DNA of 64,000 nt from Antiquaquibacter oligotrophicus (GTDB lineage: Bacteria; Actinomycetota; Actinomycetes; Actinomycetales; Microbacteriaceae): assembly GCF_020535405.1 (NCBI RefSeq), contig NZ_CP085036.1:1364001-1428000 (forward strand), written 5' to 3'. Within the stretch, counting starts at the first letter, position 1. Every line of letters begins with the position of its first letter. The notes under the pieces are model-generated. The model was given only the letters and a program-made list of their open reading frames with translations, was not told where the DNA came from and did no database searches. The position numbers and the translations under genes are program-made. This document shows positions 1 to 64,000 of the stretch, one piece after another.

Positions 1-1
1 A

Positions 2-829
2 CTCGCTGCCACCTCGACGATTCCCGTGGGTCTCGGCATCCAATCGGCGGTCACGCGCCACTCGTCGATCCAAGCGCTCGACTTCGCCACGATCGCCGCC
101 ATGTTCCCCGGTCGCTTCTGGCCGGGCATCGGGCTCGGGCTGCCAGCCTGGCTTGACCAAATGGGGCTCATGCCGCCCGCGCCCATGCGAGCGGTTCGCG
201 AATCCGTTGAAACGGTCAAGGCACTGCTCGCGGGCGAGACCGTGTCGCTCGACGGCATCCAGCAGCTCAAAGAGATCACTCTCGCCTACCCGACTCCCGA
301 GGTTCCGCCCATTTACATCGGGGCGGTCGGCCCCAAGTCGATCGTGCAGACCGGACGCATCGCCGACGGTCTCGTTGCGTCGACGACGAGTGGGGTCGAC
401 TACATCCGCTGGGCTCGCACGCTTCTCGACGAGGGTGCAGCGGCATCCGACGGTGGTCACCGCCGCATCGCGACGTTCGCGCTCTTCTGCGGTGACGAGG
501 ACCCGCGAGCCGCCCGCGACGCCCTGCGGCACTCGCTCGCGTTCTACCTCACGATCATGCAGGGCACCGATCTCATCTCCGTTTACGGCATCGACGACGA
601 GCTCGCCGAGCTCGCGAAGGGCGGGGTCGAGCGGGTTGCCGCGGAGATGCCGGATGCCTGGCTCGAAGATCTCGCCATCGCGGGCAACGCGGAGGAGTGT
701 GCCGCGAAGATCCAGAACTTCCTGGATGCCGGTTCGGATTCCGTGATCCTGTTCCCCGCCCCGTTCGAGCGCGGTCGCGAACTCGTCGAGTTCGCCGGCG
801 ACCGCGTCATCCCGCTCATCGGACAATGA
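2..829 (+). CDS. LLM class flavin-dependent oxidoreductase, 5' partial
   Basis: This is a luciferase-like monooxygenase of the bacterial luciferase superfamily, using FMN or F420. The reading frame is open to the left edge of the window, so the N terminus is missing; a GTG at 26 is internal to the fold and not a credible start. Visible family features are the TIM-barrel segments around PVGLGIQSAV and FWPGIGLG, and the C-terminal PPIYIGAVGPKS stretch that shapes the cofactor site. The stop overlaps the start of the next ABC ATPase gene by 4 nt, which places it in the same operon as the transporter. The substrate is unknown; a role in oxidising the imported compound is inferred from context. 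Confidence 0.85.
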   Translation, partial: LAATSTIPVGLGIQSAVTRHSSIQALDFATIAAMFPGRFWPGIGLGLPAWLDQMGLMPPAPMRAVRESVETVKALLAGETVSLDGIQQLKEITLAYPTPEVPPIYIGAVGPKSIVQTGRIADGLVASTTSGVDYIRWARTLLDEGAAASDGGHRRIATFALFCGDEDPRAARDALRHSLAFYLTIMQGTDLISVYGIDDELAELAKGGVERVAAEMPDAWLEDLAIAGNAEECAAKIQNFLDAGSDSVILFPAPFERGRELVEFAGDRVIPLIGQ

Positions 830-1587
830 TGACCGCGACGCCGACATTCGACACTCTCGTCGACAACCCCGTGCTCGCGGCTCGGGGTGTGACCGTCGAC
901 TTCGATGGCGTGCGCGCACTCGATGGTGTGTCGTTCTCGGTGTCGGCCCACGAAATCCTCGGACTCATCGGCCCCAATGGTGCGGGCAAAACGACGTTCA
1001 TGAATGTGCTGAGCGGATTCCAGCGGCCCACGACGGGTGCCGTGCACGTGGCCGACCGCGACGTCACCTCGTGGTCGCCGGAACGCATCGCGCGTGTGGG
1101 AATCGGTCGCACGTTCCAGGCCGTCCGCCCGTTCCCCACACTCACCGTCGAGCAGAACATCGAACTCGGAGCGCTCGGCACGGGCGCACGCCGAAAGGTG
1201 GCGCGCGAACGCACCGACGAGATCCTCGATGCCCTGTCGCTCGGGCACAGGAGGGATGCTGCGGCAGGAGCCCTCCCCCATGGCGAGGAGCGCCGACTCG
1301 GAATCGCCCGGGCTCTCGCGAGTGCACCGAGCGTGCTGCTCCTCGACGAGCCTGCCGCGGGAACCAACGAATCCGAGAGCGACGAACTCGTCGAATCGCT
1401 GCGCGCGATCAAAGCGAGGTTCGAGTGCGCCCTCGTCATCATCGAGCACGACATGCGACTCATCATGGGCATCTGCCAACGCATCCAGGTGTTGGACTTC
1501 GGGCGCACCATCGCGGTGGGAACACCGGAGGAGATTCGTCGCGACCCCGCCGTACTCGAGGCCTACCTCGGGATGGAGGCGCAGTGA
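826..1587 (+). CDS. livG: Branched-chain amino acid-type ABC transporter ATP-binding protein (LivG-like)
   Basis: This is the ATPase subunit of a HAAT-family importer, which energises uptake of branched-chain amino acids or related carboxylates and amides. It has a Walker A GPNGAGKTT, Walker B VLLLDEPAAG and an H-loop IIEHDM. The canonical LSGGQ signature is degenerate (LPHGEERRLGIARAL), as is common in LivG-type proteins. ATG at 826 or 829 is chosen because it overlaps the upstream stop; longer in-frame extensions lie inside the preceding gene. It is followed directly by the LivF, LivH and LivM genes. No periplasmic binding protein is present in the window, so specificity cannot be assigned. 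Confidence 0.9.
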   Translation: MMTATPTFDTLVDNPVLAARGVTVDFDGVRALDGVSFSVSAHEILGLIGPNGAGKTTFMNVLSGFQRPTTGAVHVADRDVTSWSPERIARVGIGRTFQAVRPFPTLTVEQNIELGALGTGARRKVARERTDEILDALSLGHRRDAAAGALPHGEERRLGIARALASAPSVLLLDEPAAGTNESESDELVESLRAIKARFECALVIIEHDMRLIMGICQRIQVLDFGRTIAVGTPEEIRRDPAVLEAYLGMEAQ

Positions 1588-2297
1588 TGCTCGTCGTCGA
1601 AGACCTTGTCGTTCGGTACGGACGATCACCCGCCCTGCGCGGTGTCAGCTTCACCGTCAACGAGGGTGAGATCGTCACCATCATTGGCCCGAACGGCGCC
1701 GGCAAGTCGACCGCTCTCAAGTCGATCGTCGGTCTCGTCGCGCCCGCGAGTGGTCGGATCGACTTCGCCGGGCGCTCGGTGGTCGGGCTGCGAACGGAAG
1801 CGCTCCTACGACAAGGACTCTCGCTCGTGCCGGAGGGCCGCCACATCTTCACGTCGCTCACGGTGGCCGAGAACCTTCGCATCGGTGCAACCGCCCGCCG
1901 CGACCGTCGTGCCGCACGGCAGGACATCGCGGACATGCTCGAACGCTTCCCCGCGTTGCAGCGACGGGTATCGAGCCCAGCCGGAAAGCTCTCGGGCGGC
2001 GAGCAGCAACAGCTCGCTATCGCTCGCGCGCTCATCGCGAGGCCGAGGATGCTCATGCTCGACGAACCGTCGCTCGGGCTTGCCCCCCTCATCGTCGAGC
2101 AGATCTTCGACATCATCCGGGAGCTGCGCGCCGAGGGAACCACCGTGCTCCTTGTCGAGCAGAACGCGGCGAAGGCCGTCGCCCTCGCCGACCGCGCCTA
2201 CGTCTTGCAGTCGGGCTCCGTCGTGATTCACGGTGCGGCGAGCGAGATCCTCTCCTCGACCGAGGTCATCGACAGCTACTTCGGGGGTGCCGCGTGA
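1587..2297 (+). CDS. livF: Branched-chain amino acid-type ABC transporter ATP-binding protein (LivF-like)
   Basis: Second ATPase of the same HAAT importer, 236 aa. Walker A is GPNGAGKST, the signature is LSGGEQQQLAIARAL, Walker B is MLMLDEPSLGLAP and the H-loop lies in LLVEQN, all typical of LivF. The ATG at 1587 shares one base with the stop of livG, so the two are translationally coupled. The two ATPases would form a heterodimer under the LivH/LivM permeases encoded next. The context of monooxygenase, DUF1028 and amidohydrolase genes suggests a substrate other than plain leucine or valine (inference). Confidence 0.92.
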   Translation: MLVVEDLVVRYGRSPALRGVSFTVNEGEIVTIIGPNGAGKSTALKSIVGLVAPASGRIDFAGRSVVGLRTEALLRQGLSLVPEGRHIFTSLTVAENLRIGATARRDRRAARQDIADMLERFPALQRRVSSPAGKLSGGEQQQLAIARALIARPRMLMLDEPSLGLAPLIVEQIFDIIRELRAEGTTVLLVEQNAAKAVALADRAYVLQSGSVVIHGAASEILSSTEVIDSYFGGAA

Positions 2298-3175
2298 TCT
2301 TCCTCCAGGGAATTGTCGATGCGATAGCGCTCGGCAGCCTCTATGCGATCTTTGCGCTCGGTATCGCGCTCATCTACGGCGTGCTGAAGATGATCAACTT
2401 CGCGCACAGCGAGCTCGTCACCATCGGCGCCTACGTGCTCATCCTCATGAGCACCGCGCCGCTCGCGCTGCGCATCCTCGTGCTCGTTGTCACCGTCGTC
2501 GCGGTGGCGGTACTCATGGAGCGGGTTGCCTTCCGGCCGGTTCGCGGCTCCGGGCCCGTGACCATGCTCATCACGTCGTTCGCGGTGAGTTACCTGCTCC
2601 AGAACCTCGCCATCCTCGTTTTCGGACCGGACCTGCGTTCGGGTGTGGTGTGGAGCTGGTTGAATGTCTCGTTCCCTGTCGGACCGGTGCGTGTGCTCAC
2701 TCTCGATGTGGTGACCGTGAGTCTCACGATCGTGCTGCTCGTCGGGCTCGCGCTCTTCCTGAGGTTCGCGCCGCTCGGCATCCAGATGCGCGCTGCTGCC
2801 GAGGACTTCACGACGGCCCGCCTGGTGGGTGTTCGCGCGAACGTGGTCATTGCGGCGGCGTTCGCGATCAGCGGCCTCCTCGCCGCGGTTGCGGCGTTCC
2901 TCCTCACCGCCCAAACCGGTGTGGTGACGAACACGATCGGCGTGCAGGTCGTGCTCATGGCGTTCGTTGCCACCATCCTCGGCGGCATGGGCTCACTCAC
3001 CGGAGCTGTGGCGGGCGCCTATGCGCTCGGTGCGGTCTCGGTTGCCCTCCAACTGCTCCTGCCGCTGGAGATGCGACCCTTCCGTGACGCCTTCCTCTTC
3101 GGGGCGGTTTTTGTGGTGCTGGTGTTCCGGCCCAACGGGCTGATCACGGTGCGCTCGGCGCAAGGGAGGGTCTGA
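2294..3175 (+). CDS. livH: Branched-chain amino acid-type ABC transporter permease (LivH-like)
   Basis: Polytopic permease of 293 aa in the LivH family, with about eight hydrophobic helices. The opening region IALGSLYAIFALGIALIYG and the following MINFAHSE motif are hallmarks of the family. The ATPase-coupling stretch is seen as AAAEDFTTARLVGV, and the late GGMGSLTGAVAGA motif is conserved. The GTG start at 2294 overlaps the livF stop by 4 nt, giving tight coupling. It pairs with LivM to form the inner-membrane channel. Confidence 0.92.
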   Translation: MIFLQGIVDAIALGSLYAIFALGIALIYGVLKMINFAHSELVTIGAYVLILMSTAPLALRILVLVVTVVAVAVLMERVAFRPVRGSGPVTMLITSFAVSYLLQNLAILVFGPDLRSGVVWSWLNVSFPVGPVRVLTLDVVTVSLTIVLLVGLALFLRFAPLGIQMRAAAEDFTTARLVGVRANVVIAAAFAISGLLAAVAAFLLTAQTGVVTNTIGVQVVLMAFVATILGGMGSLTGAVAGAYALGAVSVALQLLLPLEMRPFRDAFLFGAVFVVLVFRPNGLITVRSAQGRV

Positions 3176-3176
3176 G

Positions 3177-4277
3177 ATGAAGCAGGCAGTTCGGGGCTTC
3201 GCAGACACCCCCCTCGTTCTCATCATCCTCGCGACCGTGGTGGCGACCGCCTTCTTCGCGGGCGGCGACGGATCGATGCGGCGGATCGTTGTGGCCGCCG
3301 GTGTCAACGCGATCGCGGTTGTCGGCTTGTACGTCTACATCGGCCTGACCGGAGTGTTCTCGTTCGGTCAACTGGCCTTCATGGCCATCGGCGCCTACAC
3401 GACGGCTGTCCTCACCGTTCCGGTCATCTCCAAGAGTGTGCTCTTCGACGGGATGCCCGAATGGCTGGTCGACCTCAACCTCCCCACGTTCATCGCGATC
3501 GTGGTGGGCGCGCTGCTCGCCGCCCTGGTGGCGCTGGCCCTGAGTGTGCCGATGGCTCGCATGGGTGACCTGACGATCAGCCTTGGCACCCTCGCCATCC
3601 TCGTCGCCGTCTACGTCGTCGTCGGCAACTGGAGCGCCGTCACCAACGGTTCGAAGGGCATCACGGCGATCCCCACCGATACGACCCTTCCGGTTGTGCT
3701 CATCGTGCTTGCCGTGGTCATCGCGGGTGTCTGGTTCTTCCAGGAGTCGGCGCTCGGTCTGAAGATCCGGGCCACGCGTGAGGACTCGGTCGCCGCCCGG
3801 GCGATCGGCATCTCGATTGGGTTCCACCGCGGTGTCGCCTTTGTGGTCAGCGCGTTTGTCGTCGGCATTGCCGGCGGCTTGTACGCGCACCTGCAGGGAA
3901 GCCTGTCCCCCGACGCGTTCTACATCGGCCCGACCTTCATTCTCATCGCGATGCTCGTGGTCGGCGGTATCTCGACGCTGTCGGGAGCGATCATCGGCAC
4001 TCTCGTGATCAGCGCGCTGCGTTACGGGCTGCAGCTCATCGAACCGGGTGTGGAGCTCGGCGGATTCACGACACCCACACTTCCGGGAATCAGCGAGGTT
4101 GGCCTTGCCGTCGCGCTTCTGCTCATCCTCGCGCTACGGCGCACGGGTCTCACCGGCGGCAGGGAGATCTCCGCTGCCGGGTTCGTCGAGTGGGTGCGAG
4201 GGATCGGACGAGGTCGACGGCGCGACAAGGCCGACGGACGGGCATCCGAGGAGACACACGAGGAGGTGGGCGCGTGA
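3177..4277 (+). CDS. livM: Branched-chain amino acid-type ABC transporter permease (LivM-like)
   Basis: Second permease of the importer, 366 aa. Conserved features are the YIGLTGVFSFGQLAFMAIGAY region, the coupling-helix segment IRATREDSVAARAIG and the GGISTLSGAIIG motif. The C terminus carries a basic cytoplasmic tail rich in Arg and ending in an acidic stretch. The start lies 1 nt after the livH stop. The gene ends overlapping the DUF1028 gene by 4 nt, so the hydrolase is part of the transport operon. Confidence 0.92.
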   Translation: MKQAVRGFADTPLVLIILATVVATAFFAGGDGSMRRIVVAAGVNAIAVVGLYVYIGLTGVFSFGQLAFMAIGAYTTAVLTVPVISKSVLFDGMPEWLVDLNLPTFIAIVVGALLAALVALALSVPMARMGDLTISLGTLAILVAVYVVVGNWSAVTNGSKGITAIPTDTTLPVVLIVLAVVIAGVWFFQESALGLKIRATREDSVAARAIGISIGFHRGVAFVVSAFVVGIAGGLYAHLQGSLSPDAFYIGPTFILIAMLVVGGISTLSGAIIGTLVISALRYGLQLIEPGVELGGFTTPTLPGISEVGLAVALLLILALRRTGLTGGREISAAGFVEWVRGIGRGRRRDKADGRASEETHEEVGA

Positions 4278-5209
4278 CGTATTCGATCGTCGCCGTTGAT
4301 GCGGACGCAGGCCAGATGGGTGTTGCCGTCCAGTCCCACTACTTCGGGGTGGGGTCTCTCGTGCCGTGGGCGCGACCCGGGGTCGGAGTTGTCGCGACAC
4401 AGTCTGTTGTGCGCGCGGCGTACGGACCCATCCTGCTCGACCTGGTCGAGGGCGGCGCGACGGCCGCCGACGCCCTAGCGGAGGCAGTTGCCGCGGACCC
4501 GGGGCAGGGCATCCGACAGGTCGCGGTGCTCAGCGCCTCCGGTGACGCGGCCGCCCACACGGGCGACGGATGCATCGCTGCCGCCGGTCACATCGTCGGC
4601 GAGGGTTTCTCCGCTCAGGCCAACTTGGTTACCGGCAGCGCGGTCTGGCTCTCGATGGCCGAAGCCTTCACCACCACGTCGGGTGATCTGGCGCACCGCC
4701 TTCTGGCCTCCCTCGATGCGGCCCAGTCCGCTGGCGGCGACCTTCGCGGAATGCAGGCGGCAGCCGTGCGCATCGTCTCCACGATCGCGACCGGGGACCT
4801 CGCCACCGACACGATTCTCGACATCCGGGTCGACGACCACGAGGACCCGTTGCGCGAACTGCGCAGGCTGTCCGTTGCGTCGGGCGCGCTCGCCGGGCTC
4901 GTGCGGATGCTCGAAGAACCGGGGCTTCTCAGCGGGCCCATGACGGCAGCGCCCGGCGCTGTCGTCACCGCCCTGCAGGAACTCGAAACCGCGCAGACAA
5001 CCCTGGGACCGGCCAACGGTGAGCCATCGATCTGGGCCGGGTTGCTTCTCGCGAGGCTCGGGCGGCCCGATGCCGCAGCGAGCCGGTTTCGTCGCGCTGC
5101 GTCATCCGGTATCGACCCCGCTCCCCTTCTCAGGTCGCTCGCGGCAGCCGGGATGTGGACCGGCGACCCCGAAGATCTCGTGGCCCTCGCGACGGAGCGT
5201 CCGTCGTGA
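4274..5209 (+). CDS. DUF1028 domain-containing protein, putative Ntn-type hydrolase
   Basis: This is a 311-aa DUF1028 protein. The N-terminal two thirds carries the family signature (YSIVAVDADAGQMGVAVQSH, then SLVPWARPGVGVVATQ), and the C-terminal about 70 residues form a separate helical region resembling the tail found in longer family members. DUF1028 proteins have an Ntn-hydrolase-like fold and are usually encoded beside amidohydrolases or transporters, but no reaction is firmly established for the group. The GTG at 4274 overlaps the livM stop. Given the M20 gene downstream, a role in amide or peptide cleavage of the imported compound is a reasonable inference only. Confidence 0.85.
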   Translation: MTYSIVAVDADAGQMGVAVQSHYFGVGSLVPWARPGVGVVATQSVVRAAYGPILLDLVEGGATAADALAEAVAADPGQGIRQVAVLSASGDAAAHTGDGCIAAAGHIVGEGFSAQANLVTGSAVWLSMAEAFTTTSGDLAHRLLASLDAAQSAGGDLRGMQAAAVRIVSTIATGDLATDTILDIRVDDHEDPLRELRRLSVASGALAGLVRMLEEPGLLSGPMTAAPGAVVTALQELETAQTTLGPANGEPSIWAGLLLARLGRPDAAASRFRRAASSGIDPAPLLRSLAAAGMWTGDPEDLVALATERPS

Positions 5210-5302
5210 GAACACCAGAAACGTCCCGTCGCAGGACGGGTCACACCGCGGCCCCGTCGCGGAAACATCCGGTCGACAACACCCTCACGAAAGGAGCGTG
5301 GC

Positions 5303-5860
5303 ATGCCCACGATTGAAGAGGACCGCGAAGCGATCCTGAAGCTGCACAAGGACTGGTGGGAGGCCAACCACCAGCTCGTTATCCCGCTGATGCAGTCGGT
5401 CTACCCGTCGGGTGATTCGTACCTCATGTTCAACGCGAACGGTCACCCGTACTTCGGCATTGAGGAGAAGTCGAAGCTGTGGGAGTGGTACCAGGGCCAG
5501 CTCGACATCGTCGAGTTCCCCGACATCGAGATCATGCGCCTGACCATCTCGGGCGACATGGCGTGGATCGCGTGCGAGGGTGTCTTCCCGATGCGCGCCA
5601 TCGGCGACCAGGGCACCGGTTCCGATACCTGGGACATGAAGGGTGATGCCTTCGAGAACCGCTTGCGCGCCACCGAGATCTACCAACGCGACGACGGAGA
5701 CGGCAACCCGGTGTGGAAGATGTGGCACTTCCACTGCTCGCCCCTGCCTGACCAGGACGAGCCGCGCCCCGGCTTCGGCGACACCGGTCGCGAGCGCGGC
5801 CTCGGCGCAGGCCCCGGCATCACGCCGCTGCGCGTCACCGACACCGGCGTGCGTTCCTGA
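5303..5860 (+). CDS. SnoaL-like / nuclear transport factor 2 family protein
   Basis: A 185-aa soluble protein with the cone-shaped alpha+beta barrel pattern of the SnoaL/NTF2 superfamily: an N-terminal helix pair, then alternating strands ending in VWKMWHFHCSP. Family members include small isomerases, dehydratases and hydrolases as well as non-catalytic proteins, so the reaction cannot be given. The ATG is preceded by a good GAAAGGAG ribosome binding site. About 25 C-terminal residues rich in Gly, Pro and Arg look disordered. It sits 93 bp after the DUF1028 gene, in the same direction as a second, unrelated-in-detail SnoaL-like gene. Confidence 0.75.
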   Translation: MPTIEEDREAILKLHKDWWEANHQLVIPLMQSVYPSGDSYLMFNANGHPYFGIEEKSKLWEWYQGQLDIVEFPDIEIMRLTISGDMAWIACEGVFPMRAIGDQGTGSDTWDMKGDAFENRLRATEIYQRDDGDGNPVWKMWHFHCSPLPDQDEPRPGFGDTGRERGLGAGPGITPLRVTDTGVRS

Positions 5861-5866
5861 GTCGGC

Positions 5867-5898
5867 AAGCGGGGCGGCGTCGACGACCCGCCCCGCTT
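5867..5898. terminator. Intergenic GC-rich hairpin
   Basis: A perfect 11-bp inverted repeat (AAGCGGGGCGG / CCGCCCCGCTT) with a 10-nt loop lies in the 73-bp gap between the two SnoaL-like genes. It lacks a long U tract, so it may be a weak terminator or an RNA-stability element that sets a different level for the downstream genes. Confidence 0.45.
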
Positions 5899-5933
5899 CC
5901 GACCCAACCCCGCTCGAGAACGAAGGAAACACT

Positions 5934-6383
5934 GTGACTGCTTGGACATGGGACGACGAGTTGGCGTCCCATCTCGCGGAACGATTCCGCGGATGGACCG
6001 ACTGCAACGGGACGGGCGATATGCAATCCCTGTCGGGATACCTTCACCCCGACTTTCTCTACGTGAGCGTGTTCGGGCACCGCTACAACAAGCAGAGCTA
6101 CCTGGACCTCGCGGGAAGCCTCCGGGACGGCGCGTTCTACATCATCCACCGCACGAGCGCTCGGCGGCTGGGAAACGTGGCCGAACTCGACGGCGAGTAC
6201 TTCACCCACTCCATCACGGCCGACGGCGCAGACCTCACGGCCCACACACGCTTTACCGGCACCTGGGTTCTCGAGGGCGACGAGTGGGTGTGTCTCACCC
6301 ACCACGGAACGTTCTACGAACCACCCTCCGACACCGCCCTCGAAGTACAGAGGCGAATCGACGCGATTCGCGGGGCTGCATGA
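5934..6383 (+). CDS. SnoaL-like / DUF4440-type protein
   Basis: A second small protein (149 aa) of the NTF2-like superfamily, recognised by the N-terminal helix with an acidic/aromatic pattern, the YLHPDFLYVS strand and a C-terminal sheet ending in WVCLTHHGTFYEPP. The GTG at 5934 is preceded by GAAGGAAAC; longer frames run back into the previous gene. The stop overlaps the next ATG by 4 nt, coupling it to the M20 amidohydrolase. Two neighbouring NTF2-fold proteins could act at successive steps or form a heteromer (inference). Confidence 0.7.
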   Translation: MTAWTWDDELASHLAERFRGWTDCNGTGDMQSLSGYLHPDFLYVSVFGHRYNKQSYLDLAGSLRDGAFYIIHRTSARRLGNVAELDGEYFTHSITADGADLTAHTRFTGTWVLEGDEWVCLTHHGTFYEPPSDTALEVQRRIDAIRGAA

Positions 6384-7591
6384 GCGGCTTCACCACACCG
6401 AGTGCGACGACGCAGTCCACCGGCACGTTCGCGCACGACCTTGTGACCTTGCGGCGTGAACTGCACGGGATCCCCGAAGTCGGGCTGCACCTGCCCCAGA
6501 CTCAGAGCGCCATCATCCGGCAGCTCGAGCCGCTCGGGCTCGACTCACTGACCACCGGTTCTGCTCTCTCTTCCGTCGTGGGCGTGATTCGCGGGCACAA
6601 GCCCGGTCCCACCGTGCTGCTGCGCTCCGACATGGATGCCCTCCCCGTCGCCGAGCTGACCGGTCTGCCCTGGGCGTCGACGAACGGTGCCATGCACGCG
6701 TGCGGCCACGACCTACACATGGCGGGACTCGTGGGCGCGGCTCAGATCCTGACCCAGCGCCGGCATGATTTCGCGGGCAGTGTCATCCTCGCCTTCCAAC
6801 CGGGAGAAGAAGGTCACGGGGGCGCACCCCTCATGCTCGGCGAGGGACTCCTCGATGCGGCCGGCCCAGCGCCCATCGCGAGTTATGCCCTTCACGTGTG
6901 GCCAACGCTCGACTCCGGGGTGTTCGCGACTCGTCCCGGCGCGATCATGGCGGGCATGAACCATCTGCGGGTGACCGTCCACGGCACCGGGGGTCACGCC
7001 TCCAGCCCCCATCGGGTTCGCGACACCGTGCCCGTCGTCGCCGAGATCGTTCTCGCCCTGCAGACGTACGTCACCCGACGATTCGACGTGAGCGACCCGA
7101 TCGTGCTGACGGTGACGCAGCTCGCCGCCGACTCCGCGGCGATCAACGTCATCCCCGACCGCTCGAGCCTCGCCGCATCCATCCGCACACTCTCGCTGGA
7201 GTCGGTGGCCCAGCTCGCGGCCGAGCTGCCCACGTTCGTTCAGCGGATCGCCGAGGCGCACGGATGCACGGCCGACGTTCACTTCGGGGAGGACTACCCC
7301 GTCACCGTCAATGACGCCCGGGCCACGGACCACGCGACGCAACTTCTCGCGCAGCGTTTTGGCGAGGAGCGGCTCCAACCACTCGACTCCCCGCTCATGG
7401 CCTCCGAGGACTTCGCGTTTGTGCTGCAGCGCTCCCCCGGCGCCTTCATTCTCCTCGGGGCCCGCCCGCCCGGGGACAGCGAGCCGGAACAACCGCACTC
7501 GTCACGCGTGCTGTTCGACGACAGCGGGCTCGCCGATCACGCGAACGCGCTCGTCGAACTCGCGCTCGGCTCCCTCGCCGCGGCCTCTTAG
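6380..7591 (+). CDS. M20 family amidohydrolase (hippurate hydrolase-like)
   Basis: A 403-aa metallo-amidohydrolase of the M20D branch (IAA-amino acid hydrolase, hippurate hydrolase and N-acyl amino acid amidohydrolase group). The N terminus LRRELHGIPEVG, the metal and active-site segments RSDMDALP, MHACGHDLHMA and QPGEEG, and the dimerisation-domain signature GTGGHASSPH are all present. It probably cleaves an N-acyl or amide bond in the compound imported by the upstream transporter. The ATG overlaps the preceding stop. The stop codon overlaps the stop of the convergent ald gene on the other strand, with no room for a separate terminator. Confidence 0.9.
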   Translation: MSGFTTPSATTQSTGTFAHDLVTLRRELHGIPEVGLHLPQTQSAIIRQLEPLGLDSLTTGSALSSVVGVIRGHKPGPTVLLRSDMDALPVAELTGLPWASTNGAMHACGHDLHMAGLVGAAQILTQRRHDFAGSVILAFQPGEEGHGGAPLMLGEGLLDAAGPAPIASYALHVWPTLDSGVFATRPGAIMAGMNHLRVTVHGTGGHASSPHRVRDTVPVVAEIVLALQTYVTRRFDVSDPIVLTVTQLAADSAAINVIPDRSSLAASIRTLSLESVAQLAAELPTFVQRIAEAHGCTADVHFGEDYPVTVNDARATDHATQLLAQRFGEERLQPLDSPLMASEDFAFVLQRSPGAFILLGARPPGDSEPEQPHSSRVLFDDSGLADHANALVELALGSLAAAS

Positions 7592-8673
7592 CCGGCGTAG
7601 GCCGCGGCGACACCCGCGTTGGTGATCTCGCCGCCGCGCACATTCAGGCCGAGGGCGAGGGCGGGGTCCGCGGCCGCCGCCGCGTCCCAGCCGAGGGAGG
7701 CGATGCGTTCGATGTACGGGGTGGTGGCGTTGGTGAGCGCTCGCGTCGAGGTCTCCGGCACCGCGCCCGGCATGTTGGCCACGCAGTAGTACAGCGAGTT
7801 AGCCACGGCGAAGGTGGGATCGTCGTGGGTTGTCGGGTGCGAACCCTCGAAGCATCCGCCCTGGTCGATCGCGATGTCCACCAGCACCGAGCCGGCCTTC
7901 ATGCGCTCCACCATGTCGAGGGTGACAAGCTTTGGGGCACTCGCACCCGGGATGAGCACCGACCCGATCACGAGGTCGGCGTCACTCACGGCCTCCGCGA
8001 TGTCGTACGGCGTCGAGGGACGGGTGTGGATGCGCTCGCCGAATCGGGTCTGCAGCGCTCGCAACCGCGGGAGCGACACGTCGATGATGGTCACGTCGGC
8101 ACCGAGGCCGAGAGCGTTTGCGGAGGCGTGCTCCCCCGCGACACCACCCCCGATGACAACGACCTTCGCTTTGGGAGTGCCCGCGACTCCGCCCAGGAGC
8201 GTCCCGCGGCCGCCCTGGCTGCGCATGAGCTCGTGCGCACCCACAACCACCGAGAGCCGGCCGGCGACCTCGCTCATGGGCGAGAGCAGGGGCAGCGAGC
8301 GGTCCGGAAGTTGCACCGTCTCGTACGCGATGGCCGTGCATCCGGAATCGATGAGGGCCTGAGTGAGCGGCCGGTCGGCGGCGAGGTGCAGGTAGGTGAA
8401 TAGGGTGAGGTCGGGCCGGAGGTGGCGGTACTCCGCCGCGATCGGTTCCTTCACCTTCACGAGCAGGTCAGCGGAGCCCCACACCGCGTCGGCGTCATCG
8501 ACGATGGTGGCGCCGACCGCACGGTACGCGTCATCCGTGATGGACGAATGGATGCCCGCGCCCTCCTGGATGAGCACGTCGTGGCCCGCGCGCACCAACG
8601 AGTCCACACCGGACGGCGTGATCGCCACCCGGTTTTCGTTGTTCTTGATCTCGGTGGGGATACCGACACGCAT
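7588..8673 (-). CDS. ald: Alanine dehydrogenase
   Basis: NAD-dependent alanine dehydrogenase, which interconverts alanine with pyruvate and ammonia; 361 aa. The N terminus [20 protein letters not shown] is the family signature. The Rossmann motif is seen as [26 protein letters not shown], split here by the usual insertion of Glu and His, and the PGAVPETST motif is near the C terminus. The ATG at 8673 is chosen because it begins the conserved N terminus and follows an AAAGGGCG site; the long upstream extension in the same frame is antisense to the regulator. It is divergent from an Lrp/AsnC gene, its probable regulator. Confidence 0.95.
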
Positions 8674-8781
8674 CGAACGCCCTTTCGTCTGTTTGTTGCG
8701 CCAGTTTCGCACTTCACACCGCGTTTCTGCGCACATTCCGATTATTCTTCGGCAGGAGGCCTCTTGTGCGATTATTTCTCC
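8674..8781. promoter_or_regulatory. Divergent ald / Lrp-family regulator promoter region
   Basis: This 108-bp divergent intergenic region holds the promoters of ald (leftward) and the Lrp-type gene (rightward). It is AT-richer than its surroundings. It contains two similar tracts, TGCGCACATTCCGATTATTC and TTGTGCGATTATTTC, which share TGYGCRN(2-6)CGATTATT and could be binding sites for the Lrp-like regulator. The assignment of these as operators is an inference from position and repetition. Confidence 0.4.
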
Positions 8782-9291
8782 ATGACGACAGAGGGTGAGG
8801 GGGCTGCGGCGCAGAATGCACGCCGCCCCACGCTGGACGACATCGACCGCAGCATCCTGGAGGTCGTGGCTAACGACGGACGCGCGACCGTCGCCGACAT
8901 CGCGAGTCGCGCCGGGATCGCGGCATCCACCGCCCACGCCCGACTCCGACGACTGATCTCCGAAGGCACCATCACCGGATTCCACGCGGCCATCGATCAG
9001 CGCGACCTCGGACTGCAACTGCAAGCGCTCGTGGGCGTCACCCTTCGGCCCGGCGCGCGCCAGGAGAACATCGTCGCGTTCGCCAACGCCATCCGCGGTC
9101 TGCCCGATGTGATCCAGATCTTCTTCGTCGGGGGCGCGGATGACTTCATCGTGCATGTCGCCGTACCCGACAGCTCGGCCCTCCGCACGTTCGTCGTGCA
9201 GCACCTGTCCGGCCAACCGAGCGTCGCCTCGACCCGCACGAGCATCGTGTTCGACTACCACCGCAACCGGGTCGCGTCCTCGTTCCAGTAG
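8782..9291 (+). CDS. Lrp/AsnC family transcriptional regulator
   Basis: A 169-aa feast/famine regulator. The N-terminal winged helix-turn-helix (DDIDRSILEVVANDGRATVA followed by a recognition helix in AASTAHARLRRL) is joined to a C-terminal RAM domain that binds amino acids and mediates octamer assembly. The ATG at 8782 directly precedes the fold; upstream in-frame sequence is antisense to ald. In mycobacteria the equivalent divergent gene (AldR) controls ald, so local regulation of alanine dehydrogenase is likely. Confidence 0.92.
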   Translation: MTTEGEGAAAQNARRPTLDDIDRSILEVVANDGRATVADIASRAGIAASTAHARLRRLISEGTITGFHAAIDQRDLGLQLQALVGVTLRPGARQENIVAFANAIRGLPDVIQIFFVGGADDFIVHVAVPDSSALRTFVVQHLSGQPSVASTRTSIVFDYHRNRVASSFQ

Positions 9292-9307
9292 GGGCACCCG
9301 CGCCGTA

Positions 9308-9370
9308 GCGCGGTAGTTCGCGCATCCTGCGGTCGTTCCGATCTGCCGCAGCATGCGCAAAGTACCGCGC
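9308..9370. repeat. Palindromic repeat family 1, copy A (63 bp)
   Basis: An imperfect palindrome beginning GCGCGGTAGTTCGCGCA and ending TGCGCAAAGTACCGCGC, with an inner stem and the loop TTCCGAT. It matches a second 63-bp copy at 9638-9700 that shares the ends, the loop and the two-tier stem. It lies between the Lrp gene and a small membrane-protein gene. Confidence 0.75.
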
Positions 9371-9383
9371 CTACGCTGTGGGG

Positions 9384-9638
9384 ATGGAGATCGTGCTCGT
9401 CATCGCCGCCTTTGCCGCTGTCGCCGCCCTGTTCTGGGGTGCGCGCTTCGTCATGCGGCGGCCGCGACTGCGCGGCGCGAGCGCCCCCGGGGCGGGCCTC
9501 ATGAGCGCGGGGTTCGACCAGGTGTGGCAGCCCCAAGCATCCGAAGCCCGGGACATCATCGACGCGGAGCAGCGCCTCGTCGTCGAGGCACCCGCGCCGG
9601 ATGACGACCTGGGTATCTCGAGGGGCTCCCGGCTCTAG
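9384..9638 (+). CDS. Small single-pass membrane protein, unknown function
   Basis: An 84-aa protein with one N-terminal transmembrane helix (EIVLVIAAFAAVAALFWGAR) followed by basic residues, so the soluble tail is probably cytoplasmic. The tail is Pro/Asp-rich. The ATG at 9384 is preferred over a GTG at 9378 because a TACGCT -10 hexamer lies exactly 6 nt before it, suggesting a leaderless mRNA. I do not recognise a family. The gene is bracketed by two copies of the same 63-bp palindromic repeat, the second of which begins at its stop codon. Confidence 0.6.
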   Translation: MEIVLVIAAFAAVAALFWGARFVMRRPRLRGASAPGAGLMSAGFDQVWQPQASEARDIIDAEQRLVVEAPAPDDDLGISRGSRL

Positions 9639-9700
9639 CGCGGTACTTTGCGCAGACCGCGGCACTTCCGATGTGCCGCATGATGCGCAAACTGCCGCGC
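9638..9700. repeat. Palindromic repeat family 1, copy B (63 bp)
   Basis: Second copy of the 63-bp palindrome. The outer arms are GCGCGGTACTTTGCGCA and TGCGCAAACTGCCGCGC, and the inner perfect stem is GCGGCAC / GTGCCGC around the TTCCGAT loop. It starts at the last base of the upstream stop codon, so it may also act as a transcription terminator or mRNA stabiliser. Confidence 0.75.
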
Positions 9701-9754
9701 AGACCGCCTGTGGAGAGCGATCCGAAGGGAGCGGCACTCCAGTAGCGTGAACTC

Positions 9755-10405
9755 ATGGATCCGTTGGCCTGGTTCTCGCATCCGCTTTTCCATTTGTTCG
9801 GCCAACAGGTGTCCGTCCTCGAGACCTTCGCATTCGTCACGGGAGCTCTCTGCGTGTGGGCCGTGAGCCGCCAGTGGACGTGGAACTGGCCGGTCGGCCT
9901 CGTCAACAACGTCGCGTTTTTCGCGCTCTTCCTGTCGGCGGGCCTCTACGCCGATTCGGGGCTGCAGGTCGCATTCTTCGTACTGGGCGTCTACGGCTGG
10001 TACTCGTGGATCCGACGACGCCGCGCGGGGTCGACCATCGCGACCACGATTCCCGTGCGCAGGGCAACCCGCGGGGAGGTCCTCACCGTTGTGGGGTTGG
10101 TCGCGCTCGGGACCGTCCTCATCGCCGTTCTTCTCACGACCCAGACGAACTCGGTCGTGCCCTGGCCCGACGCCTTCATCACCGCCGCTTCCCTCGGCGC
10201 CACCTGGGGGCAAGCGCGCAAGATCATCGAGCAGTGGTGGCTTTGGATCATCGTCGACATTGTTTCGATCCCGCTCTACGTCTCCAAAGGCCTGATCCTG
10301 ACCGCGATCCTGTACTGCGGCTTCCTGGCGTTATGCGTGTACGGCCTTCGGCAATGGCGTCGAGAGCTGGCTAAGGATGCTGCTGAGCTCCCCGTGAGCG
10401 CATGA
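9755..10405 (+). CDS. pnuC: Nicotinamide riboside transporter PnuC
   Basis: A 216-aa integral membrane protein of the PnuC family with about seven helices. The conserved WPVGLVNNVAFFALFL region and the GVYGWYSW motif that line the nicotinamide riboside path are present, and the C-terminal region WWLWIIVDIVSIPLYVSKGL is a strong family match. PnuC carries nicotinamide riboside by facilitated diffusion, trapped by phosphorylation inside the cell. The kinase is provided by the overlapping nadR-like gene downstream. A TAGCGT hexamer 6 nt before the ATG suggests a leaderless transcript. Confidence 0.93.
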   Translation: MDPLAWFSHPLFHLFGQQVSVLETFAFVTGALCVWAVSRQWTWNWPVGLVNNVAFFALFLSAGLYADSGLQVAFFVLGVYGWYSWIRRRRAGSTIATTIPVRRATRGEVLTVVGLVALGTVLIAVLLTTQTNSVVPWPDAFITAASLGATWGQARKIIEQWWLWIIVDIVSIPLYVSKGLILTAILYCGFLALCVYGLRQWRRELAKDAAELPVSA

Positions 10406-11481
10406 CCCGCGCCCTCGTCATCGGCAAGTTCTATCCGCCACATCTGGGTCACGTCGGGTTGCTGGAGAGAGCATCCCGCGAGGCAGACGAGGTTGTCGGA
10501 ATCGTCATGGCAAGCATCACCGAATCCATCCCCCTTCATGATCGCGTCGAATGGCTCTCAGCCTCCCTCGCCCACCTTGACTCGGTGCGAGTAATCGGTG
10601 TGCCTGACGATGCCCCCGTCGACTATGAGAGCGAGATCGCGTGGGTTGCTCACAGCGAGATGATGAGAGTCGCACTCCGCCACCACGGTGTGGAGTCGGT
10701 TGATGTCGTCGTCAGTTCCGAGCCCTATGGTGCTGAGTTAGCAAAGCGCCTTGGCGCGCGCCACGTGTCACACGATCCGTCACGTAACGCGGTGAGCGTA
10801 AGCGGGACTGCGGTACGCGACGACCCGGTCGGAATGTGGCATTTGCTCCCCGAGCCCACCCGCCTGGGTCTCGCGGTTCGTGTAATCGTGCTGGGCGCTG
10901 AGTCAACCGGCACCACCACACTGAGCCGGGCGCTGGCGGACCATTTCTCCTCAACTGGCTACCCGGGCATCGAGGCCGTCGAGGAGTATGGTCGCGAGTT
11001 CACGTACGTCCTCCACGAGCGCGCCCGGGCCGAGGCTCGGGCACTCGGCACGAAGGATCCGAGCGTCGAGGACCTCGTGTGGTTGTCGGAACACTTCGCA
11101 GAGATCGCGTTGGAGCAGACCCGACGGGAGAACTCGGCGGCGCTCGCCTCCCCCCTGGTCATCGCGGACACCGACGCGCTCGCAACCACGGTGTGGGAGC
11201 GCCGCTACGTTGGGGCGTCGAGCCGGGCTTCGGCCTTTGCGCTAGAGACCCTCGCTCGTCGCGACCTCTACATCGTGACCGACCATGTGGGTGTCCCGTT
11301 CGAGCAGGACGGATGGCGCGACGGCGAGCACATCCGAGCGGACATGACCCGGTGGATGATCGATGCTGTTCACGAGACGGGACTCCCGTGGATGCTCGTT
11401 CGAGGCTCACACCAGGAACGCCTCGACTACTCGATCACCGCCATCGAGACCATCCTGGAATCACGGCTGAAGTTCACTTGA
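10402..11481 (+). CDS. nadR: NadR-like bifunctional NMN adenylyltransferase / ribosylnicotinamide kinase
   Basis: A 359-aa protein with an N-terminal nucleotidyltransferase domain (ALVIGKFYPPHLGH, the HxGH motif at residues 14-17; later SVSGTAVRDDP) and a C-terminal P-loop kinase domain starting near residue 160. The combination is that of NadR without the DNA-binding N terminus of enterobacteria. It would phosphorylate incoming nicotinamide riboside and adenylate NMN to NAD. The kinase P-loop reads GAESTGTTT (165-173), with Thr171 where Lys is usual, which I have seen in actinobacterial relatives but cannot verify here. The ATG overlaps the pnuC stop by 4 nt. Confidence 0.9.
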   Translation: MTRALVIGKFYPPHLGHVGLLERASREADEVVGIVMASITESIPLHDRVEWLSASLAHLDSVRVIGVPDDAPVDYESEIAWVAHSEMMRVALRHHGVESVDVVVSSEPYGAELAKRLGARHVSHDPSRNAVSVSGTAVRDDPVGMWHLLPEPTRLGLAVRVIVLGAESTGTTTLSRALADHFSSTGYPGIEAVEEYGREFTYVLHERARAEARALGTKDPSVEDLVWLSEHFAEIALEQTRRENSAALASPLVIADTDALATTVWERRYVGASSRASAFALETLARRDLYIVTDHVGVPFEQDGWRDGEHIRADMTRWMIDAVHETGLPWMLVRGSHQERLDYSITAIETILESRLKFT

Positions 11482-11676
11482 ACTAGACCGACGGGCGGAG
11501 CGCGGTCGCTCGCATCTCAGGGCACCGGCTCTCGGCTCGCACTTGCGGGCCCCTCGACCGCGTACTACGAGAACTGCACCGCGGCAAGAGCGGCCGGAGC
11601 AGCGCCCGTCCGTGTCGGAGATCCTGGTTACGGTCGACACCTAGACCGAGACGGCGACGGCGTGGGCTGCGAGTGA
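11482..11676 (+). pseudogene. Relic of an Excalibur calcium-binding domain protein
   Basis: Immediately after the nadR stop, and in the same frame, 64 codons stay open and end in a clear Excalibur domain (11563-11676): YYENCTAARAAGAAP, then GDPGYGRHLDRDGDGVGCE. The two Cys residues and the calcium-binding DRDGDG loop are intact. There is no ATG, GTG, TTG or CTG in this frame between the nadR stop and the domain, so it cannot be translated by itself. It is most simply the 3' remnant of a secreted protein gene whose 5' part was lost; stop-codon readthrough from nadR is possible but not supported. Confidence 0.7.
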
Positions 11677-11702
11677 CCTTTCAACTAGACTCGTGCGCAC
11701 AC

Positions 11703-11776
11703 GCGGATGTAGTTCAATGGCAGAACTTCAGCTTCCCAAGCTGATAGCGCGGGTTCGATTCCCGTCATCCGCTCCA
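11703..11776 (+). tRNA. tRNA-Gly (anticodon CCC)
   Basis: A complete cloverleaf can be folded. The acceptor stem is GCGGATG / CATCCGC with discriminator T and an encoded CCA. The D-loop has AGTTCAATGGCAGAA, the anticodon stem TCAGC/GCTGA encloses the loop TTCCCAA (anticodon CCC), and the T arm is GCGGGTTCGATTCCCGT. It stands alone between the Excalibur relic and the reductase gene. Confidence 0.95.
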
Positions 11777-11810
11777 ACTGAAGGCGCTTCATGCCCCTAG
11801 GCTCACTCCC

Positions 11811-13442
11811 GTGATCTCACCCGACGAGCTGCGCGCCGTTCCCCTGTTCTCAGACCTCACCGACGACCAGCTGCGGTTCGTTGCGCGGTCTGCCGAAGAC
11901 ATCCGCCTGATCCCGGGCGAGTTCGTGGCGCGCGAAGGCGATGAGCGTGCGCTCTTTGTCGTTATCGAGGGGCGCGCTGAGCTGTCGAAGGAGGTCGGTG
12001 GCATCGAGCGTGTCGTCGGCAAGCGTCATCCGGGTCAGGTATTTGGCGAGGTCCCGGTACTGCTCAGCACGAAGCTCCCCGCGAGTATGAGCGCCGCCGA
12101 GCCGAGCCGAGTGGTCAAACTGGATGCCGCTTCGCTCGTCACGTTGATCGCCCTGGCACCGCACATCAACGACGCGCTGAGCGAGCTCGCCGTCGGTCGC
12201 ATGCGGGATCTGCGGGTGCTCGCCACCGAGGCGGCGCGGCCCGAGCTGACCGTCATGGGTCCGATGGTCGACCCTCGCGTGCACCTCGTGTGCACGTTCC
12301 TCGTCCGCAACGAGGTGCAGTTCGAGTCGGTCAACTCGGATGACCCGGCCAACGCCGAACGGCTGGCGGGGGCATCCGCGTTCCCCGTGCTCGACCGCGC
12401 GGACGGCACTCGGATGGTCGAACCCGACCTACGCGAGGTGGCGAGGGCGAGCGGCTTGCCCGTTGACCCGCTGCACGACAGCTACGACCTCGTGATCATC
12501 GGAGGCGGACCCACCGGACTGACCGCCGCCGTCAACGGCGCGGCTGAAGGACTGCGGACCCTCATCGTTGAACGCTTCGCTCCCGGAGGTCAGGCTGGCA
12601 CCTCGTCCCGCATCGAGAACTACACGGGCTTCCCCTTCGGTGTATCCGGCGACGACCTTGCGTCTCGAGCATTGCGACAGGCCAAGCGACTCGGCAGCGA
12701 ACTCGTCGTCACGCGCACCGTGCAATCCATCAACCCGGATGCCCGAACGATCACGCTCGACGGCGGCGCAACGATCGCGGCGAAGGTGATCCTCCTCGCG
12801 ACCGGCGTCGAGTGGCGCCGTCTCCCCCTGGAACGCATCGAGCACTTCGTCGGCAACGGCGTCTACTACGGTGCGGCACGCAGCGATGCGGCGAACGCCC
12901 ACGGCAAGAACGTCTACATCGTCGGTGCCGGCAACTCGGCGGGTCAGGCTGCGATCTTCTTCTCGCGCCACTCGAAGTCGGTGCACCTCATTGTGAGAGG
13001 CGAGTCGCTCGCGGCGAGCATGTCGCAGTACTTGATCGATCAGATCGCCGCGAACCCGCACATCACTGTGGAGACTCGCTCGGAGGTTACGGCGCTGCAC
13101 GGCGACGACGACCTGACGGCGATCGATGTCACCGACCGGCGATCGGGTGCGTCGACTCGACGCGATGCCGAGGTGCTGTTCGTCATGATCGGCGCTGACG
13201 CCGAGACATCCTGGTTGCCGGGTCCGATCGCCCGCGACGCTAACGGCTTCGTGCTCACCGGCGCGGCAGCGAAGACGAGCTCAGAGTGGACAGCCGAACG
13301 GGAGCCCTTCGCGCTGGAGACCACGGTCCCCGGGATTTTCGCCGCGGGCGATGTGCGCTCCGGTTCCGTCAAACGTGTTGCCGCGGGTGTGGGCGAGGGC
13401 GGCATGGCGGTGGCCTTCGCGCACCAGTACCTGGCGCTGTAG
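11811..13442 (+). CDS. Cyclic nucleotide-binding domain / thioredoxin reductase-like flavoprotein fusion
   Basis: A 543-aa fusion. Residues about 5-125 form a cyclic nucleotide-binding domain (LFSDLTDDQLRFVARSAED, then HPGQVFGEVPVLLS). A linker region of about 90 residues leads to a two-dinucleotide-fold flavoprotein of the thioredoxin reductase type: FAD motif VIIGGGPTGLTAAVNG, NADPH motif YIVGAGNSAGQAAIFF and the late GIFAAGDVR. The redox CxxC between the two folds is absent; the region reads VYYGAARSDA. The protein may couple a cNMP or other ligand signal to NAD(P)H oxidation (inference). A TAGGCT hexamer 7 nt before the GTG suggests a leaderless start. Confidence 0.85.
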   Translation: MISPDELRAVPLFSDLTDDQLRFVARSAEDIRLIPGEFVAREGDERALFVVIEGRAELSKEVGGIERVVGKRHPGQVFGEVPVLLSTKLPASMSAAEPSRVVKLDAASLVTLIALAPHINDALSELAVGRMRDLRVLATEAARPELTVMGPMVDPRVHLVCTFLVRNEVQFESVNSDDPANAERLAGASAFPVLDRADGTRMVEPDLREVARASGLPVDPLHDSYDLVIIGGGPTGLTAAVNGAAEGLRTLIVERFAPGGQAGTSSRIENYTGFPFGVSGDDLASRALRQAKRLGSELVVTRTVQSINPDARTITLDGGATIAAKVILLATGVEWRRLPLERIEHFVGNGVYYGAARSDAANAHGKNVYIVGAGNSAGQAAIFFSRHSKSVHLIVRGESLAASMSQYLIDQIAANPHITVETRSEVTALHGDDDLTAIDVTDRRSGASTRRDAEVLFVMIGADAETSWLPGPIARDANGFVLTGAAAKTSSEWTAEREPFALETTVPGIFAAGDVRSGSVKRVAAGVGEGGMAVAFAHQYLAL

Positions 13443-15200
13443 CTACGGCACCACAACTTCGGGTGCCGGGGTGACCTCCGGCACCGTGACATCCGGCAGC
13501 GTTCCGTCGGGGTCGAGTTCGGGCAGGTCGGGGAAGTCGAAGTCGGGGATCTCGATCTCCTCCATGTCTTCCGTGATCTGGTCGATGCGCTCCTGCTGTT
13601 TGTCTATGACACAGGCGAAGCGGTTCGCCGGCCTTCCCGTGCACTCGTCGAAGACGTCGCTGCGCTCGTCGTGCGGGGTGTAGACGCCAGCGCTGTCGCG
13701 GTCGGACGGCGCCCATGGCAGCTGGATGCCCGCCGCAACGACCACGGCACCGAGGGCCAGCGCGGTGATCCCCACGAAGGCTCCCGCCACGACGGACGGC
13801 TTGACACCTTCCGGCGCGTACTCGGTGTCGCCGAGTTCCCGCGAGATCCGGCGCACCATGAGCACCGCGGCGATCGAGGGCGCCACCCACGCCGCGGTGA
13901 TGATGAGGAGCACGGGCGCGGCGTCGGCCCGCGTCATCCGTGAGATCAGCAACGCGACGATGGAGACGAGCGCCAGCATCACACATCGACGCACCAGTTG
14001 CGCGTTGAGTCCTTTGCGGGCGATACGCACGCTGCGGTAGCCGAGCTCCCCCGGCTGGAAGATTCCGGACTCGCGGGCCGCCGTGAAGTAGCGGGCCTGC
14101 CAGAACACGGATGCGACGCCCCCCGCAACCGCGCCTGCAACGATGAGCAGCAGCAGTACGCGCACCAGGGCCGCGTCCCGCAACCAGAGCAACGCGGCGA
14201 CCCCGAGCAACCCGATCGCGGTGGCGGTGAGGCTACCGACGACCCGCCACACTCCGGATCCGATGGGCCGGATCATCCGGCGTACGTAGCCTTTGGGCGC
14301 ACGGCTGATGACGAGCCGAGCCAGCACGAGCCGGAACAGCGGCCACACTACGGCGAAGATCGCCGCCCAGTACAGGTTCTGCAGGCCGGGCCCGTTGCCC
14401 ATTCCGGCGCCGATGCCGATGGTGACAACCCCGAGCATGATGAGCGGCGCGTCGATGAGGCGCAGCAGTTGAGCCCACACCCGACCGAACACCACCTGGG
14501 ACGCCTCGACGTTGCCGGGCGACATACCGAGCACTTCGCCCATCGCTGCGACCTGGTTGGCGGCGAACGCGTAGCCCCCGTAGTCCTTTGAGCTGGTGGG
14601 CGTGTAGTCGCCGGCCAGCACCGCACGCAGGAAGTGCAGCGACTGGTCGTCCGGGGCGAGCGCGAGTCCGCGCGCGACGAACTCCTTCGCCTTCTCGGTT
14701 TCGCCGAGTGCTCGGTAGATCTCGGCCGACGCCTCATACGTGCGCGGGATGTCCGGCCCGAGCTCGAGCGCGGAGGCCACCCGCTCTTCGGCCACCCGCC
14801 GGTCGGCTCCGCTGATCGACCCGGCGACCGCGGCGTAACCGACCTGCAGGTGGTACCGCGGATGCTGGGGCTCCAGTTCGAGCGCGCGGTCCGCCGCCTT
14901 CCGAGCCGCCGGGATGTTCTCGAGCGACAGCTCGGCAGCGGACAACAGGTACAGCGTCCACGCCGTGTTCGGCTGGGCCGCCACGAGCGCGCCGAGGGCC
15001 TCGCGTGCTTCCGCCGCACGACCGAGCTTGAGCAGAAGCCACCCGCGCGTGGCGATGAGTTCCTCGTGGTCGGGAGCGCTGCCCAGCACCTCGCCGATCA
15101 CACCCAGCGCGTCGTCGAACCGTCCGACGTCGGCGAGGAGCCGAGCCCGCTGGAGAGCGAGTTCGACCGGATCCGGTGCGCCGCCGTCCGCTGAGGTCAC
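13443..15200 (-). CDS. TPR-repeat membrane protein
   Basis: A 585-aa protein with TPR-like helical repeats over roughly residues 10-215 (for example RFDDALGVIGEVLGSAPDHE and the AARKAADRALELEPQHPRYH repeat), then several transmembrane helices and a proline/acid-rich C-terminal tail. The GTG at 15200 overlaps the stop of the upstream AAA+ gene by 4 nt, so the two are co-translated; the longer frame runs into that gene. The pairing suggests that the TPR region is a docking platform for the AAA+ ATPase at the membrane (inference). Function is otherwise unknown. The stop abuts the stop of the convergent flavoprotein gene. Confidence 0.75.
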   Translation of the reverse strand: MTSADGGAPDPVELALQRARLLADVGRFDDALGVIGEVLGSAPDHEELIATRGWLLLKLGRAAEAREALGALVAAQPNTAWTLYLLSAAELSLENIPAARKAADRALELEPQHPRYHLQVGYAAVAGSISGADRRVAEERVASALELGPDIPRTYEASAEIYRALGETEKAKEFVARGLALAPDDQSLHFLRAVLAGDYTPTSSKDYGGYAFAANQVAAMGEVLGMSPGNVEASQVVFGRVWAQLLRLIDAPLIMLGVVTIGIGAGMGNGPGLQNLYWAAIFAVVWPLFRLVLARLVISRAPKGYVRRMIRPIGSGVWRVVGSLTATAIGLLGVAALLWLRDAALVRVLLLLIVAGAVAGGVASVFWQARYFTAARESGIFQPGELGYRSVRIARKGLNAQLVRRCVMLALVSIVALLISRMTRADAAPVLLIITAAWVAPSIAAVLMVRRISRELGDTEYAPEGVKPSVVAGAFVGITALALGAVVVAAGIQLPWAPSDRDSAGVYTPHDERSDVFDECTGRPANRFACVIDKQQERIDQITEDMEEIEIPDFDFPDLPELDPDGTLPDVTVPEVTPAPEVVVP

Positions 15201-16438
15201 AGCAGCTTCTTCGACCGCAGGTAGTCCTCCAGGTCGTCGTACCGTCCGTCTTCGTTGGCGAAGTTGACGACGTTGCGCGCCGACTGCAGCCACGGCATGA
15301 TGCTCGGCTTCACCTCGGTGAGCGCTTTCTTCACGTCCGCCATGGAGATGGGGCGCACCTCGCCCTGGGCGATCGACTCCGACATGGCACGCTCGGCGGC
15401 GGTGGCGACGATGTGCGCGAGGTCGGCTCCGGAGAATCCGTCGGTCTTCGCGACGATCGCGTCGATGTCGATGCCGGCGATGGGCCTACCCGAGAAGTGG
15501 TGTTTGAGGATCGCGGCCCTAGCGGGGGCATCCGGCGGCAGCACGAGCACGGTGCGGTCGAAGCGCCCGGGGCGCATGAGTGCGGTGTCGACATCCCACG
15601 GATGATTCGTCGCACCGAGCAGGAACACCCCGTCGTTGTCCGAGCCGATGCCGTCCATCTCCTGCAACATCTGGTTGACGACGTTCCGCATCCACCCGAC
15701 GTTCATGTACTGCGAGCGCTTGCCACCGAGGGCATCCAGCTCGTCGATGAAGACGACACACGGTGCGAGGCCGCGAGCGCGCACGAAGAGCTTGTGCACG
15801 TTGTGCTCGCTCTCGCCGATGACGCCGGCAAGAACATCGGCGAGGGTGACACTCAAGAAGTTGGCGCCGAGCTCGCCGGCGATGGCGCGAGCGATGAACG
15901 TCTTACCCGTTCCGGGAGGGCCGTACAGCAGGAGTCCGCCGCGCAGACTCTTGCCGAACGCCTTCGCGATCTCAGGGTTGCGCATCGGCTCGAGGAACGC
16001 GATGCGGATGCGCTCCTTCACCTGGTCCAGGCCACCCACGTCGTCGAGGGTGATCGACTCCTTGGTGACTTCACCGAGTGCGTCGTAGGAGTTCTTGTCT
16101 GCCGAGATGCGCGCCTCGGCGAAGGGCGCCGGCAGGTCGGAGCCGATGTCCTCTTCGAGCTGCTTCCAGTTGATGCTCGTGTCATCCCCTGGCGGATCGT
16201 CCGTCGAGGACGCGGTGGGAGCCGGGTGGATGGCTGCGGCGTCGACTCGTGTGGCATCCCGCATGAGCGCGAGCGCTTCGGCGTTGGCGGGGTCGAGGCT
16301 GAGGGCCGCGCTGGCCTGCTCGAGGGCATCCGACGCTCGCTGCGCTTCGAGGAGCAGTCTCCCGTAGTGCACACGCAGGGATGCCGAATCCGGTGCGGCC
16401 TTTACGGCCGCGGCCAGCGCATCGAGGATCTCGCTCAC
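15197..16438 (-). CDS. AAA+ ATPase with N-terminal TPR region (Cdc48/FtsH-type ATPase module)
   Basis: A 413-aa protein. Residues about 1-60 form a TPR-like helical hairpin, then an acidic linker precedes one classic AAA domain: Walker A GPPGTGKT (173-180), Walker B VVFIDELDALG (D232, E233), sensor-1 ATNHP and the arginine-finger segment MRPGRFDRT. No protease domain is attached. Such stand-alone AAA modules unfold or remodel protein complexes. The GTG at 16438 is preceded by an 8-codon upstream ORF whose stop overlaps it. Confidence 0.85.
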   Translation of the reverse strand: MSEILDALAAAVKAAPDSASLRVHYGRLLLEAQRASDALEQASAALSLDPANAEALALMRDATRVDAAAIHPAPTASSTDDPPGDDTSINWKQLEEDIGSDLPAPFAEARISADKNSYDALGEVTKESITLDDVGGLDQVKERIRIAFLEPMRNPEIAKAFGKSLRGGLLLYGPPGTGKTFIARAIAGELGANFLSVTLADVLAGVIGESEHNVHKLFVRARGLAPCVVFIDELDALGGKRSQYMNVGWMRNVVNQMLQEMDGIGSDNDGVFLLGATNHPWDVDTALMRPGRFDRTVLVLPPDAPARAAILKHHFSGRPIAGIDIDAIVAKTDGFSGADLAHIVATAAERAMSESIAQGEVRPISMADVKKALTEVKPSIMPWLQSARNVVNFANEDGRYDDLEDYLRSKKLL

Positions 16439-16461
16439 GTCAGTCTCCCGGGGTCGTTCAT
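16435..16461 (-). CDS. Possible 8-codon upstream ORF coupled to the AAA+ gene
   Basis: On the minus strand a TACCGT hexamer is followed after AGGAGCA by an ATG that encodes MNDPGRLT and a stop. The stop overlaps the GTG start of the AAA+ gene (GTGA). The promoter geometry fits a leaderless upstream ORF that would deliver ribosomes to the main start by coupling. It is too short to prove by sequence alone. Confidence 0.35.
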   Translation of the reverse strand: MNDPGRLT

Positions 16462-16529
16462 TGCTCCTACGGTACTAAATTGACCCGTCTTCGGGGTACG
16501 CCAGATGCGGCCTTACTAGCATCGAAGGG

Positions 16530-17177
16530 ATGAGCGAGCTCGTGCCGATCCCCTCGCCCGGTGTTCCCCTGCTGTTCGGAACGCCCGGCAACCCGGCAGT
16601 TGTTGTGCTGCACGACCGCTTCGGTCGAGTGCCCGGGCTCGTCAACTACTCGGAGGCGCTCGCCTCCCGAGGGTTTAGGGTTTCCGTTCCCGACCTGTTC
16701 GGCGGGGTCTGCACGGTCGATCCGGCGACCGCCGACGAACTCATGGGAGCCCTCGATATCGGCGTCGCCCTCGCCGAGATCGACGACAGCATGGCGGGAG
16801 CCCAGCTCACGGGCGACGAACGTGTCGGCCTCGTCGGGTTCGACATCGGCGGCTGGCTCGCACTCGTGCACGCCCAGGCCGGAGCGGCGGATGCCGTGGT
16901 GTCGTACTACGCGAGCCTGTCCGCGGCCGACCACGGCATCATCCCGTGTCCGGTACTGCTGCACTGGGCCGAGACGGACGAGTGGGACTCCGGCGACGAC
17001 CCGGCCTCGTTTGTTGCCCGGCTACGCGATCACGGAACCCCGGTCACCGAGCACACCTACGCCGGCACCGTGCACTCGTTCGCGAACGCGAGTGTGACGG
17101 AGACAGTGGATGCCCGGGCCGCTGCCCTCGCGTATGCGCGCACCGCGGTGTTCCTCGAGAAACACCTCGGGGAGTAG
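16530..17177 (+). CDS. Dienelactone hydrolase family protein
   Basis: A 215-aa alpha/beta hydrolase of the dienelactone hydrolase type. It has the N-terminal VVVLHDRFGRVPGLVNYSEA segment, a nucleophile-elbow region GLVGFDIGGWLALVHA, and a late YAGTVHSF stretch with the catalytic His. The usual Cys or Ser nucleophile position reads Asp (GFDIGG), so the catalytic competence is uncertain and should be checked. A TAGCAT hexamer 7 nt before the ATG fits a leaderless start. Confidence 0.8.
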   Translation: MSELVPIPSPGVPLLFGTPGNPAVVVLHDRFGRVPGLVNYSEALASRGFRVSVPDLFGGVCTVDPATADELMGALDIGVALAEIDDSMAGAQLTGDERVGLVGFDIGGWLALVHAQAGAADAVVSYYASLSAADHGIIPCPVLLHWAETDEWDSGDDPASFVARLRDHGTPVTEHTYAGTVHSFANASVTETVDARAAALAYARTAVFLEKHLGE

Positions 17178-17185
17178 CCGCCGGT

Positions 17186-17902
17186 CTAGAGCTGGGGGCG
17201 ACGCGCGGCGATCACCGTGGCGGCCGCGCCCAGCACGAGCAGGGCTGCACCCGCGCCGACGATGGGCGCGACATCCGTACCCGTGGCGGCGAGCGTCGGG
17301 GCGGCGGGGGCCACCGGCGCGGCTGCGGTGCAGTCATCCGTCACCGCGAACGATGCGGACTCGATGACGAAGTCAACCTCGGGCGAGCTGTAGAAGCCGA
17401 CCACGAGGAACGCCTCATCTGCGGGCACCGGCTCACCGAGGGTGATGCGGAGCGTGCCCGTCTGCTCGGCTTCCGGTTCGAAGGTGATCTCAAGGAAGTC
17501 CGCCTCGAGCGTGGCAACACCGTCGCCCTCGTACGTGTAGTCGAAGTCGGGGACAAGAGCGAGGGTCGCGCTGGAACCAACACCGGTCTGGTTCACGACG
17601 GGTCCATCGGTACCGAAGGTGATCGTGATCTCGTCGACCACACGCTCACAGTTCTCCGGCGTCGAGACGGCGAGGCCGCTCGCGCGGAACAGAACCCCGC
17701 TGGACGGGATGGTGAGCGGGAAGGTGGCAGGTCCGGCCTCGGTGATGGGAGCGAAATCGGAGAAGAAGTTCTCGGTCGTGAGGTCGATCCAGTGGTCGGG
17801 CGTGACATCACTCGAGACGGGCGCAGCGCCCGCGGAAAGTGCGGGGGCGAACGCGAGCGCGGCGGCGAGGCCAGCGACAGCGGCGATGCGAGAGGTCTTC
17901 AT
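17186..17902 (-). CDS. Secreted surface protein with LAATG sorting signal
   Basis: A 238-aa exported protein. The N terminus is a signal peptide (MKTSRIAAVAGLAAALAFAP, likely cleaved after the Ala-Gly-Ala stretch). The middle is beta-rich with two Cys. The C terminus has the sorting signal LAATGTD, a hydrophobic helix and a short basic tail (ARRPQL), as used by the class E sortases of actinobacteria. It is therefore probably anchored to peptidoglycan. I do not recognise the ectodomain. A second LAATG protein is encoded at 46437. Confidence 0.8.
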   Translation of the reverse strand: MKTSRIAAVAGLAAALAFAPALSAGAAPVSSDVTPDHWIDLTTENFFSDFAPITEAGPATFPLTIPSSGVLFRASGLAVSTPENCERVVDEITITFGTDGPVVNQTGVGSSATLALVPDFDYTYEGDGVATLEADFLEITFEPEAEQTGTLRITLGEPVPADEAFLVVGFYSSPEVDFVIESASFAVTDDCTAAAPVAPAAPTLAATGTDVAPIVGAGAALLVLGAAATVIAARRPQL

Positions 17903-17937
17903 GGGTCACGAGGGTATCAGGCGGGTACCGTGGAGGG

Positions 17938-18234
17938 ATGCCCACCTTCTCCACCGACGTCGTTGCCGCCGTACTGCACCACATGAACGACGACCACAAC
18001 GACGACAGTCTCACCATCGCGCGTGCCTTCGGAGACGCGGACGCGACGGATGCCGAGATGACCACTCTCGACGAGCACGGGGGCACCTGGACCTACCGCG
18101 TCGGCGACGAGCAGCGCACGGTCACCGTGCCGTGGTCGAAGGAGATCGCGGAGCGCCCCGAGATCCGTCGCGAGATCGTGTTCACCTACCGTGCGGCGTG
18201 CGAGAAGCTCGGCATCGAGTTCCGCGAACACTGA
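17938..18234 (+). CDS. DUF2470 domain protein (heme utilisation-associated)
   Basis: A 98-aa protein with the DUF2470 pattern: VAAVLHHMNDDHNDDSLTIA, including the His-rich helix, and a C-terminal helix FTYRAACEKLGI. In other proteins this domain follows a heme-binding split-barrel domain of HugZ type. Here it stands alone, 70 bp before a heme oxygenase gene, which supports a role in heme handling. The ATG at 17938 begins the domain and is preceded by both a TACCGT hexamer and a GGAGGG site. Confidence 0.82.
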   Translation: MPTFSTDVVAAVLHHMNDDHNDDSLTIARAFGDADATDAEMTTLDEHGGTWTYRVGDEQRTVTVPWSKEIAERPEIRREIVFTYRAACEKLGIEFREH

Positions 18235-18263
18235 GGCCGTTCGGCGCGCCCAAATGCGCCCGC

Positions 18264-18291
18264 TAAACTAAGGGTTGCCTAAAACCTAAGG
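18264..18291 (+). promoter_or_regulatory. Candidate iron-dependent (DtxR/IdeR-type) operator before the heme oxygenase
   Basis: The sequence TAAACTAAGGGTTGCCTAAAACCTAAGG lies 14 nt before the TTG start of the heme oxygenase gene. It contains inverted CTAAGG half sites and resembles an imperfect DtxR box (TTAGGTTAGnCTAACCTAA). Repression by iron would suit a heme oxygenase. The match is partial, so confidence is modest. Confidence 0.4.
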
Positions 18292-18304
18292 TCTGGAGCA
18301 TCCG

Positions 18305-18952
18305 TTGGCCGTCATCCCGTTTTCTCAAGCACTCCGCGAGCGTACGTGGACGTCGCACGGCGACAGCGAAGGCGCCAGCTTCATGAAGGACCTCATGTCT
18401 GGTGAGGGCACGCGCGAGGACTACATCGCCCTCGTCGCGCAGCATTTCTTTATGTACGAGGCGCTCGAGAGCGCCGCAGGAAAGTTCGCGAGCGACCCGG
18501 TTGCCGCAGCCTTCATCTCGCCCCAGCTGACCCGGATGCCCGCCCTCGTCGCCGACCTCGAGTTTCTGCTCGGCCCGGACTGGCGCACCAAGATCAGCGC
18601 ACTCCCCTCCACCCAGCGTTACGTCGACCGCATCAACGAGGTCGCAGCGCAGAACTGGGCGGGCGGCTTCATCGCCCACCACTACACGCGGTACATGGGC
18701 GACCTGTCGGGCGGCCAGGCCATCGGTCGTCTGATGCAGCGTCACTTCGGCTTCGAGACGAACGGCGTCGGGTTCTACCTGTTCGACCAGATTGCGAGCC
18801 CGAAGCAGTTCAAGGAGACCTACCGCGACCAGCTCGACGCCGTCGAGTGGAGCGACGAGGAGCGCGAGCGTGTGATCGACGAGGTCATCGTGGCGTACCG
18901 CTTCAACACTGAGGTGTTCATCGACCTCACCGCCGCGAAGGCTGCTGCGTAG
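18305..18952 (+). CDS. hmuO: Heme oxygenase (biliverdin-producing)
   Basis: A 215-aa heme oxygenase that opens heme to biliverdin, CO and free iron. The proximal ligand is His18 in ERTWTSHGDSEG, and the distal helix carries the strongly conserved MGDLSGGQ. The size matches HmuO of Corynebacterium. The start is TTG at 18305, with a TGGAGC site 6 nt upstream; no better start precedes the conserved helix. It lies downstream of the DUF2470 gene behind a possible iron box. The ferredoxin or reductase partner is not in the window. Confidence 0.95.
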   Translation: MAVIPFSQALRERTWTSHGDSEGASFMKDLMSGEGTREDYIALVAQHFFMYEALESAAGKFASDPVAAAFISPQLTRMPALVADLEFLLGPDWRTKISALPSTQRYVDRINEVAAQNWAGGFIAHHYTRYMGDLSGGQAIGRLMQRHFGFETNGVGFYLFDQIASPKQFKETYRDQLDAVEWSDEERERVIDEVIVAYRFNTEVFIDLTAAKAAA

Positions 18953-18964
18953 GTAACTCGTAGG

Positions 18965-19003
18965 GGTGGTTTCGAGACGGCGCTGCGCGCCTCCTCAACC
19001 ACC
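18965..19003 (-). repeat. Palindromic repeat family 3, copy A
   Basis: On the minus strand this reads GGTGGTTGAGGAGGCGCGCA...GCCGTCTCGAAACCACC. It is an inverted copy of the element at 19021-19061. Both flank a short AT-richer spacer in the gap between the heme oxygenase gene and the convergent helicase gene. Confidence 0.75.
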
Positions 19004-19020
19004 CGGTTCTCCTCTTTACT

Positions 19021-19061
19021 GCTGGTTGAGGAGCCGCCGCAGGCGGCGTCTCGAAACCAGC
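19021..19061 (+). repeat. Palindromic repeat family 3, copy B
   Basis: The element runs GCTGGTTGAGGAGCCGCC...GGCGGCGTCTCGAAACCAGC, with complementary ends (GCTGGTT / AACCAGC) and a GC-rich inner stem. A related copy lies at 50761. Similar TGGTTGAGGAGCC...GTCTCGAAACCA elements are common between genes of Microbacteriaceae, from general knowledge. It may double as a bidirectional terminator. Confidence 0.8.
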
Positions 19062-19069
19062 CCCCCGCG

Positions 19070-20371
19070 TTACGCGCGGATCGCGGGGATCGCGGTCACG
19101 CGACCCATGAACCGCACGACGTTCTCGTCGACGATGATGTCGCTCGGGCGCAGCGGCCGCGTCAGGTACAACCCCTCCAACTCGGTGAGGCGACTCAGCG
19201 CAACATACGTCTGGCCCGGCGCGAACGAGCGCGGCCCGAGGTCCACGATCGCCCTGTCGTAGGTTTTGCCCTGCGACTTGTGGATCGTCACCGCCCACGC
19301 GAGTCGCAACGGAAACTGCGTGAACTCCGCCACCACGTCCTTGCGCAGTGCCTTCGTGAGCGGCGAGTAGCTGTAGCGGAACTTCTCCCAGATCGCCGGC
19401 TTCACCTCCTGGCGCACACCGTCGATGTCCACGAACACGGTGTCGGCGATCTTCACGACGGTGCCGACGGTTCCGTTGACCCAGCGTGGCGCGCTGCCGT
19501 CCCACGGGGTGTCGTTGCGCAGAAACATCACCCGCGCCCCGACCTTCAGCTCGAGCGACTCATCGGCGGGGTATGCCCTCCCGCCGAATTCTCCGTTCAC
19601 CTCGGCTCGGGCGGTGAGGGCCCGGCCGGGGAGTCGCGAGAGTTGGGTGGCGTTGATGCGGGTGACGGTGCCGTTCGTGGTGGCGAGAGTGATCGCGTCA
19701 TCCGTCGGATGCGGGCGCGCCCCCATGTCGTTGAGGCGACCGGCAATCTCGGCGGTGACCTGGCCATGGCGCACGGCGTTGAGCATCCACGTGAACTCGC
19801 GGTCGCGCTGGCGGTGGATCTGGCCGAGCTCGTAGATGGTGAGGTCGACCTCCTCCCACACGTGGGCGTCGAAGAACCAGAGCGAGCGGTAGTGGTCCTC
19901 GAAGTAGGCGCGCTCGTCGCCCTCGCCGGGTACGGGGGCGAGTTGGTAGGGGTCGCCGAACAGGATGACCTGCACTCCCCCGAACGCTTCGTCTTTGCGA
20001 CCGCGTGCCTGACGCAGCGACCGATCGATCGCGTCGAGCAGGTCCGCGTTGACCATGGACACCTCGTCGATGACGAGCGTCTCGATCGTGTTCAGCAGCC
20101 GCCGGAGCTCGTCGGTCTGCTGCAACTCGTGGTCGGCGATGACCCCGATCGGCAGCCGGAACAGCGAATGAATGGTCTGCCCGCCCACGTTGAGCGCGGC
20201 GACACCGGTGGGCGCACACACCACAAGCTGCTTCGACGTGTTCTCGGACAGGTAGTTCAGCAGTGTCGACTTTCCCGTGCCAGCCCGGCCCGTGACGAAA
20301 ATGTGCTCCATCGTCGTCTCGATGCGATCGAACACCGCCTGCTGCTCAGCGGAAAGGGGCACGTCGATCAC
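19070..20371 (-). CDS. PIF1/RecD-like SF1 helicase
   Basis: A 433-aa DNA helicase of the PIF1-like group. It shows Walker A GRAGTGKST (28-36), the PIF1-type motif CAPTGVAALNVGGQTIHSLF, Walker B VIDEVSMV (D102, E103), the LFGDPYQLAPV motif and late helicase motifs LAWAVTIHKSQGKTYD and TYVALSRLT. It unwinds DNA in the 5' to 3' direction in known relatives. The GTG start at 20371 has a TACAGT hexamer 6 nt upstream, suggesting a leaderless transcript. No operon partner is evident. Confidence 0.88.
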   Translation of the reverse strand: MIDVPLSAEQQAVFDRIETTMEHIFVTGRAGTGKSTLLNYLSENTSKQLVVCAPTGVAALNVGGQTIHSLFRLPIGVIADHELQQTDELRRLLNTIETLVIDEVSMVNADLLDAIDRSLRQARGRKDEAFGGVQVILFGDPYQLAPVPGEGDERAYFEDHYRSLWFFDAHVWEEVDLTIYELGQIHRQRDREFTWMLNAVRHGQVTAEIAGRLNDMGARPHPTDDAITLATTNGTVTRINATQLSRLPGRALTARAEVNGEFGGRAYPADESLELKVGARVMFLRNDTPWDGSAPRWVNGTVGTVVKIADTVFVDIDGVRQEVKPAIWEKFRYSYSPLTKALRKDVVAEFTQFPLRLAWAVTIHKSQGKTYDRAIVDLGPRSFAPGQTYVALSRLTELEGLYLTRPLRPSDIIVDENVVRFMGRVTAIPAIRA

Positions 20372-20445
20372 CGTTTCACTGTACGTGTTCGGCGGTTGCT
20401 CACCGCGCTGAGGTGGCGTTCAGTGCGGAAAAGTAGACTGTGAGC

Positions 20446-21414
20446 ATGCGTCGAGAGATCGTCACCTGGTCTGTCGTGGCCGCGATCCTGCTCGGCGCCT
20501 TCGGAATCACCGTCGCCGTGCTCAACACAACCGTGTATTCGGCGAGTGGTTTCGTCTCCAGCTACATGGACGCCATCATGCGCAAGGACGCGGCTGGTGC
20601 CCTCGAGATCATGGGCGGGCTGCCGGAGGACAACGAGTTTTCCGACACGCTGCTGCGGCGTGAAGCGATGACGGATGTCACGGATGTCTCGGTCGTGAGC
20701 GATACCGAGGTGGAGGGCATCCACCGTGTCACCGTGCAGTACAAGATCGGTGACACGGAGGGGCGCACGAGCTTCGAGGTGGAGTCGACGGGTGTCTCGT
20801 TCGGCATCTTCCCGATGTGGGAGTTCACGAGCGGACCGCTGTCGCGGCTGTACGTGACCGTGGTCGGGGATGCCCGCTTCTCGGTCAACGGACAGGACCT
20901 CGCCACCGCGGCCCCCGACGAGCCGACCGGGTACCTCGCGTTCGTGCCCGGCAACTTCGAGTTGTCGCACGAGACCACGTTCCTGGAGGCCGCACCGGAG
21001 ACGGTCGCGTTGCGGGAGGCGGGGGCATCCGTTCCGACGGCAGTCATCACGCAGCCGAACGAGCACATGATCCAGGTGGTGCAGGAGGACGTCAACGAGG
21101 GCCTCGACGCGTGCACCGACCAGCAGATTCTGCAGCCCACCGGATGCCCGTTCGGCCAGGCCATCGTGGACCGCATCGTGAGCCCGCCGACGTGGAGCAT
21201 CTCGCAGTACCCCGAGGTGAGCATCCGGATCAGCACCCGCACGGGCGAGTGGATCGTGCCGCCGACCGCCGGCGCCGCGCACCTGACCGTGGACGTGAAG
21301 AGCCTCTTCGACGGCGACGTGAGCACCTTCGACGAGGACGTTCCGTTCGAGGTGAGCTACGCGGTCTCGCTGCTCCCGGGCGACGACCTCCTCATCACCG
21401 CCCGCTACGAGTAG
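20446..21414 (+). CDS. Membrane-anchored extracytoplasmic protein, unknown function
   Basis: A 322-aa protein with a single N-terminal membrane anchor (IVTWSVVAAILLGAFGITVAV written with its flanks) and a large outer domain that begins with an NTF2-like or DUF4878-type helical start (SSYMDAIMRKDAAGALEIMG) and continues as beta-rich sequence with two Cys residues (ACTDQQ...TGCPF) likely to form a disulfide. The ATG at 20446 is preferred over GTG 20440 because the TAGACT hexamer lies 6 nt before it. Function is unknown. It is convergent with the copper-related gene. Confidence 0.7.
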   Translation: MRREIVTWSVVAAILLGAFGITVAVLNTTVYSASGFVSSYMDAIMRKDAAGALEIMGGLPEDNEFSDTLLRREAMTDVTDVSVVSDTEVEGIHRVTVQYKIGDTEGRTSFEVESTGVSFGIFPMWEFTSGPLSRLYVTVVGDARFSVNGQDLATAAPDEPTGYLAFVPGNFELSHETTFLEAAPETVALREAGASVPTAVITQPNEHMIQVVQEDVNEGLDACTDQQILQPTGCPFGQAIVDRIVSPPTWSISQYPEVSIRISTRTGEWIVPPTAGAAHLTVDVKSLFDGDVSTFDEDVPFEVSYAVSLLPGDDLLITARYE

Positions 21415-21416
21415 CG

Positions 21417-23390
21417 CTACCCCCGCTTCGCGCGCTCGGCGAGCATCTCGTTGTAGGCCTTGAGCTCGGCATCCCCGTCGCGGTCAGCCTGGCGGTCGCG
21501 CCGTTTGGTTTCGCGTTTGTCGCTGCGCGACCACTGGTACACGATCACGAGCGCGATGATCAGGTTGGGGATTTCGCCGACACTCCACGCGATGCCGCCG
21601 CCGGCCTGCTGGTCGGCGATCGCGGACACCCCGGTATCCCAGCCCATCGCGCCGTACCAGTTGGCGAGCAGCAGCCCGGTGCCGCTCATGATGGCGAGAC
21701 CGAAGAACGCGTGCAGCGCCATCGTCGCGAGCAGCACCACGAGGCGGATCGGGTACGGCAACCGCGACGGTGCCGGGTCGATGCCGATGAGCGACGACAC
21801 GAAGAGGTACCCGACCAGCAAGAAGTGCACAACCATGAGCTCGTGACCGACGTGGTTGGTGGTCGCGAAGCTGAACAGCGGTGTGTAGTAGAAGATCCAC
21901 AGCGAGAACGTGAACAGCGCGGCGGCAACAATCGGGTTGGCGAGCACGGCGAAGAAGCGCGAGTGCACGAGGAGCATGAGCCATTCCCGGATGCCCCGGC
22001 TGCCGTCATCCCGTTTGTGAATCGCTCGCAGAGCCAACGTGATGGGGGCTCCGGCCACCAGGAACACGGGCACGATCATGCCGATCGTCATGTGCGAGAT
22101 CATGTGCGAGCTGAACAGGAACTTGCTGTACAGGTTGACGCCGCCGTTGGTGGCCCAGAACAGCACGAGCATGCCGACCACCCACAGAACCGTGCGGTAG
22201 ATCGGCCACTTGTCGCCGCGGGCGCGCAGGCGCAGCACACCCCACACGTAGAAGATGATGCCGAACGCGGCGGCGAGCAACCACAGCAGGTCGACGTTGA
22301 AGAGGGTGAAGTAGTTCACGAAGTCGGGCGGTGGCGGCAGTTCGCGACCGGTGAGGATTTCGGCGGGGGTGGGGTCGGCGAGGTCTTCCGCGGTGACTTC
22401 GGCAACGGGGGTGGCGGTGCGCGCGAGGGCGGCGGCCACACCGGAGGCGATGCCCATGAACGCAAGTTCGGCGAGCACGAGAGCCGTGAACCAGGGCTTG
22501 TCGCTGCCGGGGGTGCGCTGCAGGCGGCCGATCATCCATCGCCGCTGCATCGCGCCGAAGAGGCCGAGGGCAACGAGTGCCACGACCTTGGCGATGACGA
22601 GCACGCCGTAGGGGGTCCACAGGTTGTCGATGGTCTGCACTCGGATGAGGGCGCTCACGTACCCGGAGACGGCGACCACGATGAACGCGAGCAGCGCGAG
22701 GCTCGAGTAGCGCAGCAGCACGGTGACGAGGCGGCCGCGGTCGAGGGTGCTGCGGATGATGACGAGTGTCAGGAGTCCGCCGAGCCACACGGCGGCGAAG
22801 ACGACGTGCAGGTAGAGGGAGGTGGAGGCGGCGTCGTGGTCGGCGGTTCCTCCGCGGTGGCCTTGGAGCGTGGGCGGCAGGAGGCCGTAGAGGGCGAGGG
22901 CTGCGACGAAGGCGAGCACGGTCTGGTTGCGCACGGCGAAGGCGAGGGCGGTGACGGCGGCCGCCACAAGGGTGCTGGTGAGCCAGGCTTGGCCGAGTTC
23001 GGTGGCGGTGAGGAAGTTGGCGAGTTGCTCACCGAATTCGGAGTCGAACCGGAACGGGAGGCTGAACACGCTGAGGAACGTGTACAGCCCGGTGGCGCCG
23101 GATGCGACGGTCCACACGGCGGCGGATGCTGCGGCCACATCGAGCGCCCGGTCGTACTCGGGTTTCGCGGAGTTCAACGCGAAGCATGCGAGCACTAGGG
23201 CTCCGACGGTTCCCGCTGCCGCGAGGTTTACGAGGAGTTTGGAGATGGGGAGGCCGTAGCGGGTGACGGCTCCCGGGTCTAGGAGGAGGGGGGCATCCGC
23301 TCCGCCCCCGTAGGCGAGACCTGCGAGGAGTGTGCCGAGGGCTGCGAGTACGAGGATCGCGGGCGCTGCGATCTTCACGGTTCTGGGCAC
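21417..23390 (-). CDS. CopD-CtaG fusion: copper import / cytochrome c oxidase assembly membrane protein
   Basis: A 657-aa polytopic protein. The N-terminal half is a CopD-type domain (LHVVFAAVWLGGLLTLVII with conserved His residues). The C-terminal half is a CtaG (caa3-type assembly) domain with the segments SSHMISHMTIGMIVPVFLV and GHELMVVHFLLVGYLFVSSL, rich in His and Met that could bind copper. Such fusions are widespread in actinobacteria and probably supply copper for cytochrome oxidase or handle copper stress. The C terminus is a charged cytoplasmic tail. Nothing in the upstream 66 bp beyond the hup terminator suggests a regulatory site. Confidence 0.88.
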   Translation of the reverse strand: MPRTVKIAAPAILVLAALGTLLAGLAYGGGADAPLLLDPGAVTRYGLPISKLLVNLAAAGTVGALVLACFALNSAKPEYDRALDVAAASAAVWTVASGATGLYTFLSVFSLPFRFDSEFGEQLANFLTATELGQAWLTSTLVAAAVTALAFAVRNQTVLAFVAALALYGLLPPTLQGHRGGTADHDAASTSLYLHVVFAAVWLGGLLTLVIIRSTLDRGRLVTVLLRYSSLALLAFIVVAVSGYVSALIRVQTIDNLWTPYGVLVIAKVVALVALGLFGAMQRRWMIGRLQRTPGSDKPWFTALVLAELAFMGIASGVAAALARTATPVAEVTAEDLADPTPAEILTGRELPPPPDFVNYFTLFNVDLLWLLAAAFGIIFYVWGVLRLRARGDKWPIYRTVLWVVGMLVLFWATNGGVNLYSKFLFSSHMISHMTIGMIVPVFLVAGAPITLALRAIHKRDDGSRGIREWLMLLVHSRFFAVLANPIVAAALFTFSLWIFYYTPLFSFATTNHVGHELMVVHFLLVGYLFVSSLIGIDPAPSRLPYPIRLVVLLATMALHAFFGLAIMSGTGLLLANWYGAMGWDTGVSAIADQQAGGGIAWSVGEIPNLIIALVIVYQWSRSDKRETKRRDRQADRDGDAELKAYNEMLAERAKRG

Positions 23391-23406
23391 TGGTCAAGCT
23401 TAAACG

Positions 23407-23443
23407 CGAAAGGGCGGCGACCTTGTCGGTCGTCGCCCTTTCG
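23407..23443. terminator. Rho-independent terminator of the HU gene
   Basis: A 16-bp stem with one mismatch (CGAAAGGGCGGCGACC / GGTCGTCGCCCTTTCG) and a 5-nt loop lies 14 nt after the hup stop codon. It is one of the strongest hairpins in the window. Confidence 0.85.
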
Positions 23444-23456
23444 GCAGGTAGCTGTC

Positions 23457-23744
23457 TTACTTGACGGCTGCCTTGAGCTTGCTTCCGGCGCTGATCTTCA
23501 CGCCGTTGCTCGCCGCGATCTGGATGGCCTCACCCGTCTGCGGGTTGCGGCCGGCGCGGGCGGCACGGGCGGTGCGCTCGACGGAGATCCATCCGGGGAT
23601 GGAAACCTTGGTGCCGTCTGCCACCGAGCTGGAGAGCACGGAGAAGATCGAGTCGAGAACCGTGTTGACGGCGGCCTGGCTCTGGCCAGACTCGGCGGCG
23701 ACTGCGGCGACGAACTCGGTACGGTTTAGTGACTTGTCAGCCAT
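23457..23744 (-). CDS. hup: HU family DNA-binding protein
   Basis: A 95-aa histone-like protein. The N-terminal helices start DKSLNRTEFVAAVAAESGQ, and the DNA-binding arm carries the conserved RTARAARAGRNPQTGEAIQI, including the Asn-Pro that intercalates in DNA. It lacks the long Lys/Ala tail found in mycobacterial HupB, so it is the short form. The ATG has a GAGGA site upstream. It organises and bends nucleoid DNA. Confidence 0.95.
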   Translation of the reverse strand: MADKSLNRTEFVAAVAAESGQSQAAVNTVLDSIFSVLSSSVADGTKVSIPGWISVERTARAARAGRNPQTGEAIQIAASNGVKISAGSKLKAAVK

Positions 23745-23798
23745 GTGTGTCCTCCTCGGACTTCATGCATTGGGTGGAGCGCATTTTGCGCCTGAAAT

Positions 23799-24104
23799 CT
23801 ACCAGCTTGACTTGGTAATACCGGGCAATTCGCCCCGGTGTGCCATGTCGCGGAAGCGAACACGCGAAATACCGAACTGGCTGAGGAAGCCGCGGGGGCG
23901 TCCGTCAATCGAGTCACGGCCACGCACGCGGATGGGCGATGCGTCGCGGGGAAGCTTCTGGAGACCGACGCGAGCCGCTTCACGCGACTCGTCGGTGCCG
24001 TTGGGGTCAACGAGCGCCTTCTTCAGCTCGGCGCGGCGGGCGGCGTAGCGCTCGACGATCACCTTGCGCTGCTCGTTCTTTGCGATCTTGCTCTTCTTTG
24101 CCAT
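23799..24104 (-). CDS. rpsN: 30S ribosomal protein S14, zinc-free type
   Basis: A 101-aa S14 of the long, cysteine-free form: [20 protein letters not shown] at the start and [18 protein letters not shown] at the end, without the CxxC zinc knuckle of the short form. It is the last gene of an operon with L33 and L28, 3 bp after the L33 stop. Cysteine-free versions of these three proteins are often grouped and repressed by Zur in actinobacteria so that they replace zinc-binding paralogs when zinc is scarce. Confidence 0.95.
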
Positions 24105-24107
24105 GTC

Positions 24108-24275
24108 TTAGCGCTCCTCGCGGAATTCGACGTGCTTGCGGACCACGGGGTCGTACTTCTTGAGCACGATGCGGTCGGGGTTGTTGCGACGGTTCTTGCG
24201 CGTCACATAGGTGTAGCCCGTGCCCGCGGTGGAGCGGAGCTTGATGATGGGGCGAACGTCCTGCTGCTTAGCCAT
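24108..24275 (-). CDS. rpmG: 50S ribosomal protein L33, zinc-free type
   Basis: A 55-aa protein, [20 protein letters not shown] onward, with the L33 signature [15 protein letters not shown] and no Cys residues. It is a complete gene with its ATG overlapping the L28 stop (TAATG) and a 3-bp gap to the S14 gene. It is part of the large subunit near the E site. Confidence 0.95.
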
Positions 24276-24511
24276 TAGATCTTCTCCCCACGTGCAAGAA
24301 GGTCCTTGACGACAGCCTCGATGCCGCGAGCGTCGATCACCTTGATGCCCTTGGCGGACAGCGTCAGCGTGACGTTACGACGAAGCGAAGGCACGTAGTA
24401 CTTCTTCTTCTGGATGTTCGGGTCGAACCGACGGCTGTTGCGTCGGTGCGAGTGCGAGATGGTGTTACCAAAGCCGGGAACGGCTCCGGTCACCTGGCAC
24501 ACTGCGGCCAT
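24275..24511 (-). CDS. rpmB: 50S ribosomal protein L28
   Basis: A 78-aa L28 beginning [20 protein letters not shown], followed by [20 protein letters not shown]. Only one Cys is present, so it resembles the C-minus form, in line with its L33 and S14 neighbours. The ATG at 24511 is chosen because it starts the conserved N terminus; a longer frame upstream does not match L28. It is the first gene of the rpmB-rpmG-rpsN unit and has a stem-loop in its 5' leader. Confidence 0.95.
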
Positions 24512-24535
24512 GGTGGTACTCCTGTTCTGGTTACC

Positions 24536-24567
24536 GTGAAACACCGCTTCGCAGGCGGATGTTTCAC
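24536..24567 (-). promoter_or_regulatory. Stem-loop / palindrome in the L28 operon leader
   Basis: The ends GTGAAACA / TGTTTCAC form an 8-bp perfect outer stem, followed by a bulged A and a 4-bp CCGC/GCGG inner stem with a 7-nt loop, 24 nt before the rpmB start. It could be an operator, an autoregulatory ribosomal-protein leader, or both. It does not resemble the candidate Zur site upstream of znuA. Confidence 0.45.
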
Positions 24568-24730
24568 CCAAGATCACTTGTCGGCGTGCCTGTGTCCCGG
24601 ACTTGCAGTGGGAGGCACACGTGTGTGCGCGGATGCGCAACCTGTCTAGGGTACGCGAAGTGTGGGGGTTGGGCAAGGAGGCGAACCGTCTCCCAGTCGA
24701 TGGCGCCCTTCTCCGCCGCCTGAAACGGAG

Positions 24731-24745
24731 GGCGGTACAACCGCC
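24731..24745. promoter_or_regulatory. Perfect palindrome upstream of the defence operon
   Basis: The 335-bp gap between rpmB and the defence operon contains GGCGGTACAACCGCC, a perfect 6-bp inverted repeat around ACA, flanked by AACGG and CCGTT. It is 100 bp before the first defence gene and could be an operator for a repressor not encoded here. A weak -10-like tract (TTAGTAACTT, 24821-24830) lies just before the start. No other gene is visible in the gap. Confidence 0.35.
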
Positions 24746-24846
24746 GTTCGAGGCACGATACGTCGATCCCAGCTCATTGGCGGGCTACTTCCGCCTCGGC
24801 GAAAGTCGATATTGTTTCTCTTAGTAACTTGACTGGGGAGCGATTC

Positions 24847-27800
24847 ATGGCGGAGTCATCTCAGACCTGGACTCCGGATCCCGGTCTGGTCCGGGAAGTG
24901 GAGGAGCAGTTCGAACGGGCAATCGCCTCGTACAAGGCGAATCCCAATCTGGTCGGCGAGCACGCGAATCACGAGGAGTCGATCCGAGTCGGCGGGTACG
25001 CGAACCGCACGCTGCTGGAGCTCGTCCAAAATGCCGCGGATGCGATGGCAGGCACCGACCTTGGCGATGTGAATCTCGGACGGGTTGAGATCGTCCTCGA
25101 TCCGGACTCGCGCACGCTCTACTGCGCCAACTCGGGCAGGCCGTTCTCCAAGAACGGCCTTATCGCGATCACTCATGCGCATCTCAGCGGCAAGCGCGGC
25201 GATGAAATCGGAAGGTTCGGCCTCGGCTTCAAGTCGGTGCTCGCGGTTACAGATTCGCCCCAGGTTGTGAGCCGCTCCGTCTCGTTCGAGTTCAACTCGC
25301 GGGTCGCCAAGGAGGCGATCATGGGGATCGGATCGGCGGCCCGCCGCCTGCCAGTACTCAGGACCGCGACTCTTCTCGATGCCAGCGCACTCATCGCCGT
25401 CGACCCGATTGTTCGGGAACTGTCCGAATGGGCGACCACCATCATCCGGCTGCCGGAGGTGACGGGTCTCAATCGGCTGCGCGCGGAGATGGAGAACTTC
25501 TCCTCGGAGTTTCTGCTCTTCGTAGGGGCAGTTCGGGAGGTGCGGTTGCGCGTGCTCGGCGAACAGGGCATAAAGACGAGTCATGTCTCTCGGGACATGG
25601 GCGAAGGCCGTTTCAAGATCGAGCGCCCGGATGGCGGAGGGGACGAATGGTTCGTCGGCGAGCGAATGCATTCGCCGTCCCAAGCGGCGCGGCGCGAGGT
25701 CGGTGAAGCCGTCTCGCGGGATGAGATCAAGGTCAGCGTCGCCATTCCCGCCCGATATTCGCAGCAGAGGGTCGGCAGGTTCTGGTCCTACTTCCCTCTG
25801 CATGACGAGACGTCCGCCTCGGGATTGTTCAACGCACCCTGGAGCGTGAACGACGATCGGACGACGCTGCTTCGGAACGACTACAACCGCGAGATACTGA
25901 CGACCCTCGCCGAGATCTTCGTCGAGATGCTGCCCCGGGTGAGCACGACCGCAGATCCGGCGGCGCTGCTCGACTACCTGCCGGCGCGAGGGCGCGAGGC
26001 GATCTACTTCGGGGACGAGGTGTTGTGCGCACTCGTCCCGCGGCTCGCGGTCAACACCGCACTCATACCGGACGCCCTAGGGCGGCTTCGGATCGCACCG
26101 GACTTGCGTCCCCTCGACTTCGAGTGGGAGGCGCCGGAGATCGCCCATGAGGCATGGATCGCTTCCCCGAACACGGCCGATGACGTTCCGCATTGGCGCT
26201 GCTACGGCTCGTCGCAGCGATTCGCTCGACTTCGACAGCTCTTCGCCGTGAGCGTCGACCCCGATCGGTTCGACGACGAAGGGCGCGACTTGAAGCGAGC
26301 CCTCGAGATGGTCCCCAAGCGCGGGATCCTCTCATGGCTTCGGGAATGGGCGGAGGGCGACGACGTCGAATCGGCAGCGAATGCGCTCAAGTTCGTCATC
26401 GGCCATCGCGGCAAGCCCGAAGTCGCGCAGGCGAGGGTCATCCCGACCAACGACGGGTTCCGCGCGCTCAACGACCGGAGCCTGGTGTTCCTGGAGCAGG
26501 CCGAAGACCTCGAGATCGAGGGAGCTGTCTTCGTTGCACCGGAGTTCCTCGCCTATCCGGGTATACAGAAGATCCTCCGCGACGCCGGCTTCCGAGATCT
26601 CGACCCCGTCGCCATTCTCCACGCCCGCATAGCTAGGCTCACGTCTTCCTCGGATTCCGAGCTTCAGGCAAAGTTCTGGGACGCGGTTCTCGGCGTCAGC
26701 CAGAAGGACGCAGTGGAAGCGATCAAGGCGCACCCCGGGGCCGCAGTCCTGGTGCCTACTCGGAACGGCGGATGGGCGTGGCCTCAGCAGGTAGTCGACC
26801 TCGACGAGACGCTGCCGGACGCCGACGGAGCGGTGCTTCTGGATCGTCAGCGATGCTTGCCCAACGTGGCTCACGCACTGGGCGTCGTGGATGGTCCGAA
26901 GCAGGAGTTCTCATTGGACGACGAGTTCGCCTTCGACCGCTATCAGGACTGGGCTCTAGCGGAGATCAATTCGCGATTGACCCCCGGGGATCGCGCAGTG
27001 GAGCGGATCTCGATGTATCCGAGTCGAGGATCCTCGCAAGGACCGTTCTCTGTTCTGCTCCTTCTCAGAGACGCGGGAGCTGCGGAGCAGACGCGCGAAG
27101 CGTGGACTCGTGGACTCCTGGAGTTCGGGGATGCGCCGTGGGATTGCGAAGACACCGCGAGCGGTCTGAGCTATCGCGTGAAGTCCCCGGTCAGGTGGGC
27201 GGTGGAACAGGCCGGTCTGCTCCGGACCTCTCGCGGGTTCCGTCCTCCGACGGAAATCGTCGCCCCCTCGCTCGTCCAATATCGCGATCTGCTGCCGCTG
27301 TTCGAAGGATCGCGGGGCGTCGTCGAGGCTCTAGGGCTCCCGGATGAGCTGGATCGCATTCCCGCAGGCATCCTCAAGGATGCGCTCGATGTCGAGCTAT
27401 TGCCGTCTGCATTCAGCGATGCCCTCCTCGTCGACTTCGTCATCACGGCGACTCGCCTGGCCTACGCGGGCGGCCAGCCCGCGCGAATTCCAGCTCGCGT
27501 GGGCCGGATCATCGAATCGCGTCCTACGAGGACCGTCTACGTCGCAGTATCCGACGAACAGCGGGACTACCTCGCTCAGCATCAGCGGCCATATCTGAAG
27601 GCCACGCAGGAGCAGGCCGAAGCGCTCGTACAGATCGTCGGATGCCTCCGATTCGAGGACAGCTTCGCCTTCTCGGTCCGCATAGATGGACAACAGGGGC
27701 CGGAGCACCTCCTCGACGTGTTTACCGGGCTGCGGGGCATCGTGGTCGGCGACGAGCTGACGAACGCCACGCTGGTGCGTGCGGCCGCGATTGCCAAGTG

Positions 27801-29580
27801 GGTCACGACCGAAGACGGCGTAGAGACGCAATCGCTCGAGTGGCATCGGGAGGGACTTGTTCTGACCGTGGGCGACACGTTGGACGAGCGGCGGACTCTT
27901 GCCGTGGTCAGCGAGGCGTTCGAGCTGGGACTAACGAACGCCGACATTGAGCGCGTGCTCAAGGTCGGACTCGACCATCATCTGGAGCTCCTTCGTCAGG
28001 AGGCTCTGTCAGCAGCGACGGACGCAGAGCGCCTCGACGCCTACTTCGGCGAGGACGATCTGCGAGAGAAGCTGCCGCGAGGCCTTTGGCAGGGTCTCGA
28101 GGCCCAAGGACTCTTGTCGCCGAGTACCTCCGTGTCTGAGTTGTGCTTGTCGGTATACGGAAAAGACACGATCAAGGAGCTCGCTGACCTCTTCCGGGTG
28201 GCTGGGTTCCCCGACGTTCCCGCCCAGTGGGCCGGTGGAGGCGCAACCGTTTCATGGCTCCGAAGAATGGGGTTCGGTGCCGAGTTCGCAGGACAGCGGA
28301 CTCAGCATCTGGATGCGGAATTCATCGTTCCTGGTGCCACAGTCCTCAACGATCTGCACGGCTATCAGCGCGAAATCAGTGTCAAGCTCCGCAAGGTGCT
28401 ACTAGAAAACTCGGACGGACGTCGGTCCAAGGCCATGGTGGTCTTGCCGACAGGTGCGGGCAAGACGCGGGTGGCTACCCAAACCATCCTGGAGCTGTTC
28501 ATCGATGGATCCATGGTGGGCCCGGTGCTGTGGATAGCGCAATCTCAGGAGCTTTGCGAGCAAGCAGTTCAAACGTTCAGCACGGTGTGGAGGGGCCTCG
28601 GCGACGAGCGGCCCGTCACCATCGGGCGGCTTTGGGATACCAATCGGGAGGTCCATCAGCCTGATACTCAGTTCAGCGTCATCGTCGCTACTGACGCGAA
28701 GCTAGAAGCGATCCTCGGTCGTCCGAGTCACGCGGAGTACGATTGGCTCCGCGAAGCTTCCGCGGTATTCGTCGATGAAGGACACGTCGCCGGAAACTCC
28801 ACCAGGTACACGCAGCTGTTCTCCTGGCTTGGCGTCGACGGGCGCTCCTGGGAGCGCCCACTCGTCGGCTTGTCGGCCACACCGTTTAAAGGAACTTCGG
28901 TCGAGGCGACCAAGGCGCTCGCGGCTCGATTCGGCAACAATCCGCTGCAGGCATTTAGCACCGATCCGTATAGCGAACTCGTCGAGCTAGGAGTGCTCGC
29001 GCGAGTCAAGCACGAGGTCCTGCAAGGGGCCGATCTGACGCTGACCGCTGCGGAAGCGGACGAAGCGAGGCGAAAGCTGATCAACCAAAAGATCCTGGAC
29101 AAGATCGCGGCCGACAATGCACGCATGGGGATCCTGGTCGAGAGCATCATGAATCTCGACTCCGAGTGGTCGAAGTCGGTACTCGTATTCACTCCGAATG
29201 TCCTCTCCGCCCAAGTCCTCGCTGCCACTCTCAGGTTCAGGGAGGTGAAGGCGGCATCGGTAAGCGGTCAGACCGGCAGGCAGGAGCGGCGCGACGTCAT
29301 CGAGCGGTTCAAGCGCGGGGAGATCCAGGTACTCGCGAACTGCGATCTTCTGACGCAAGGTTTCGACGCTCCGGGGGTCTCCGCGCTCTACATCGCCCGG
29401 CCGACCTTCAGTCCGAACGCCTACATCCAGATGGCCGGTCGCGGCCTGCGGGGGCCGAAGAACGGAGGCAAAGATGAATGCCTAATTGTCGACATGGCGG
29501 ACAACTTCGGCAGTTCCGATATCAACAACCTGCTCGGATTCCGAGAGTATGAAGAGCTCTGGCAGGAGCAGCGGTCGTGA
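24847..29580 (+). CDS. HSP90/sacsin-type ATPase fused to SF2 helicase, defence island protein 1
   Basis: A 1577-aa protein. Near the N terminus is a GHKL (HSP90-like) ATPase of the sacsin type: N-box ELVQNAADA (Asn62 for Mg binding) and G2-type glycine box GRFGLGFKS (122-130). The middle of about 900 residues is large, poorly conserved and of unknown fold. The C terminus is a superfamily 2 helicase: Walker A PTGAGKT (1201-1207), motif II DEGH (1310-1313), SATPF, and motif VI QMAGRGLRG. No nuclease is evident. The ATG at 24847 is preferred over TTG 24829 because GGGGAG sits 6 nt before it. The GTG of the next gene overlaps its stop. In an antiviral role the GHKL module could act as a regulated clamp or sensor for the helicase (inference). 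Confidence 0.85.
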   Translation: MAESSQTWTPDPGLVREVEEQFERAIASYKANPNLVGEHANHEESIRVGGYANRTLLELVQNAADAMAGTDLGDVNLGRVEIVLDPDSRTLYCANSGRPFSKNGLIAITHAHLSGKRGDEIGRFGLGFKSVLAVTDSPQVVSRSVSFEFNSRVAKEAIMGIGSAARRLPVLRTATLLDASALIAVDPIVRELSEWATTIIRLPEVTGLNRLRAEMENFSSEFLLFVGAVREVRLRVLGEQGIKTSHVSRDMGEGRFKIERPDGGGDEWFVGERMHSPSQAARREVGEAVSRDEIKVSVAIPARYSQQRVGRFWSYFPLHDETSASGLFNAPWSVNDDRTTLLRNDYNREILTTLAEIFVEMLPRVSTTADPAALLDYLPARGREAIYFGDEVLCALVPRLAVNTALIPDALGRLRIAPDLRPLDFEWEAPEIAHEAWIASPNTADDVPHWRCYGSSQRFARLRQLFAVSVDPDRFDDEGRDLKRALEMVPKRGILSWLREWAEGDDVESAANALKFVIGHRGKPEVAQARVIPTNDGFRALNDRSLVFLEQAEDLEIEGAVFVAPEFLAYPGIQKILRDAGFRDLDPVAILHARIARLTSSSDSELQAKFWDAVLGVSQKDAVEAIKAHPGAAVLVPTRNGGWAWPQQVVDLDETLPDADGAVLLDRQRCLPNVAHALGVVDGPKQEFSLDDEFAFDRYQDWALAEINSRLTPGDRAVERISMYPSRGSSQGPFSVLLLLRDAGAAEQTREAWTRGLLEFGDAPWDCEDTASGLSYRVKSPVRWAVEQAGLLRTSRGFRPPTEIVAPSLVQYRDLLPLFEGSRGVVEALGLPDELDRIPAGILKDALDVELLPSAFSDALLVDFVITATRLAYAGGQPARIPARVGRIIESRPTRTVYVAVSDEQRDYLAQHQRPYLKATQEQAEALVQIVGCLRFEDSFAFSVRIDGQQGPEHLLDVFTGLRGIVVGDELTNATLVRAAAIAKWVTTEDGVETQSLEWHREGLVLTVGDTLDERRTLAVVSEAFELGLTNADIERVLKVGLDHHLELLRQEALSAATDAERLDAYFGEDDLREKLPRGLWQGLEAQGLLSPSTSVSELCLSVYGKDTIKELADLFRVAGFPDVPAQWAGGGATVSWLRRMGFGAEFAGQRTQHLDAEFIVPGATVLNDLHGYQREISVKLRKVLLENSDGRRSKAMVVLPTGAGKTRVATQTILELFIDGSMVGPVLWIAQSQELCEQAVQTFSTVWRGLGDERPVTIGRLWDTNREVHQPDTQFSVIVATDAKLEAILGRPSHAEYDWLREASAVFVDEGHVAGNSTRYTQLFSWLGVDGRSWERPLVGLSATPFKGTSVEATKALAARFGNNPLQAFSTDPYSELVELGVLARVKHEVLQGADLTLTAAEADEARRKLINQKILDKIAADNARMGILVESIMNLDSEWSKSVLVFTPNVLSAQVLAATLRFREVKAASVSGQTGRQERRDVIERFKRGEIQVLANCDLLTQGFDAPGVSALYIARPTFSPNAYIQMAGRGLRGPKNGGKDECLIVDMADNFGSSDINNLLGFREYEELWQEQRS

Positions 29581-31091
29581 TTCTAGTTCCGGATTTCAGG
29601 GACATCGAGCGCGCGGCTCAGAGCGACGCCGAGCGCCGTCTCGCCCGGCTTCTTGCAGAGATATCGAGCCCCGACGGCGTGGCCTTCCACTCGGTCAAGC
29701 TCCGCTCGCACGCCTACAAGCAGATGGCGGAGGCCGACTTCGTCATCCTCTGGAAAGGCGTGGTGATCGTCGTCGAAGTCAAGGGCGGCGGCATCAAGAA
29801 ATTCGAGGGAGTCTGGTATTCGGTCGATCGAAATGGGGATTCGCACAGGCTGAGCTCCTCTCCGATGGAGCAGGCGCGTTCCGCGATGTTCGCGCTCAGG
29901 GACATTTTCCGCGAGGACGGTGTCGGATGGTTCGCGAGCGAGGCGCTCACGGTCACGCCCGACATCGACGCTCCGCCGTCCTCGCCCGAATGGCGATCTA
30001 GCCATTGGCTGGCGCGGGATGTGATGACGGCCGCTGCGCTGTCGTCGGCTCTGGACGTCGTGGCGGACGGAGCGCGGGCTCAACCGAGCAGGGAGCGGAT
30101 CGCCCGCGCGGATGACCTGCGCTCGCGGCTCTTCGGAGAGTTCTCGCGGATGCCCGTCGTCGATGCGCAACGAGGTGCCGTGATCGACGAGCAAAACCGC
30201 GCCACCGATGGCCAGGCGCGCGTCCTCGCCGGCTTGGCCAGGAACCCGAGGATGATCGTCCTCGGCGGTGCGGGAACCGGCAAATCGCTCGTCCTCGCCG
30301 AGGCCGCGAAGCAGGAGGCGGCGTCCGGTCATTCAGTCCTGATCACCTTCAGATCACCGGGGTTGCGCGGCTTCTTCGAGCCTCACGTCATCGGCCGCGA
30401 CGTCGACGTGGTCCCGTTCGAGGAGCTGACGGCGCTACGGCGGTACGACATCTTGTTCGTAGACGAGGCTCAGGACCTGATGTCCCCCGAGGCAATGGAT
30501 CTTCTCGATCTCGTGGTCGTCGGGGGGCGTGGAGCGGGCCGCTGGCGGATGTTCCTCGACCCGAACAATCAGGCGCAGGTCGACGGTAGATTCGATCCCG
30601 AGGTCTTCGAGATAGTTGTCGGCGAGGCCATCTCCTACGATCTCAGCCTCAACGTGCGCAATACGAAGGCGATCGTCCATGTCGTGCAGGAGTATCTGGG
30701 CGCCGATGTCGGCGACCCGGGCATCGTGAACGGGGAAAGGATCCAGTGGCACTGGGGCGGTGGCACGTACCCTGTAGACGAAGCGCTCGCGCTGGCAGCG
30801 AGATTGAAGACGGAAGGCGTTCGCGCCGACGACATCTGGATCATCCCGGTTGAGGCCGATGTCGACCTGGACGTCGTCCGCGATGGAATGCGGGTATTGA
30901 GTCCCCGCGCGGCGAAGGGACTCGAAGCCGAGCACGTGATCGTCTGCAGCCTTCCCGATGAGTTCGACGATCAACGGTTGGCCAACTTCTACGTGGCCCT
31001 GACGCGAGCCCGCGTCTCGCTTCACGTCGTCGCGAACGAGACCGACAAGAAGCGACTCCAGTCGCTGGCCAGGAAGCAGGCGTACCGGTGA
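29577..31091 (+). CDS. NERD nuclease domain / UvrD-like helicase fusion, defence island protein 2
   Basis: A 504-aa fusion. Residues about 10-130 form a NERD (nuclease-related) domain with the PD-(D/E)xK elements EADFVI (Asp54) and VVEVKGG (Glu67, Lys69). The rest is an SF1 UvrD-like helicase core: Walker A GAGTGKS (231-237), Walker B DEAQD (296-300) and C-terminal motifs RAAKGLEAEHVIV and FYVALTRAR. Catalytic residues of both domains appear intact. The helicase is short for the family, lacking obvious 1B/2B insertions. The GTG overlaps the upstream stop by 4 nt, and its stop overlaps the next start, giving strict coupling. It may supply the nuclease that the missing DrmC provides in canonical DISARM (inference). 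Confidence 0.85.
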   Translation: MILVPDFRDIERAAQSDAERRLARLLAEISSPDGVAFHSVKLRSHAYKQMAEADFVILWKGVVIVVEVKGGGIKKFEGVWYSVDRNGDSHRLSSSPMEQARSAMFALRDIFREDGVGWFASEALTVTPDIDAPPSSPEWRSSHWLARDVMTAAALSSALDVVADGARAQPSRERIARADDLRSRLFGEFSRMPVVDAQRGAVIDEQNRATDGQARVLAGLARNPRMIVLGGAGTGKSLVLAEAAKQEAASGHSVLITFRSPGLRGFFEPHVIGRDVDVVPFEELTALRRYDILFVDEAQDLMSPEAMDLLDLVVVGGRGAGRWRMFLDPNNQAQVDGRFDPEVFEIVVGEAISYDLSLNVRNTKAIVHVVQEYLGADVGDPGIVNGERIQWHWGGGTYPVDEALALAARLKTEGVRADDIWIIPVEADVDLDVVRDGMRVLSPRAAKGLEAEHVIVCSLPDEFDDQRLANFYVALTRARVSLHVVANETDKKRLQSLARKQAYR

Positions 31092-34000
31092 TGTCGTTGA
31101 CCCCTGCGCAAACCGAAACCTTGAGCCACCTCCGCAGAGCCTATGTCGGTCCGGAGCACGGCGATGACGAGGTCGTCTTCAACAGGCCGTCGCTCCAGTA
31201 CTCGGTCGGCATGCTCTTCCCCGCCGAGGATCGCATCCCGCCTGCCAGCAGCTCCTCGGCGGAGGCACCCGACCCCGAGGAGTTCCTCGAGGCCGATGTC
31301 GAGGAGGGGGATGTCGAGGAAGGCGACGCCTCTGCCCCCCTTGCCGAGGATTGGCGGCCGTCGTCGGCCGCGATCTCATTCGTGACCGGTTCCGATTCTG
31401 TCCTCTGCGATTTCGGCGCTGCCGTCTACGCGCCTGTCGAAGACGACGGACCTGCTCGCTGGGGGCGTCGAGCGCACGATTTCGCCGGGCTTGAGCTGAC
31501 TCGCGCCGCAACGCATCGGCAGCTGGATGTGGGCGGTCTCCCCGTGCAGATCGGATCCCGGTGGCGCGAATACGGCGAGGGGCACTTGGTGACAGTGCAC
31601 GTCAGGCTTTTTACGCGTTCGACGGGCGATGATCGTCAGGACATCCCGCTCATGCTCTTCCAAGTCGGTCTCGCAGTCCGTCCGGCAGAAGACGGACGGA
31701 TCCTGGAGTACGACGTGTCGCGTGCGATCGATGTCGACCGGGAGTCCCGCGAGCTGCGCCTCCGCTACAGAGACCGGAAGGTCTTTGCCGTCGGACACGG
31801 CATGGCCGCCGGATGGGATGTTGGAGAAGCGGGGAACTGCACGCGCGTTTTCCTCGACCCGGTCCCCGCGTTCGTCGTTCCCGCCATCGCTCAGACGAGC
31901 TTGAAGGATCCAGAAGGTCTGGCTGCGCGGGCACTGGATCTCGAGTTCCTCGAGACGGTAGATCAGCAGCCGGACGCGGTCGTCGCGTCGTTGGGGGCGT
32001 TCATCGACGAGTTCGCCCACTGGGTCGCGGCCCAGCAAAGCGATGCCGAGGCGCTGGGACATGACGCTCGCGAGATCGCGGCGAGATCGGCCGCAGCCGA
32101 GGCGCGGATGCGCGCGGGTGCGGCCCGCCTTATAGACCCGGCTCGAGACGACCTCCGAACAGCGTTCGCGCTCGGAATGGCGGCCATGAGATTGCAGATG
32201 AGACAGGCGGCTCTCAGCCGCGGGGAGATCGACCCCAGGCCCGCGTGGCGGCCTTTCCAGCTCGGCTTCATCCTGGTCGCCCTCGCATCCACGATCGACG
32301 AGCAGGACGCGGAGCGCGAGCTCGTCGACCTCATATGGTTCCCGACGGGCGGCGGCAAGACTGAGGCGTACCTCGGACTGGCCGCGATCTCGATCTTCCT
32401 GCGCAGACTCGTTCACGGAGCAGCCGGGGCGGGCACCGCTGTCATCACGCGGTACACGTTGCGTCTGCTGACGGCGCAGCAGTTCCAGAGGGCGGCGTCA
32501 CTGGTCTGTGCGATGGAGCTGCTCCGGGAACAGGACTCCCGTGCTCGCGGAATGGCACCCTTCTCTATCGGACTATGGGTCGGGAATGAGGCTACCCCTG
32601 GCAGGCGGAGCGAGGCGAAGTATGCACTCGAACGCCTGTACAAGGCTCGGAGCCCGCGAGAGGCCAATCAGTTCCAGATCACGGAGTGCCCGTGGTGTCT
32701 CACCGAGCTCGTGCCAGAGGACAAGGACGACACTCGCCGCGGATATGGCGCGAGGCAGGCGGGAAACGACGTCGTCTTCCACTGCGTCAACAGCGCTTGC
32801 CGGTTCTCGGCACGAGAGCTTCCGATGGCCGTGGTGGACGAAGTTCTCTACGACGAACCTCCTACGATCCTGCTCGCGACGGTCGACAAGTTCGCGCGGC
32901 TCCAGTTCAACGAGCGAGCCGGTGCCCTGCTCGGGATAGGGACACCGTTCCGACAGCCCTCCCTGATCATCCAGGACGAGCTGCACCTTCTCTCGGGCCC
33001 GCTCGGGACCACGGTGGCCGTCTTCGATGCGGTGGTCCAACTCCTCCTCGCCCGCTCCGGCTCCCAGCCGAAGATCATCGCCTCGACAGCGACGATCCGG
33101 GCGTCGGACGACCAGGTCCGAGGGTTGTACGGCCGATCCGTGGCGCTCTATCCGCCCGCCGGGCTCGACGGCGACAGCACCTTCTTCGCGCAACCCGTTG
33201 AGAACGGAGAAGGCCGGCTCTACGTAGGCCTGATGCCGCAGAGCGTGTCGCAGGCCACGGCTCTCGTCGGCGCTACGGCTCCCCTGGTAGAGCTGCCCGG
33301 AGCGCTGCGCGGCGTCGAACGCATAGACGGTCGCCTCGACCCCTATTGGACGCTCGTGATGTACCACAACAGCCTCCGCGAGCTCGGTCGCAGCAGTGCA
33401 CTGCTGCTGGATGACATCAACGGACGTCTGGAGACGCGGGCAGAGCGGCTCTCTCACGAATTGCGTCGAGTGCGTGCTGCGTCCGTGCTGGAGCTGACGA
33501 GTCGTCGCGGTCCGGAGGAGCTCCCCAACGACCTGCGCCAGCTCCGGATCAGTGCGGACGAGTCCGCCTCCGCGGTGGACGTCGTGCTGTCATCGAACAT
33601 GCTCTCGGTCGGCATCGACGTCCAACGGCTCGCTCTGATGCTCATGGTGGGTCAGCCCAAGACGACTGCGGAATACATCCAGGCCACGAGCCGGGTGGGA
33701 CGCGGCTCGGTCGACGGCATAGTCGTCACACTCTTCCGGTCCAATCGTGCGCGGGACAGATCCCACTTCGAGACCTTCAGGAGCTACCACGAGGCTCTGT
33801 ACCGCAGCGTCGAGCCCACGAGCGTCACGCCCTGGTCGCTGTCGTCGAGGGACCGTTCCCTCGCGGGCGCCCTGGTCGCCCTGGTCCGCCAGTCCTTCCC
33901 GCGCCTGGCATCAGACGCATCGGCGGGCGACTTCGACCTCGACGACGCAGGATTCCGTACCGCACTCGATCCGCTGGTGGATCGGCTCGTCTCGCTCGTA

Positions 34001-34273
34001 GCGCGCGCGGACGACCGCGAGGCGGAGGGCGTCTCCGACCAGATCTGGGAGCTCTTGAGGGAGTGGGATCGTCGTGCCGGGAAGTCACGGGCGGAAGGGC
34101 AGCAGCTTCGATACGAGCGGCGTCCCCCGTCGGCCACCGCCCTGCTGATGAGATTCGGCCAGACTGGCGAGGGCTGGCTTGTCGGAGACTCCATGCGATC
34201 CGTCGAGCCGAATGTCGCGGTCGAGGTCCAGGAGCCCTTGCAGGAGGTGCAGCGTGCAGAAGATCAGGCATGA
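31091..34273 (+). CDS. drmA: DrmA-like helicase of a DISARM-type system
   Basis: A 1060-aa SF2 helicase of the DrmA type. The N-terminal about 400 residues carry no recognised domain and include an acidic Glu/Asp run. The helicase core has Walker A FPTGGGKTEAY (Lys423), a zinc ribbon (CPWC near 533-536 and CVNSAC near 565-570) inserted between the motifs, motif II QDELH (629-632), STATI, and motif VI QATSRVGRG. In DISARM, DrmA and DrmB form a complex that scans DNA. The ATG at 31091 shares its A with the upstream stop; GTG 31088 is an alternative. The 3' end overlaps drmB by 20 nt. Confidence 0.88.
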   Translation: MSLTPAQTETLSHLRRAYVGPEHGDDEVVFNRPSLQYSVGMLFPAEDRIPPASSSSAEAPDPEEFLEADVEEGDVEEGDASAPLAEDWRPSSAAISFVTGSDSVLCDFGAAVYAPVEDDGPARWGRRAHDFAGLELTRAATHRQLDVGGLPVQIGSRWREYGEGHLVTVHVRLFTRSTGDDRQDIPLMLFQVGLAVRPAEDGRILEYDVSRAIDVDRESRELRLRYRDRKVFAVGHGMAAGWDVGEAGNCTRVFLDPVPAFVVPAIAQTSLKDPEGLAARALDLEFLETVDQQPDAVVASLGAFIDEFAHWVAAQQSDAEALGHDAREIAARSAAAEARMRAGAARLIDPARDDLRTAFALGMAAMRLQMRQAALSRGEIDPRPAWRPFQLGFILVALASTIDEQDAERELVDLIWFPTGGGKTEAYLGLAAISIFLRRLVHGAAGAGTAVITRYTLRLLTAQQFQRAASLVCAMELLREQDSRARGMAPFSIGLWVGNEATPGRRSEAKYALERLYKARSPREANQFQITECPWCLTELVPEDKDDTRRGYGARQAGNDVVFHCVNSACRFSARELPMAVVDEVLYDEPPTILLATVDKFARLQFNERAGALLGIGTPFRQPSLIIQDELHLLSGPLGTTVAVFDAVVQLLLARSGSQPKIIASTATIRASDDQVRGLYGRSVALYPPAGLDGDSTFFAQPVENGEGRLYVGLMPQSVSQATALVGATAPLVELPGALRGVERIDGRLDPYWTLVMYHNSLRELGRSSALLLDDINGRLETRAERLSHELRRVRAASVLELTSRRGPEELPNDLRQLRISADESASAVDVVLSSNMLSVGIDVQRLALMLMVGQPKTTAEYIQATSRVGRGSVDGIVVTLFRSNRARDRSHFETFRSYHEALYRSVEPTSVTPWSLSSRDRSLAGALVALVRQSFPRLASDASAGDFDLDDAGFRTALDPLVDRLVSLVARADDREAEGVSDQIWELLREWDRRAGKSRAEGQQLRYERRPPSATALLMRFGQTGEGWLVGDSMRSVEPNVAVEVQEPLQEVQRAEDQA

Positions 34274-36068
34274 CCTCCGTCTATCGGAGACCATCTCGCC
34301 CTTCGGGGTCGGCGCGATCGTCGACATCCGCGGCGAGTCGCTGATCGCGCCCGATACCTCATGGTGGGATCGGCGGATCGCGCCCGAGATCACCTGCGAA
34401 CGACTCGTCGCCAGTATCGGCGGGGGAGTACTGCGACAGCCGCCCACTCATGCGGATCGCCCCGGTTCCGATACAGCCAGCCTCTTGTACTGGCGATTCC
34501 CCGCGTGGCGGTTCTGCGAGCGCTGCGGGAAGTTGTCGCAGCTAACGCGGTCCGACAAGGGCCGTTGGAGGAACTCCTGCGACTGCGGCGGCTCTCTCGT
34601 CCCGATGCGGTACGTGGCCGTGTGCGAGACGGGAAGCCACGCGCAGGACGTCCCTTGGTTCAAGTGGGCGCATCGGGGAAGTGACGCGGGTGTGACCGAA
34701 GAGGTCAGGCACTGCCGGGCGTACAAGAAGCTCCGTTTCGAGCGCTCCACCCGGCATGGGGAGGGTCTCGCTTCGTTGCGCGTCAGCTGCGGCGGATGCA
34801 AGAGATCGCGCTCGTTGGCAGAGCTCGTCGGAAAAGACGCTCTGCTCCGCGACGGGATCCGCTGCGACGGTAGACAGCCGTGGGAACGCGAGGGCGCTGC
34901 CGCGGTCGTCTGCGAATCGCATCTGGTGGCGGTCCAGCGCGGAGCCACCGGCAACTACATCGCGGAACGCGTCTCCGCCCTCGACATCCCTGAGGGGACG
35001 CCGAGGTCTCTGGAGACCGCGGACAAGATCCGAGCCCACGACCTGTACGAACGGCTCGTGGCCGATAACGGCGGACCCAGGTCGGAGCAAATCGCCGGAT
35101 GGATCGCGGAGGAACTGGGGGCGACTCCCGAAGCCGTACTCGCGGTCGCTCTGTCCGCCAGCGAGGATGTGGACTCGCCCCTTCTAGATCTCAAGGACGG
35201 CGAGTGGGCCGCGTTCGTGAACAAGATCGAGGCTGGACATGACCGTGTGGGCGGCGACTTCGTCGTGGACGGCTGGGCGGGCGACGGTCTTGCGGAGGAA
35301 CCCGCTGAACTGCGGCGAGTGCTCGCCGGCATCGGGCAGGTCCGGCGTGTGCGCGAGGTCCGGGCGCTGAAGGGATTCCGCCGTCACAGCCCGCAAGCCG
35401 ACTTCGTCCCGGCCGACCTCGACCGGGATCCGCGGCACCGCTCGGTCTATCCGGCTATCGAGATGTTCGGCGAAGGGATCTTCCTACGATTCGACGAGCG
35501 GACTCTCTCCGAGTGGGAGAGCGATCCGGCGGTACGGGCACGGGCGAACATCCTTATCGAACGCCGCGCCCAGTCGCCCTGGGCGCACCGGCTCGATGCT
35601 CCGGAGCCGCGATTCATTGCTCTCCATACCATCGCGCATCTGCTCATCCGGCGGCTGGCCTTCGCGAGCGGCTATTCCTCCGCCTCGCTCCAGGAGCGCA
35701 TCTACGCGAACTCCGACCGTGCCGACAAGACGGCTGGCATCCTCGTCTACACCGCCGCCGGGGACGCGCAGGGCACGTTGGGAGGGCTGGTGCGACTGGG
35801 CGAGCCCCGTCATCTGTTCCCGCTCCTCATTGCGGCTCTCGACGACGCCGATGTGTGCTCCAACGATCCCGTATGCATCGAGAGCGACAGGCAGGGATCG
35901 TCGCAGCTCAACCTTTCCGCCTGCCACGGGTGCGGGCTGATCAGCGAGACGTCCTGCGAGACCGGCAATCGCCTCCTAGACCGCCAGCTTGTCCTCGGCG
36001 GCAGCGAGGTTCCAGGTCTTCTGGAGTCGTTGCTTCGCGCGGTCCGGGAGGATGCGGGTGAGCGTTGA
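34254..36068 (+). CDS. drmB: DrmB-like DUF1998 protein of a DISARM-type system
   Basis: A 604-aa protein with a DUF1998 C-terminal domain: HTIAHLLIRRLAFASGYSS, then GDAQGTLGGLVRLG, and the Cys motif CSNDPVC...ACHGCGLISETSCE...LLDRQL. The N-terminal part has zinc-finger-like Cys pairs (CERCGKL, CDCGGSL, CGGCKRS). The opening LSETISPFGVGAIVDIRGES is typical of DrmB. The GTG at 34254 has AGGAGG 6 nt upstream, inside the end of drmA, whereas longer frames are out of family. DrmB partners DrmA in DNA binding. It is followed by a 55-bp gap and the methyltransferase. Confidence 0.9.
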   Translation: MQKIRHDLRLSETISPFGVGAIVDIRGESLIAPDTSWWDRRIAPEITCERLVASIGGGVLRQPPTHADRPGSDTASLLYWRFPAWRFCERCGKLSQLTRSDKGRWRNSCDCGGSLVPMRYVAVCETGSHAQDVPWFKWAHRGSDAGVTEEVRHCRAYKKLRFERSTRHGEGLASLRVSCGGCKRSRSLAELVGKDALLRDGIRCDGRQPWEREGAAAVVCESHLVAVQRGATGNYIAERVSALDIPEGTPRSLETADKIRAHDLYERLVADNGGPRSEQIAGWIAEELGATPEAVLAVALSASEDVDSPLLDLKDGEWAAFVNKIEAGHDRVGGDFVVDGWAGDGLAEEPAELRRVLAGIGQVRRVREVRALKGFRRHSPQADFVPADLDRDPRHRSVYPAIEMFGEGIFLRFDERTLSEWESDPAVRARANILIERRAQSPWAHRLDAPEPRFIALHTIAHLLIRRLAFASGYSSASLQERIYANSDRADKTAGILVYTAAGDAQGTLGGLVRLGEPRHLFPLLIAALDDADVCSNDPVCIESDRQGSSQLNLSACHGCGLISETSCETGNRLLDRQLVLGGSEVPGLLESLLRAVREDAGER

Positions 36069-36111
36069 TGCGGTGCTGGCGCGCCAGCCGCATTCGGAAG
36101 GGCCTGGAAAA

Positions 36112-36117
36112 TAGAAT
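36112..36117 (+). promoter_or_regulatory. -10 element of a leaderless promoter for the methyltransferase
   Basis: TAGAAT lies exactly 6 nt before the GTG start of the methyltransferase gene, in the only gap within the defence operon. This matches the leaderless arrangement seen elsewhere in the window. It would let the methyltransferase be made separately from the helicase genes. No clear -35 is visible. Confidence 0.5.
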
Positions 36118-36123
36118 GAAGGC

Positions 36124-37224
36124 GTGACGAATCGCAAGATCGCCGTCCTCGACCTGTTCTCCGGTGCAGGCGGACTAACGGCTGGCCTGCACCAGGCGTC
36201 GGATCGCTTCCAGGTCGTCCGGGCCGTCGAATGGGACCTGGCGGCCGCGGCATCGTACGAGGCGACTTACGGCGCAGGAATCGTCTACGCGGGCGACATA
36301 AAGGGCTGGCTCGAGAAGGAATACGTACCGGGCTCGGACCTGATCATTGGCGGGCCTCCGTGCCAAGGATTCTCCAGTCTCGGTAAGCGGGACGTGGAAG
36401 ACGAACGCAATTTCCTCTGGATGGAGTACGCACACACTATCCAGAAGGCGATGCCCAAGTACTTCGTGCTCGAAAACGTGGCCGAATTCAAGAAGTCTCC
36501 GCAATACTCGATCTTTAAGGATGCGACCTCGAAAGGGGGCATGCTGCAGGAGTACGGCTTCGAGTCGGCGATCCTCAATGCCGCGGACTTCGGCGCCCCG
36601 CAGGCGCGGCGCCGCACCGTGATAATTGGATACCACCGCGATCTCGGATTCCCCGGTTTTCCGAGACCTACACATTCGTCGAATTCCGAGGGCACCGGCC
36701 TGCGGCCCCATGCAACGGTCGCCGACGCGCTTCGAGGGGTGCCGCGCAGGCCTGATCGCGATCATCTCTTCGAGGCGAAGCGGACGCGCTTCGGGGCGAG
36801 GGAGTTCGCTGGCTCCTTCCGCCCGCGCGAACTTCATTGGAGCCGCAACTACACTGAGCTCTCACTCAAGCGCTTCGCAGTCATCCCCGCAGGTGGTAAT
36901 CGCCGCAATCTCGAACCCTTCCCCGAGCTGATGCCTCCGTGCTGGACCAAGCACAAGACGGGCTCGGGCGACGTCATGGGGCGCCTTCACTGGAATCGTC
37001 CATCGGTGACGATCCGTACGGAGTTCTTCAAGCCGGAGAAAGGCCGGTACCTCCACCCAGAGGAGCATCGCGCGATCACGCACTACGAGGCGGCGCTCCT
37101 GCAAGGCTTTCCATCGAACCATCGATTCGTGGGCTCAAGAACAGATATCGCGCGGCAGATTGGCAACGCTGTGCCTATACCCCTCGGCGCAGCCATCGGG
37201 CGGCTGCTCTCGAGCGTGCTTTGA
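36124..37224 (+). CDS. drmMII: DNA cytosine-5 methyltransferase (DrmMII-like)
   Basis: A 366-aa C5 methyltransferase. Motif I is VLDLFSGAGGLTAGL, motif IV GGPPCQGFSSLG with catalytic Cys80, motif VI ENVAEF, motif VIII QARRRTVIIG and motif X RQIGNAVPIPLG are all present; the target-recognition region lies between about 210 and 310. It would mark host DNA and so allow self/non-self discrimination by the upstream helicases. The recognition sequence cannot be read from the protein. The size is typical. A terminator follows 84 bp after the stop. Confidence 0.93.
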   Translation: MTNRKIAVLDLFSGAGGLTAGLHQASDRFQVVRAVEWDLAAAASYEATYGAGIVYAGDIKGWLEKEYVPGSDLIIGGPPCQGFSSLGKRDVEDERNFLWMEYAHTIQKAMPKYFVLENVAEFKKSPQYSIFKDATSKGGMLQEYGFESAILNAADFGAPQARRRTVIIGYHRDLGFPGFPRPTHSSNSEGTGLRPHATVADALRGVPRRPDRDHLFEAKRTRFGAREFAGSFRPRELHWSRNYTELSLKRFAVIPAGGNRRNLEPFPELMPPCWTKHKTGSGDVMGRLHWNRPSVTIRTEFFKPEKGRYLHPEEHRAITHYEAALLQGFPSNHRFVGSRTDIARQIGNAVPIPLGAAIGRLLSSVL

Positions 37225-37307
37225 GGACTGCCGTAGCCAAGCCGCTCGCGGCAGGCCGGTACTAGCTCCCACCCCCCCTCGCGGATCTCGGCAGCAACGA
37301 CTCGCCG

Positions 37308-37343
37308 AAACTCCCCAAGGACGTGTATGTCCTTGGGGAGTTT
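37308..37343. terminator. Strong terminator at the end of the defence island
   Basis: A perfect 15-bp stem (AAACTCCCCAAGGAC / GTCCTTGGGGAGTTT) with a 6-nt loop GTGTAT, ending in a short T run. The A/T arms make it bidirectional, serving both the methyltransferase and the convergent dehydrogenase genes. Confidence 0.9.
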
Positions 37344-37384
37344 CGTGATCCTAGGGCGCAACGCGCCACTTCCCCGTGACCTCC

Positions 37385-38173
37385 TCAAGCAGGTACTACC
37401 GCACCAACCCTCCCAGTCGTCCTGGTCCGCGCCTGCGCCCACTCTCCGAACCGCGTCGCCGCCACCTCCGCCCCATCCCCCGGCAGCAACTCGTCCTCCT
37501 CCAACCGCGCACCGAAGTAGCGCGCCAGCGGGTCCGCGACCACTTGGCGCGGGTCGTTCCGGATGCCCAGCTCCTGCCGCACGAGTTCCTCCAGCCGGAA
37601 GCGTTCCGGGCCCGCGATCTCGATGGTCGCGTTGCGGGGTGGTTCCACGGCGACGCGAGCGATGAACGCTGCCACATCGTCGGCGGCGATGGGTTGGATG
37701 AGGGCGCGGGAGAGGCGCACGTTGTGACCGACGGTCGCGGCATCCGCGATGCTCTTCACGAACTCGAAGAACTGGGTCGAGTGCACGATCGTGTACTGCC
37801 GGCCGGAGTCGCGAATCAGCTGCTCCTGCGCGGCCTTCGCCGCGAAGTAGCCGCCCTCGGAGGCGGCGAGACGGTCGGTTCCGACGACGGAGAGCGCCAC
37901 GTGGTGGGTCACACCCGCCGCCCTGCCGTAGGTAAGCAGATTGAGGGTGGAGGCGTAGAAGAAATCGGTGGCCGCCCGCTCGTCGAAGTATCCGGAGTTG
38001 GTGACGTCGATGAGCACCTCCGCCCCGGCGAGCGCCTGCTCCAGGCCCTCCGCCGTGTACGTGTTCACCCCCGTCGCACGGGACGCCTCCACCACCTCGT
38101 GACCCTGCGACCGCAGCCGCGCCGCCACGCGCGACCCGATCAGCCCCGTGCCACCGGCAACCACGACCCTCAT
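37385..38173 (-). CDS. NAD(P)-binding NmrA-like oxidoreductase/epimerase, paralog 2
   Basis: A 262-aa atypical short-chain dehydrogenase of the NmrA/epimerase group. The N terminus MRVVVAGGTGLIGSRVAARL holds the glycine-rich cofactor loop, and the region LIDVTNSGYF follows the first fold. The ATG at 38173 overlaps the stop of its upstream paralog by 4 nt. The two proteins align along their full length (GGTGLIGSRV, VNxYTxEGL, VAxDVTNS, HHVALSxVG, FEFVKxIAD), so they arose by tandem duplication. The substrate is unknown. Both would be controlled from the ECF41-type promoter upstream. Confidence 0.85.
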   Translation of the reverse strand: MRVVVAGGTGLIGSRVAARLRSQGHEVVEASRATGVNTYTAEGLEQALAGAEVLIDVTNSGYFDERAATDFFYASTLNLLTYGRAAGVTHHVALSVVGTDRLAASEGGYFAAKAAQEQLIRDSGRQYTIVHSTQFFEFVKSIADAATVGHNVRLSRALIQPIAADDVAAFIARVAVEPPRNATIEIAGPERFRLEELVRQELGIRNDPRQVVADPLARYFGARLEEDELLPGDGAEVAATRFGEWAQARTRTTGRVGAVVPA

Positions 38174-38910
38174 CGCGCCGACCACTCCGCGAATGTCAGC
38201 GGCGACAGCTGCGCGCCGTCACCGGTGACGAGCGAACGCTCCTCCAGCTTGGTGCCGAAGTAGGTGGCATCCGAGTCGGCGACGACCTGGCGCGGGTCAC
38301 CCTGGGTGGCGAGACCGGCGCGGATGAAATCATCCATCGGCAGCGCGTCGGGCCCACCCACCTCGATCACCCCGTTCAGCGGAGCTCCCGCCGCGGTGCG
38401 CGCCACGGCCGCTGCCACCTCGGAAGACGCCACCGGCTGAATCAGCTCGTGCGGCAACCGCACCACACCGTCGACGGTCACCGAGTCGGCGATGCCCTTC
38501 ACGAACTCGAAAAACTGGGTCGCCTTGACGATCGAAAACGGCACACCCGACTCGCGGATGAGCTTCTCCTGCGCAACCTTGGCGCGCAGGTAGCCGCTGT
38601 CGGGCAGGCGCTCGGCGCCCACGATCGACAGGGCCACATGATGCCCCACCCCCGCGGCCTTCTCGGCCGCCAGCAAGTGGGTGGTGGAGGTGGTGAAGAA
38701 GTCCATCACGTCGTCGTCGGCGAACGACGGGGAGTTGGTGACATCCACCACCACGTCCGCGCCGGCGAGCGCAACGTCGAGCCCCTCCCCCGTGTACGCG
38801 TTCACGCCCGAACTCGGCGACGCCGCCACCGCCTCATGCCCGTGCTCCCCCAGGAGGGAGACGACGCGCGACCCGATCAGACCCGTTCCACCTATGACGA
38901 CAACCTTCAT
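38170..38910 (-). CDS. NAD(P)-binding NmrA-like oxidoreductase/epimerase, paralog 1
   Basis: A 246-aa paralog of the next gene with the same NmrA-like fold: KVVVIGGTGLIGSRVVSLL at the N terminus and DVTNSPSF and HHVALSIVGAERLPDSG later. Oxidoreductases/epimerases of this kind are one of the typical partners of ECF41 sigma factors (the COE group: carboxymuconolactone decarboxylase, oxidoreductase, epimerase). The ATG at 38910 is the first one aligned with the glycine loop. A TGTCACA-N16-TGTT element lies upstream. Confidence 0.85.
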   Translation of the reverse strand: MKVVVIGGTGLIGSRVVSLLGEHGHEAVAASPSSGVNAYTGEGLDVALAGADVVVDVTNSPSFADDDVMDFFTTSTTHLLAAEKAAGVGHHVALSIVGAERLPDSGYLRAKVAQEKLIRESGVPFSIVKATQFFEFVKGIADSVTVDGVVRLPHELIQPVASSEVAAAVARTAAGAPLNGVIEVGGPDALPMDDFIRAGLATQGDPRQVVADSDATYFGTKLEERSLVTGDGAQLSPLTFAEWSAR

Positions 38911-38960
38911 GGCACTGCCCTTCGTTTGCGGCACCGCCAGGTGCGGCGCTCACAAGCTCA

Positions 38961-38987
38961 AACAATGCGCGGGGGTGGTTTGTGACA
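38961..38987 (-). promoter_or_regulatory. Candidate ECF41 promoter of the dehydrogenase pair
   Basis: On the minus strand TGTCACA (38981-38987) is followed by exactly 16 nt and then TGTT (38961-38964), about 50 nt before the start codon. The reported ECF41 consensus is TGTCACA-N16-CGTC. The same arrangement occurs upstream of the local ECF41-type sigma gene. Confidence 0.6.
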
Positions 38988-39081
38988 AGGTCATAGTGCT
39001 GTCAGGAGGCTCTGGACCCCGGCCTAGAGATCACGGGTCCCGACCCGCGAGAATCATGGCGACGACTTTTTGGGAACGGCG

Positions 39082-39693
39082 ATGAAGACGCTTTCGTATC
39101 ACGATGACCACGATGAGCCTCTGACTGCCCTCCGCGCGTGCGTCATCTATCACACCTGGCGGTGGCGCAACTCTTGGCACGGTGCGGAAAGCCTCAATTT
39201 CCGCAGCTCAGACCATTTCGCGGCCAAGGCCACCGAGCAAGCTCTGGCCTCGACATTGCGCGGCGCGAAGAGGCACGCCGAAGCGTGGCGCGCACCAGGT
39301 TCAGTGTTCCATATTCGCGAGCTCCCATCCCTCTTTGCCGATGCTGGATCGATCCAGATGGTGTTCGCCCAGGTCGATGTGGTCAACCCATTCGCCGATT
39401 GGGAACCAAGCGTCGCTCTCCTCGGCCGGCCCCTCAGATTGCTGGGTCTCTCACTGTGGCAGCACACGGATGGCGAGCTGGACGAGGCGCACCTGCTCCG
39501 GGCCACGCTGGATCCTGACGAGGTTCCGGAGCCATTGATCGCAGGTCGTGTCTTTCGCGACTGGTCTTCGTCGCCCGCTGGTGCAAAGCGCAACCAGCTC
39601 GGATGGTCTGGGCGACCAGCGCAAACCGATGGACGCGGCGTCCTGTCAGTGCAAGAGGCATTTGCGCATGCGGGGTCGCAAGAGTTGGAGTAG
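39082..39693 (+). CDS. Hypothetical protein
   Basis: A 203-aa soluble protein of no family that I recognise. It starts MKTLSYHDDHDEPLTALRAC and contains several Trp and His residues (YHTWRWRNSWHG). Base composition and codon use are less GC-biased than its neighbours, with few rare-position preferences, which may indicate transfer. The ATG at 39082 is preferred over TTG 39070. The gene lies between the dehydrogenase pair and the sigma factor on the opposite strand, and has no ECF41-like element of its own. It is supported mainly by length and the lack of a competing frame. Confidence 0.45.
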   Translation: MKTLSYHDDHDEPLTALRACVIYHTWRWRNSWHGAESLNFRSSDHFAAKATEQALASTLRGAKRHAEAWRAPGSVFHIRELPSLFADAGSIQMVFAQVDVVNPFADWEPSVALLGRPLRLLGLSLWQHTDGELDEAHLLRATLDPDEVPEPLIAGRVFRDWSSSPAGAKRNQLGWSGRPAQTDGRGVLSVQEAFAHAGSQELE

Positions 39694-39736
39694 CGCTGCT
39701 CTATGGCCCGAACTGAGAAGGGCGAACGTTTATTGG

Positions 39737-40096
39737 CTACCCGTTCCAGCGCTGCAGCTTCTGGGGGCTGCGCGTCACCCACACCCGCCGCACGAGACTC
39801 TCGCGCACCTCGACGCTCACCACGGCGACCACACGCACGCCGCGTCGCACCACCACCGCGGGCGCGGCGTTCACCCACTGTTCGGTGACGGATGCCCCGC
39901 CACACAGCTCGAGGAGTGCAGCGGTCACGGCATCCGTTCCGTGCAGGGGCCGCGTCGGGGCGGGAATGTCTCCGCCGCTGTCGACGAGCGCTGCAACGTC
40001 GGGCGCGAGGAGTGAGGTGAGGGAGGCGGCATCCGTCAGCTCGCACGCCAGGCGCAGCCGGTGCACGATCGCCTCCCGTGACGGGTCGGCGTTCAT
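39737..40096 (-). CDS. SnoaL-like / NTF2-fold small protein
   Basis: A 119-aa protein with the NTF2-like pattern (N-terminal helices with SREAIVHRLRLACELTDAAS, then strands ending in VRRVWVTRSPQKLQRW). The ATG at 40096 overlaps the stop of the sigma-factor gene by 4 nt, so the two are co-expressed. ECF41 proteins themselves carry an SnoaL-like C-terminal domain, so this neighbour could interact with, or be a relative of, that domain (inference). Confidence 0.7.
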   Translation of the reverse strand: MNADPSREAIVHRLRLACELTDAASLTSLLAPDVAALVDSGGDIPAPTRPLHGTDAVTAALLELCGGASVTEQWVNAAPAVVVRRGVRVVAVVSVEVRESLVRRVWVTRSPQKLQRWNG

Positions 40097-40962
40097 GCGG
40101 TGACGACGGCGCCGAGCTTGTCGGGGTTCATGAGCCACATCAGGCGCGTGATGCCGTCACCGGATGCCGTGGCCGTCAGCACCGCGGACTCGACACCGCC
40201 CCACGACAACACCACCGACTCCTCCCCGTTCACGGTCGCCCACCGCATGCTCACGCCGTTCCAGAAGTGCGACGAGAACGCGGTGATGAACTTCGCCACC
40301 TTCGTGCGACCGACGATTGGGATGCGCGCCGCGAGCTTGGCGCGGCCACCGCCGTCGGATGCGCTGACGACGTCCTCGGCGAAGAGCTGCTCGAGTTGCT
40401 GCAGGTCGCCGCGTTGGGCCGCTAGCAAGAAGGCCTCCAGAAGTCGCCTCCTCTGGCCACTCTCCACAGGCGCACGTCGTTCGGCCGCGAGGTGTTTGCG
40501 CGCGCGACTCACGAGTTGCCGCACCGCCGGCTGGTTCAGTTGCACGATCTCGGCGATCGTCTCATAGGGGTAGGCGAACGCCTCACGCAGTACGTACGCC
40601 GCCCGCTCGACCGGCGAGAGCCGCTCGAGCAGGAGCAGCACCGCGATCTCCAGCGCCTCCGCGCGTTCGGCACCCAGTGCGGGGTCGGCACTCGTATCCA
40701 CCGGCTCGGGCAACCACGGGCCGATGTACGTCTCGCGGCGCACACGCGCGGTCGTCGCCGCGTTGATGGATGCACGTGTCGTCGCCGTCGCGAGGTACGC
40801 CTGCGGGTTGCCGACAGTGCCCGGGTCGATGCGCTGCCAGGTGAGCCAGACATCCTGCAAGATGTCGTCCGCCTCCGTCGCGCTGCCCAGCATCCGATAC
40901 GCGATGCCGAACAGGCGCGGGCGCACCGCCATGAACTGATCGTGAGCCAGTGAATTCGTCAC
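40093..40962 (-). CDS. ECF41-type RNA polymerase sigma factor with SnoaL-like domain
   Basis: A 289-aa extracytoplasmic-function sigma factor. Region 2 is in ARPRLFGIAYRMLGSATEAD-like sequence with DILQDVWLTW, and region 4 in LSPVERAAYVLREAF and VRQLVSRARKHL. The C-terminal about 110 residues are an SnoaL-like domain ending in the NPDKL motif (279-283) that defines ECF41 and inhibits or tunes the sigma core. No anti-sigma gene is present, as expected for ECF41. The GTG at 40962 is preceded by GGGAGGA. It sits next to the NmrA-type partner genes and has a matching promoter element upstream. Confidence 0.9.
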   Translation of the reverse strand: MTNSLAHDQFMAVRPRLFGIAYRMLGSATEADDILQDVWLTWQRIDPGTVGNPQAYLATATTRASINAATTARVRRETYIGPWLPEPVDTSADPALGAERAEALEIAVLLLLERLSPVERAAYVLREAFAYPYETIAEIVQLNQPAVRQLVSRARKHLAAERRAPVESGQRRRLLEAFLLAAQRGDLQQLEQLFAEDVVSASDGGGRAKLAARIPIVGRTKVAKFITAFSSHFWNGVSMRWATVNGEESVVLSWGGVESAVLTATASGDGITRLMWLMNPDKLGAVVTA

Positions 40963-40981
40963 AGAGTCCTCCCTGAGCTAC

Positions 40982-41008
40982 GACAACGTAGGCCCCCGGG
41001 TTGTGACA
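40982..41008 (-). promoter_or_regulatory. Candidate ECF41 autoregulatory promoter
   Basis: On the minus strand TGTCACA (41002-41008) is followed by exactly 16 nt and TGTC (40982-40985), 20 nt before the sigma gene start. It differs from the reported ECF41 consensus only at one base of the -10 tetramer, suggesting autoregulation. Confidence 0.65.
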
Positions 41009-41051
41009 GATTCTGGCAGGTTCGCCACGGTTCACGCCAAGTCGGGCGCGC

Positions 41052-41510
41052 TCACACCTTCTGCCACAGGAGCCGCGCGCTACTCACGAGGTACAACGCC
41101 GTTAACGCCAGCAGCACGAGCGCAGAGACCCATCCCGCGACGTACATAGGATCCGCGACCGCAGCAGCCGCCGTGAAGATCAGGTTGCCTCCAAAGTATG
41201 CGGCGAGCCAGAATCCGGCGCGGTGTCCAGCGGTCATCCGCCACCAGGGTCGGGGAGGTTCAACCCGCTCGTCCGCGCCCCGGAATATACGCGTGCCGTA
41301 GTACACCCAGAGGAACCTCAGCAGCGCGAAGTGAATAACGAACGCCTGGTCTACCACCGGGATCGCGTCGACGCCTAGGAACTCGAACGCGAGCCTCGCG
41401 GCGATGAAGGCGAGCCACCCGACGCCGATGTAAGCGACCTTCCACCCGAGGGTGGTTATGCGGAGGGTCAACCCGGATCCCAGCACGTCGAGCACGGGGG
41501 AAGTTGACAC
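41052..41510 (-). CDS. Small polytopic membrane protein with FRG-EPPR-WWR motif, paralog 1
   Basis: A protein of about 152 aa with four predicted membrane helices. Between helices two and three is the motif YYGTRIFRGADERVEPPRPW followed by WRMTAGHRAGF. The same motif is shared by the gene at 48341 (YGATRVFRGRDEVIEPPRDW), showing that the two are paralogs. GTG at 41510 is chosen as the start; the longer frame is antisense to the exporter gene. No known family is recognised. The C terminus is a short basic segment. Confidence 0.55.
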   Translation of the reverse strand: MSTSPVLDVLGSGLTLRITTLGWKVAYIGVGWLAFIAARLAFEFLGVDAIPVVDQAFVIHFALLRFLWVYYGTRIFRGADERVEPPRPWWRMTAGHRAGFWLAAYFGGNLIFTAAAAVADPMYVAGWVSALVLLALTALYLVSSARLLWQKV

Positions 41511-41590
41511 ACGCTCATCGTAACTGCAGCGACTGCGTGAATGAATTCGCGCGCCAATGGATGATGGGTCAGAGCGATGTCCTGAAAATG

Positions 41591-41638
41591 CAGTTGCGAC
41601 TAGTTGTCGCGCGAGGACCGCACACAACTGCACTCTCG
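41591..41638 (+). repeat. Palindromic repeat family 2, copy A
   Basis: The element starts CAGTTGCGACTAGT and ends ACAACTGCACTCTCG, 19 nt apart, with a GCAGTTG/CAACTGC inverted repeat. The same two sequences, inverted in orientation, occur at 46107-46155. It lies in the 171-bp gap between two divergent genes. Confidence 0.7.
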
Positions 41639-41681
41639 CGCCGCGACCGCACCCACCCGCACCCCAAAGTAGAGTGACGCC

Positions 41682-42920
41682 ATGGCCGAACCCGCACCCG
41701 ACGAACAGGTTGAGGCGATCGGGCGGCTCGGGGTGGCGCTCCTCGATGCGGGGTACGCGGTCACGGATGTCAGCCGCATCGCCCGCGCGGTGGCCGGCAG
41801 TAATGAGGCTGACTTCACCGTCGGCGCGCTGCCGAGCGGCGTGTTCGTGGACGACGGGGACCGCGCGCGTGTGCTCGCCTCCACCGGCACCTCGTTCACG
41901 TTCGAGCAGGTGGGGATAGTCGGCAAACTCGCGGCCGAAGCCGAGCGCGGGATGCCGTGGCACGAGCTGCAGTCCGGCATCGACCGCGTCTACGCGATGC
42001 GCCCCCGCTATCCGCTGTGGCTGTCGCTCATCGGAAGCGGTTTTGTCTCGGGCGGCATCGCGGTGGTGCTCGGCGCCCCGTGGTGGGCGGTCGCACTCGA
42101 CGCCGTGCTCGGCATTCTCGTGGGCGGCGTGCTCACCTACGCCGGTCGCTACCCGCGCATCGCCGCCGTGCTCCCCTTCTTCTTGGCGCTCGCGATCTCG
42201 CTGCTCGTCGGCCTCACCGCCGTCGTCTTCGGCATCGCGGAGATCCCGTTCTTCGCCATCGCAGCGCCCCTCGTCATCCTCATTCCCGGTGCCGCGGTCA
42301 CGAATGCGCTCATTGAGGTGAGCGCAGGCGACGTGGTGTCCGGAGGTGGGCGACTGGTTGCGGGGCTCACGGTGTGGGGTTTGCTCGCCGCGGGGTCGGT
42401 CGCGGGTGTCGGGATACTCGGGGGCCGACTCCAGGAGACCGCGGTGGTGATCGGAGGCGGGAGCGGGGAGGCCGCGGCATCCGTCGACGCGATCTTCGGA
42501 TGGCCGGCCGTCGCCCTCATCGGCGTCGGGGTCGGCTTGTTCCTGGCCGCGACGGTTCCCGTCACCCTCGTCATCACCGCGACGCTGCTGCTCGCCTACG
42601 CGGGGTCGGTGCTGCTCACGCCCGTGCTCGGCGCGGGTTTCGCGGCGGGGCTCACCGCGGCGATCCTGCTCGCGGGGTTGCGACTCGTCGAGCGCGGGTG
42701 GCCGAGCCTGCCGGCGATCGTCACGTTCCGACCCGTGTTCTGGCTGCTCGTGCCCGGGTCGCTCGGGCTCATCGCGGTGAGCGGGCTCGCGACCCACGCC
42801 GACGGCACCGAGGACCTCCTCAGCACCACCGTCGCCACCGTGCTCGGCCTCGTTATCGGTGTGCAGGTCGGCGCCGTCGTCTCCGAAGCGTTCAAGTCGG
42901 GGCCCGGCCACAACGGGTAG
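41682..42920 (+). CDS. Threonine/serine exporter family protein (ThrE-like)
   Basis: A 412-aa protein of the ThrE family. The N-terminal cytoplasmic part (EAIGRLGVALLDAGYAVTDV) belongs to the ThrE hydrolase-like domain, followed by about ten transmembrane helices. The conserved APLVILIPGAAVTNALIEVS region aligns with other ThrE proteins, and both halves are in one polypeptide, as in Corynebacterium ThrE. It exports threonine and serine by proton exchange in characterised members. TAGAGT 6 nt before the ATG suggests a leaderless transcript. Confidence 0.88.
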   Translation: MAEPAPDEQVEAIGRLGVALLDAGYAVTDVSRIARAVAGSNEADFTVGALPSGVFVDDGDRARVLASTGTSFTFEQVGIVGKLAAEAERGMPWHELQSGIDRVYAMRPRYPLWLSLIGSGFVSGGIAVVLGAPWWAVALDAVLGILVGGVLTYAGRYPRIAAVLPFFLALAISLLVGLTAVVFGIAEIPFFAIAAPLVILIPGAAVTNALIEVSAGDVVSGGGRLVAGLTVWGLLAAGSVAGVGILGGRLQETAVVIGGGSGEAAASVDAIFGWPAVALIGVGVGLFLAATVPVTLVITATLLLAYAGSVLLTPVLGAGFAAGLTAAILLAGLRLVERGWPSLPAIVTFRPVFWLLVPGSLGLIAVSGLATHADGTEDLLSTTVATVLGLVIGVQVGAVVSEAFKSGPGHNG

Positions 42921-42946
42921 GCGCGAGGGGTAGCGTCGCGGGCGGC

Positions 42947-43477
42947 TCAGCCCTTCGGCGGCAGCAGCCCGCGCTCGAGCATGCGCGCGGCGGAGGCGAT
43001 GGCATCCCCCACAAATCGCTCGGTCAGAGCGGTGTACTCGCGGATGTCGGCATCCGACCAGTCCTCGAGCACCTCCGCGATCATGCGATCACCGAGCGCA
43101 TAAACACCGCGCGCCGCTTCTTCGCCAGCGCTGGTCAGGCTGATGAGCGTCGCGCGGCGGTCACTCGGATCAGGTGCGCGCACAACCAGCCCGTCGGCCT
43201 CGAGGCGTCCGACGATCTTGCTCACGTGGGATGCACCGGTCGCCAGCACCTCGGAGAGTGCGGTTGGCCGCATCGGCCCCCACGCAAGGAGGTGCCTCAG
43301 CGTCGCATGAGACTGCTGGTCGATGGACTCGCCGCTCTTGGCGAGGATGTCGCCCTGGATGGCTGGCGAATCCCAGAGCAGGATGAGCGCGCTCAGGTTG
43401 GCGAGCAGGTCGGAGCGGTACGGGAAGTCGCTGGCTTGCAGTCGCCGGAGCGGCTCGCTAGTGCGGGGATCGTCCAT
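42947..43477 (-). CDS. MarR family transcriptional regulator
   Basis: A 176-aa winged-helix regulator. The central domain runs LRHLLAWGPMRPTALSEVLA, the recognition helix is in GASHVSKIVGRLEADGLV, and the wing is RAPDPSDRRATLISLT, all typical of MarR. It has a longer N-terminal helix than most. It is divergent from a SnoaL-like gene, and the shared region carries a long two-tier palindrome that is probably its operator. The ligand is unknown. Confidence 0.92.
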   Translation of the reverse strand: MDDPRTSEPLRRLQASDFPYRSDLLANLSALILLWDSPAIQGDILAKSGESIDQQSHATLRHLLAWGPMRPTALSEVLATGASHVSKIVGRLEADGLVVRAPDPSDRRATLISLTSAGEEAARGVYALGDRMIAEVLEDWSDADIREYTALTERFVGDAIASAARMLERGLLPPKG

Positions 43478-43494
43478 GGGGGAAGTCTATCGAA

Positions 43495-43543
43495 TTACTG
43501 TCGTGCAGGACAGCATCTGTGTTATTGTCCTGGAAGACAGTAA
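43495..43543. promoter_or_regulatory. Two-tier inverted repeat, probable MarR operator
   Basis: TTACTGTC-N5-GGACA-N13-TGTCC-N5-GACAGTAA forms a symmetric nested palindrome of 49 bp in the 115-bp divergent promoter region. Both arms are perfect. It would bind one or two MarR dimers and cover promoters in both directions. Confidence 0.7.
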
Positions 43544-43592
43544 ACGGCTGTCACTGAAAGCCGCGGATCGCGGCCGAAGAAGGAGAAGAGTC

Positions 43593-43916
43593 ATGAGTTC
43601 CATCACCCTCCCGAAGCCCATCGAGGACTTCGTCAACGCCACGAACGCCCACGACCTCGACGGGGTGGTCGCCACCTTCGCCGATCAGGCGAGCGTCGGC
43701 GACGACGGCCACACCCACACCAGCCCGGACGCCATCCGCGCGTGGGTCGATCACGACATCATCACGCCGAAGGTTGTGCTGACCCCGCAGTCCTACGAGA
43801 ACGGACGACTGGTCGCCGGTTCCGAGGCCGATCTCCCGGGCGGCCCCTGGGTGTTCGCGTTCGACTTCGTGACGACGGATGACCGCATCAGCGATCTGAA
43901 GATCTCGCTGGCGTGA
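43593..43916 (+). CDS. SnoaL-like / NTF2-fold protein
   Basis: A 107-aa protein of the SnoaL-like superfamily (IEDFVNATNAHDLDGVVATF at the start, and WVFAFDFVTTDDRISDLKI at the end). This pattern is that of nuclear transport factor 2-like proteins of unknown activity. The ATG at 43593 has AAGGAGAAG 6 nt before it. Divergent position and the shared operator make it the likely target of the MarR regulator. Confidence 0.8.
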   Translation: MSSITLPKPIEDFVNATNAHDLDGVVATFADQASVGDDGHTHTSPDAIRAWVDHDIITPKVVLTPQSYENGRLVAGSEADLPGGPWVFAFDFVTTDDRISDLKISLA

Positions 43917-44009
43917 CGACCCGATCGACCGGAGCAGTTGGTACCGCTGCTCCGACCGCGGGCGGGCGTCTGGCACATGGACGTCGTAGGTGAACGAGAG
44001 GATAGCCCC

Positions 44010-45107
44010 GTGGGAACGATGGACGAGCTGATCAACCCGGGCGTTGTCGCGCGGCTCCGGGATTCCCTGGTGTCGGTGGCACCGCAGCTCGAGCTGCCCT
44101 CTCTCGAGGATGTCGCGCGCAACCTCGAGGCGAAGCGCCTGCGAGACCGTGTCGACCTGGTTCGTGATGCGCTTCTTCGAGACATCCCTGGAGGGTTCCC
44201 GACCGCGGAAAGGGTCGTCACCGACGTGCTCGCCGAGCCGCGCTTCGCGGGGTGGATGATCTGGCCGGTGACGGAGTTCGTGTCGACGCGAGCACGGGAG
44301 AGCGGCTCGGAGGCCGACTTCGATGCCGGAATGGACCTGTTGGCCCAGCTCACGATCGGCCTCAGCAGCGAGTTCGCCATTCGCGATCTGCTCATCGAGC
44401 GCCCGCAACGTGCGCTCGACATCATGCGGACGTGGACCGCTCACGACAACGAACACGTGCGCAGACTTGCCACCGAAGGCTCGCGGTCGTATCTGCCCTG
44501 GGCTCGGCGCGTGCCGTGGCTGATCGAGCATCCGGATGCCACGCGATCGATCATCGATGCGACGTACCGCGACCCCGAGGAGTACGTGCGCCGCTCGACG
44601 GCCAACCACCTCAACGACCTCAGCCGGAGCAATCCCGCACTGGTGACCGAGATCGCGCGCACGTGGCGCGACAACTCGGACGCGAACACTCCGTGGGTGC
44701 TGCGGCACGGCCTTCGCACCCTCGTGAAGAAGGCCGATCTCGACGCACTGGCGCTGCTCGGCTACACCGGCGACGGCCTGCACGTCGCCCGTCCCACCCT
44801 CTCGAGCGTGTCGGTTCCCGCGGGCGGCACCATCGAGTTCTCGAGTGTGGTGACCAACAACGGCGAGACCGATGCCACGGTGGCGATCGACTACTCGATC
44901 GGCTTCGTGCGGGCGAACGGGATGCTCAGCCACAAGACCTTCAAGCTTGCGTCACGCCAGCTCGCGCCCGGCGAGGCTGCGGTCGTGGGCAAGCGGCACT
45001 CGTTCCGGCCGATCACAACCCGTACCTATTACCCGGGCCGCCACGTCGTGACCGTGCAGGCCAACGGCATCCTCTCCCCCGCCGCCGAGTTCGACCTCGA
45101 GGGCTAG
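44010..45107 (+). CDS. HEAT-repeat protein related to AlkD-type DNA alkylation repair
   Basis: A 365-aa protein with a DNA-alkylation-repair-like HEAT-repeat region over roughly residues 60-245 (for example SSEFAIRDLLIERPQRALDI, HVRRLATEGSRSYLPWA and EYVRRSTANHLNDLSRSNP), followed by a C-terminal beta-rich immunoglobulin-like domain (SVPAGGTIEFSSVVTNNGET). The DNA-binding tryptophans and Asp of true AlkD enzymes cannot be confirmed by eye. The GTG at 44010 is preceded by GAGAGGA; ATG at 44019 is an alternative. It stands alone and convergent to the macro-domain gene. Confidence 0.75.
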   Translation: MGTMDELINPGVVARLRDSLVSVAPQLELPSLEDVARNLEAKRLRDRVDLVRDALLRDIPGGFPTAERVVTDVLAEPRFAGWMIWPVTEFVSTRARESGSEADFDAGMDLLAQLTIGLSSEFAIRDLLIERPQRALDIMRTWTAHDNEHVRRLATEGSRSYLPWARRVPWLIEHPDATRSIIDATYRDPEEYVRRSTANHLNDLSRSNPALVTEIARTWRDNSDANTPWVLRHGLRTLVKKADLDALALLGYTGDGLHVARPTLSSVSVPAGGTIEFSSVVTNNGETDATVAIDYSIGFVRANGMLSHKTFKLASRQLAPGEAAVVGKRHSFRPITTRTYYPGRHVVTVQANGILSPAAEFDLEG

Positions 45108-45114
45108 CGAGTCG

Positions 45115-45158
45115 AGAGCGCAGGTGCGACTACTTGTGCGCGCGAACCGGCGCTCACT
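45115..45158 (+). repeat. Palindromic repeat family 2, copy B (degenerate)
   Basis: GAGAGCGCAGGTGCGACTACT matches the left end of family 2 copy A in 12 of 14 core bases, with GCGCTCAC at its other end. It is directly upstream of the macro-domain gene stop codon. Its partner is copy C at the other end of the same gene. Confidence 0.55.
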
Positions 45159-46056
45159 CCGGCGGGTGCGGCACGCGGACCCCGCTGCCCCAGCCGATCT
45201 CCCAGCCCTCGGACGCATCGAAGTAGTCCGCGAACGCGATCGGCAGGGCGTACTCCTCCTCCACACGCTCGAGGAGCCCGCGGTACCACTCTGTGTAGCG
45301 CGGGTTCGGTTCGGGCGTGAGCCCCGGGGCTAGCGTGAGGAGGTGGTCGGCAAGGGCATCCGGGGTGGTCGCGGCCGTGACATCCATCCCCGCGACATCG
45401 GCGCCGTTGCCGGTCGTGTAACCGAGCAGCTCGGTGTCGCCCGCCACGAGCATTCCGCGCCAGTACATCCCTGACGGACTCATACCCGGGTGAATGCGCA
45501 CAGTCTCGTACCCGCGCTCGTGCAGCACACGCACTGCCTGCAGGATCCGCAGGGGCGTGGCCTTCCACAGCGCCGACTCGATGTCGCGCGCGATGTCGTC
45601 GTGCGGTGTGACGAACACGATGTCACGCACCCGGGTGCCGGATGCCGCGACGCCATCGAACGCCGCCTGGATCGCGTCTGCGCGCGGCCACCCGTAGACG
45701 CCCGCGCTGATCAGGGGGAACGGGACCGCCTCCGCGCCGAGCTCATCGGCGACCCGCAACACGTTCGCGTACGCGGCAACGAGCTGATCGCGTGTGCCCG
45801 TGCCGTAGATGGGTCCGACCGCGTGGATCACGTTGCGTGCCGGAAGGTTGTGCCCGGTCGTCCACCCTGCGCCACCCACGGGCAACCCGTTCGGGAAGCG
45901 CTCGATGTTTTCGCGCAGCAGCCCCGGGCCGGCCGCGCGGTGGATTGCACCGTCCACTCCCCCGCCGCCACGCATCGCCGGGCTCGCGGCGTTGACGATC
46001 GCATCCACCCGCTGCTCGGTGATATCACCCTGCTCCACGCGGATGTTCGCACCCAT
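45154..46056 (-). CDS. Macro-domain protein with uncharacterised C-terminal domain
   Basis: A 300-aa protein. Residues about 1-165 are a macro domain: GDITEQRVDAIVNAAS, GGGGVDGAIHRAAGP, and AVPFPLISAGVYGWP, the ADP-ribose-binding loops. Residues about 170-300 form a second domain that I do not recognise, with the conserved-looking HPGMSPSGMYWRGMLVAGDT and the acidic end YFDASEGWEIGWGSG. The macro domain may remove or read ADP-ribose marks. The gene is bracketed by two inverted copies of the family 2 palindrome, suggesting it was gained or moved as a unit (inference). Confidence 0.85.
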   Translation of the reverse strand: MGANIRVEQGDITEQRVDAIVNAASPAMRGGGGVDGAIHRAAGPGLLRENIERFPNGLPVGGAGWTTGHNLPARNVIHAVGPIYGTGTRDQLVAAYANVLRVADELGAEAVPFPLISAGVYGWPRADAIQAAFDGVAASGTRVRDIVFVTPHDDIARDIESALWKATPLRILQAVRVLHERGYETVRIHPGMSPSGMYWRGMLVAGDTELLGYTTGNGADVAGMDVTAATTPDALADHLLTLAPGLTPEPNPRYTEWYRGLLERVEEEYALPIAFADYFDASEGWEIGWGSGVRVPHPPE

Positions 46057-46106
46057 ACGTCGAGCGTACGCGGCGACTATGCGCCCCTGGAGATCACAGG
46101 GCGCTT

Positions 46107-46163
46107 CGAGAGTGCACTTGTGCGCGGCATCCGTCGCCTCGACTAGTCGCAACTGCGCTCTCG
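46107..46163 (-). repeat. Palindromic repeat family 2, copy C
   Basis: In minus-strand reading this gives CGAGAGCGCAGTTGCGACTAGT at one end and ACAAGTGCACTCTCG at the other. It matches copy A at the same two conserved ends. It lies just upstream of the macro-domain gene in the 176-bp gap to the small ORF at 46233. Nothing else is visible in that gap. Confidence 0.7.
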
Positions 46164-46232
46164 GCGCCGTGTCAACCCCTGGTCGCGCGGGCCGCGGTAG
46201 AGGAAGGTGAGACAGGATCGAGGAGGATCGCA

Positions 46233-46397
46233 ATGAGCACCACCATCATGAACGCAGGGCCGGAATACTGGCTCGTGGCCGAACGGCCCGACCCCGACGT
46301 CGAAGCGGAGAAAGCCAAAGAGAAGGACGACGACTCCGAAGGGTGGGCGCCGCCCATCGTCGGGGACGGGGATGACCCTCGCCTCACCGAGAAGTGA
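46233..46397 (+). CDS. Small acidic hypothetical protein
   Basis: A 54-aa protein, beginning MSTTIMNAGPEYWLVAERPD, with a Glu/Asp/Lys-rich middle and ending PRLTEK. A good AGGAGG sits 7 nt before the ATG. No family is recognised. It ends 39 nt before the leaderless start of the SGNH hydrolase gene. Confidence 0.5.
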   Translation: MSTTIMNAGPEYWLVAERPDPDVEAEKAKEKDDDSEGWAPPIVGDGDDPRLTEK

Positions 46398-46436
46398 CCC
46401 TGGTGTGACGGCGGCCGCCACCGATAGCCTCGCACC

Positions 46437-47903
46437 ATGAGAATCGCCGCAGCCTCTCTGGCCATCGTTGTCGCCCTGGGGGCCGGAGTGACGGCGGCGA
46501 GCGCAGCATCACCCGGTGAGCTCGACGGCCTCGAGTATGTGGCGCTCGGCGACTCGTACTCGGCCGGCTTCGGCCTGACGCCCTACTCCTCGACGAGTCC
46601 CTTCGCCGGCGACCCGAACGGGTGCTACCAGGCGGACGCGAACTACCCGCACAACGTGGCATCCGCGCTCTCGCTTGACCTCACCGACCAGACCTGCAGC
46701 GGCGCGATCAGCGCCAACCTCGGCTACCCGAGCGGCACGAGCTTTCCGATCCCGGTGAGCGCCGACCCGCTGCCCGAGCTGCCCGCGACCGACCAAGTGC
46801 AGGTCACCCTGTCGGGCCTCACCGCTCCCGAGTTGCAGAACGCCGCGCTGAGCGCCGACACCGACATCGTCACGTTCGCGATCGGCGGCAACGACCTCGG
46901 CTTCGCGAACATCGCCACGGCGTGCATCCGCGACGAGGTCGGAGCAGACACCCACCCGCTGTACCTCTACTACGACGTGGGTGCCGACGTGGAGAACTGT
47001 GCGCAGTACTTCGGCTCCGGCAGCAGCTACCTAGGCGCTGACCTCTTCGCCCGTCTCTCCGGCGACGTCGAACCACGGCTCGCAGCAACCTTCGACGCGA
47101 TCAAACAGCTCGCGCCCAACGCGCAGGTGTTTGTGGTCGGCTACCCGCAGATCGCGCCCGCCAACGCGACCGACGCGTGCTTCAGCTCCATGAGCAACGA
47201 CAACGCCGTGCCCTTCTCCGGCGTGGACCTCGAGTTCATCCACACCGTCGAGAGTGCGCTGGATGACACGCTCCAAACGCAGGCGGAGGCTCACGGGTTC
47301 CACTTCGTCTCCACCTGGAGCTCCACCACCGATAACACCCTCTGCTCCTCGGACCCCTGGATTGCGGGGCTCACCGCGTACGTCAACTTCGAGTCGTCGT
47401 GCGACGACGGCTACCTGCCGCAGGCGGACGGTTACGTGTGCGTCAAGCTCGGGGCCCTGCACCCCAACGAGGAGGGTGTCGCCAACCTCACGTCGATCGC
47501 GTCGGCGGCGATCCACTCCGCGTTCCACGTCACCCCGTCGGTGAGCGAAGCGAAGCGTGGGGATACGGTGACCGTGACGGGAGGCGGTTTCCACCCGGGT
47601 GAGACGGTGCGCTTGGAGCTGCGGCTCGGTGGCGTAACCCTCGTCGTCGGCAGTGCCGTGGCCGATGCATCCGGGAGCTTCACTGCGACTGTCACGATCC
47701 CGGCGAGCGCTGCCATCGGCACACACGCGCTCCACGGTGTAGGTGCCGAGTCCGGGCGCTCGTTCAGTTCGACGTTGAGTGTCACGCACGTCGGTGCACT
47801 CGCGGCCACCGGCTCCGACGCATTCGTTGCGCTCGGGCTTGCCGTCGCGCTGCTTCTGCTCGGTGTGAGCGCCGCCGCGATCGCCAGGCGGCGTACGCGC
47901 TAG
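46437..47903 (+). CDS. Secreted SGNH/GDSL hydrolase with LAATG sorting signal
   Basis: A 488-aa exported esterase-type hydrolase. A signal peptide (to about residue 23, cleaved in SAASP) precedes the SGNH core: nucleophile Ser40 in ALGDSYSAG, block III IGGNDLGFA, and block V LHPNEEG with the catalytic His. Cysteine pairs in the core (for example GCYQAD, QTCSGA) suggest disulfides. An Ig-like domain follows (VTVTGGGFHPGETVRLEL), then the LAATGSD sorting signal, hydrophobic helix and RRRTR tail. It is therefore anchored to the wall by a sortase. TAGCCT 6 nt before the ATG fits a leaderless start. Confidence 0.9.
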   Translation: MRIAAASLAIVVALGAGVTAASAASPGELDGLEYVALGDSYSAGFGLTPYSSTSPFAGDPNGCYQADANYPHNVASALSLDLTDQTCSGAISANLGYPSGTSFPIPVSADPLPELPATDQVQVTLSGLTAPELQNAALSADTDIVTFAIGGNDLGFANIATACIRDEVGADTHPLYLYYDVGADVENCAQYFGSGSSYLGADLFARLSGDVEPRLAATFDAIKQLAPNAQVFVVGYPQIAPANATDACFSSMSNDNAVPFSGVDLEFIHTVESALDDTLQTQAEAHGFHFVSTWSSTTDNTLCSSDPWIAGLTAYVNFESSCDDGYLPQADGYVCVKLGALHPNEEGVANLTSIASAAIHSAFHVTPSVSEAKRGDTVTVTGGGFHPGETVRLELRLGGVTLVVGSAVADASGSFTATVTIPASAAIGTHALHGVGAESGRSFSSTLSVTHVGALAATGSDAFVALGLAVALLLLGVSAAAIARRRTR

Positions 47904-48331
47904 TGCAGCTCCTGCGCGAGCATCACGATGATGCCGCTCGGACCGCGCACGTACGTGAGCTTGTACACGTCCTCGTACGTGGCCACACCTCGCAGCGGAA
48001 AGCACCCGTGCTTGGCGGCGATCGCTAACGCTTCGTCGATGTCGTCGACGGAGAAGGCGACCCGGTGCATGCCGATCTCGTTCGGAAGGGTCGGATCCGT
48101 CTCGATCGCGTCGGGGTGGATGTACTCGAAAAGCTCGAGACGCCCGTGCCCGTCCGGTGTCTGCAGCATCGCGATCTTGGCGTGGTTGCCGTCGAGCCCG
48201 ACCGCAGTGTCCGTCCACTCGCCACTGACTTCGTCACGGCCGATCACCGTCAGGCCGAGGTCCGTGAAGAAGGCAACGGTCTCCTCCAGATCGCGCACGG
48301 CGATGGCGACGTTCTCGAGCTTGATCGGCAT
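47900..48331 (-). CDS. VOC family protein (glyoxalase/methylmalonyl-CoA epimerase-like)
   Basis: A 143-aa VOC superfamily protein with two beta-alpha-beta-beta-beta modules: IKLENVAIAVRDLEETVAFF and MHRVAFSVDDIDEALAIAAK. Potential metal ligands are a Glu in GRLELFEYIHP and a His in the MHRVAF strand. Family members bind divalent metals and act as lyases, epimerases, dioxygenases or resistance proteins. The stop overlaps the end of the convergent SGNH gene by 4 nt. It is 9 bp from the membrane-protein gene upstream, possibly one operon. Confidence 0.85.
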   Translation of the reverse strand: MPIKLENVAIAVRDLEETVAFFTDLGLTVIGRDEVSGEWTDTAVGLDGNHAKIAMLQTPDGHGRLELFEYIHPDAIETDPTLPNEIGMHRVAFSVDDIDEALAIAAKHGCFPLRGVATYEDVYKLTYVRGPSGIIVMLAQELH

Positions 48332-48340
48332 GCGGGGAGC

Positions 48341-48787
48341 CTACTCGGCGGCGGCGCGGGGCGGGAGGGCGTTGCGCCGCCGGAGATTTTCGCGCAGGAG
48401 CCGCGTCGACGACCCCAAGTACAACGCAGCGAGGGCGGCATCCTCGATCACGTAGACGATCAGTGACCACTCGTGCTCGACAATCACGAGCACAACGTTC
48501 ACGACCACACGCGGAATGAAGAACAGCACCGCGAGCGCGAAACCCGCGCGTGGGCGCGCCGTCAGCCGCCACCAGTCGCGGGGCGGCTCGATCACCTCGT
48601 CGCGACCTCGGAACACTCGGGTGGCGCCGTAGATGATGGCGAACTCGATGGCGGCAATGAGGAATGTGGAAGTCCACACTGGAAGACCGACGAGCGATCT
48701 CACCAGCACGAACATAACGATCACACCGGCAACAACGTAGGCCGCTTTCCAACGCCTCTGCGTGATGCGCAGCGGATTCCACCGCAT
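48341..48787 (-). CDS. Small polytopic membrane protein with FRG-EPPR-WWR motif, paralog 2
   Basis: A 148-aa protein with about four transmembrane helices and the motif IYGATRVFRGRDEVIEPPRD followed by WWRLTARPRAGF. This closely matches the product of the gene at 41052, although the rest has diverged. The C terminus is Arg-rich (RLLRENLRRRNALPP). It probably shares a promoter with the VOC gene 9 bp downstream. No known family is recognised. Confidence 0.6.
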   Translation of the reverse strand: MRWNPLRITQRRWKAAYVVAGVIVMFVLVRSLVGLPVWTSTFLIAAIEFAIIYGATRVFRGRDEVIEPPRDWWRLTARPRAGFALAVLFFIPRVVVNVVLVIVEHEWSLIVYVIEDAALAALYLGSSTRLLRENLRRRNALPPRAAAE

Positions 48788-48914
48788 CCTGCCCCCTCGT
48801 GTGACGAGCTACAGGATAGGGCCCTGTAGCGCGACCGGGCGCTCACGACAACCCCTAGGCACGGGCATCCGATCGGCGGATCGTGGAAGGAGACCACAAG
48901 CGAGAGGACCGCGC

Positions 48915-49868
48915 ATGCAGATCGGGTACAAGTTGGCGACCGAAGGCTTCGAGCCGAAAGAGATCATCCGGCAGGCGCTGAAGGCCGAGGAGGCGGGCTT
49001 CGACTTCGTCGAGATGAGCGACCACTACCACCCGTGGCTCGACACCCAAGGGCACAGCGGGTTCACGTGGTCACTGTTCGGCGCTATCGCCGCGAGCACG
49101 CAGAACCTCGGGCTCGTCACCGGCGTGACCTGCCCGACCATGCGCTACCACCCTGCGATCATTGCTCAGGCCGCAGCCACCATGGCGATCATCTCCGACG
49201 GGCGCTTCACGCTCGGTGTCGGCTCGGGCGAAAACCTCAACGAGCACATCATCGGCCAAGGCTGGCCTGTCGTCAGCCGTCGCCACGCGATGCTGCGCGA
49301 AGCCCTCGAGATCATCCGCTTGCTGTGGCAGGGCGGCTACCAGAGCTACACGGGAACATACCTTCAGCTCGAGGATGCCCGCGTCTTCGACCTGCCCGAC
49401 GAGCTTCCCGCCATCGCGGTCGCTGCGAGCGGCGCCCCCTCCGTCGCCCTCGCGGCGGAACTCGGCGACGGCCTCTTCGCGGTCGAACCCGACGCGGAGC
49501 TCGTGCAATCCTTCCGCGGCGAAAAGAGCAGCGGGCCCCTCTACGGCGAGGTGGCACTCGCCTACGCCGAGACGGAGGAGGCCGCGCTCGAGGTGCTCAT
49601 GGAGAAGGAGCGCTGGGCGGTCGGCGGCTGGAAGGTGATGTCCGAGCTGCCGAACCCCGTCAACTTCGATGCGGCGTCGGCGACCGTGCGCGAGGACGAC
49701 CTGCGCGAAGCATTCGCCGTGGGGCCGGACCCCGAGAAGCACCTCGCCGCGATCGCCGAGTTCAGCGACGCAGGTTTCGACCACCTCGTGTTACACAACT
49801 CCGGCCCCGACCCCGACGCGTTCTTCGACTTCTATGCCAGCACCCTCCGACCCCGACTCACAACCTGA
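48915..49868 (+). CDS. LLM class F420-dependent oxidoreductase
   Basis: A 317-aa luciferase-like protein of the F420-dependent group. The N terminus MQIGYKLATEGFEPKEIIRQ and the segments EMSDHYHPW, SFGAIAAST-like LFGAIAAST, and GVGSGENLNEHIIG resemble the F420-dependent glucose-6-phosphate dehydrogenase family (for example TIGR03557 members). The ATG at 48915 starts the fold; longer in-frame sequence overlaps the divergent gene. Four tiny acidic-protein genes follow at 10-26 bp spacing, so this appears to be the head of an operon. Confidence 0.88.
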   Translation: MQIGYKLATEGFEPKEIIRQALKAEEAGFDFVEMSDHYHPWLDTQGHSGFTWSLFGAIAASTQNLGLVTGVTCPTMRYHPAIIAQAAATMAIISDGRFTLGVGSGENLNEHIIGQGWPVVSRRHAMLREALEIIRLLWQGGYQSYTGTYLQLEDARVFDLPDELPAIAVAASGAPSVALAAELGDGLFAVEPDAELVQSFRGEKSSGPLYGEVALAYAETEEAALEVLMEKERWAVGGWKVMSELPNPVNFDAASATVREDDLREAFAVGPDPEKHLAAIAEFSDAGFDHLVLHNSGPDPDAFFDFYASTLRPRLTT

Positions 49869-49878
49869 GGAGAACCAC

Positions 49879-50094
49879 ATGAGACGTGACGAACTCGATG
49901 ACGGAGCCCTCGCGGGCATCGTGAGCGGCGACCAGGGCATCGATGACGACCTCGCCGCCGAAGAGCAGAGCGCCTTTGAGGCCGACGAGCTGGGCATCCC
50001 CGAGGAGGCGCAGCCCGACACGCAAGGCGAGGATCCGCTCGAAGCCGAACTCGGCGAGGACGGCCAAGGCGACCTCGCGCCCGAAGACCTCTAA
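49879..50094 (+). CDS. Small acidic protein 1
   Basis: A 71-aa strongly acidic protein, MRRDELDDGALAGIVSGDQG onward, with most of the remainder Glu, Asp, Gly, Ala and Pro and almost no aromatic residues. It is probably disordered. It begins 10 bp after the F420 oxidoreductase gene with GAGGAGA upstream of the ATG. No family is recognised. Confidence 0.6.
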   Translation: MRRDELDDGALAGIVSGDQGIDDDLAAEEQSAFEADELGIPEEAQPDTQGEDPLEAELGEDGQGDLAPEDL

Positions 50095-50116
50095 ATCCAC
50101 TAACGAAGGAGCAGAA

Positions 50117-50353
50117 ATGTCTATCCCCAACGGAATCCCCGACGACCGTCCCGCCCGCGAAGGTGTTGAGGAGCTGCCCGAGGCCGACTTCATCGAGCAA
50201 TCCCGCCCCGAGGTGGAGCAGGACCTCGACCCCGAAGCGCCGGCCGACACCGAGCCGCAGGGCGACATCGACACGTCGGAAGCGAACGAGGCCGACGTGC
50301 TCGAACAGCAGCGCGACGTCGACATCAACGATGACTACCGCAACGAGCTGTAG
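50117..50353 (+). CDS. Small acidic protein 2
   Basis: A 78-aa acidic protein (MSIPNGIPDDRPAREGVEEL, then many Glu, Asp and Gln, ending DINDDYRNEL). It has a clear AAGGAG site 6 nt before the ATG. It is 22 bp after small acidic protein 1. Only a few isolated residues are aromatic, and the composition suggests disorder. Confidence 0.6.
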   Translation: MSIPNGIPDDRPAREGVEELPEADFIEQSRPEVEQDLDPEAPADTEPQGDIDTSEANEADVLEQQRDVDINDDYRNEL

Positions 50354-50379
50354 CCGCAGCTAGTGAGAAGGAGAAGCAC

Positions 50380-50535
50380 ATGCCTACGGATGCAACGACC
50401 CCAGCCGACGAGCTGAAAGCTCCGGTGCCCGCGGCCGAGGCCAACCTGCCAGACTTCGGCGACGAGGAGCACCCCGAACCGCCGTCGGATGACCACCGCC
50501 CGTTCACCGACCACGACTTTGGGAGTACCTCGTGA
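50380..50535 (+). CDS. Small acidic protein 3
   Basis: A 51-aa protein, MPTDATTPADELKAPVPAAE, ending in an acidic, His-containing stretch. It has an AAGGAG site before the ATG and its stop overlaps the next GTG by 4 nt, so it is coupled to protein 4. No family is recognised. Confidence 0.55.
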   Translation: MPTDATTPADELKAPVPAAEANLPDFGDEEHPEPPSDDHRPFTDHDFGSTS

Positions 50536-50741
50536 CGATCCACAATGAGCAGCCGGACGACGAGCACCCCGAGAGCCTCCTGCGTCAGGGTCATGAGGAC
50601 CAGGGCGAGCCGCTCGAGATGGGTGTGCCCGGCGAGGAGGGCAAAACCGCCGACCCGGCGACGCCGGACGGCCAGCTCGACAGCCAGGACATGCCCACCA
50701 CCGATGGCGAGATGACCGACGGCGGCATGCGCCAGGCGTAG
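50532..50741 (+). CDS. Small acidic protein 4
   Basis: A 69-aa acidic protein beginning MTIHNEQPDDEHPESLLRQG and ending DGEMTDGGMRQA. The GTG start overlaps the previous stop. It is the last of four acidic proteins in a row. The composition again suggests an unstructured polypeptide. Confidence 0.6.
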   Translation: MTIHNEQPDDEHPESLLRQGHEDQGEPLEMGVPGEEGKTADPATPDGQLDSQDMPTTDGEMTDGGMRQA

Positions 50742-50760
50742 CGCGGCGGCGGCAGTACCT

Positions 50761-50803
50761 GCTGGTTGAGGAGCCGCGGCGCAGCCCGGCGTCTCGAAAC
50801 CAC
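50761..50803 (+). repeat. Palindromic repeat family 3, copy C
   Basis: The element GCTGGTTGAGGAGCCGCGGC...CCCGGCGTCTCGAAACCACGC corresponds to the copies at 18965-19003 and 19021-19061. The ends are conserved (TGGTTGAGGAGCC / GTCTCGAAACCA). It is located after the acidic protein cluster and may terminate that transcript. Confidence 0.75.
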
Positions 50804-50841
50804 GCCAACGCGCGGCGCACACCCCCGCGTACCCTGGACGC

Positions 50842-51930
50842 ATGCGCATCGCCTACTCGACCGGCTACTGGAGTGCGGGTCCGCCGAAGGACGCGCTCAA
50901 AGCAATCCGCACTGCCGAACGTCTCGGCTACGAGTCGGTCTGGACGAGCGAGGCCTACGGTTCCGACGCGTTCACCCCGCTCGCGTGGTGGGGTTCGCGT
51001 ACGAGCACCATCAAGCTCGGCACCGCGATCGCGCAACTCTCGGCGCGGCCCCCGGCAGCGGCGGCGATGGCGGCGATCACCCTCGACCACCTGTCGGGTG
51101 GCCGTTTCATCCTGGGTCTCGGGGCTTCCGGTCCGCAGGTCGTGGAGGGCTGGTACGGCCAGCCGTACCCGAAGCCGCTGGCGAGAACCCGCGAGTACAT
51201 CGGCATCGTGCGCGACGTTCTCGCGCGCGAGCATCCGGTGACCTCCGCCGGACCGCACTACCCGCTCCCCTACACGGGACCGGATGCCACGAACCTGGGC
51301 AAACCTCTCAAATCCACCGTTCACCCGCTCCGTGCCAACCTGCCGATCTACCTCGCGGCGGAGGGACCAAAGAACGTCGCACTGGCGGGTGAGATCGCGG
51401 ACGGGTGGATCCCGTTCCTGCTGTCGCGCAACGCCCTCGACGAGGCTCGCACCAACCTGGAGGCCGGGTTCGCGGTGCGCGCTGCCGAGCGCAGTCCGCG
51501 GGAGGACTTCGAGGTGATCCTCCCGATGCCGGTGGTGCCGCACCCCGACGTGGAGGCCGCGGCCGACATGGTGCGCCCGATGCTCGCTCTGTACATCGGC
51601 GGTATGGGGGCGAAGGGTGCGAACTTCCACCGCGACGTGATCGACCGGCTCGGGTACTCGGCGGAGAGCGACGTCATCCAGGAGTTGTATCTGGCCGGCA
51701 AGAAGCGTGAGGCGATCGCGGCGGTTCCCACGAAACTTGTCGAGGAGCTCGCCCTCGTCGGGCCGCCGGAGAAGATCCGCGACGAGTTGGCCGTGTGGGA
51801 GGAGAGTGTCGTGACGACGTTCCTCGTGCAGGGTCCGTCGTTCGCGCTGCGCACCATTCGCGACGTTGTGCAGGGTGGTTCGATCAGCCGCGCGAAGCTC
51901 GCGGCGCTCGCCCTCGCCTACAAGCGCTGA
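50842..51930 (+). CDS. LLM class F420-dependent oxidoreductase
   Basis: A 362-aa luciferase-like oxidoreductase of the MSMEG-type F420 group. It begins MRIAYSTGYWSAGPPKDALK and has WTSEAYGSDAFTPLAWWG, LDHLSGGRFILGLGASGPQV and LPIYLAAEGPKNVALAGEIA, matching F420-dependent oxidoreductases of actinobacteria. TACCCT 6 nt before the ATG suggests a leaderless start. The substrate is unknown. It is followed by an epoxide hydrolase gene after 59 bp. Confidence 0.9.
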   Translation: MRIAYSTGYWSAGPPKDALKAIRTAERLGYESVWTSEAYGSDAFTPLAWWGSRTSTIKLGTAIAQLSARPPAAAAMAAITLDHLSGGRFILGLGASGPQVVEGWYGQPYPKPLARTREYIGIVRDVLAREHPVTSAGPHYPLPYTGPDATNLGKPLKSTVHPLRANLPIYLAAEGPKNVALAGEIADGWIPFLLSRNALDEARTNLEAGFAVRAAERSPREDFEVILPMPVVPHPDVEAAADMVRPMLALYIGGMGAKGANFHRDVIDRLGYSAESDVIQELYLAGKKREAIAAVPTKLVEELALVGPPEKIRDELAVWEESVVTTFLVQGPSFALRTIRDVVQGGSISRAKLAALALAYKR

Positions 51931-51989
51931 GTCCAGCGTCCCGCGAGTGGCCGTGGGCCGCGTCGGCGGGCGGGGGTAGCGTCGCGGTC

Positions 51990-53120
51990 ATGACGCAACC
52001 GATACCTTTCGTCATCCACCACGATCCGGCCGCGATCGACGATCTGCGCGCGCGGCTGCGCAACACCCGCTGGCCCGATGACGGTTTCGGCTGGGAGTGG
52101 GGAACGGATGTCGGTTACCTCCGCGAGCTCGTCGAGTTCTGGGCCGACGGCTACGACTTCGCGGCGCGCGAGGCGCGCCTTGCCACGACACCGAGGTACC
52201 GCGTGGAGCTCGACGGCCTCGGCATCCACGCGATCCACGTTCCCGCGGCGCGCGGCAACGGCATCCCGCTGCTGTTGTGCCACGGCTGGCCGGATGGCAC
52301 GTGGCGCTACGAGAAAGTCATCGACCTGCTCACCAACCCCGACGAGGGGCCGGCGTTCGACGTCGTCATCCCGGATATGCCGGGGTTCGGGTATTCCGAC
52401 AAGCCGCGCGACGTGCTCGATTCGCGAGATGTGGCCGCCCTGTGGGTGCGACTCATGGCCGCGTTCGGGTACGAAAGGTTCACGGTCGCCGGCGGCGATA
52501 TCGGCAGCCACGTCAGTCGTGACCTGGGGCTCGAGCATCCGGAGAGACTCATCGCCATCCACCGCATGGATGCCGGCATCCCGCGGCATCCCGACCCGTC
52601 GCAGTTGACCGGGGACGAGCTCGCGCTGATCCAGGAGGCGCAGGCGTGGATCGTGTCGGAGGGTGTCTACGCGCAGCTCCACCGCACAAAACCGCAGACC
52701 CTCGCGGTTGGGCTGAGCGATTCACCCGCTGGCCTCGCGTCGTGGCTCGTAGAGAAGCTCCGTGCGTGGAGCGACTGCGGCGGCGATCTCGAATCGGTCT
52801 ACACGAAGAGCGAGATCCTCGACCTGCTGAGCACGTACTGGTTCACCAACACGATCGACTCGAGCATCCGGATGTATCGAACCAACGGCGCCATCGACCC
52901 CGAGTATCTCGTGCGTCACATCGACGTGCCGTCGGGGTTCTCGGTCTTCGCGGGCGAGATCATCAAACCCCCGCGAGCGTGGCTGGACCGGGTTGCAGAC
53001 GTCGTCAGTCATCGCGAGATCGATCGGGGTGGACACTTCGCACCCTATGAGGTGCCGGAGCTTTACGCTGCGGAGGTTCGCGACTTCTTTGCGCGATTCG
53101 ACGAGCACACCGAGGGTTAG
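51990..53120 (+). CDS. Epoxide hydrolase (EHN domain alpha/beta hydrolase)
   Basis: A 376-aa hydrolase of the epoxide hydrolase/EHN family. The N-terminal EHN region PFVIHHDPAAIDDLRARLRN leads into the alpha/beta core. The HGWPDGTWRYEKVI oxyanion-hole region is followed by VAGGDIGSHVSRDLGLEHPE, where the nucleophile is Asp in GGDIG, and the catalytic His lies in DRGGHFAPYEVP. It would open epoxides to diols. TAGCGT 7 nt before the ATG again suggests a leaderless transcript. It stands between an F420 oxidoreductase and an exporter. Confidence 0.9.
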   Translation: MTQPIPFVIHHDPAAIDDLRARLRNTRWPDDGFGWEWGTDVGYLRELVEFWADGYDFAAREARLATTPRYRVELDGLGIHAIHVPAARGNGIPLLLCHGWPDGTWRYEKVIDLLTNPDEGPAFDVVIPDMPGFGYSDKPRDVLDSRDVAALWVRLMAAFGYERFTVAGGDIGSHVSRDLGLEHPERLIAIHRMDAGIPRHPDPSQLTGDELALIQEAQAWIVSEGVYAQLHRTKPQTLAVGLSDSPAGLASWLVEKLRAWSDCGGDLESVYTKSEILDLLSTYWFTNTIDSSIRMYRTNGAIDPEYLVRHIDVPSGFSVFAGEIIKPPRAWLDRVADVVSHREIDRGGHFAPYEVPELYAAEVRDFFARFDEHTEG

Positions 53121-53129
53121 GCTGGCTGG

Positions 53130-53903
53130 GTGACCCGCCGCATCCTCGCCCTTATCGGAGTCGGCGTGCTGGGTGGTTTCCTCTCGGGCACGTTCGGCAT
53201 CGGCGGGGGCATCCTCATGGTGCCGTTGCTCATCTGGCTCATCAAGCTCGACCAGCGTCACGCCGCAGCCCTCTCCCTCGCGGCGGTGCTGCCGGCGGCG
53301 ATCGTCGGGGCTGTCACCTACGGTTTCGAGCTCCACGTCGACTACATCGCGGGCGCACTCGTCGCGGCGGGCGGTATCGTCGGCGCGCTCATCGGAACAC
53401 GCCTGCTGCGCAGACTCCCCCTGGGTTGGCTGCGCTGGATGTTTGTGGTGCTGCTGGTTCTCGTGGCGGTGCGCATGCTCATCGTCGTACCGGAGACGGA
53501 TGCATCCATCGACATCACCGTCTGGTCGGTCATCGCCCTCATCGGTCTCGGCCTTCTAGTCGGGATCGCCTCGGGTCTGTTCGGTATCGGCGGTGGCGTG
53601 ATCATCGTTCCGGCACTCGTCGGCCTCTTCGGGGTGAGCGAACTGATCGCCAAGGGCACGTCGCTGCTCGCGATGATCCCCACGTCGGTTACGGGAACGA
53701 TCTCGAACGCGCGCGCACGACTCGTGAGTCCACTCGACGGCTTCATCCTGGGTGTCGCCGCGGCCCTCGCCGCCTACCCCGGTGTCGTGGTCGCGCACCT
53801 CATGCCGACGTTGGTTTCGCACATCCTTTTCGCCGTGCTGGTGCTGTTCGCCGCGACGCAGCTCGCCATTCGCGCCTGGCGCATGCGCAAGCAGGAGAAC
53901 TAG
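53130..53903 (+). CDS. TauE/SafE family sulfite/anion exporter
   Basis: A 257-aa membrane protein of the TauE/SafE family with two repeated halves, each holding the conserved Gly-rich segment (GVLGGFLSGTFGIGGGILMV and GIASGLFGIGGGVIIVPALV). About eight helices are expected. Members export sulfite, sulfoacetate or other anions. The GTG at 53130 is 9 bp after the previous stop, with TAGGCT 6 nt before it. Convergent to zur. Confidence 0.85.
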   Translation: MTRRILALIGVGVLGGFLSGTFGIGGGILMVPLLIWLIKLDQRHAAALSLAAVLPAAIVGAVTYGFELHVDYIAGALVAAGGIVGALIGTRLLRRLPLGWLRWMFVVLLVLVAVRMLIVVPETDASIDITVWSVIALIGLGLLVGIASGLFGIGGGVIIVPALVGLFGVSELIAKGTSLLAMIPTSVTGTISNARARLVSPLDGFILGVAAALAAYPGVVVAHLMPTLVSHILFAVLVLFAATQLAIRAWRMRKQEN

Positions 53904-53911
53904 CTCGAGCG

Positions 53912-54304
53912 TTACGCCTTTTTCGAGCAGGACGCGCACAGCCCGAACACGTCGACGACGTGATTCGGCTCGGTGAAGCCGTGCTCGGCGGCAACCTGAC
54001 GTGCCCACTCCTCGACGGCATCCGCTTCGATCTCAACCGTCAGACCACAGTTGCGGCAAATGAGGTGATGGTGATGGGTGCCGGGGGTGCACGCCCGGTA
54101 CAGGCTCTCGCCCTCCTGCTGCAGCGAGTCGGCCTCTCCCTCACCGGCAAGGTCGGAGAGCGCGCGGTAGACGGTCGCGAGGCCGATGGATGATCCGCGT
54201 TCCCGGAGGGTGGAGTGCAGCGCCTGCGCGCTCACGAACGCTTCGGACTCCCCGAGGGCCTCGCGCACGGCTTCGCGCTGCCAGGTGTTGCGCTTGACGA
54301 CCAT
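53912..54304 (-). CDS. zur: Zinc uptake regulator Zur (Fur family)
   Basis: A 130-aa Fur-family repressor. It has the N-terminal winged helix (NTWQREAVREALGESEAFVS, then SIGLATVYRALSDLAGEGEA) and the metal-binding dimerisation domain with HHHHLICRNCG and CASC zinc-site motifs. The gene lies 8 bp downstream of znuB, so Zur is likely co-transcribed with the zinc transporter it represses. The size and Cys pairs fit Zur rather than FurA. Confidence 0.92.
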   Translation of the reverse strand: MVVKRNTWQREAVREALGESEAFVSAQALHSTLRERGSSIGLATVYRALSDLAGEGEADSLQQEGESLYRACTPGTHHHHLICRNCGLTVEIEADAVEEWARQVAAEHGFTEPNHVVDVFGLCASCSKKA

Positions 54305-54312
54305 GAACCCTC

Positions 54313-55170
54313 CTATCCGACGGCTTCCACTGTAGACGGCACCCGCGTGAGGGCTTTGCCCCGCCGCCAGCCGATGAGGCGGCACACGAGGTAGATCACA
54401 AACGAGATCGTTGTGATGAAGGGGCTGATCGGCAGGGAGCTTCCGATCGCGATGAGGATGCCGCCGACGGCCGAGACGAGCCCGAAGAGCATGCTCAACA
54501 CGGGAACCATGATCGGCGACGCCGACACTCGCAGGGCTGCCGCGGCCGGGGTGACGAGCAGCGCCAAGACGAGCAGTGCACCGATCACCTGAACGGACAC
54601 TGCGATCGTCAGCCCGAGGAGCAGCATGAACACGAGGCTCAACCAACGCGACGGAACACCGCGAGCAGCCGCGACCTCCGGGTCGAGACTGTCGAACGAG
54701 AGCGGACGCCACACGAGGAGCAAAACGATGAGCACGGCGACGGAGATACCGACGAGGGCGCCCAACTGATCGAAGTTGACCGAGATGATCTGGCCCGTGA
54801 GCAGCCCGAACTTGTTGCCGCTCCTACCCGGGTAGAGAGCCAGGAACAGGATGCCGAGTCCCAGCCCGAAGGGCATGAGCACACCGATGATGGAGTTGCG
54901 GTCACGGGCTCGCGCGCCGAGCACACCGATGATCGCCGCAGCGATGAGCGAACCGACGACGGAGCCGAGCACAACGTTGGCGCCGATGAGCAGCGCCCCG
55001 GCCGCGCCCGCGAACGAGAGCTCGCTGATGCCGTGAACGGCGAACGCCATGTCACGCTGCATCACGAAGACGCCGATGAGTCCACCGACGATACCGAGCA
55101 CGGCTCCCGCGAAGACGGATGCTTGAACGAGCGCGAGGATGTCGCCGTAGTTGCTGAAGTCGAAGTACAT
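54313..55170 (-). CDS. znuB: Zinc ABC transporter permease
   Basis: A 285-aa permease of the metal ABC-3 family with about eight helices, for example FAGAVLGIVGGLIGVFVMQR and the conserved AVHGISELSFAGAAGALLIG loop. It forms the membrane channel of the zinc uptake complex with the ATPase and binding protein encoded beside it. The ATG overlaps the znuC stop by one base (TGATG). Confidence 0.92.
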   Translation of the reverse strand: MYFDFSNYGDILALVQASVFAGAVLGIVGGLIGVFVMQRDMAFAVHGISELSFAGAAGALLIGANVVLGSVVGSLIAAAIIGVLGARARDRNSIIGVLMPFGLGLGILFLALYPGRSGNKFGLLTGQIISVNFDQLGALVGISVAVLIVLLLVWRPLSFDSLDPEVAAARGVPSRWLSLVFMLLLGLTIAVSVQVIGALLVLALLVTPAAAALRVSASPIMVPVLSMLFGLVSAVGGILIAIGSSLPISPFITTISFVIYLVCRLIGWRRGKALTRVPSTVEAVG

Positions 55171-55943
55171 CAGTGGTGCCCCGCCTCTGCCGCGCCCGCG
55201 ACGAACACACGCCCGCCCCGACGAAACACCTCGACGTCGGTGCCGTACAGCGAGCTCAGCACCTCGGAGCGCAACACCTCGTCTGGTGTACCGACGGTGA
55301 AGCGCCCCTGCGCGAGGTACAACACCCGGTCCACCATGCTGAGCACGGGATTGATGTCGTGGGTGACGAAAATCACCGCGGTCGAGGTCTGTGTGCGCTG
55401 CTGATCGAGAAGTTCTGCGACCCCGCGCTGGTGAGCGAGGTCGAGGCTCGTAAGCGGCTCGTCCGCGAGCAACAAGAGTGGGTCGGATGCCGTGGCCTGA
55501 GCAACCCGCAGGCGCTGCTGCTCTCCGCCCGAGAGTGCCCCCATCGGCTGGTCGGCGTAGGCGGTTGCCCCTACGGCGGCGATCGCGGCATCCGCTCGAC
55601 GGCGGTCGGTCGACGACGTGAAGGGCAGCCCGAACCGGTGCCCGTTGATGCCGAGCGTCACGAGGTCTCGCCCGCGTAGTGGCGTGCCGGGTGCGATGAG
55701 CCGCTGCTGCGGGATGTACCCGATGCGACGATCACCGCGGTGCACGGGCTGGCCGCCGAGCTCGATGGTGCCCGAGTCGAGCTTCTGCTGCCCGAGGATC
55801 GCGCGAAGGAGACTCGTCTTGCCGGAGCCGTTCGCACCGAGCACGGCGACGAACTCACCCGGCTGTACGTCGAGATCGAGGGAACGCCAGAGGGTGCGCT
55901 CGCCGAAGCTGAGCGCACCCTGACGGATGGTGAGGACGGTCAC
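55170..55943 (-). CDS. znuC: Zinc ABC transporter ATP-binding protein
   Basis: A 257-aa ATPase with Walker A GANGSGKTS, signature LSGGEQQRLRVAQA and Walker B LLLLADEPLTSLD. It energises zinc import. The GTG start at 55943 overlaps the znuA stop (TAGTG). The C terminus contains a His pair that could contact metal. Confidence 0.92.
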   Translation of the reverse strand: MTVLTIRQGALSFGERTLWRSLDLDVQPGEFVAVLGANGSGKTSLLRAILGQQKLDSGTIELGGQPVHRGDRRIGYIPQQRLIAPGTPLRGRDLVTLGINGHRFGLPFTSSTDRRRADAAIAAVGATAYADQPMGALSGGEQQRLRVAQATASDPLLLLADEPLTSLDLAHQRGVAELLDQQRTQTSTAVIFVTHDINPVLSMVDRVLYLAQGRFTVGTPDEVLRSEVLSSLYGTDVEVFRRGGRVFVAGAAEAGHH

Positions 55944-56917
55944 TAGGTCAGCTGGGTCCTGATCTCACCGAGGTTGTAGCGCTGCATCCACGTGATGTAG
56001 TCGAGGCCGCTCGGCAAGGTCTCGGTGAACGAGATGACCGGGATGTCGGCGGCATCCGCGGCCTCTTCCACGCGCTCGGTCTCGGGGCTCTCGGTCTGCT
56101 CGTTGTAGCCGAGCATCACCACCGAGCCCGAGGAAATGAGGTCGAGGGTCTCCTGGAGTGCGAGGGGTGGAACATCCGCCCCCTCCTCGATCGCCTCGGT
56201 GAAGTCCGGCGGCGTGAGGTTGACGAGACCGACCGCGTCGAGGAGGTAGCCGGGCACGGGTTCGGTCATCGCGGCACCCTTGCCGGCGAGGCTCTCGGCG
56301 AGGACGTCCGCCTCAGCCTGGAGTTCGTTGAGCTTGCCGATGAACGTGTCCGCGTTACTCGTGTACGTGGCTGCGTTGTCCGGGTCGATTTCCCCGAGTT
56401 CGTGCGCGATCTCGGTCGTGAGGTTCACCATGGCGGGGAACGAGTACCAGACGTGCTCGTTGAACCCCTCGATGTGGTCGTGGCCGTCGTCCTCGGCGTG
56501 CTCCTCCTCCGCGTGATCATCCTCGGTGTGGTCGTCATCCGCGTGATCGTCGCCGAGCAGGCCGGACAGCTCAACGGCATTGAGCACGGGTGCGGTGGTG
56601 TCGGAGCCGGAGATGAGCTGCTCCATGAAGGGGTCGTAGCCTCCTCCGTTGAGAATCACGAGGTCTGCCTCGGAGACGAGGAGTTGGTCTCGCGCGGACG
56701 CCTCGAAGCTGTGGGGGTCCTGGTCATCGCGGGAGATGATGTTCGACACCTCGATGAGGTCGCCACCGACGGCGGAAGCGATGTTGCCGTACACGTTGGT
56801 GGAGGCCACAACCGCGGGTCCGTCAGACTCGGGCGCGGCGTCGGGGGTCGGGCTTGCCGCGCATCCGGCGAGCGCGAGGGCGGTAACGGCGATGACGCCG
56901 AGGGGAAGTCTCTTCAT
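55943..56917 (-). CDS. znuA: Zinc ABC transporter substrate-binding lipoprotein
   Basis: A 324-aa cluster A-I binding protein. A lipobox (ALAGC) follows the signal peptide, so the mature protein is a membrane-anchored lipoprotein. The first lobe carries NVYGNIASAVGGDLIEVSNI, and the central loop of about 35 residues is rich in His, Asp and Glu, as in ZnuA, where it captures Zn. A conserved HVWYSFPAM segment follows. It is the first gene of the operon and has a candidate Zur site upstream. Confidence 0.93.
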   Translation of the reverse strand: MKRLPLGVIAVTALALAGCAASPTPDAAPESDGPAVVASTNVYGNIASAVGGDLIEVSNIISRDDQDPHSFEASARDQLLVSEADLVILNGGGYDPFMEQLISGSDTTAPVLNAVELSGLLGDDHADDDHTEDDHAEEEHAEDDGHDHIEGFNEHVWYSFPAMVNLTTEIAHELGEIDPDNAATYTSNADTFIGKLNELQAEADVLAESLAGKGAAMTEPVPGYLLDAVGLVNLTPPDFTEAIEEGADVPPLALQETLDLISSGSVVMLGYNEQTESPETERVEEAADAADIPVISFTETLPSGLDYITWMQRYNLGEIRTQLT

Positions 56918-56940
56918 GATGGCTTTCTAGCGCGAACGGT

Positions 56941-56958
56941 AATGAGATTCGTTATCAA
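56941..56958. promoter_or_regulatory. Candidate Zur operator upstream of znuA
   Basis: AATGAGATTCGTTATCAA lies 24 nt before the znuA start. On the minus strand it reads TGATAACGAATCTCATT, an imperfect palindrome resembling the TGATAAN(6)TTATCA-like sites bound by Zur/Fur proteins. It is the AT-rich part of the gap; the remaining 110 bp to the E2 gene holds GC-rich repeats and no gene. Confidence 0.45.
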
Positions 56959-57068
56959 CACCGTAACACAGCTCATTCACGCCGGCGACCTCCGGGGGGC
57001 GACCGCGCGCCGCAGGGGGCGGCGGCGCGCCAGATCTGTCGCTGCCGCAGGGGCGGCGCGCCGTCAGC

Positions 57069-58397
57069 TCAGTCCAGGAGGAGGGCGGGCTCTTCGAGCA
57101 CCGAGGCAACGTCGGCGACAAAACGGCTCACGACGTCGCCGTCCACCACACGGTGGTCGAAGCTGCCACCGAGGGTTGTGACGAACCGCGGCCGCACCTC
57201 GCCGTCGACAACCCACGGCTTCTGTTTGATCGTGCCGAGCACGAGGATGCCCACCTCGCCCGGGTTCAGGATCGGGGTACCCGTATCCATGCCAAACGAA
57301 CCAAGGTTCGTGATCGTGAACGTTCCGCCGGCCATATCCGCGGGCGACGACTTGCCGTCGCGTGCGGTGATGGTGAGCTGCTCGAGCGACTGAGCGAGTT
57401 CCTTGAGGGAGAGCTGGTGCGCGTCCTTGATGTTTGGCACAACGAGTCCGCGCGGGGTCGCCGCGGCGATACCGAGGTTCACGTAGTGATGGACCGTGAT
57501 CTCCTTGTCGGTGAACGTCGAGTTCACGGACGGGTTGCGGCGGATGGCCCAGATCGCGGCCTTCGCGGCGATGAGCAGCGGGGACACGCGGATGCCAGCG
57601 AAGTCGGGTGAGGACTTCAAGCGCTTCACGAATTCCATCGTGCGCGTGGCATCCACATCGACGAAGACACTCACGTGCGGTGCGGTGAACGCACTCTTGG
57701 CCATCGCGGTGGCGATCGCCTTACGCACACCCTTGACCGGGATGACCTCTTCGCGCTCGGCACCCCACTCGGGCGTCTCGATGTTGCGGAACACACTCGC
57801 CTGCGACGCGTGACGAATCACGTCGTCGCGGGTGATCTCGCCGACGAGTCCCGTGCCCGTGATCGTCGTGAGGTCGACACCGAGATCCTTGGCGAGCTTA
57901 CGAATCGGAGGCTTGGCGATGACGGCGGATGCCGCGGCCGCTGGCACACTCGCGGGCAGCGCTGCTGGTGGCACCGGGGCCGTCTGGCCTCCGCCACCTC
58001 GTTTTCTCCTCGAGGCACCGTGGCCACCGGAACCGTAGCCGACAAGCACCGCGGTCTTCTCCGCGGGTGCGTCCTCAGCCGGTGCGGGTGGTGCTGCGTG
58101 CGCGGCCGCCGCCTGGGCGACCTCGGTGGTGGCGGACGGTTCGCGCGGAACGGGCGGCGAGGCATCCCCGGACACGGTGATGATGGGGGTTCCGACCTCG
58201 ACGGTCTGGCCCTCTTCGACGAGCAGTGCGGAGACCGTTCCCGCGAAGGGTGACGGCAATTCGACGAGCGACTTGGCGGTCTCGATTTCGACGAGCACCT
58301 GGTTGACGGTCACCTCGTCGCCGGCCTTGACCTTCCACGCGACGATCTCCGCCTCTGTAAGGCCTTCCCCGACATCGGGCAGCAAGAACTCTGACAT
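57069..58397 (-). CDS. Dihydrolipoamide acyltransferase, E2 component of a 2-oxoacid dehydrogenase
   Basis: A 442-aa E2 protein. It has one lipoyl domain (lipoyl Lys42 in [11 protein letters not shown]), an Ala/Pro linker, a peripheral subunit-binding domain ([20 protein letters not shown]) and the catalytic domain with [10 protein letters not shown] (His415, Asp419). It transfers acyl groups from the E1-bound thiamine to CoA. Being grouped with E1-alpha/beta heteromer genes, it is more like the branched-chain 2-oxoacid or acetoin-type than actinobacterial AceE-type pyruvate dehydrogenase. The E3 gene is not here. Confidence 0.93.
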
Positions 58398-58410
58398 TCG
58401 GTTCGCTCCT

Positions 58411-59391
58411 TTAGTAGGCCATGGCCCGGTCGACGGCTTCGAGCACACGGTCGACGTCGGGCAGGTAGACCGTTTCGAGCTTGGCGGGCGGGAAGGGCGT
58501 ATCGAAGCCGGCCACACGCAGCACGGGCGCCTCGAGGTTGTAGAAGCAGCGTTCGGCGATGGTGGCCGCGATCTCGGAACCGACCGAGACGAAGCCGGGT
58601 GCCTCCTGCGCGACGACGAGCCGCCCGGTCTTCTGCACGGATGCGATGAGCGGCGCGTAGTCGATGGGCGAGATGGAGCGGAGGTCGACGACCTCGACAC
58701 TCGTGCCTTCTTCTGCCGCGACATCCGCCGCCTGAAGGAGGAGCGAGACTGTCGGGCCGTACCCGACGACGGTGACCTCGCTGCCTTCGCGCACAACTCG
58801 GCTCGAATGGAGGGGGATGCCGGCGGACCCGAGGTCCACTTCACCCTTCGGCCAGTAGCGGCTCTTCGGCTCGAAGAACAGCACGGGATCGTTGGAGGCG
58901 ATGGCCTCCTGGATCATCCAGTACGCGTCGTGCGGGCTGCCGGGGCTCACCACCCGAAGGCCGGGGGTGTGTGCGAAGTACGCCTCCGGGCTTTCCTGGT
59001 GGTGCTCGACGGCACCGATGTGCCCGCCGTAGGGAACCCGGATCACGACGGGGAAGCTCTGGCTGCCCTCGTGACGGTAGGTGAGCTTCGCGAGCTGGGA
59101 GGTGATCTGGTCGAAGCCGGGGAAGATGAACCCGTCGAACTGGATCTCGCACACCGGGCGGTAGCCGCGCATGGCCATGCCGATGGCCGTACCGACGATG
59201 CCCGACTCCGCGAGAGGGGTGTCGAGCACGCGCTTGTCACCGAACTTCGCTTTGAGGCCCTCGGTCACACGGAACACGCCGCCGAGCTCACCGATGTCCT
59301 CCCCCATGAGGATGACGTGGGGGTCGTCGGCCATGGCCTTCTCGAGCCCGAGGTTCAGGGCCTTGGCCATGGTCAGAGTTTCGACGCTCAC
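58411..59391 (-). CDS. 2-oxoacid dehydrogenase E1 beta subunit
   Basis: A 326-aa E1-beta of the thiamine-diphosphate dependent type: [20 protein letters not shown] at the start, then [17 protein letters not shown] and [18 protein letters not shown], all characteristic. It forms a heterotetramer with E1-alpha and decarboxylates pyruvate or branched-chain 2-oxoacids. The start overlaps the E1-alpha stop by 4 nt. It is 13 bp from the E2 gene. Confidence 0.95.
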
Positions 59392-60506
59392 TCGCCGCCC
59401 TCCTCGAAGGATGCTTCGTACTGTTCCAACCAGCGCGACTGGGCGTCCATGACGGGGTGCGGGTCGCTGTACACGTTCTCGAAGATCTTGGCGTTCCCGG
59501 GTGTGCCGAGCTCGGTCGTGCGGCGGCGCGCGTCGGCGGCGAGGTCCTCGCCCTCCTGGGCGACATCGGCGAAGAACGCCTCACCCTCGCCGCGCGAGCG
59601 CAGGTAGAGCTCGTACCGCGAGATCGGGTCGTTGGCCACCCAGAACTCGAGTTCCTTCTCGTCCCGGTACTTCGTCGGGTCGTCGCTCGTCGTGTGCGCA
59701 CCGATGCGGTAGGTGAGCGCCTCGATGAAGCGCGGCCCCTCTCCCGCTCGAGCGGCGTCGAGGGATGCCCGGGTCACCGCGTAGCTCGCGAGCACATCGT
59801 TGCCGTCGACCTGGTAGCCGGGGATACCGAACCCCGAGGAGCGCAGGTACAGCGGCGAGCGCGACTGGCGCTCGACGGGCACCGAAATGGCCCAGCGGTT
59901 GTTCTGCAGGAAAAACACCTGCGGCGTCTGGTAGCTCGCCGCGAACACGAGCGCCTCGCTCACGTCACCCTGACTCGACGCGCCATCACCAAAGTAGACG
60001 ACGACCGCTTCATCCTTCTCCGGGTCGCCCGTAGCGGTCGCGCCGTCGAACTGGATGCCCATCGCGTAGCCCGTGGCGTGCAGCGACTGCGAGCCGATGA
60101 CCAGTGTGTAGAGGTGGAAGTTGCCGTGATCCTTCGGATCCCAGCCGCCGTGGCTGAGTCCGCGGAGAAGCTCGATGATGCGCATGGGGTCGACACCCCG
60201 GATGCGCGCGACAACGTGCTCGCGGTAGGCCGGAAAGATGTGGTCCTGGGCGCGGGCAGCGTAGCCGGAACCCACCTGAGCACCCTCCTGGCCGATGCTC
60301 GGGATCCAGAGGGCGAGTTGACCCTGCCGCTGCAGGTTGCCGGCCTCGACATCGAAGCGACGGATGACCGCCATCTGGCGATAGAAATTCTGCAGCTGTT
60401 CATCGCTCAGCTGCTCGATGAGGGGAAGGTACTGCTCGGTCACATCGTTCTTGACGATGGTGCCTTCCGCGGACAGGAGTTGGATCGTCGCCGGGGTGTA
60501 GGCCAT
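59388..60506 (-). CDS. 2-oxoacid dehydrogenase E1 alpha subunit
   Basis: A 372-aa E1-alpha. Thiamine diphosphate-binding residues lie in VVYFGDGASSQGDVSEALVF followed by VFFLQNNRWAISVP, and the conserved YRIGAHTTSDDP lies in the second half. N-terminal sequence EQLSDEQLQNFYRQMAVIRR matches PdhA/BkdA. TAGGTT 6 nt before the ATG hints at a leaderless start. It is the first gene of the complex operon. Confidence 0.95.
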   Translation of the reverse strand: MAYTPATIQLLSAEGTIVKNDVTEQYLPLIEQLSDEQLQNFYRQMAVIRRFDVEAGNLQRQGQLALWIPSIGQEGAQVGSGYAARAQDHIFPAYREHVVARIRGVDPMRIIELLRGLSHGGWDPKDHGNFHLYTLVIGSQSLHATGYAMGIQFDGATATGDPEKDEAVVVYFGDGASSQGDVSEALVFAASYQTPQVFFLQNNRWAISVPVERQSRSPLYLRSSGFGIPGYQVDGNDVLASYAVTRASLDAARAGEGPRFIEALTYRIGAHTTSDDPTKYRDEKELEFWVANDPISRYELYLRSRGEGEAFFADVAQEGEDLAADARRRTTELGTPGNAKIFENVYSDPHPVMDAQSRWLEQYEASFEEGGE

Positions 60507-60510
60507 TGCT

Positions 60511-61602
60511 CTAACCTAACCCGCTGCCGGAACCGTCAGTTCGTTGCATAGAGACAACCTCTTCGGCAGCCTTTAGGAGATTCGCCACAGCCTCGTCCTC
60601 CCCGATCGTGACGCGGACCCCCCCACCCAGGGGACGCACAATGATACCGTGCCGCTCAAAAGCGCCGACCGCGTCCATGGTGTGCTCCCCCGTCTCGAGC
60701 CACACGAAGTTGCCTTGCGGGGCCGGGATGCTCCACCCCTGAGCGGTGAGACCTGCAACCACTTCGTCGCGAAGAGCAGCCAGCCGCGCCACACGATCGA
60801 GCAGATCCGGTTCGTTCTCGAGGGACACCATGGCGGCACGCTGGGCGGGCTCGGTGACCGAGAGGGGAATCGCGACGGCGCGCGCGGCATCCATGATGTA
60901 CTCCGCGCCGATCGCGTAGCCGATGCGGAGTCCCGCGAGGCCGTACGCCTTGGAGAAGGTGCGCAGAACAACGAGATTCGGGTAGCGGTCGAGAAGCTCC
61001 TCACCCCGAACCGCATCCGGATCGGTCACGAACTCCGCGTACGCCTCGTCGAGGAGAACGAGGACCGTGGACGGGACCGCAGCCATGAATCGTTCGAACT
61101 CGTCACGCGTGACCGCCGTGCCCGTCGGGTTGTTGGGGCTGCACACGATCGCAACTCGGGTGCGATCCGTCACGGCCGCAGCCATGGCGTCGAGGTCGTG
61201 ACGGCCGTCGCTCGTGAGCGGCACCTGCACACTCGTGGAGCCCGCGGTCGCCACGAGCAGCGGGTAGGCCTCGAAGCTGCGCCACGCGTAGAGCACCTCG
61301 TCCCCCGGCGCGCTCGCGGCCGAGATGAGTTGTGCCAGCACGGCGACCGACCCCGCGCCCACCTGAACCTGCTCGGGTGAGATCCCGAACTTGGCGCCGA
61401 TCATCCCGCGAACACCCGCAGCCGAGGCCTCGGGATAGCGATTGATGCTGCTCTGGGAGAGTGCAGCCGTGACCGCCGGGAGGGGCGGGTAGGGGTTCTC
61501 GTTGGAGGAGAGCTTGAAGGCATCCTCAGCGGCCGTTCTGCCCTGGCGGTACGGCACGATCGATTCGATCTCGGGCCTCAGTCGCACGCGGTGGCTCGTC
61601 AT
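60511..61602 (-). CDS. hisC: Histidinol-phosphate / aromatic amino acid aminotransferase
   Basis: A 363-aa class II PLP-dependent aminotransferase of the HisC type. The N-terminal LSSNENPYPP, the cofactor-contacting CSPNNPTGT and the PLP lysine Lys218 in RTFSKAYGLAGLRIGY are clear. Proteins of this group transfer amino groups to histidinol phosphate or to aromatic 2-oxoacids (the Pat-like role). It stands between E1-alpha and a membrane protein rather than in a his operon, so a role in amino-acid catabolism is possible. TAGGCT 6 nt before the ATG suggests a leaderless start. Confidence 0.85.
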   Translation of the reverse strand: MTSHRVRLRPEIESIVPYRQGRTAAEDAFKLSSNENPYPPLPAVTAALSQSSINRYPEASAAGVRGMIGAKFGISPEQVQVGAGSVAVLAQLISAASAPGDEVLYAWRSFEAYPLLVATAGSTSVQVPLTSDGRHDLDAMAAAVTDRTRVAIVCSPNNPTGTAVTRDEFERFMAAVPSTVLVLLDEAYAEFVTDPDAVRGEELLDRYPNLVVLRTFSKAYGLAGLRIGYAIGAEYIMDAARAVAIPLSVTEPAQRAAMVSLENEPDLLDRVARLAALRDEVVAGLTAQGWSIPAPQGNFVWLETGEHTMDAVGAFERHGIIVRPLGGGVRVTIGEDEAVANLLKAAEEVVSMQRTDGSGSGLG

Positions 61603-61673
61603 CCGACCAGCCTATTCGCGGCGCACCCACCAGCCCGTTGCCACCGGGTGCTCACACGGGCATAGTGGTGGCC

Positions 61674-62066
61674 ATGACCTTCCTGGTGCGCATCCTCATC
61701 AACGCCATCGCCCTGTGGCTCACAACCCTCCTTGTCGCGGGGGTCGCGGTGCTGCCCTACGCTCCCAACGACACTCTCGCGACTGTGCTCACGTACCTGC
61801 TCGTCGCCCTCATCTTCGGCATCGTCAATGGCGTCGTCGGCAACTTCATCCGTATCGTCGCCTTCCCGATTTACATCCTCACGCTCGGCCTCATCTCCTT
61901 CATCGTCAACGGTCTACTCCTCCTCCTTGTCGCGTGGATCTCCTCCCTCCTCGGCTTCGGTCTGGTCGTTGATGGCTTCTGGTGGGGTGTGCTCGGAGCA
62001 CTCGTGCTCGGTCTCATCAGCTGGCTCATCGGCATCCTGCTCCGTCCGCTCACGAAGGACCGCTGA
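61674..62066 (+). CDS. Four-helix membrane protein of the phage holin family 4 / DUF type
   Basis: A 130-aa membrane protein with four hydrophobic helices, beginning MTFLVRILINAIALWLTTLL and including FGIVNGVVGNFIRIVAFPIY and LISFIVNGLLLLLVAWISS. Annotated relatives are called phage holin family (YvlD-like) but occur widely in bacteria without prophages. The ATG at 61674 has CATAGT 7 nt before it. Its stop extends 17 nt over the end of the convergent gene. Confidence 0.8.
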   Translation: MTFLVRILINAIALWLTTLLVAGVAVLPYAPNDTLATVLTYLLVALIFGIVNGVVGNFIRIVAFPIYILTLGLISFIVNGLLLLLVAWISSLLGFGLVVDGFWWGVLGALVLGLISWLIGILLRPLTKDR

Positions 62067-63444
62067 CCTTCTGCTTGAGTTCGGGTGCATCGACCCGAGC
62101 CGTCACATAGTCGACCGACGAGACGAGTCGGCCCCCAGCGCTGAACGCCGTAAGGGATGCCGCTGCATCCGTGAGTCGCGTCTGCGTGCTGCCGTCCATG
62201 AGCCCCGCCGTCTCCACGTATCCGGGTCGCTGATGCCCTGGCAGGATCGGCGCGTCTGAGAAGTCCGTCTCCGCGGATGCCCAGCGCTCCACAATGACGG
62301 CGTGCGTGTTCTCCTGGGCTCCGCCGAGCGCCGCCACGGGATCGTCGGTGTGCTCGACGATCACCGCGTTGACCGTGTCGGGAATGGGGATCTGCCCCGT
62401 TGCACCGCCGAAGGTCACGAGACCTTGGGTGTTGAACCCACCAGAGGTCGCGAGATGCGCGGCCGTTGCAGCGCCCTGCGAGTACCCGGTGAACTGCACC
62501 TCATCGTCGGGCCGGATGCCCGCCTCCGCCATCGCCGCGAGCACGGCGTCGTACGAGCCACTCCCCGCGCCCATCGCGTTGCTGATGTTGCTCGCCATGT
62601 CGAACGGCTCCCCGACCGCGGCCGGATCGAAGTCGACGGTGGCACCGACGTATACCTCGTAGCGCCTCGTGCCGTCGGGCATCTCGTAGGTTTCGATGCG
62701 CACCTGTGCACCGTCGTCCTCGCTGGAGATGGGGATGCGCGAGAAGCGATCGGAGAACGTGGCGGGGGTCGCGAGGGGGACGCGCGGGGAGGGTCGGGCA
62801 TCCGTCACCCGTACCGGACTCTCCTGGAGCAACCCGAGCGGTCTGCCGAACGCGGCGACGGCGGACGCGGCGAACGGAACACCCGTGATGCCGAGACCCT
62901 GATCACCGAGGAGCGCGACAAGCCCGGGTGGCACACCGAGTCGCGCCAGGATCGCGTCGTCGGCCCCCATCGTGATCGCGCGGATCGCACGGATGACCGT
63001 GGGATTGCTCAGGACGGCATTGCGCTGCTCGGGGCTCGCGAGCAGCAGGGCTCCACCCGCGACGAGAAACGGCCCGGCGATGAGGGGTGCGAGGAGCCCC
63101 AACGAGTAGGCCCACCCGTCGACGGCGGCACCGACGGTCCACCGCGCCGCGTCTTCGGCCACCGTGTAGCCGCGGGCCGCGGCCGAAAGCCCGAGGGAGA
63201 GAAACCGCGCCTCGGCCTCAACGAGGTGCAGCGCGATTCTTGCGCGCTCGAGCTCCTGCGCGGCGCGCATCGCCGCTGCTGGCGCTCCACTGGGCGAGGT
63301 GTCGATCACGGTGGTCGCGAAATCCAGATCGACCCGGATCGCCACGGCCTCATCGGCGAGCACCCACAGTCGGTCGGCGAGCGCGACAAGACTTTCGGTT
63401 TCGACCGCGGCGGTGCCACCCGACACGTGCACGACGTCACTCAC
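62050..63444 (-). CDS. Alpha/beta hydrolase (lipase-like) with N-terminal helical domain
   Basis: A 464-aa protein. The first about 130 residues are helical, starting MSDVVHVSGGTAAVETESLV, and resemble the N-terminal targeting regions of WXG/ESX-type proteins; a hydrophobic patch (LAPLIAGPFLVAGGALLLAS) follows. The C-terminal half is an alpha/beta hydrolase with the nucleophile elbow VQFTGYSQGAATAAHLA and a GGATGQIPIPDTV segment. No signal peptide is seen. Its start overlaps the end of a small helical partner gene by 8 nt. Confidence 0.7.
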   Translation of the reverse strand: MSDVVHVSGGTAAVETESLVALADRLWVLADEAVAIRVDLDFATTVIDTSPSGAPAAAMRAAQELERARIALHLVEAEARFLSLGLSAAARGYTVAEDAARWTVGAAVDGWAYSLGLLAPLIAGPFLVAGGALLLASPEQRNAVLSNPTVIRAIRAITMGADDAILARLGVPPGLVALLGDQGLGITGVPFAASAVAAFGRPLGLLQESPVRVTDARPSPRVPLATPATFSDRFSRIPISSEDDGAQVRIETYEMPDGTRRYEVYVGATVDFDPAAVGEPFDMASNISNAMGAGSGSYDAVLAAMAEAGIRPDDEVQFTGYSQGAATAAHLATSGGFNTQGLVTFGGATGQIPIPDTVNAVIVEHTDDPVAALGGAQENTHAVIVERWASAETDFSDAPILPGHQRPGYVETAGLMDGSTQTRLTDAAASLTAFSAGGRLVSSVDYVTARVDAPELKQKVSGPS

Positions 63445-63697
63445 GAGCGGCCACGATTCGTGAGGCGCTCGCGATGAGGCCCACCGCCGAGTTCATGGCG
63501 TCACACGCGGTGCTCGCACTCGAGTGCAACGCGAGCGACGCGGAGTTGTACGCGCCCCGCGCCGGCCCGATCCAGTCCAGCGGCGGTGCAGCAACGAGAT
63601 CGGCGGTGAGTCGCTCGACTCGGGCCCGGAGCGGGCCGATCGCGCCGAGCTGGAGCTCGAGGGAAGCGAGGAGGAGGGCATCCCGTTCGTTTGTCAT
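63437..63697 (-). CDS. Small WXG100-like helical protein
   Basis: An 86-aa protein, MTNERDALLLASLELQLGAI, with two amphipathic helices and a WIGP turn between them, like the WxG turn of ESX-type proteins, though not a perfect match. The gene overlaps the start of the lipase-like gene by 8 nt. The pair may be a type VII-like secretion substrate and its helper, but no secretion ATPase is present here. Confidence 0.6.
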   Translation of the reverse strand: MTNERDALLLASLELQLGAIGPLRARVERLTADLVAAPPLDWIGPARGAYNSASLALHSSASTACDAMNSAVGLIASASRIVAARE

Positions 63698-63809
63698 CCG
63701 TTGAGCATCCCCACCGTGCCGCGGACGCCGGGTTGTACGCCGACATTCGGGGGACAACGAGGGGAAATCGACCCTGGTGGGGAGGGGAGGTCGCGGGGAC
63801 AATGGGGGG

Positions 63810-64000
63810 ATGTCGTTTGAGCGCGCACTGAGTCAGCCCGCGCTTTTTCGTATCTGCTTCGTCTGCACCGGCAATATCTGCCGGTCTCCGATGGCTGAAA
63901 CCGTCTTCACCGACCTCGTGCGCAGGGCGGGCCTCGAACGCAGCATCGCCGTGATGTCCGCAGGAACGGGCGATTGGCATGTTGGCGAACCCTCGGATGA
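63810..64000 (+). CDS. Low-molecular-weight protein tyrosine phosphatase, 3' partial
   Basis: The first 63 codons are visible: MSFERALSQPALFRICFVCT, then the catalytic P-loop CFVCTGNICRSPMAE (Cx5RS with the Cys nucleophile), and the window ends within the following sheet. The gene continues beyond the right edge. It would remove phosphate from tyrosine in cytoplasmic or exopolysaccharide-linked proteins. Confidence 0.88.
   Translation, partial: MSFERALSQPALFRICFVCTGNICRSPMAETVFTDLVRRAGLERSIAVMSAGTGDWHVGEPSD

Follow-up and report, generated by a model that had tools for sequence, protein, structure and literature searches.

A recurrent, apparently undescribed DISARM variant with a sacsin/Hsp90-type ATPase-helicase and a NERD nuclease-helicase beside DrmA and DrmB

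Four adjoining genes of Antiquaquibacter oligotrophicus, g1, g2, drmA and drmB, are a real, recurrent and apparently undescribed variant of DISARM. We are highly confident that the block they form represents a recurrent DISARM-like defence variant with a putative anti-phage role. The explanation that best covers the whole, a DISARM-like system with a DrmA-DrmB core in which g1 and g2 replace the class partners and DrmC, is favored with moderate confidence. The initial annotation had proposed a distinct DISARM variant, and this reading stands, since g1 and g2 match no DrmE model and are conserved beside drmA/drmB.

The block was found in a window of 64,000 nucleotides (the whole stretch of DNA analyzed), which belongs to a 2.9 Mb genome in one contig. 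Five genes on the plus strand span positions 24847-37224; both this arrangement and the domains assigned to it by the initial annotation were borne out by the coordinates and by profile matches. The first gene, g1 (24847..29580, 1577 aa), has an ATG start with GGGGAG just 5' of it and overlaps g2 (29577..31091, 504 aa) by 4 nt (GTGA). A second 4-nt overlap joins g2 to drmA (g3, 31088..34273, 1061 aa), which has a GTG start; an alternative ATG at 31091 would leave a 1-nt overlap, and in most loci the homologue matches begin there (residue 2). The most likely extent of drmB (g4, 604 aa) is 34254..36068, starting from a GTG after AGGAGG and overlapping drmA by 20 nt, and, numbered on a longer reading from 34179, the matches from close loci start at residue 26. 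After a gap of 55 nt follows g5 (36124..37224, 366 aa), a C5 cytosine DNA methyltransferase gene. Just 3' of g5, a hairpin with a 17-bp perfect stem and a 6-nt loop (37306..37345) is a candidate transcription end; it has no T-rich tail and was not listed by the terminator pattern scan, its pairing having been checked separately. The GC content was 0.63 for g1, 0.65 for g2, 0.62 for g5 and 0.66-0.67 for drmA, drmB and the surroundings. Two neighboring minus-strand genes, which by eye are NAD-dependent epimerase-like, come after the block (37385-38934).

The DISARM core is represented by g3 and g4. The g3 product is a DrmA-type, YprA-family helicase with an acidic low-complexity stretch at residues ∼50-93; its best PADLOC profile gave an E value of 2.5e-196 and the DrmA structure 7s9v one of 5e-138, and the NCBIfam DrmA model scored 800 bits, under the NCBI cut-off of 950. 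The separate DrmB-type protein encoded by g4 has an MZB/DUF1998 zinc-binding domain (PADLOC E 1.2e-69; NCBIfam DrmB_fam 399 bits with a cut-off of 240; Pfam MZB). In g2, a NERD PD-(D/E)XK nuclease domain (residues 16-111) is fused to a UvrD-like SF1 helicase. The Pfam models NERD and Viral_helicase1 were over their cut-offs and UvrD_C_2 was just under (27.0 vs 27.4). Residues E19, E52, D54, E67, K69 and Q99 of g2 were invariant in 58/58 sequences, and the helicase motif residues were kept in all or all but one of them.

Of 8000 candidates scored in a protein search, 1096 were related to g1 with E values of 0.001 or below, and 62 loci were obtained when the named genome collection was scanned with an alignment of g1. 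In 57 of these, tblastn located g1-g2-drmA-drmB in the same order and on the same strand, with gaps of -92 to 53 nt between matched ends; the full blocks come from 26 named genera and 16 named families. Two Microbacterium loci (L091 and L102) carry g1-drmA-drmB beside DrmD-like and DrmMI/IIG-like genes, in two others (L095 and L099) a g2-like gene comes after g1-UvrD-drmA-drmB, and L101, matched at g1 residues 6-138 only, is a miss among the 62; L022 was dropped as the same locus as L069. Three further loci (L035, L039 and L040) are among the 81 g1 loci fetched and outside every type count. The genome searches score limited first-look candidates, and their counts may be lower bounds. In seven loci (L049, L052 and L065; L044, L047, L057 and L080; clusters c7 and c17-c20) an HTH-fused protein, GHKL-like by eye, was seen, which in some of them is surrounded by a recurrent gene set and is probably part of a separate R-M-like system.

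At E 1e-30, 19 of 394 genomes sampled from the class had a g1 match, confined to the helicase part in G057 and G258, and 18 full-length g1 genes were present in 17 genomes. All but one of the 18 adjoin drmA/drmB, two in the close type and fifteen in a distant type; in G118 the full-length g1 lies ∼29 kb from drmA/drmB on the same contig. Distant-type g1 has 30-37% identity (best piece), and a UvrD helicase lies between g1 and drmA in 15/15 loci; no NERD-domain match was found in the one such helicase scanned (L023). The conservation of g1 and g2 beside drmA/drmB on which the initial annotation had staked its claim is therefore far beyond chance, with 57/62 loci and, for g1 and UvrD, 15/15 distant-type loci. 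DrmA itself occurred in 64/394 genomes, at ∼74 loci after merging of pieces, of which ∼30 were class-1-like by score (13 fetched), 17 had a full-length g1, 20 had other partners and 5 were weak, the rest being G057, where a lone g1-type helicase adjoins, and the G118 case. With 17 of ∼74 drmA loci beside it, g1 is thus one of several DrmAB partners in the class. The carrier scans were g1-seeded, so they show the company of g1 and not how often drmA has g1.

DISARM reportedly comes in a class 1 and a class 2, as set out by Ofir and co-workers in 2018. PADLOC and NCBIfam profiles found no DrmC and no DrmE among the five block genes, as had been claimed at the outset, and hence no DrmC PLD nuclease of the DISARM core in the operon. 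DrmD and DrmMI, sought with DrmC for type I (class 1), were likewise absent from the five genes, and for type II (class 2) no DrmE model matched g1-g4; the question raised earlier, whether g1 or g2 might be a catalogued DrmE, was answered in the negative at E 0.001. PADLOC, in the rules excerpted from PMC9252829, requires DrmC together with DrmD or DrmE for types I and II, so the blocks would be reported as neither. The fetched loci were searched in six frames with a DrmC profile for which nine class-1-like loci had served as the source. This profile detected 12/13 class-1-like loci and 5/5 further drmC loci outside the model, and 0/81 g1 loci. It also detected 0/20 loci of drmA with other partners, so that the missing drmC, which had been proposed as support for a new type, does not set the g1 loci apart from those others.

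The block could be an ordinary class 1 or class 2 DISARM whose drmC, drmD or drmE has diverged or been displaced elsewhere in the genome, which we consider improbable. DrmC is dispensable and often absent according to the relevant passages of Bravo 2022 (PMC9142583), and DrmD-like and DrmMI/IIG-like genes accompany g1 in the two Microbacterium loci and in two of the 15 distant-type loci (L030 and L037). Against this, when the whole genomes of 30 of the 62 carriers were searched with the NCBI DrmC model, it exceeded its cut-off in only 4 genomes, at five places, each of which has its own drmA and/or drmB near; one lies ∼24 kb beyond the L057 block on the same contig. In the A. oligotrophicus genome no DrmC was over cut-off, and the sole match, ∼450 kb off, was to a 528-aa frame that scored under the cut-off and has two PLD-like stretches. 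DrmE was over cut-off in 0/30 and 1/32 further carrier genomes, the latter including A. oligotrophicus, which has none; the one case (L087) lies outside the block by its coordinates.

The DrmA phylogeny also argues against an ordinary class 1/2 system. The tree (79 rows, for which the 57 close loci were thinned to one in three and the window was added) was computed by a quick method with SH-aLRT support alone, and the program flagged several long branches of unsure placement. Three clades were resolved: the window's type (20 rows; support 100), to which the pair L091/L102 was joined (96); the distant type together with L095, L099 and G118 (100); and, apart from the window's type, the 13 rows of class 1 (99). 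The loci with other partners fall between the clades, so that the g1 partnership has either arisen or been lost repeatedly or predates both. Sigma-like proteins were seen near some of the fetched drmA and drmB genes: a sigma-70-region protein beside drmB in five loci (cluster k12; L133, L134, L136, L138 and L143), with Pfam regions 2-4 in L133, the sole one scanned, and a gene call that may fuse two genes, and a sigma-like protein, by eye, near drmA in seven (k8; L135, L139, L141, L144, L148, L166 and L167).

The g1 protein combines a GHKL (sacsin/Hsp90-like) ATPase with transducer (residues ∼16-400, from profiles and from a model and fold match of residues 1-1150) and an SF2 helicase (∼1177-1545). 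Pfam detected SACS (34.5 bits, cut-off 32.8), ResIII and Helicase_C, and further matches were the RadD helicase and sacsin. The middle of the protein (∼405-1155), analyzed also on its own, was confidently modeled and had no strong PDB match among the chains compared; it may hold folds so far absent from the PDB. A TmtA (Tiamat) profile matched the N-terminal part of g1 with E 4.1e-53, and the six best matches of this profile in the 394 genomes were all g1 genes, which could suggest that g1 is a Tiamat defence protein acting alone. However, the profile search gave no full-length TmtA match: the best model aligned over its positions 11-353 of 1538 only, another reached g1 residue 655, and the helicase was taken by other models. 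Moreover, the TmtA model matches the N-terminal part of many ∼1000-aa frames in actinobacteria (172/394 genomes), which indicates that the portion common to TmtA and g1 is a widespread ATPase domain. A stand-alone Tiamat is still less probable than an ordinary DISARM. Annotation could label g1 as Tiamat, and Tiamat calls in actinobacteria may be mixed.

A distance test, from which L072 was left out, showed correlated divergence of g1, g2, DrmA and DrmB, which together with the conserved order supports joint work of the four proteins. That g1-g2 and drmA-drmB(-methyltransferase) are unrelated modules brought together by defence-island clustering is the least likely alternative, since, even though g2-like genes adjoin drmA/drmB without g1 in the fetched stretch and drmA/drmB occur with other partners, the 57 loci of 26 genera keep order, strand and tight spacing, the genes overlap in the window and their divergence is correlated. 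In cluster k15 (L146, L149, L150 and L151) a ∼510-aa protein (L149:5335-6897) was noticed, which in L149-L151 lies ahead of a g2-like gene and of drmA and drmB, with no g1 there; L149, the sole member scanned, showed a weak DrmE_C likeness (Pfam E 9.5e-4, below cut-off).

Of the parts of the block, the methyltransferase recurs least consistently. The g5 product is a C5 enzyme (Pfam DNA_methylase; best 25 of 61 profile matches), which matched the DrmMII profile at 1.2e-47, with DruM2 and type II models scoring better. With a profile from the same gene cluster, a C5 methyltransferase was detected within the fetched locus of 41/57 blocks and none in that of the other 16, some of which are cut by contig ends. 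Relatives of g5 with 73-79% identity lie 66-84 nt after drmB in seven loci, and some other nearby methyltransferases may belong to neighboring restriction systems. The idea of one fixed five-gene type was not upheld by these counts, and it is also contradicted by the related clade with a plain UvrD helicase in place of the NERD protein and by NERD-UvrD genes beside drmA/drmB with no g1 in the fetched stretch.

The genes 5' of the block resemble HU, rpsN, rpmG and rpmB by eye. In 18 congeners, for which 16-17 kb of the same site was fetched, no DNA matching the block was present there. A C5 methyltransferase and a NotI-like endonuclease lie beside the rpmB-like gene in G445, and a type I R-M system in G447, which supports the site as a defence-gene hotspot. 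By eye, L202 has an apparent further type I system, and most other congeners have fur/znu-type genes.

For Serratia DrmAB, loading on exposed single-stranded DNA ends and restraint by an acidic loop are in print; the parts of Bravo 2022 (PMC9142583) concerned with activation describe 5'-overhang DNA as the trigger, the nuclease partner as unsettled and the use of class-specific subunits as an open question. By analogy, DrmAB of the block, restrained by the acidic loop of DrmA, would load where incoming phage DNA exposes single-stranded ends. The g1 protein may clamp and translocate on DNA through an Hsp90/SMCHD1-like gate and help to sense or load. Its intact catalytic residues suggest that g2 would unwind and cut DNA, and the simplest reading is that g2 is the nuclease of DrmAB. 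Where present, g5 would mark host DNA. This division of labor, and with it the view of the initial annotation that NERD supplies the nuclease and the GHKL-helicase protein the sensing, is a tentative proposal. We regard as more doubtful the further possibility of a third DISARM class, widespread in Actinomycetota, with the g1 clamp-helicase as sensor-loader instead of the class-specific partner, the NERD nuclease-helicase as effector in place of DrmC, and self-recognition that in some carriers is independent of a neighboring methyltransferase. As DrmC is absent and the catalytic residues of g2 are conserved, a DrmC-less variant with a nuclease-helicase beside DrmAB offers a direct route to how DrmAB leads to DNA destruction.

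DISARM variants are to be expected, since DISARM-like classes have been published. The preprint Bell 2025 (PMC12458937), which names ARMADA, BRIGADE and TALON, speaks of "many uncharacterized DISARM-like" classes within the DISARM-like clade, and the Shield paper, in its corresponding part, of other DISARM-like operons with ShdA homologues. Sacsin, Hsp90, GHKL and DrmE are absent from the main text of PMC12458937, and among the matches listed in a literature search, with subscription papers and supplements outside its scope, there was neither a description of a g1-type variant nor a paper combining DISARM, sacsin and helicase. As far as the relevant sections of PMC12458937 describe it, ARMADA type II resembles the block in having several helicases, one of them a GajB-like SF1, around a YprA-family helicase; ARMADA, however, also comprises BrxHII-like and PglX-like proteins, and its SF1 helicase is fused to RelE, whereas the one here carries NERD, and the same sections call separate DrmA and DrmB genes, as found here, consistent only for DISARM. 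TALON, in those sections, shares a YprA-type helicase with a NERD nuclease but differs by its TPR-CSD and TBP genes and by a helicase resembling that of ARMADA; no such Pfam domains occur in the five block genes. Tiamat has in common with g1 a sacsin-like N-terminal ATPase, the match being limited to that part. The DISARM-like cassette beside McrBC mentioned in excerpts of Bell 2024 (PMC11090510) and Bell 2025 is possibly the set on Deinococcus gobiensis plasmid P4 (L220, NC_017792.1, 11980-18711). In the P4 set, from another phylum, a gene resembling g2 (32%) is accompanied by a helicase gene and one for DUF1998, beside Vsr, DUF2357 and C5 methyltransferase genes, and the set differs from the block in having no annotated g1. 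With DISARM class 1/2, as outlined in the pertinent parts of PMC9142583 and PMC9252829, the block shares DrmA, a separate DUF1998/MZB DrmB and, here, a DNA methyltransferase beside them; unlike those classes, it is without DrmC, DrmD and DrmE, has g1 and g2, and its DrmA forms a clade of its own.
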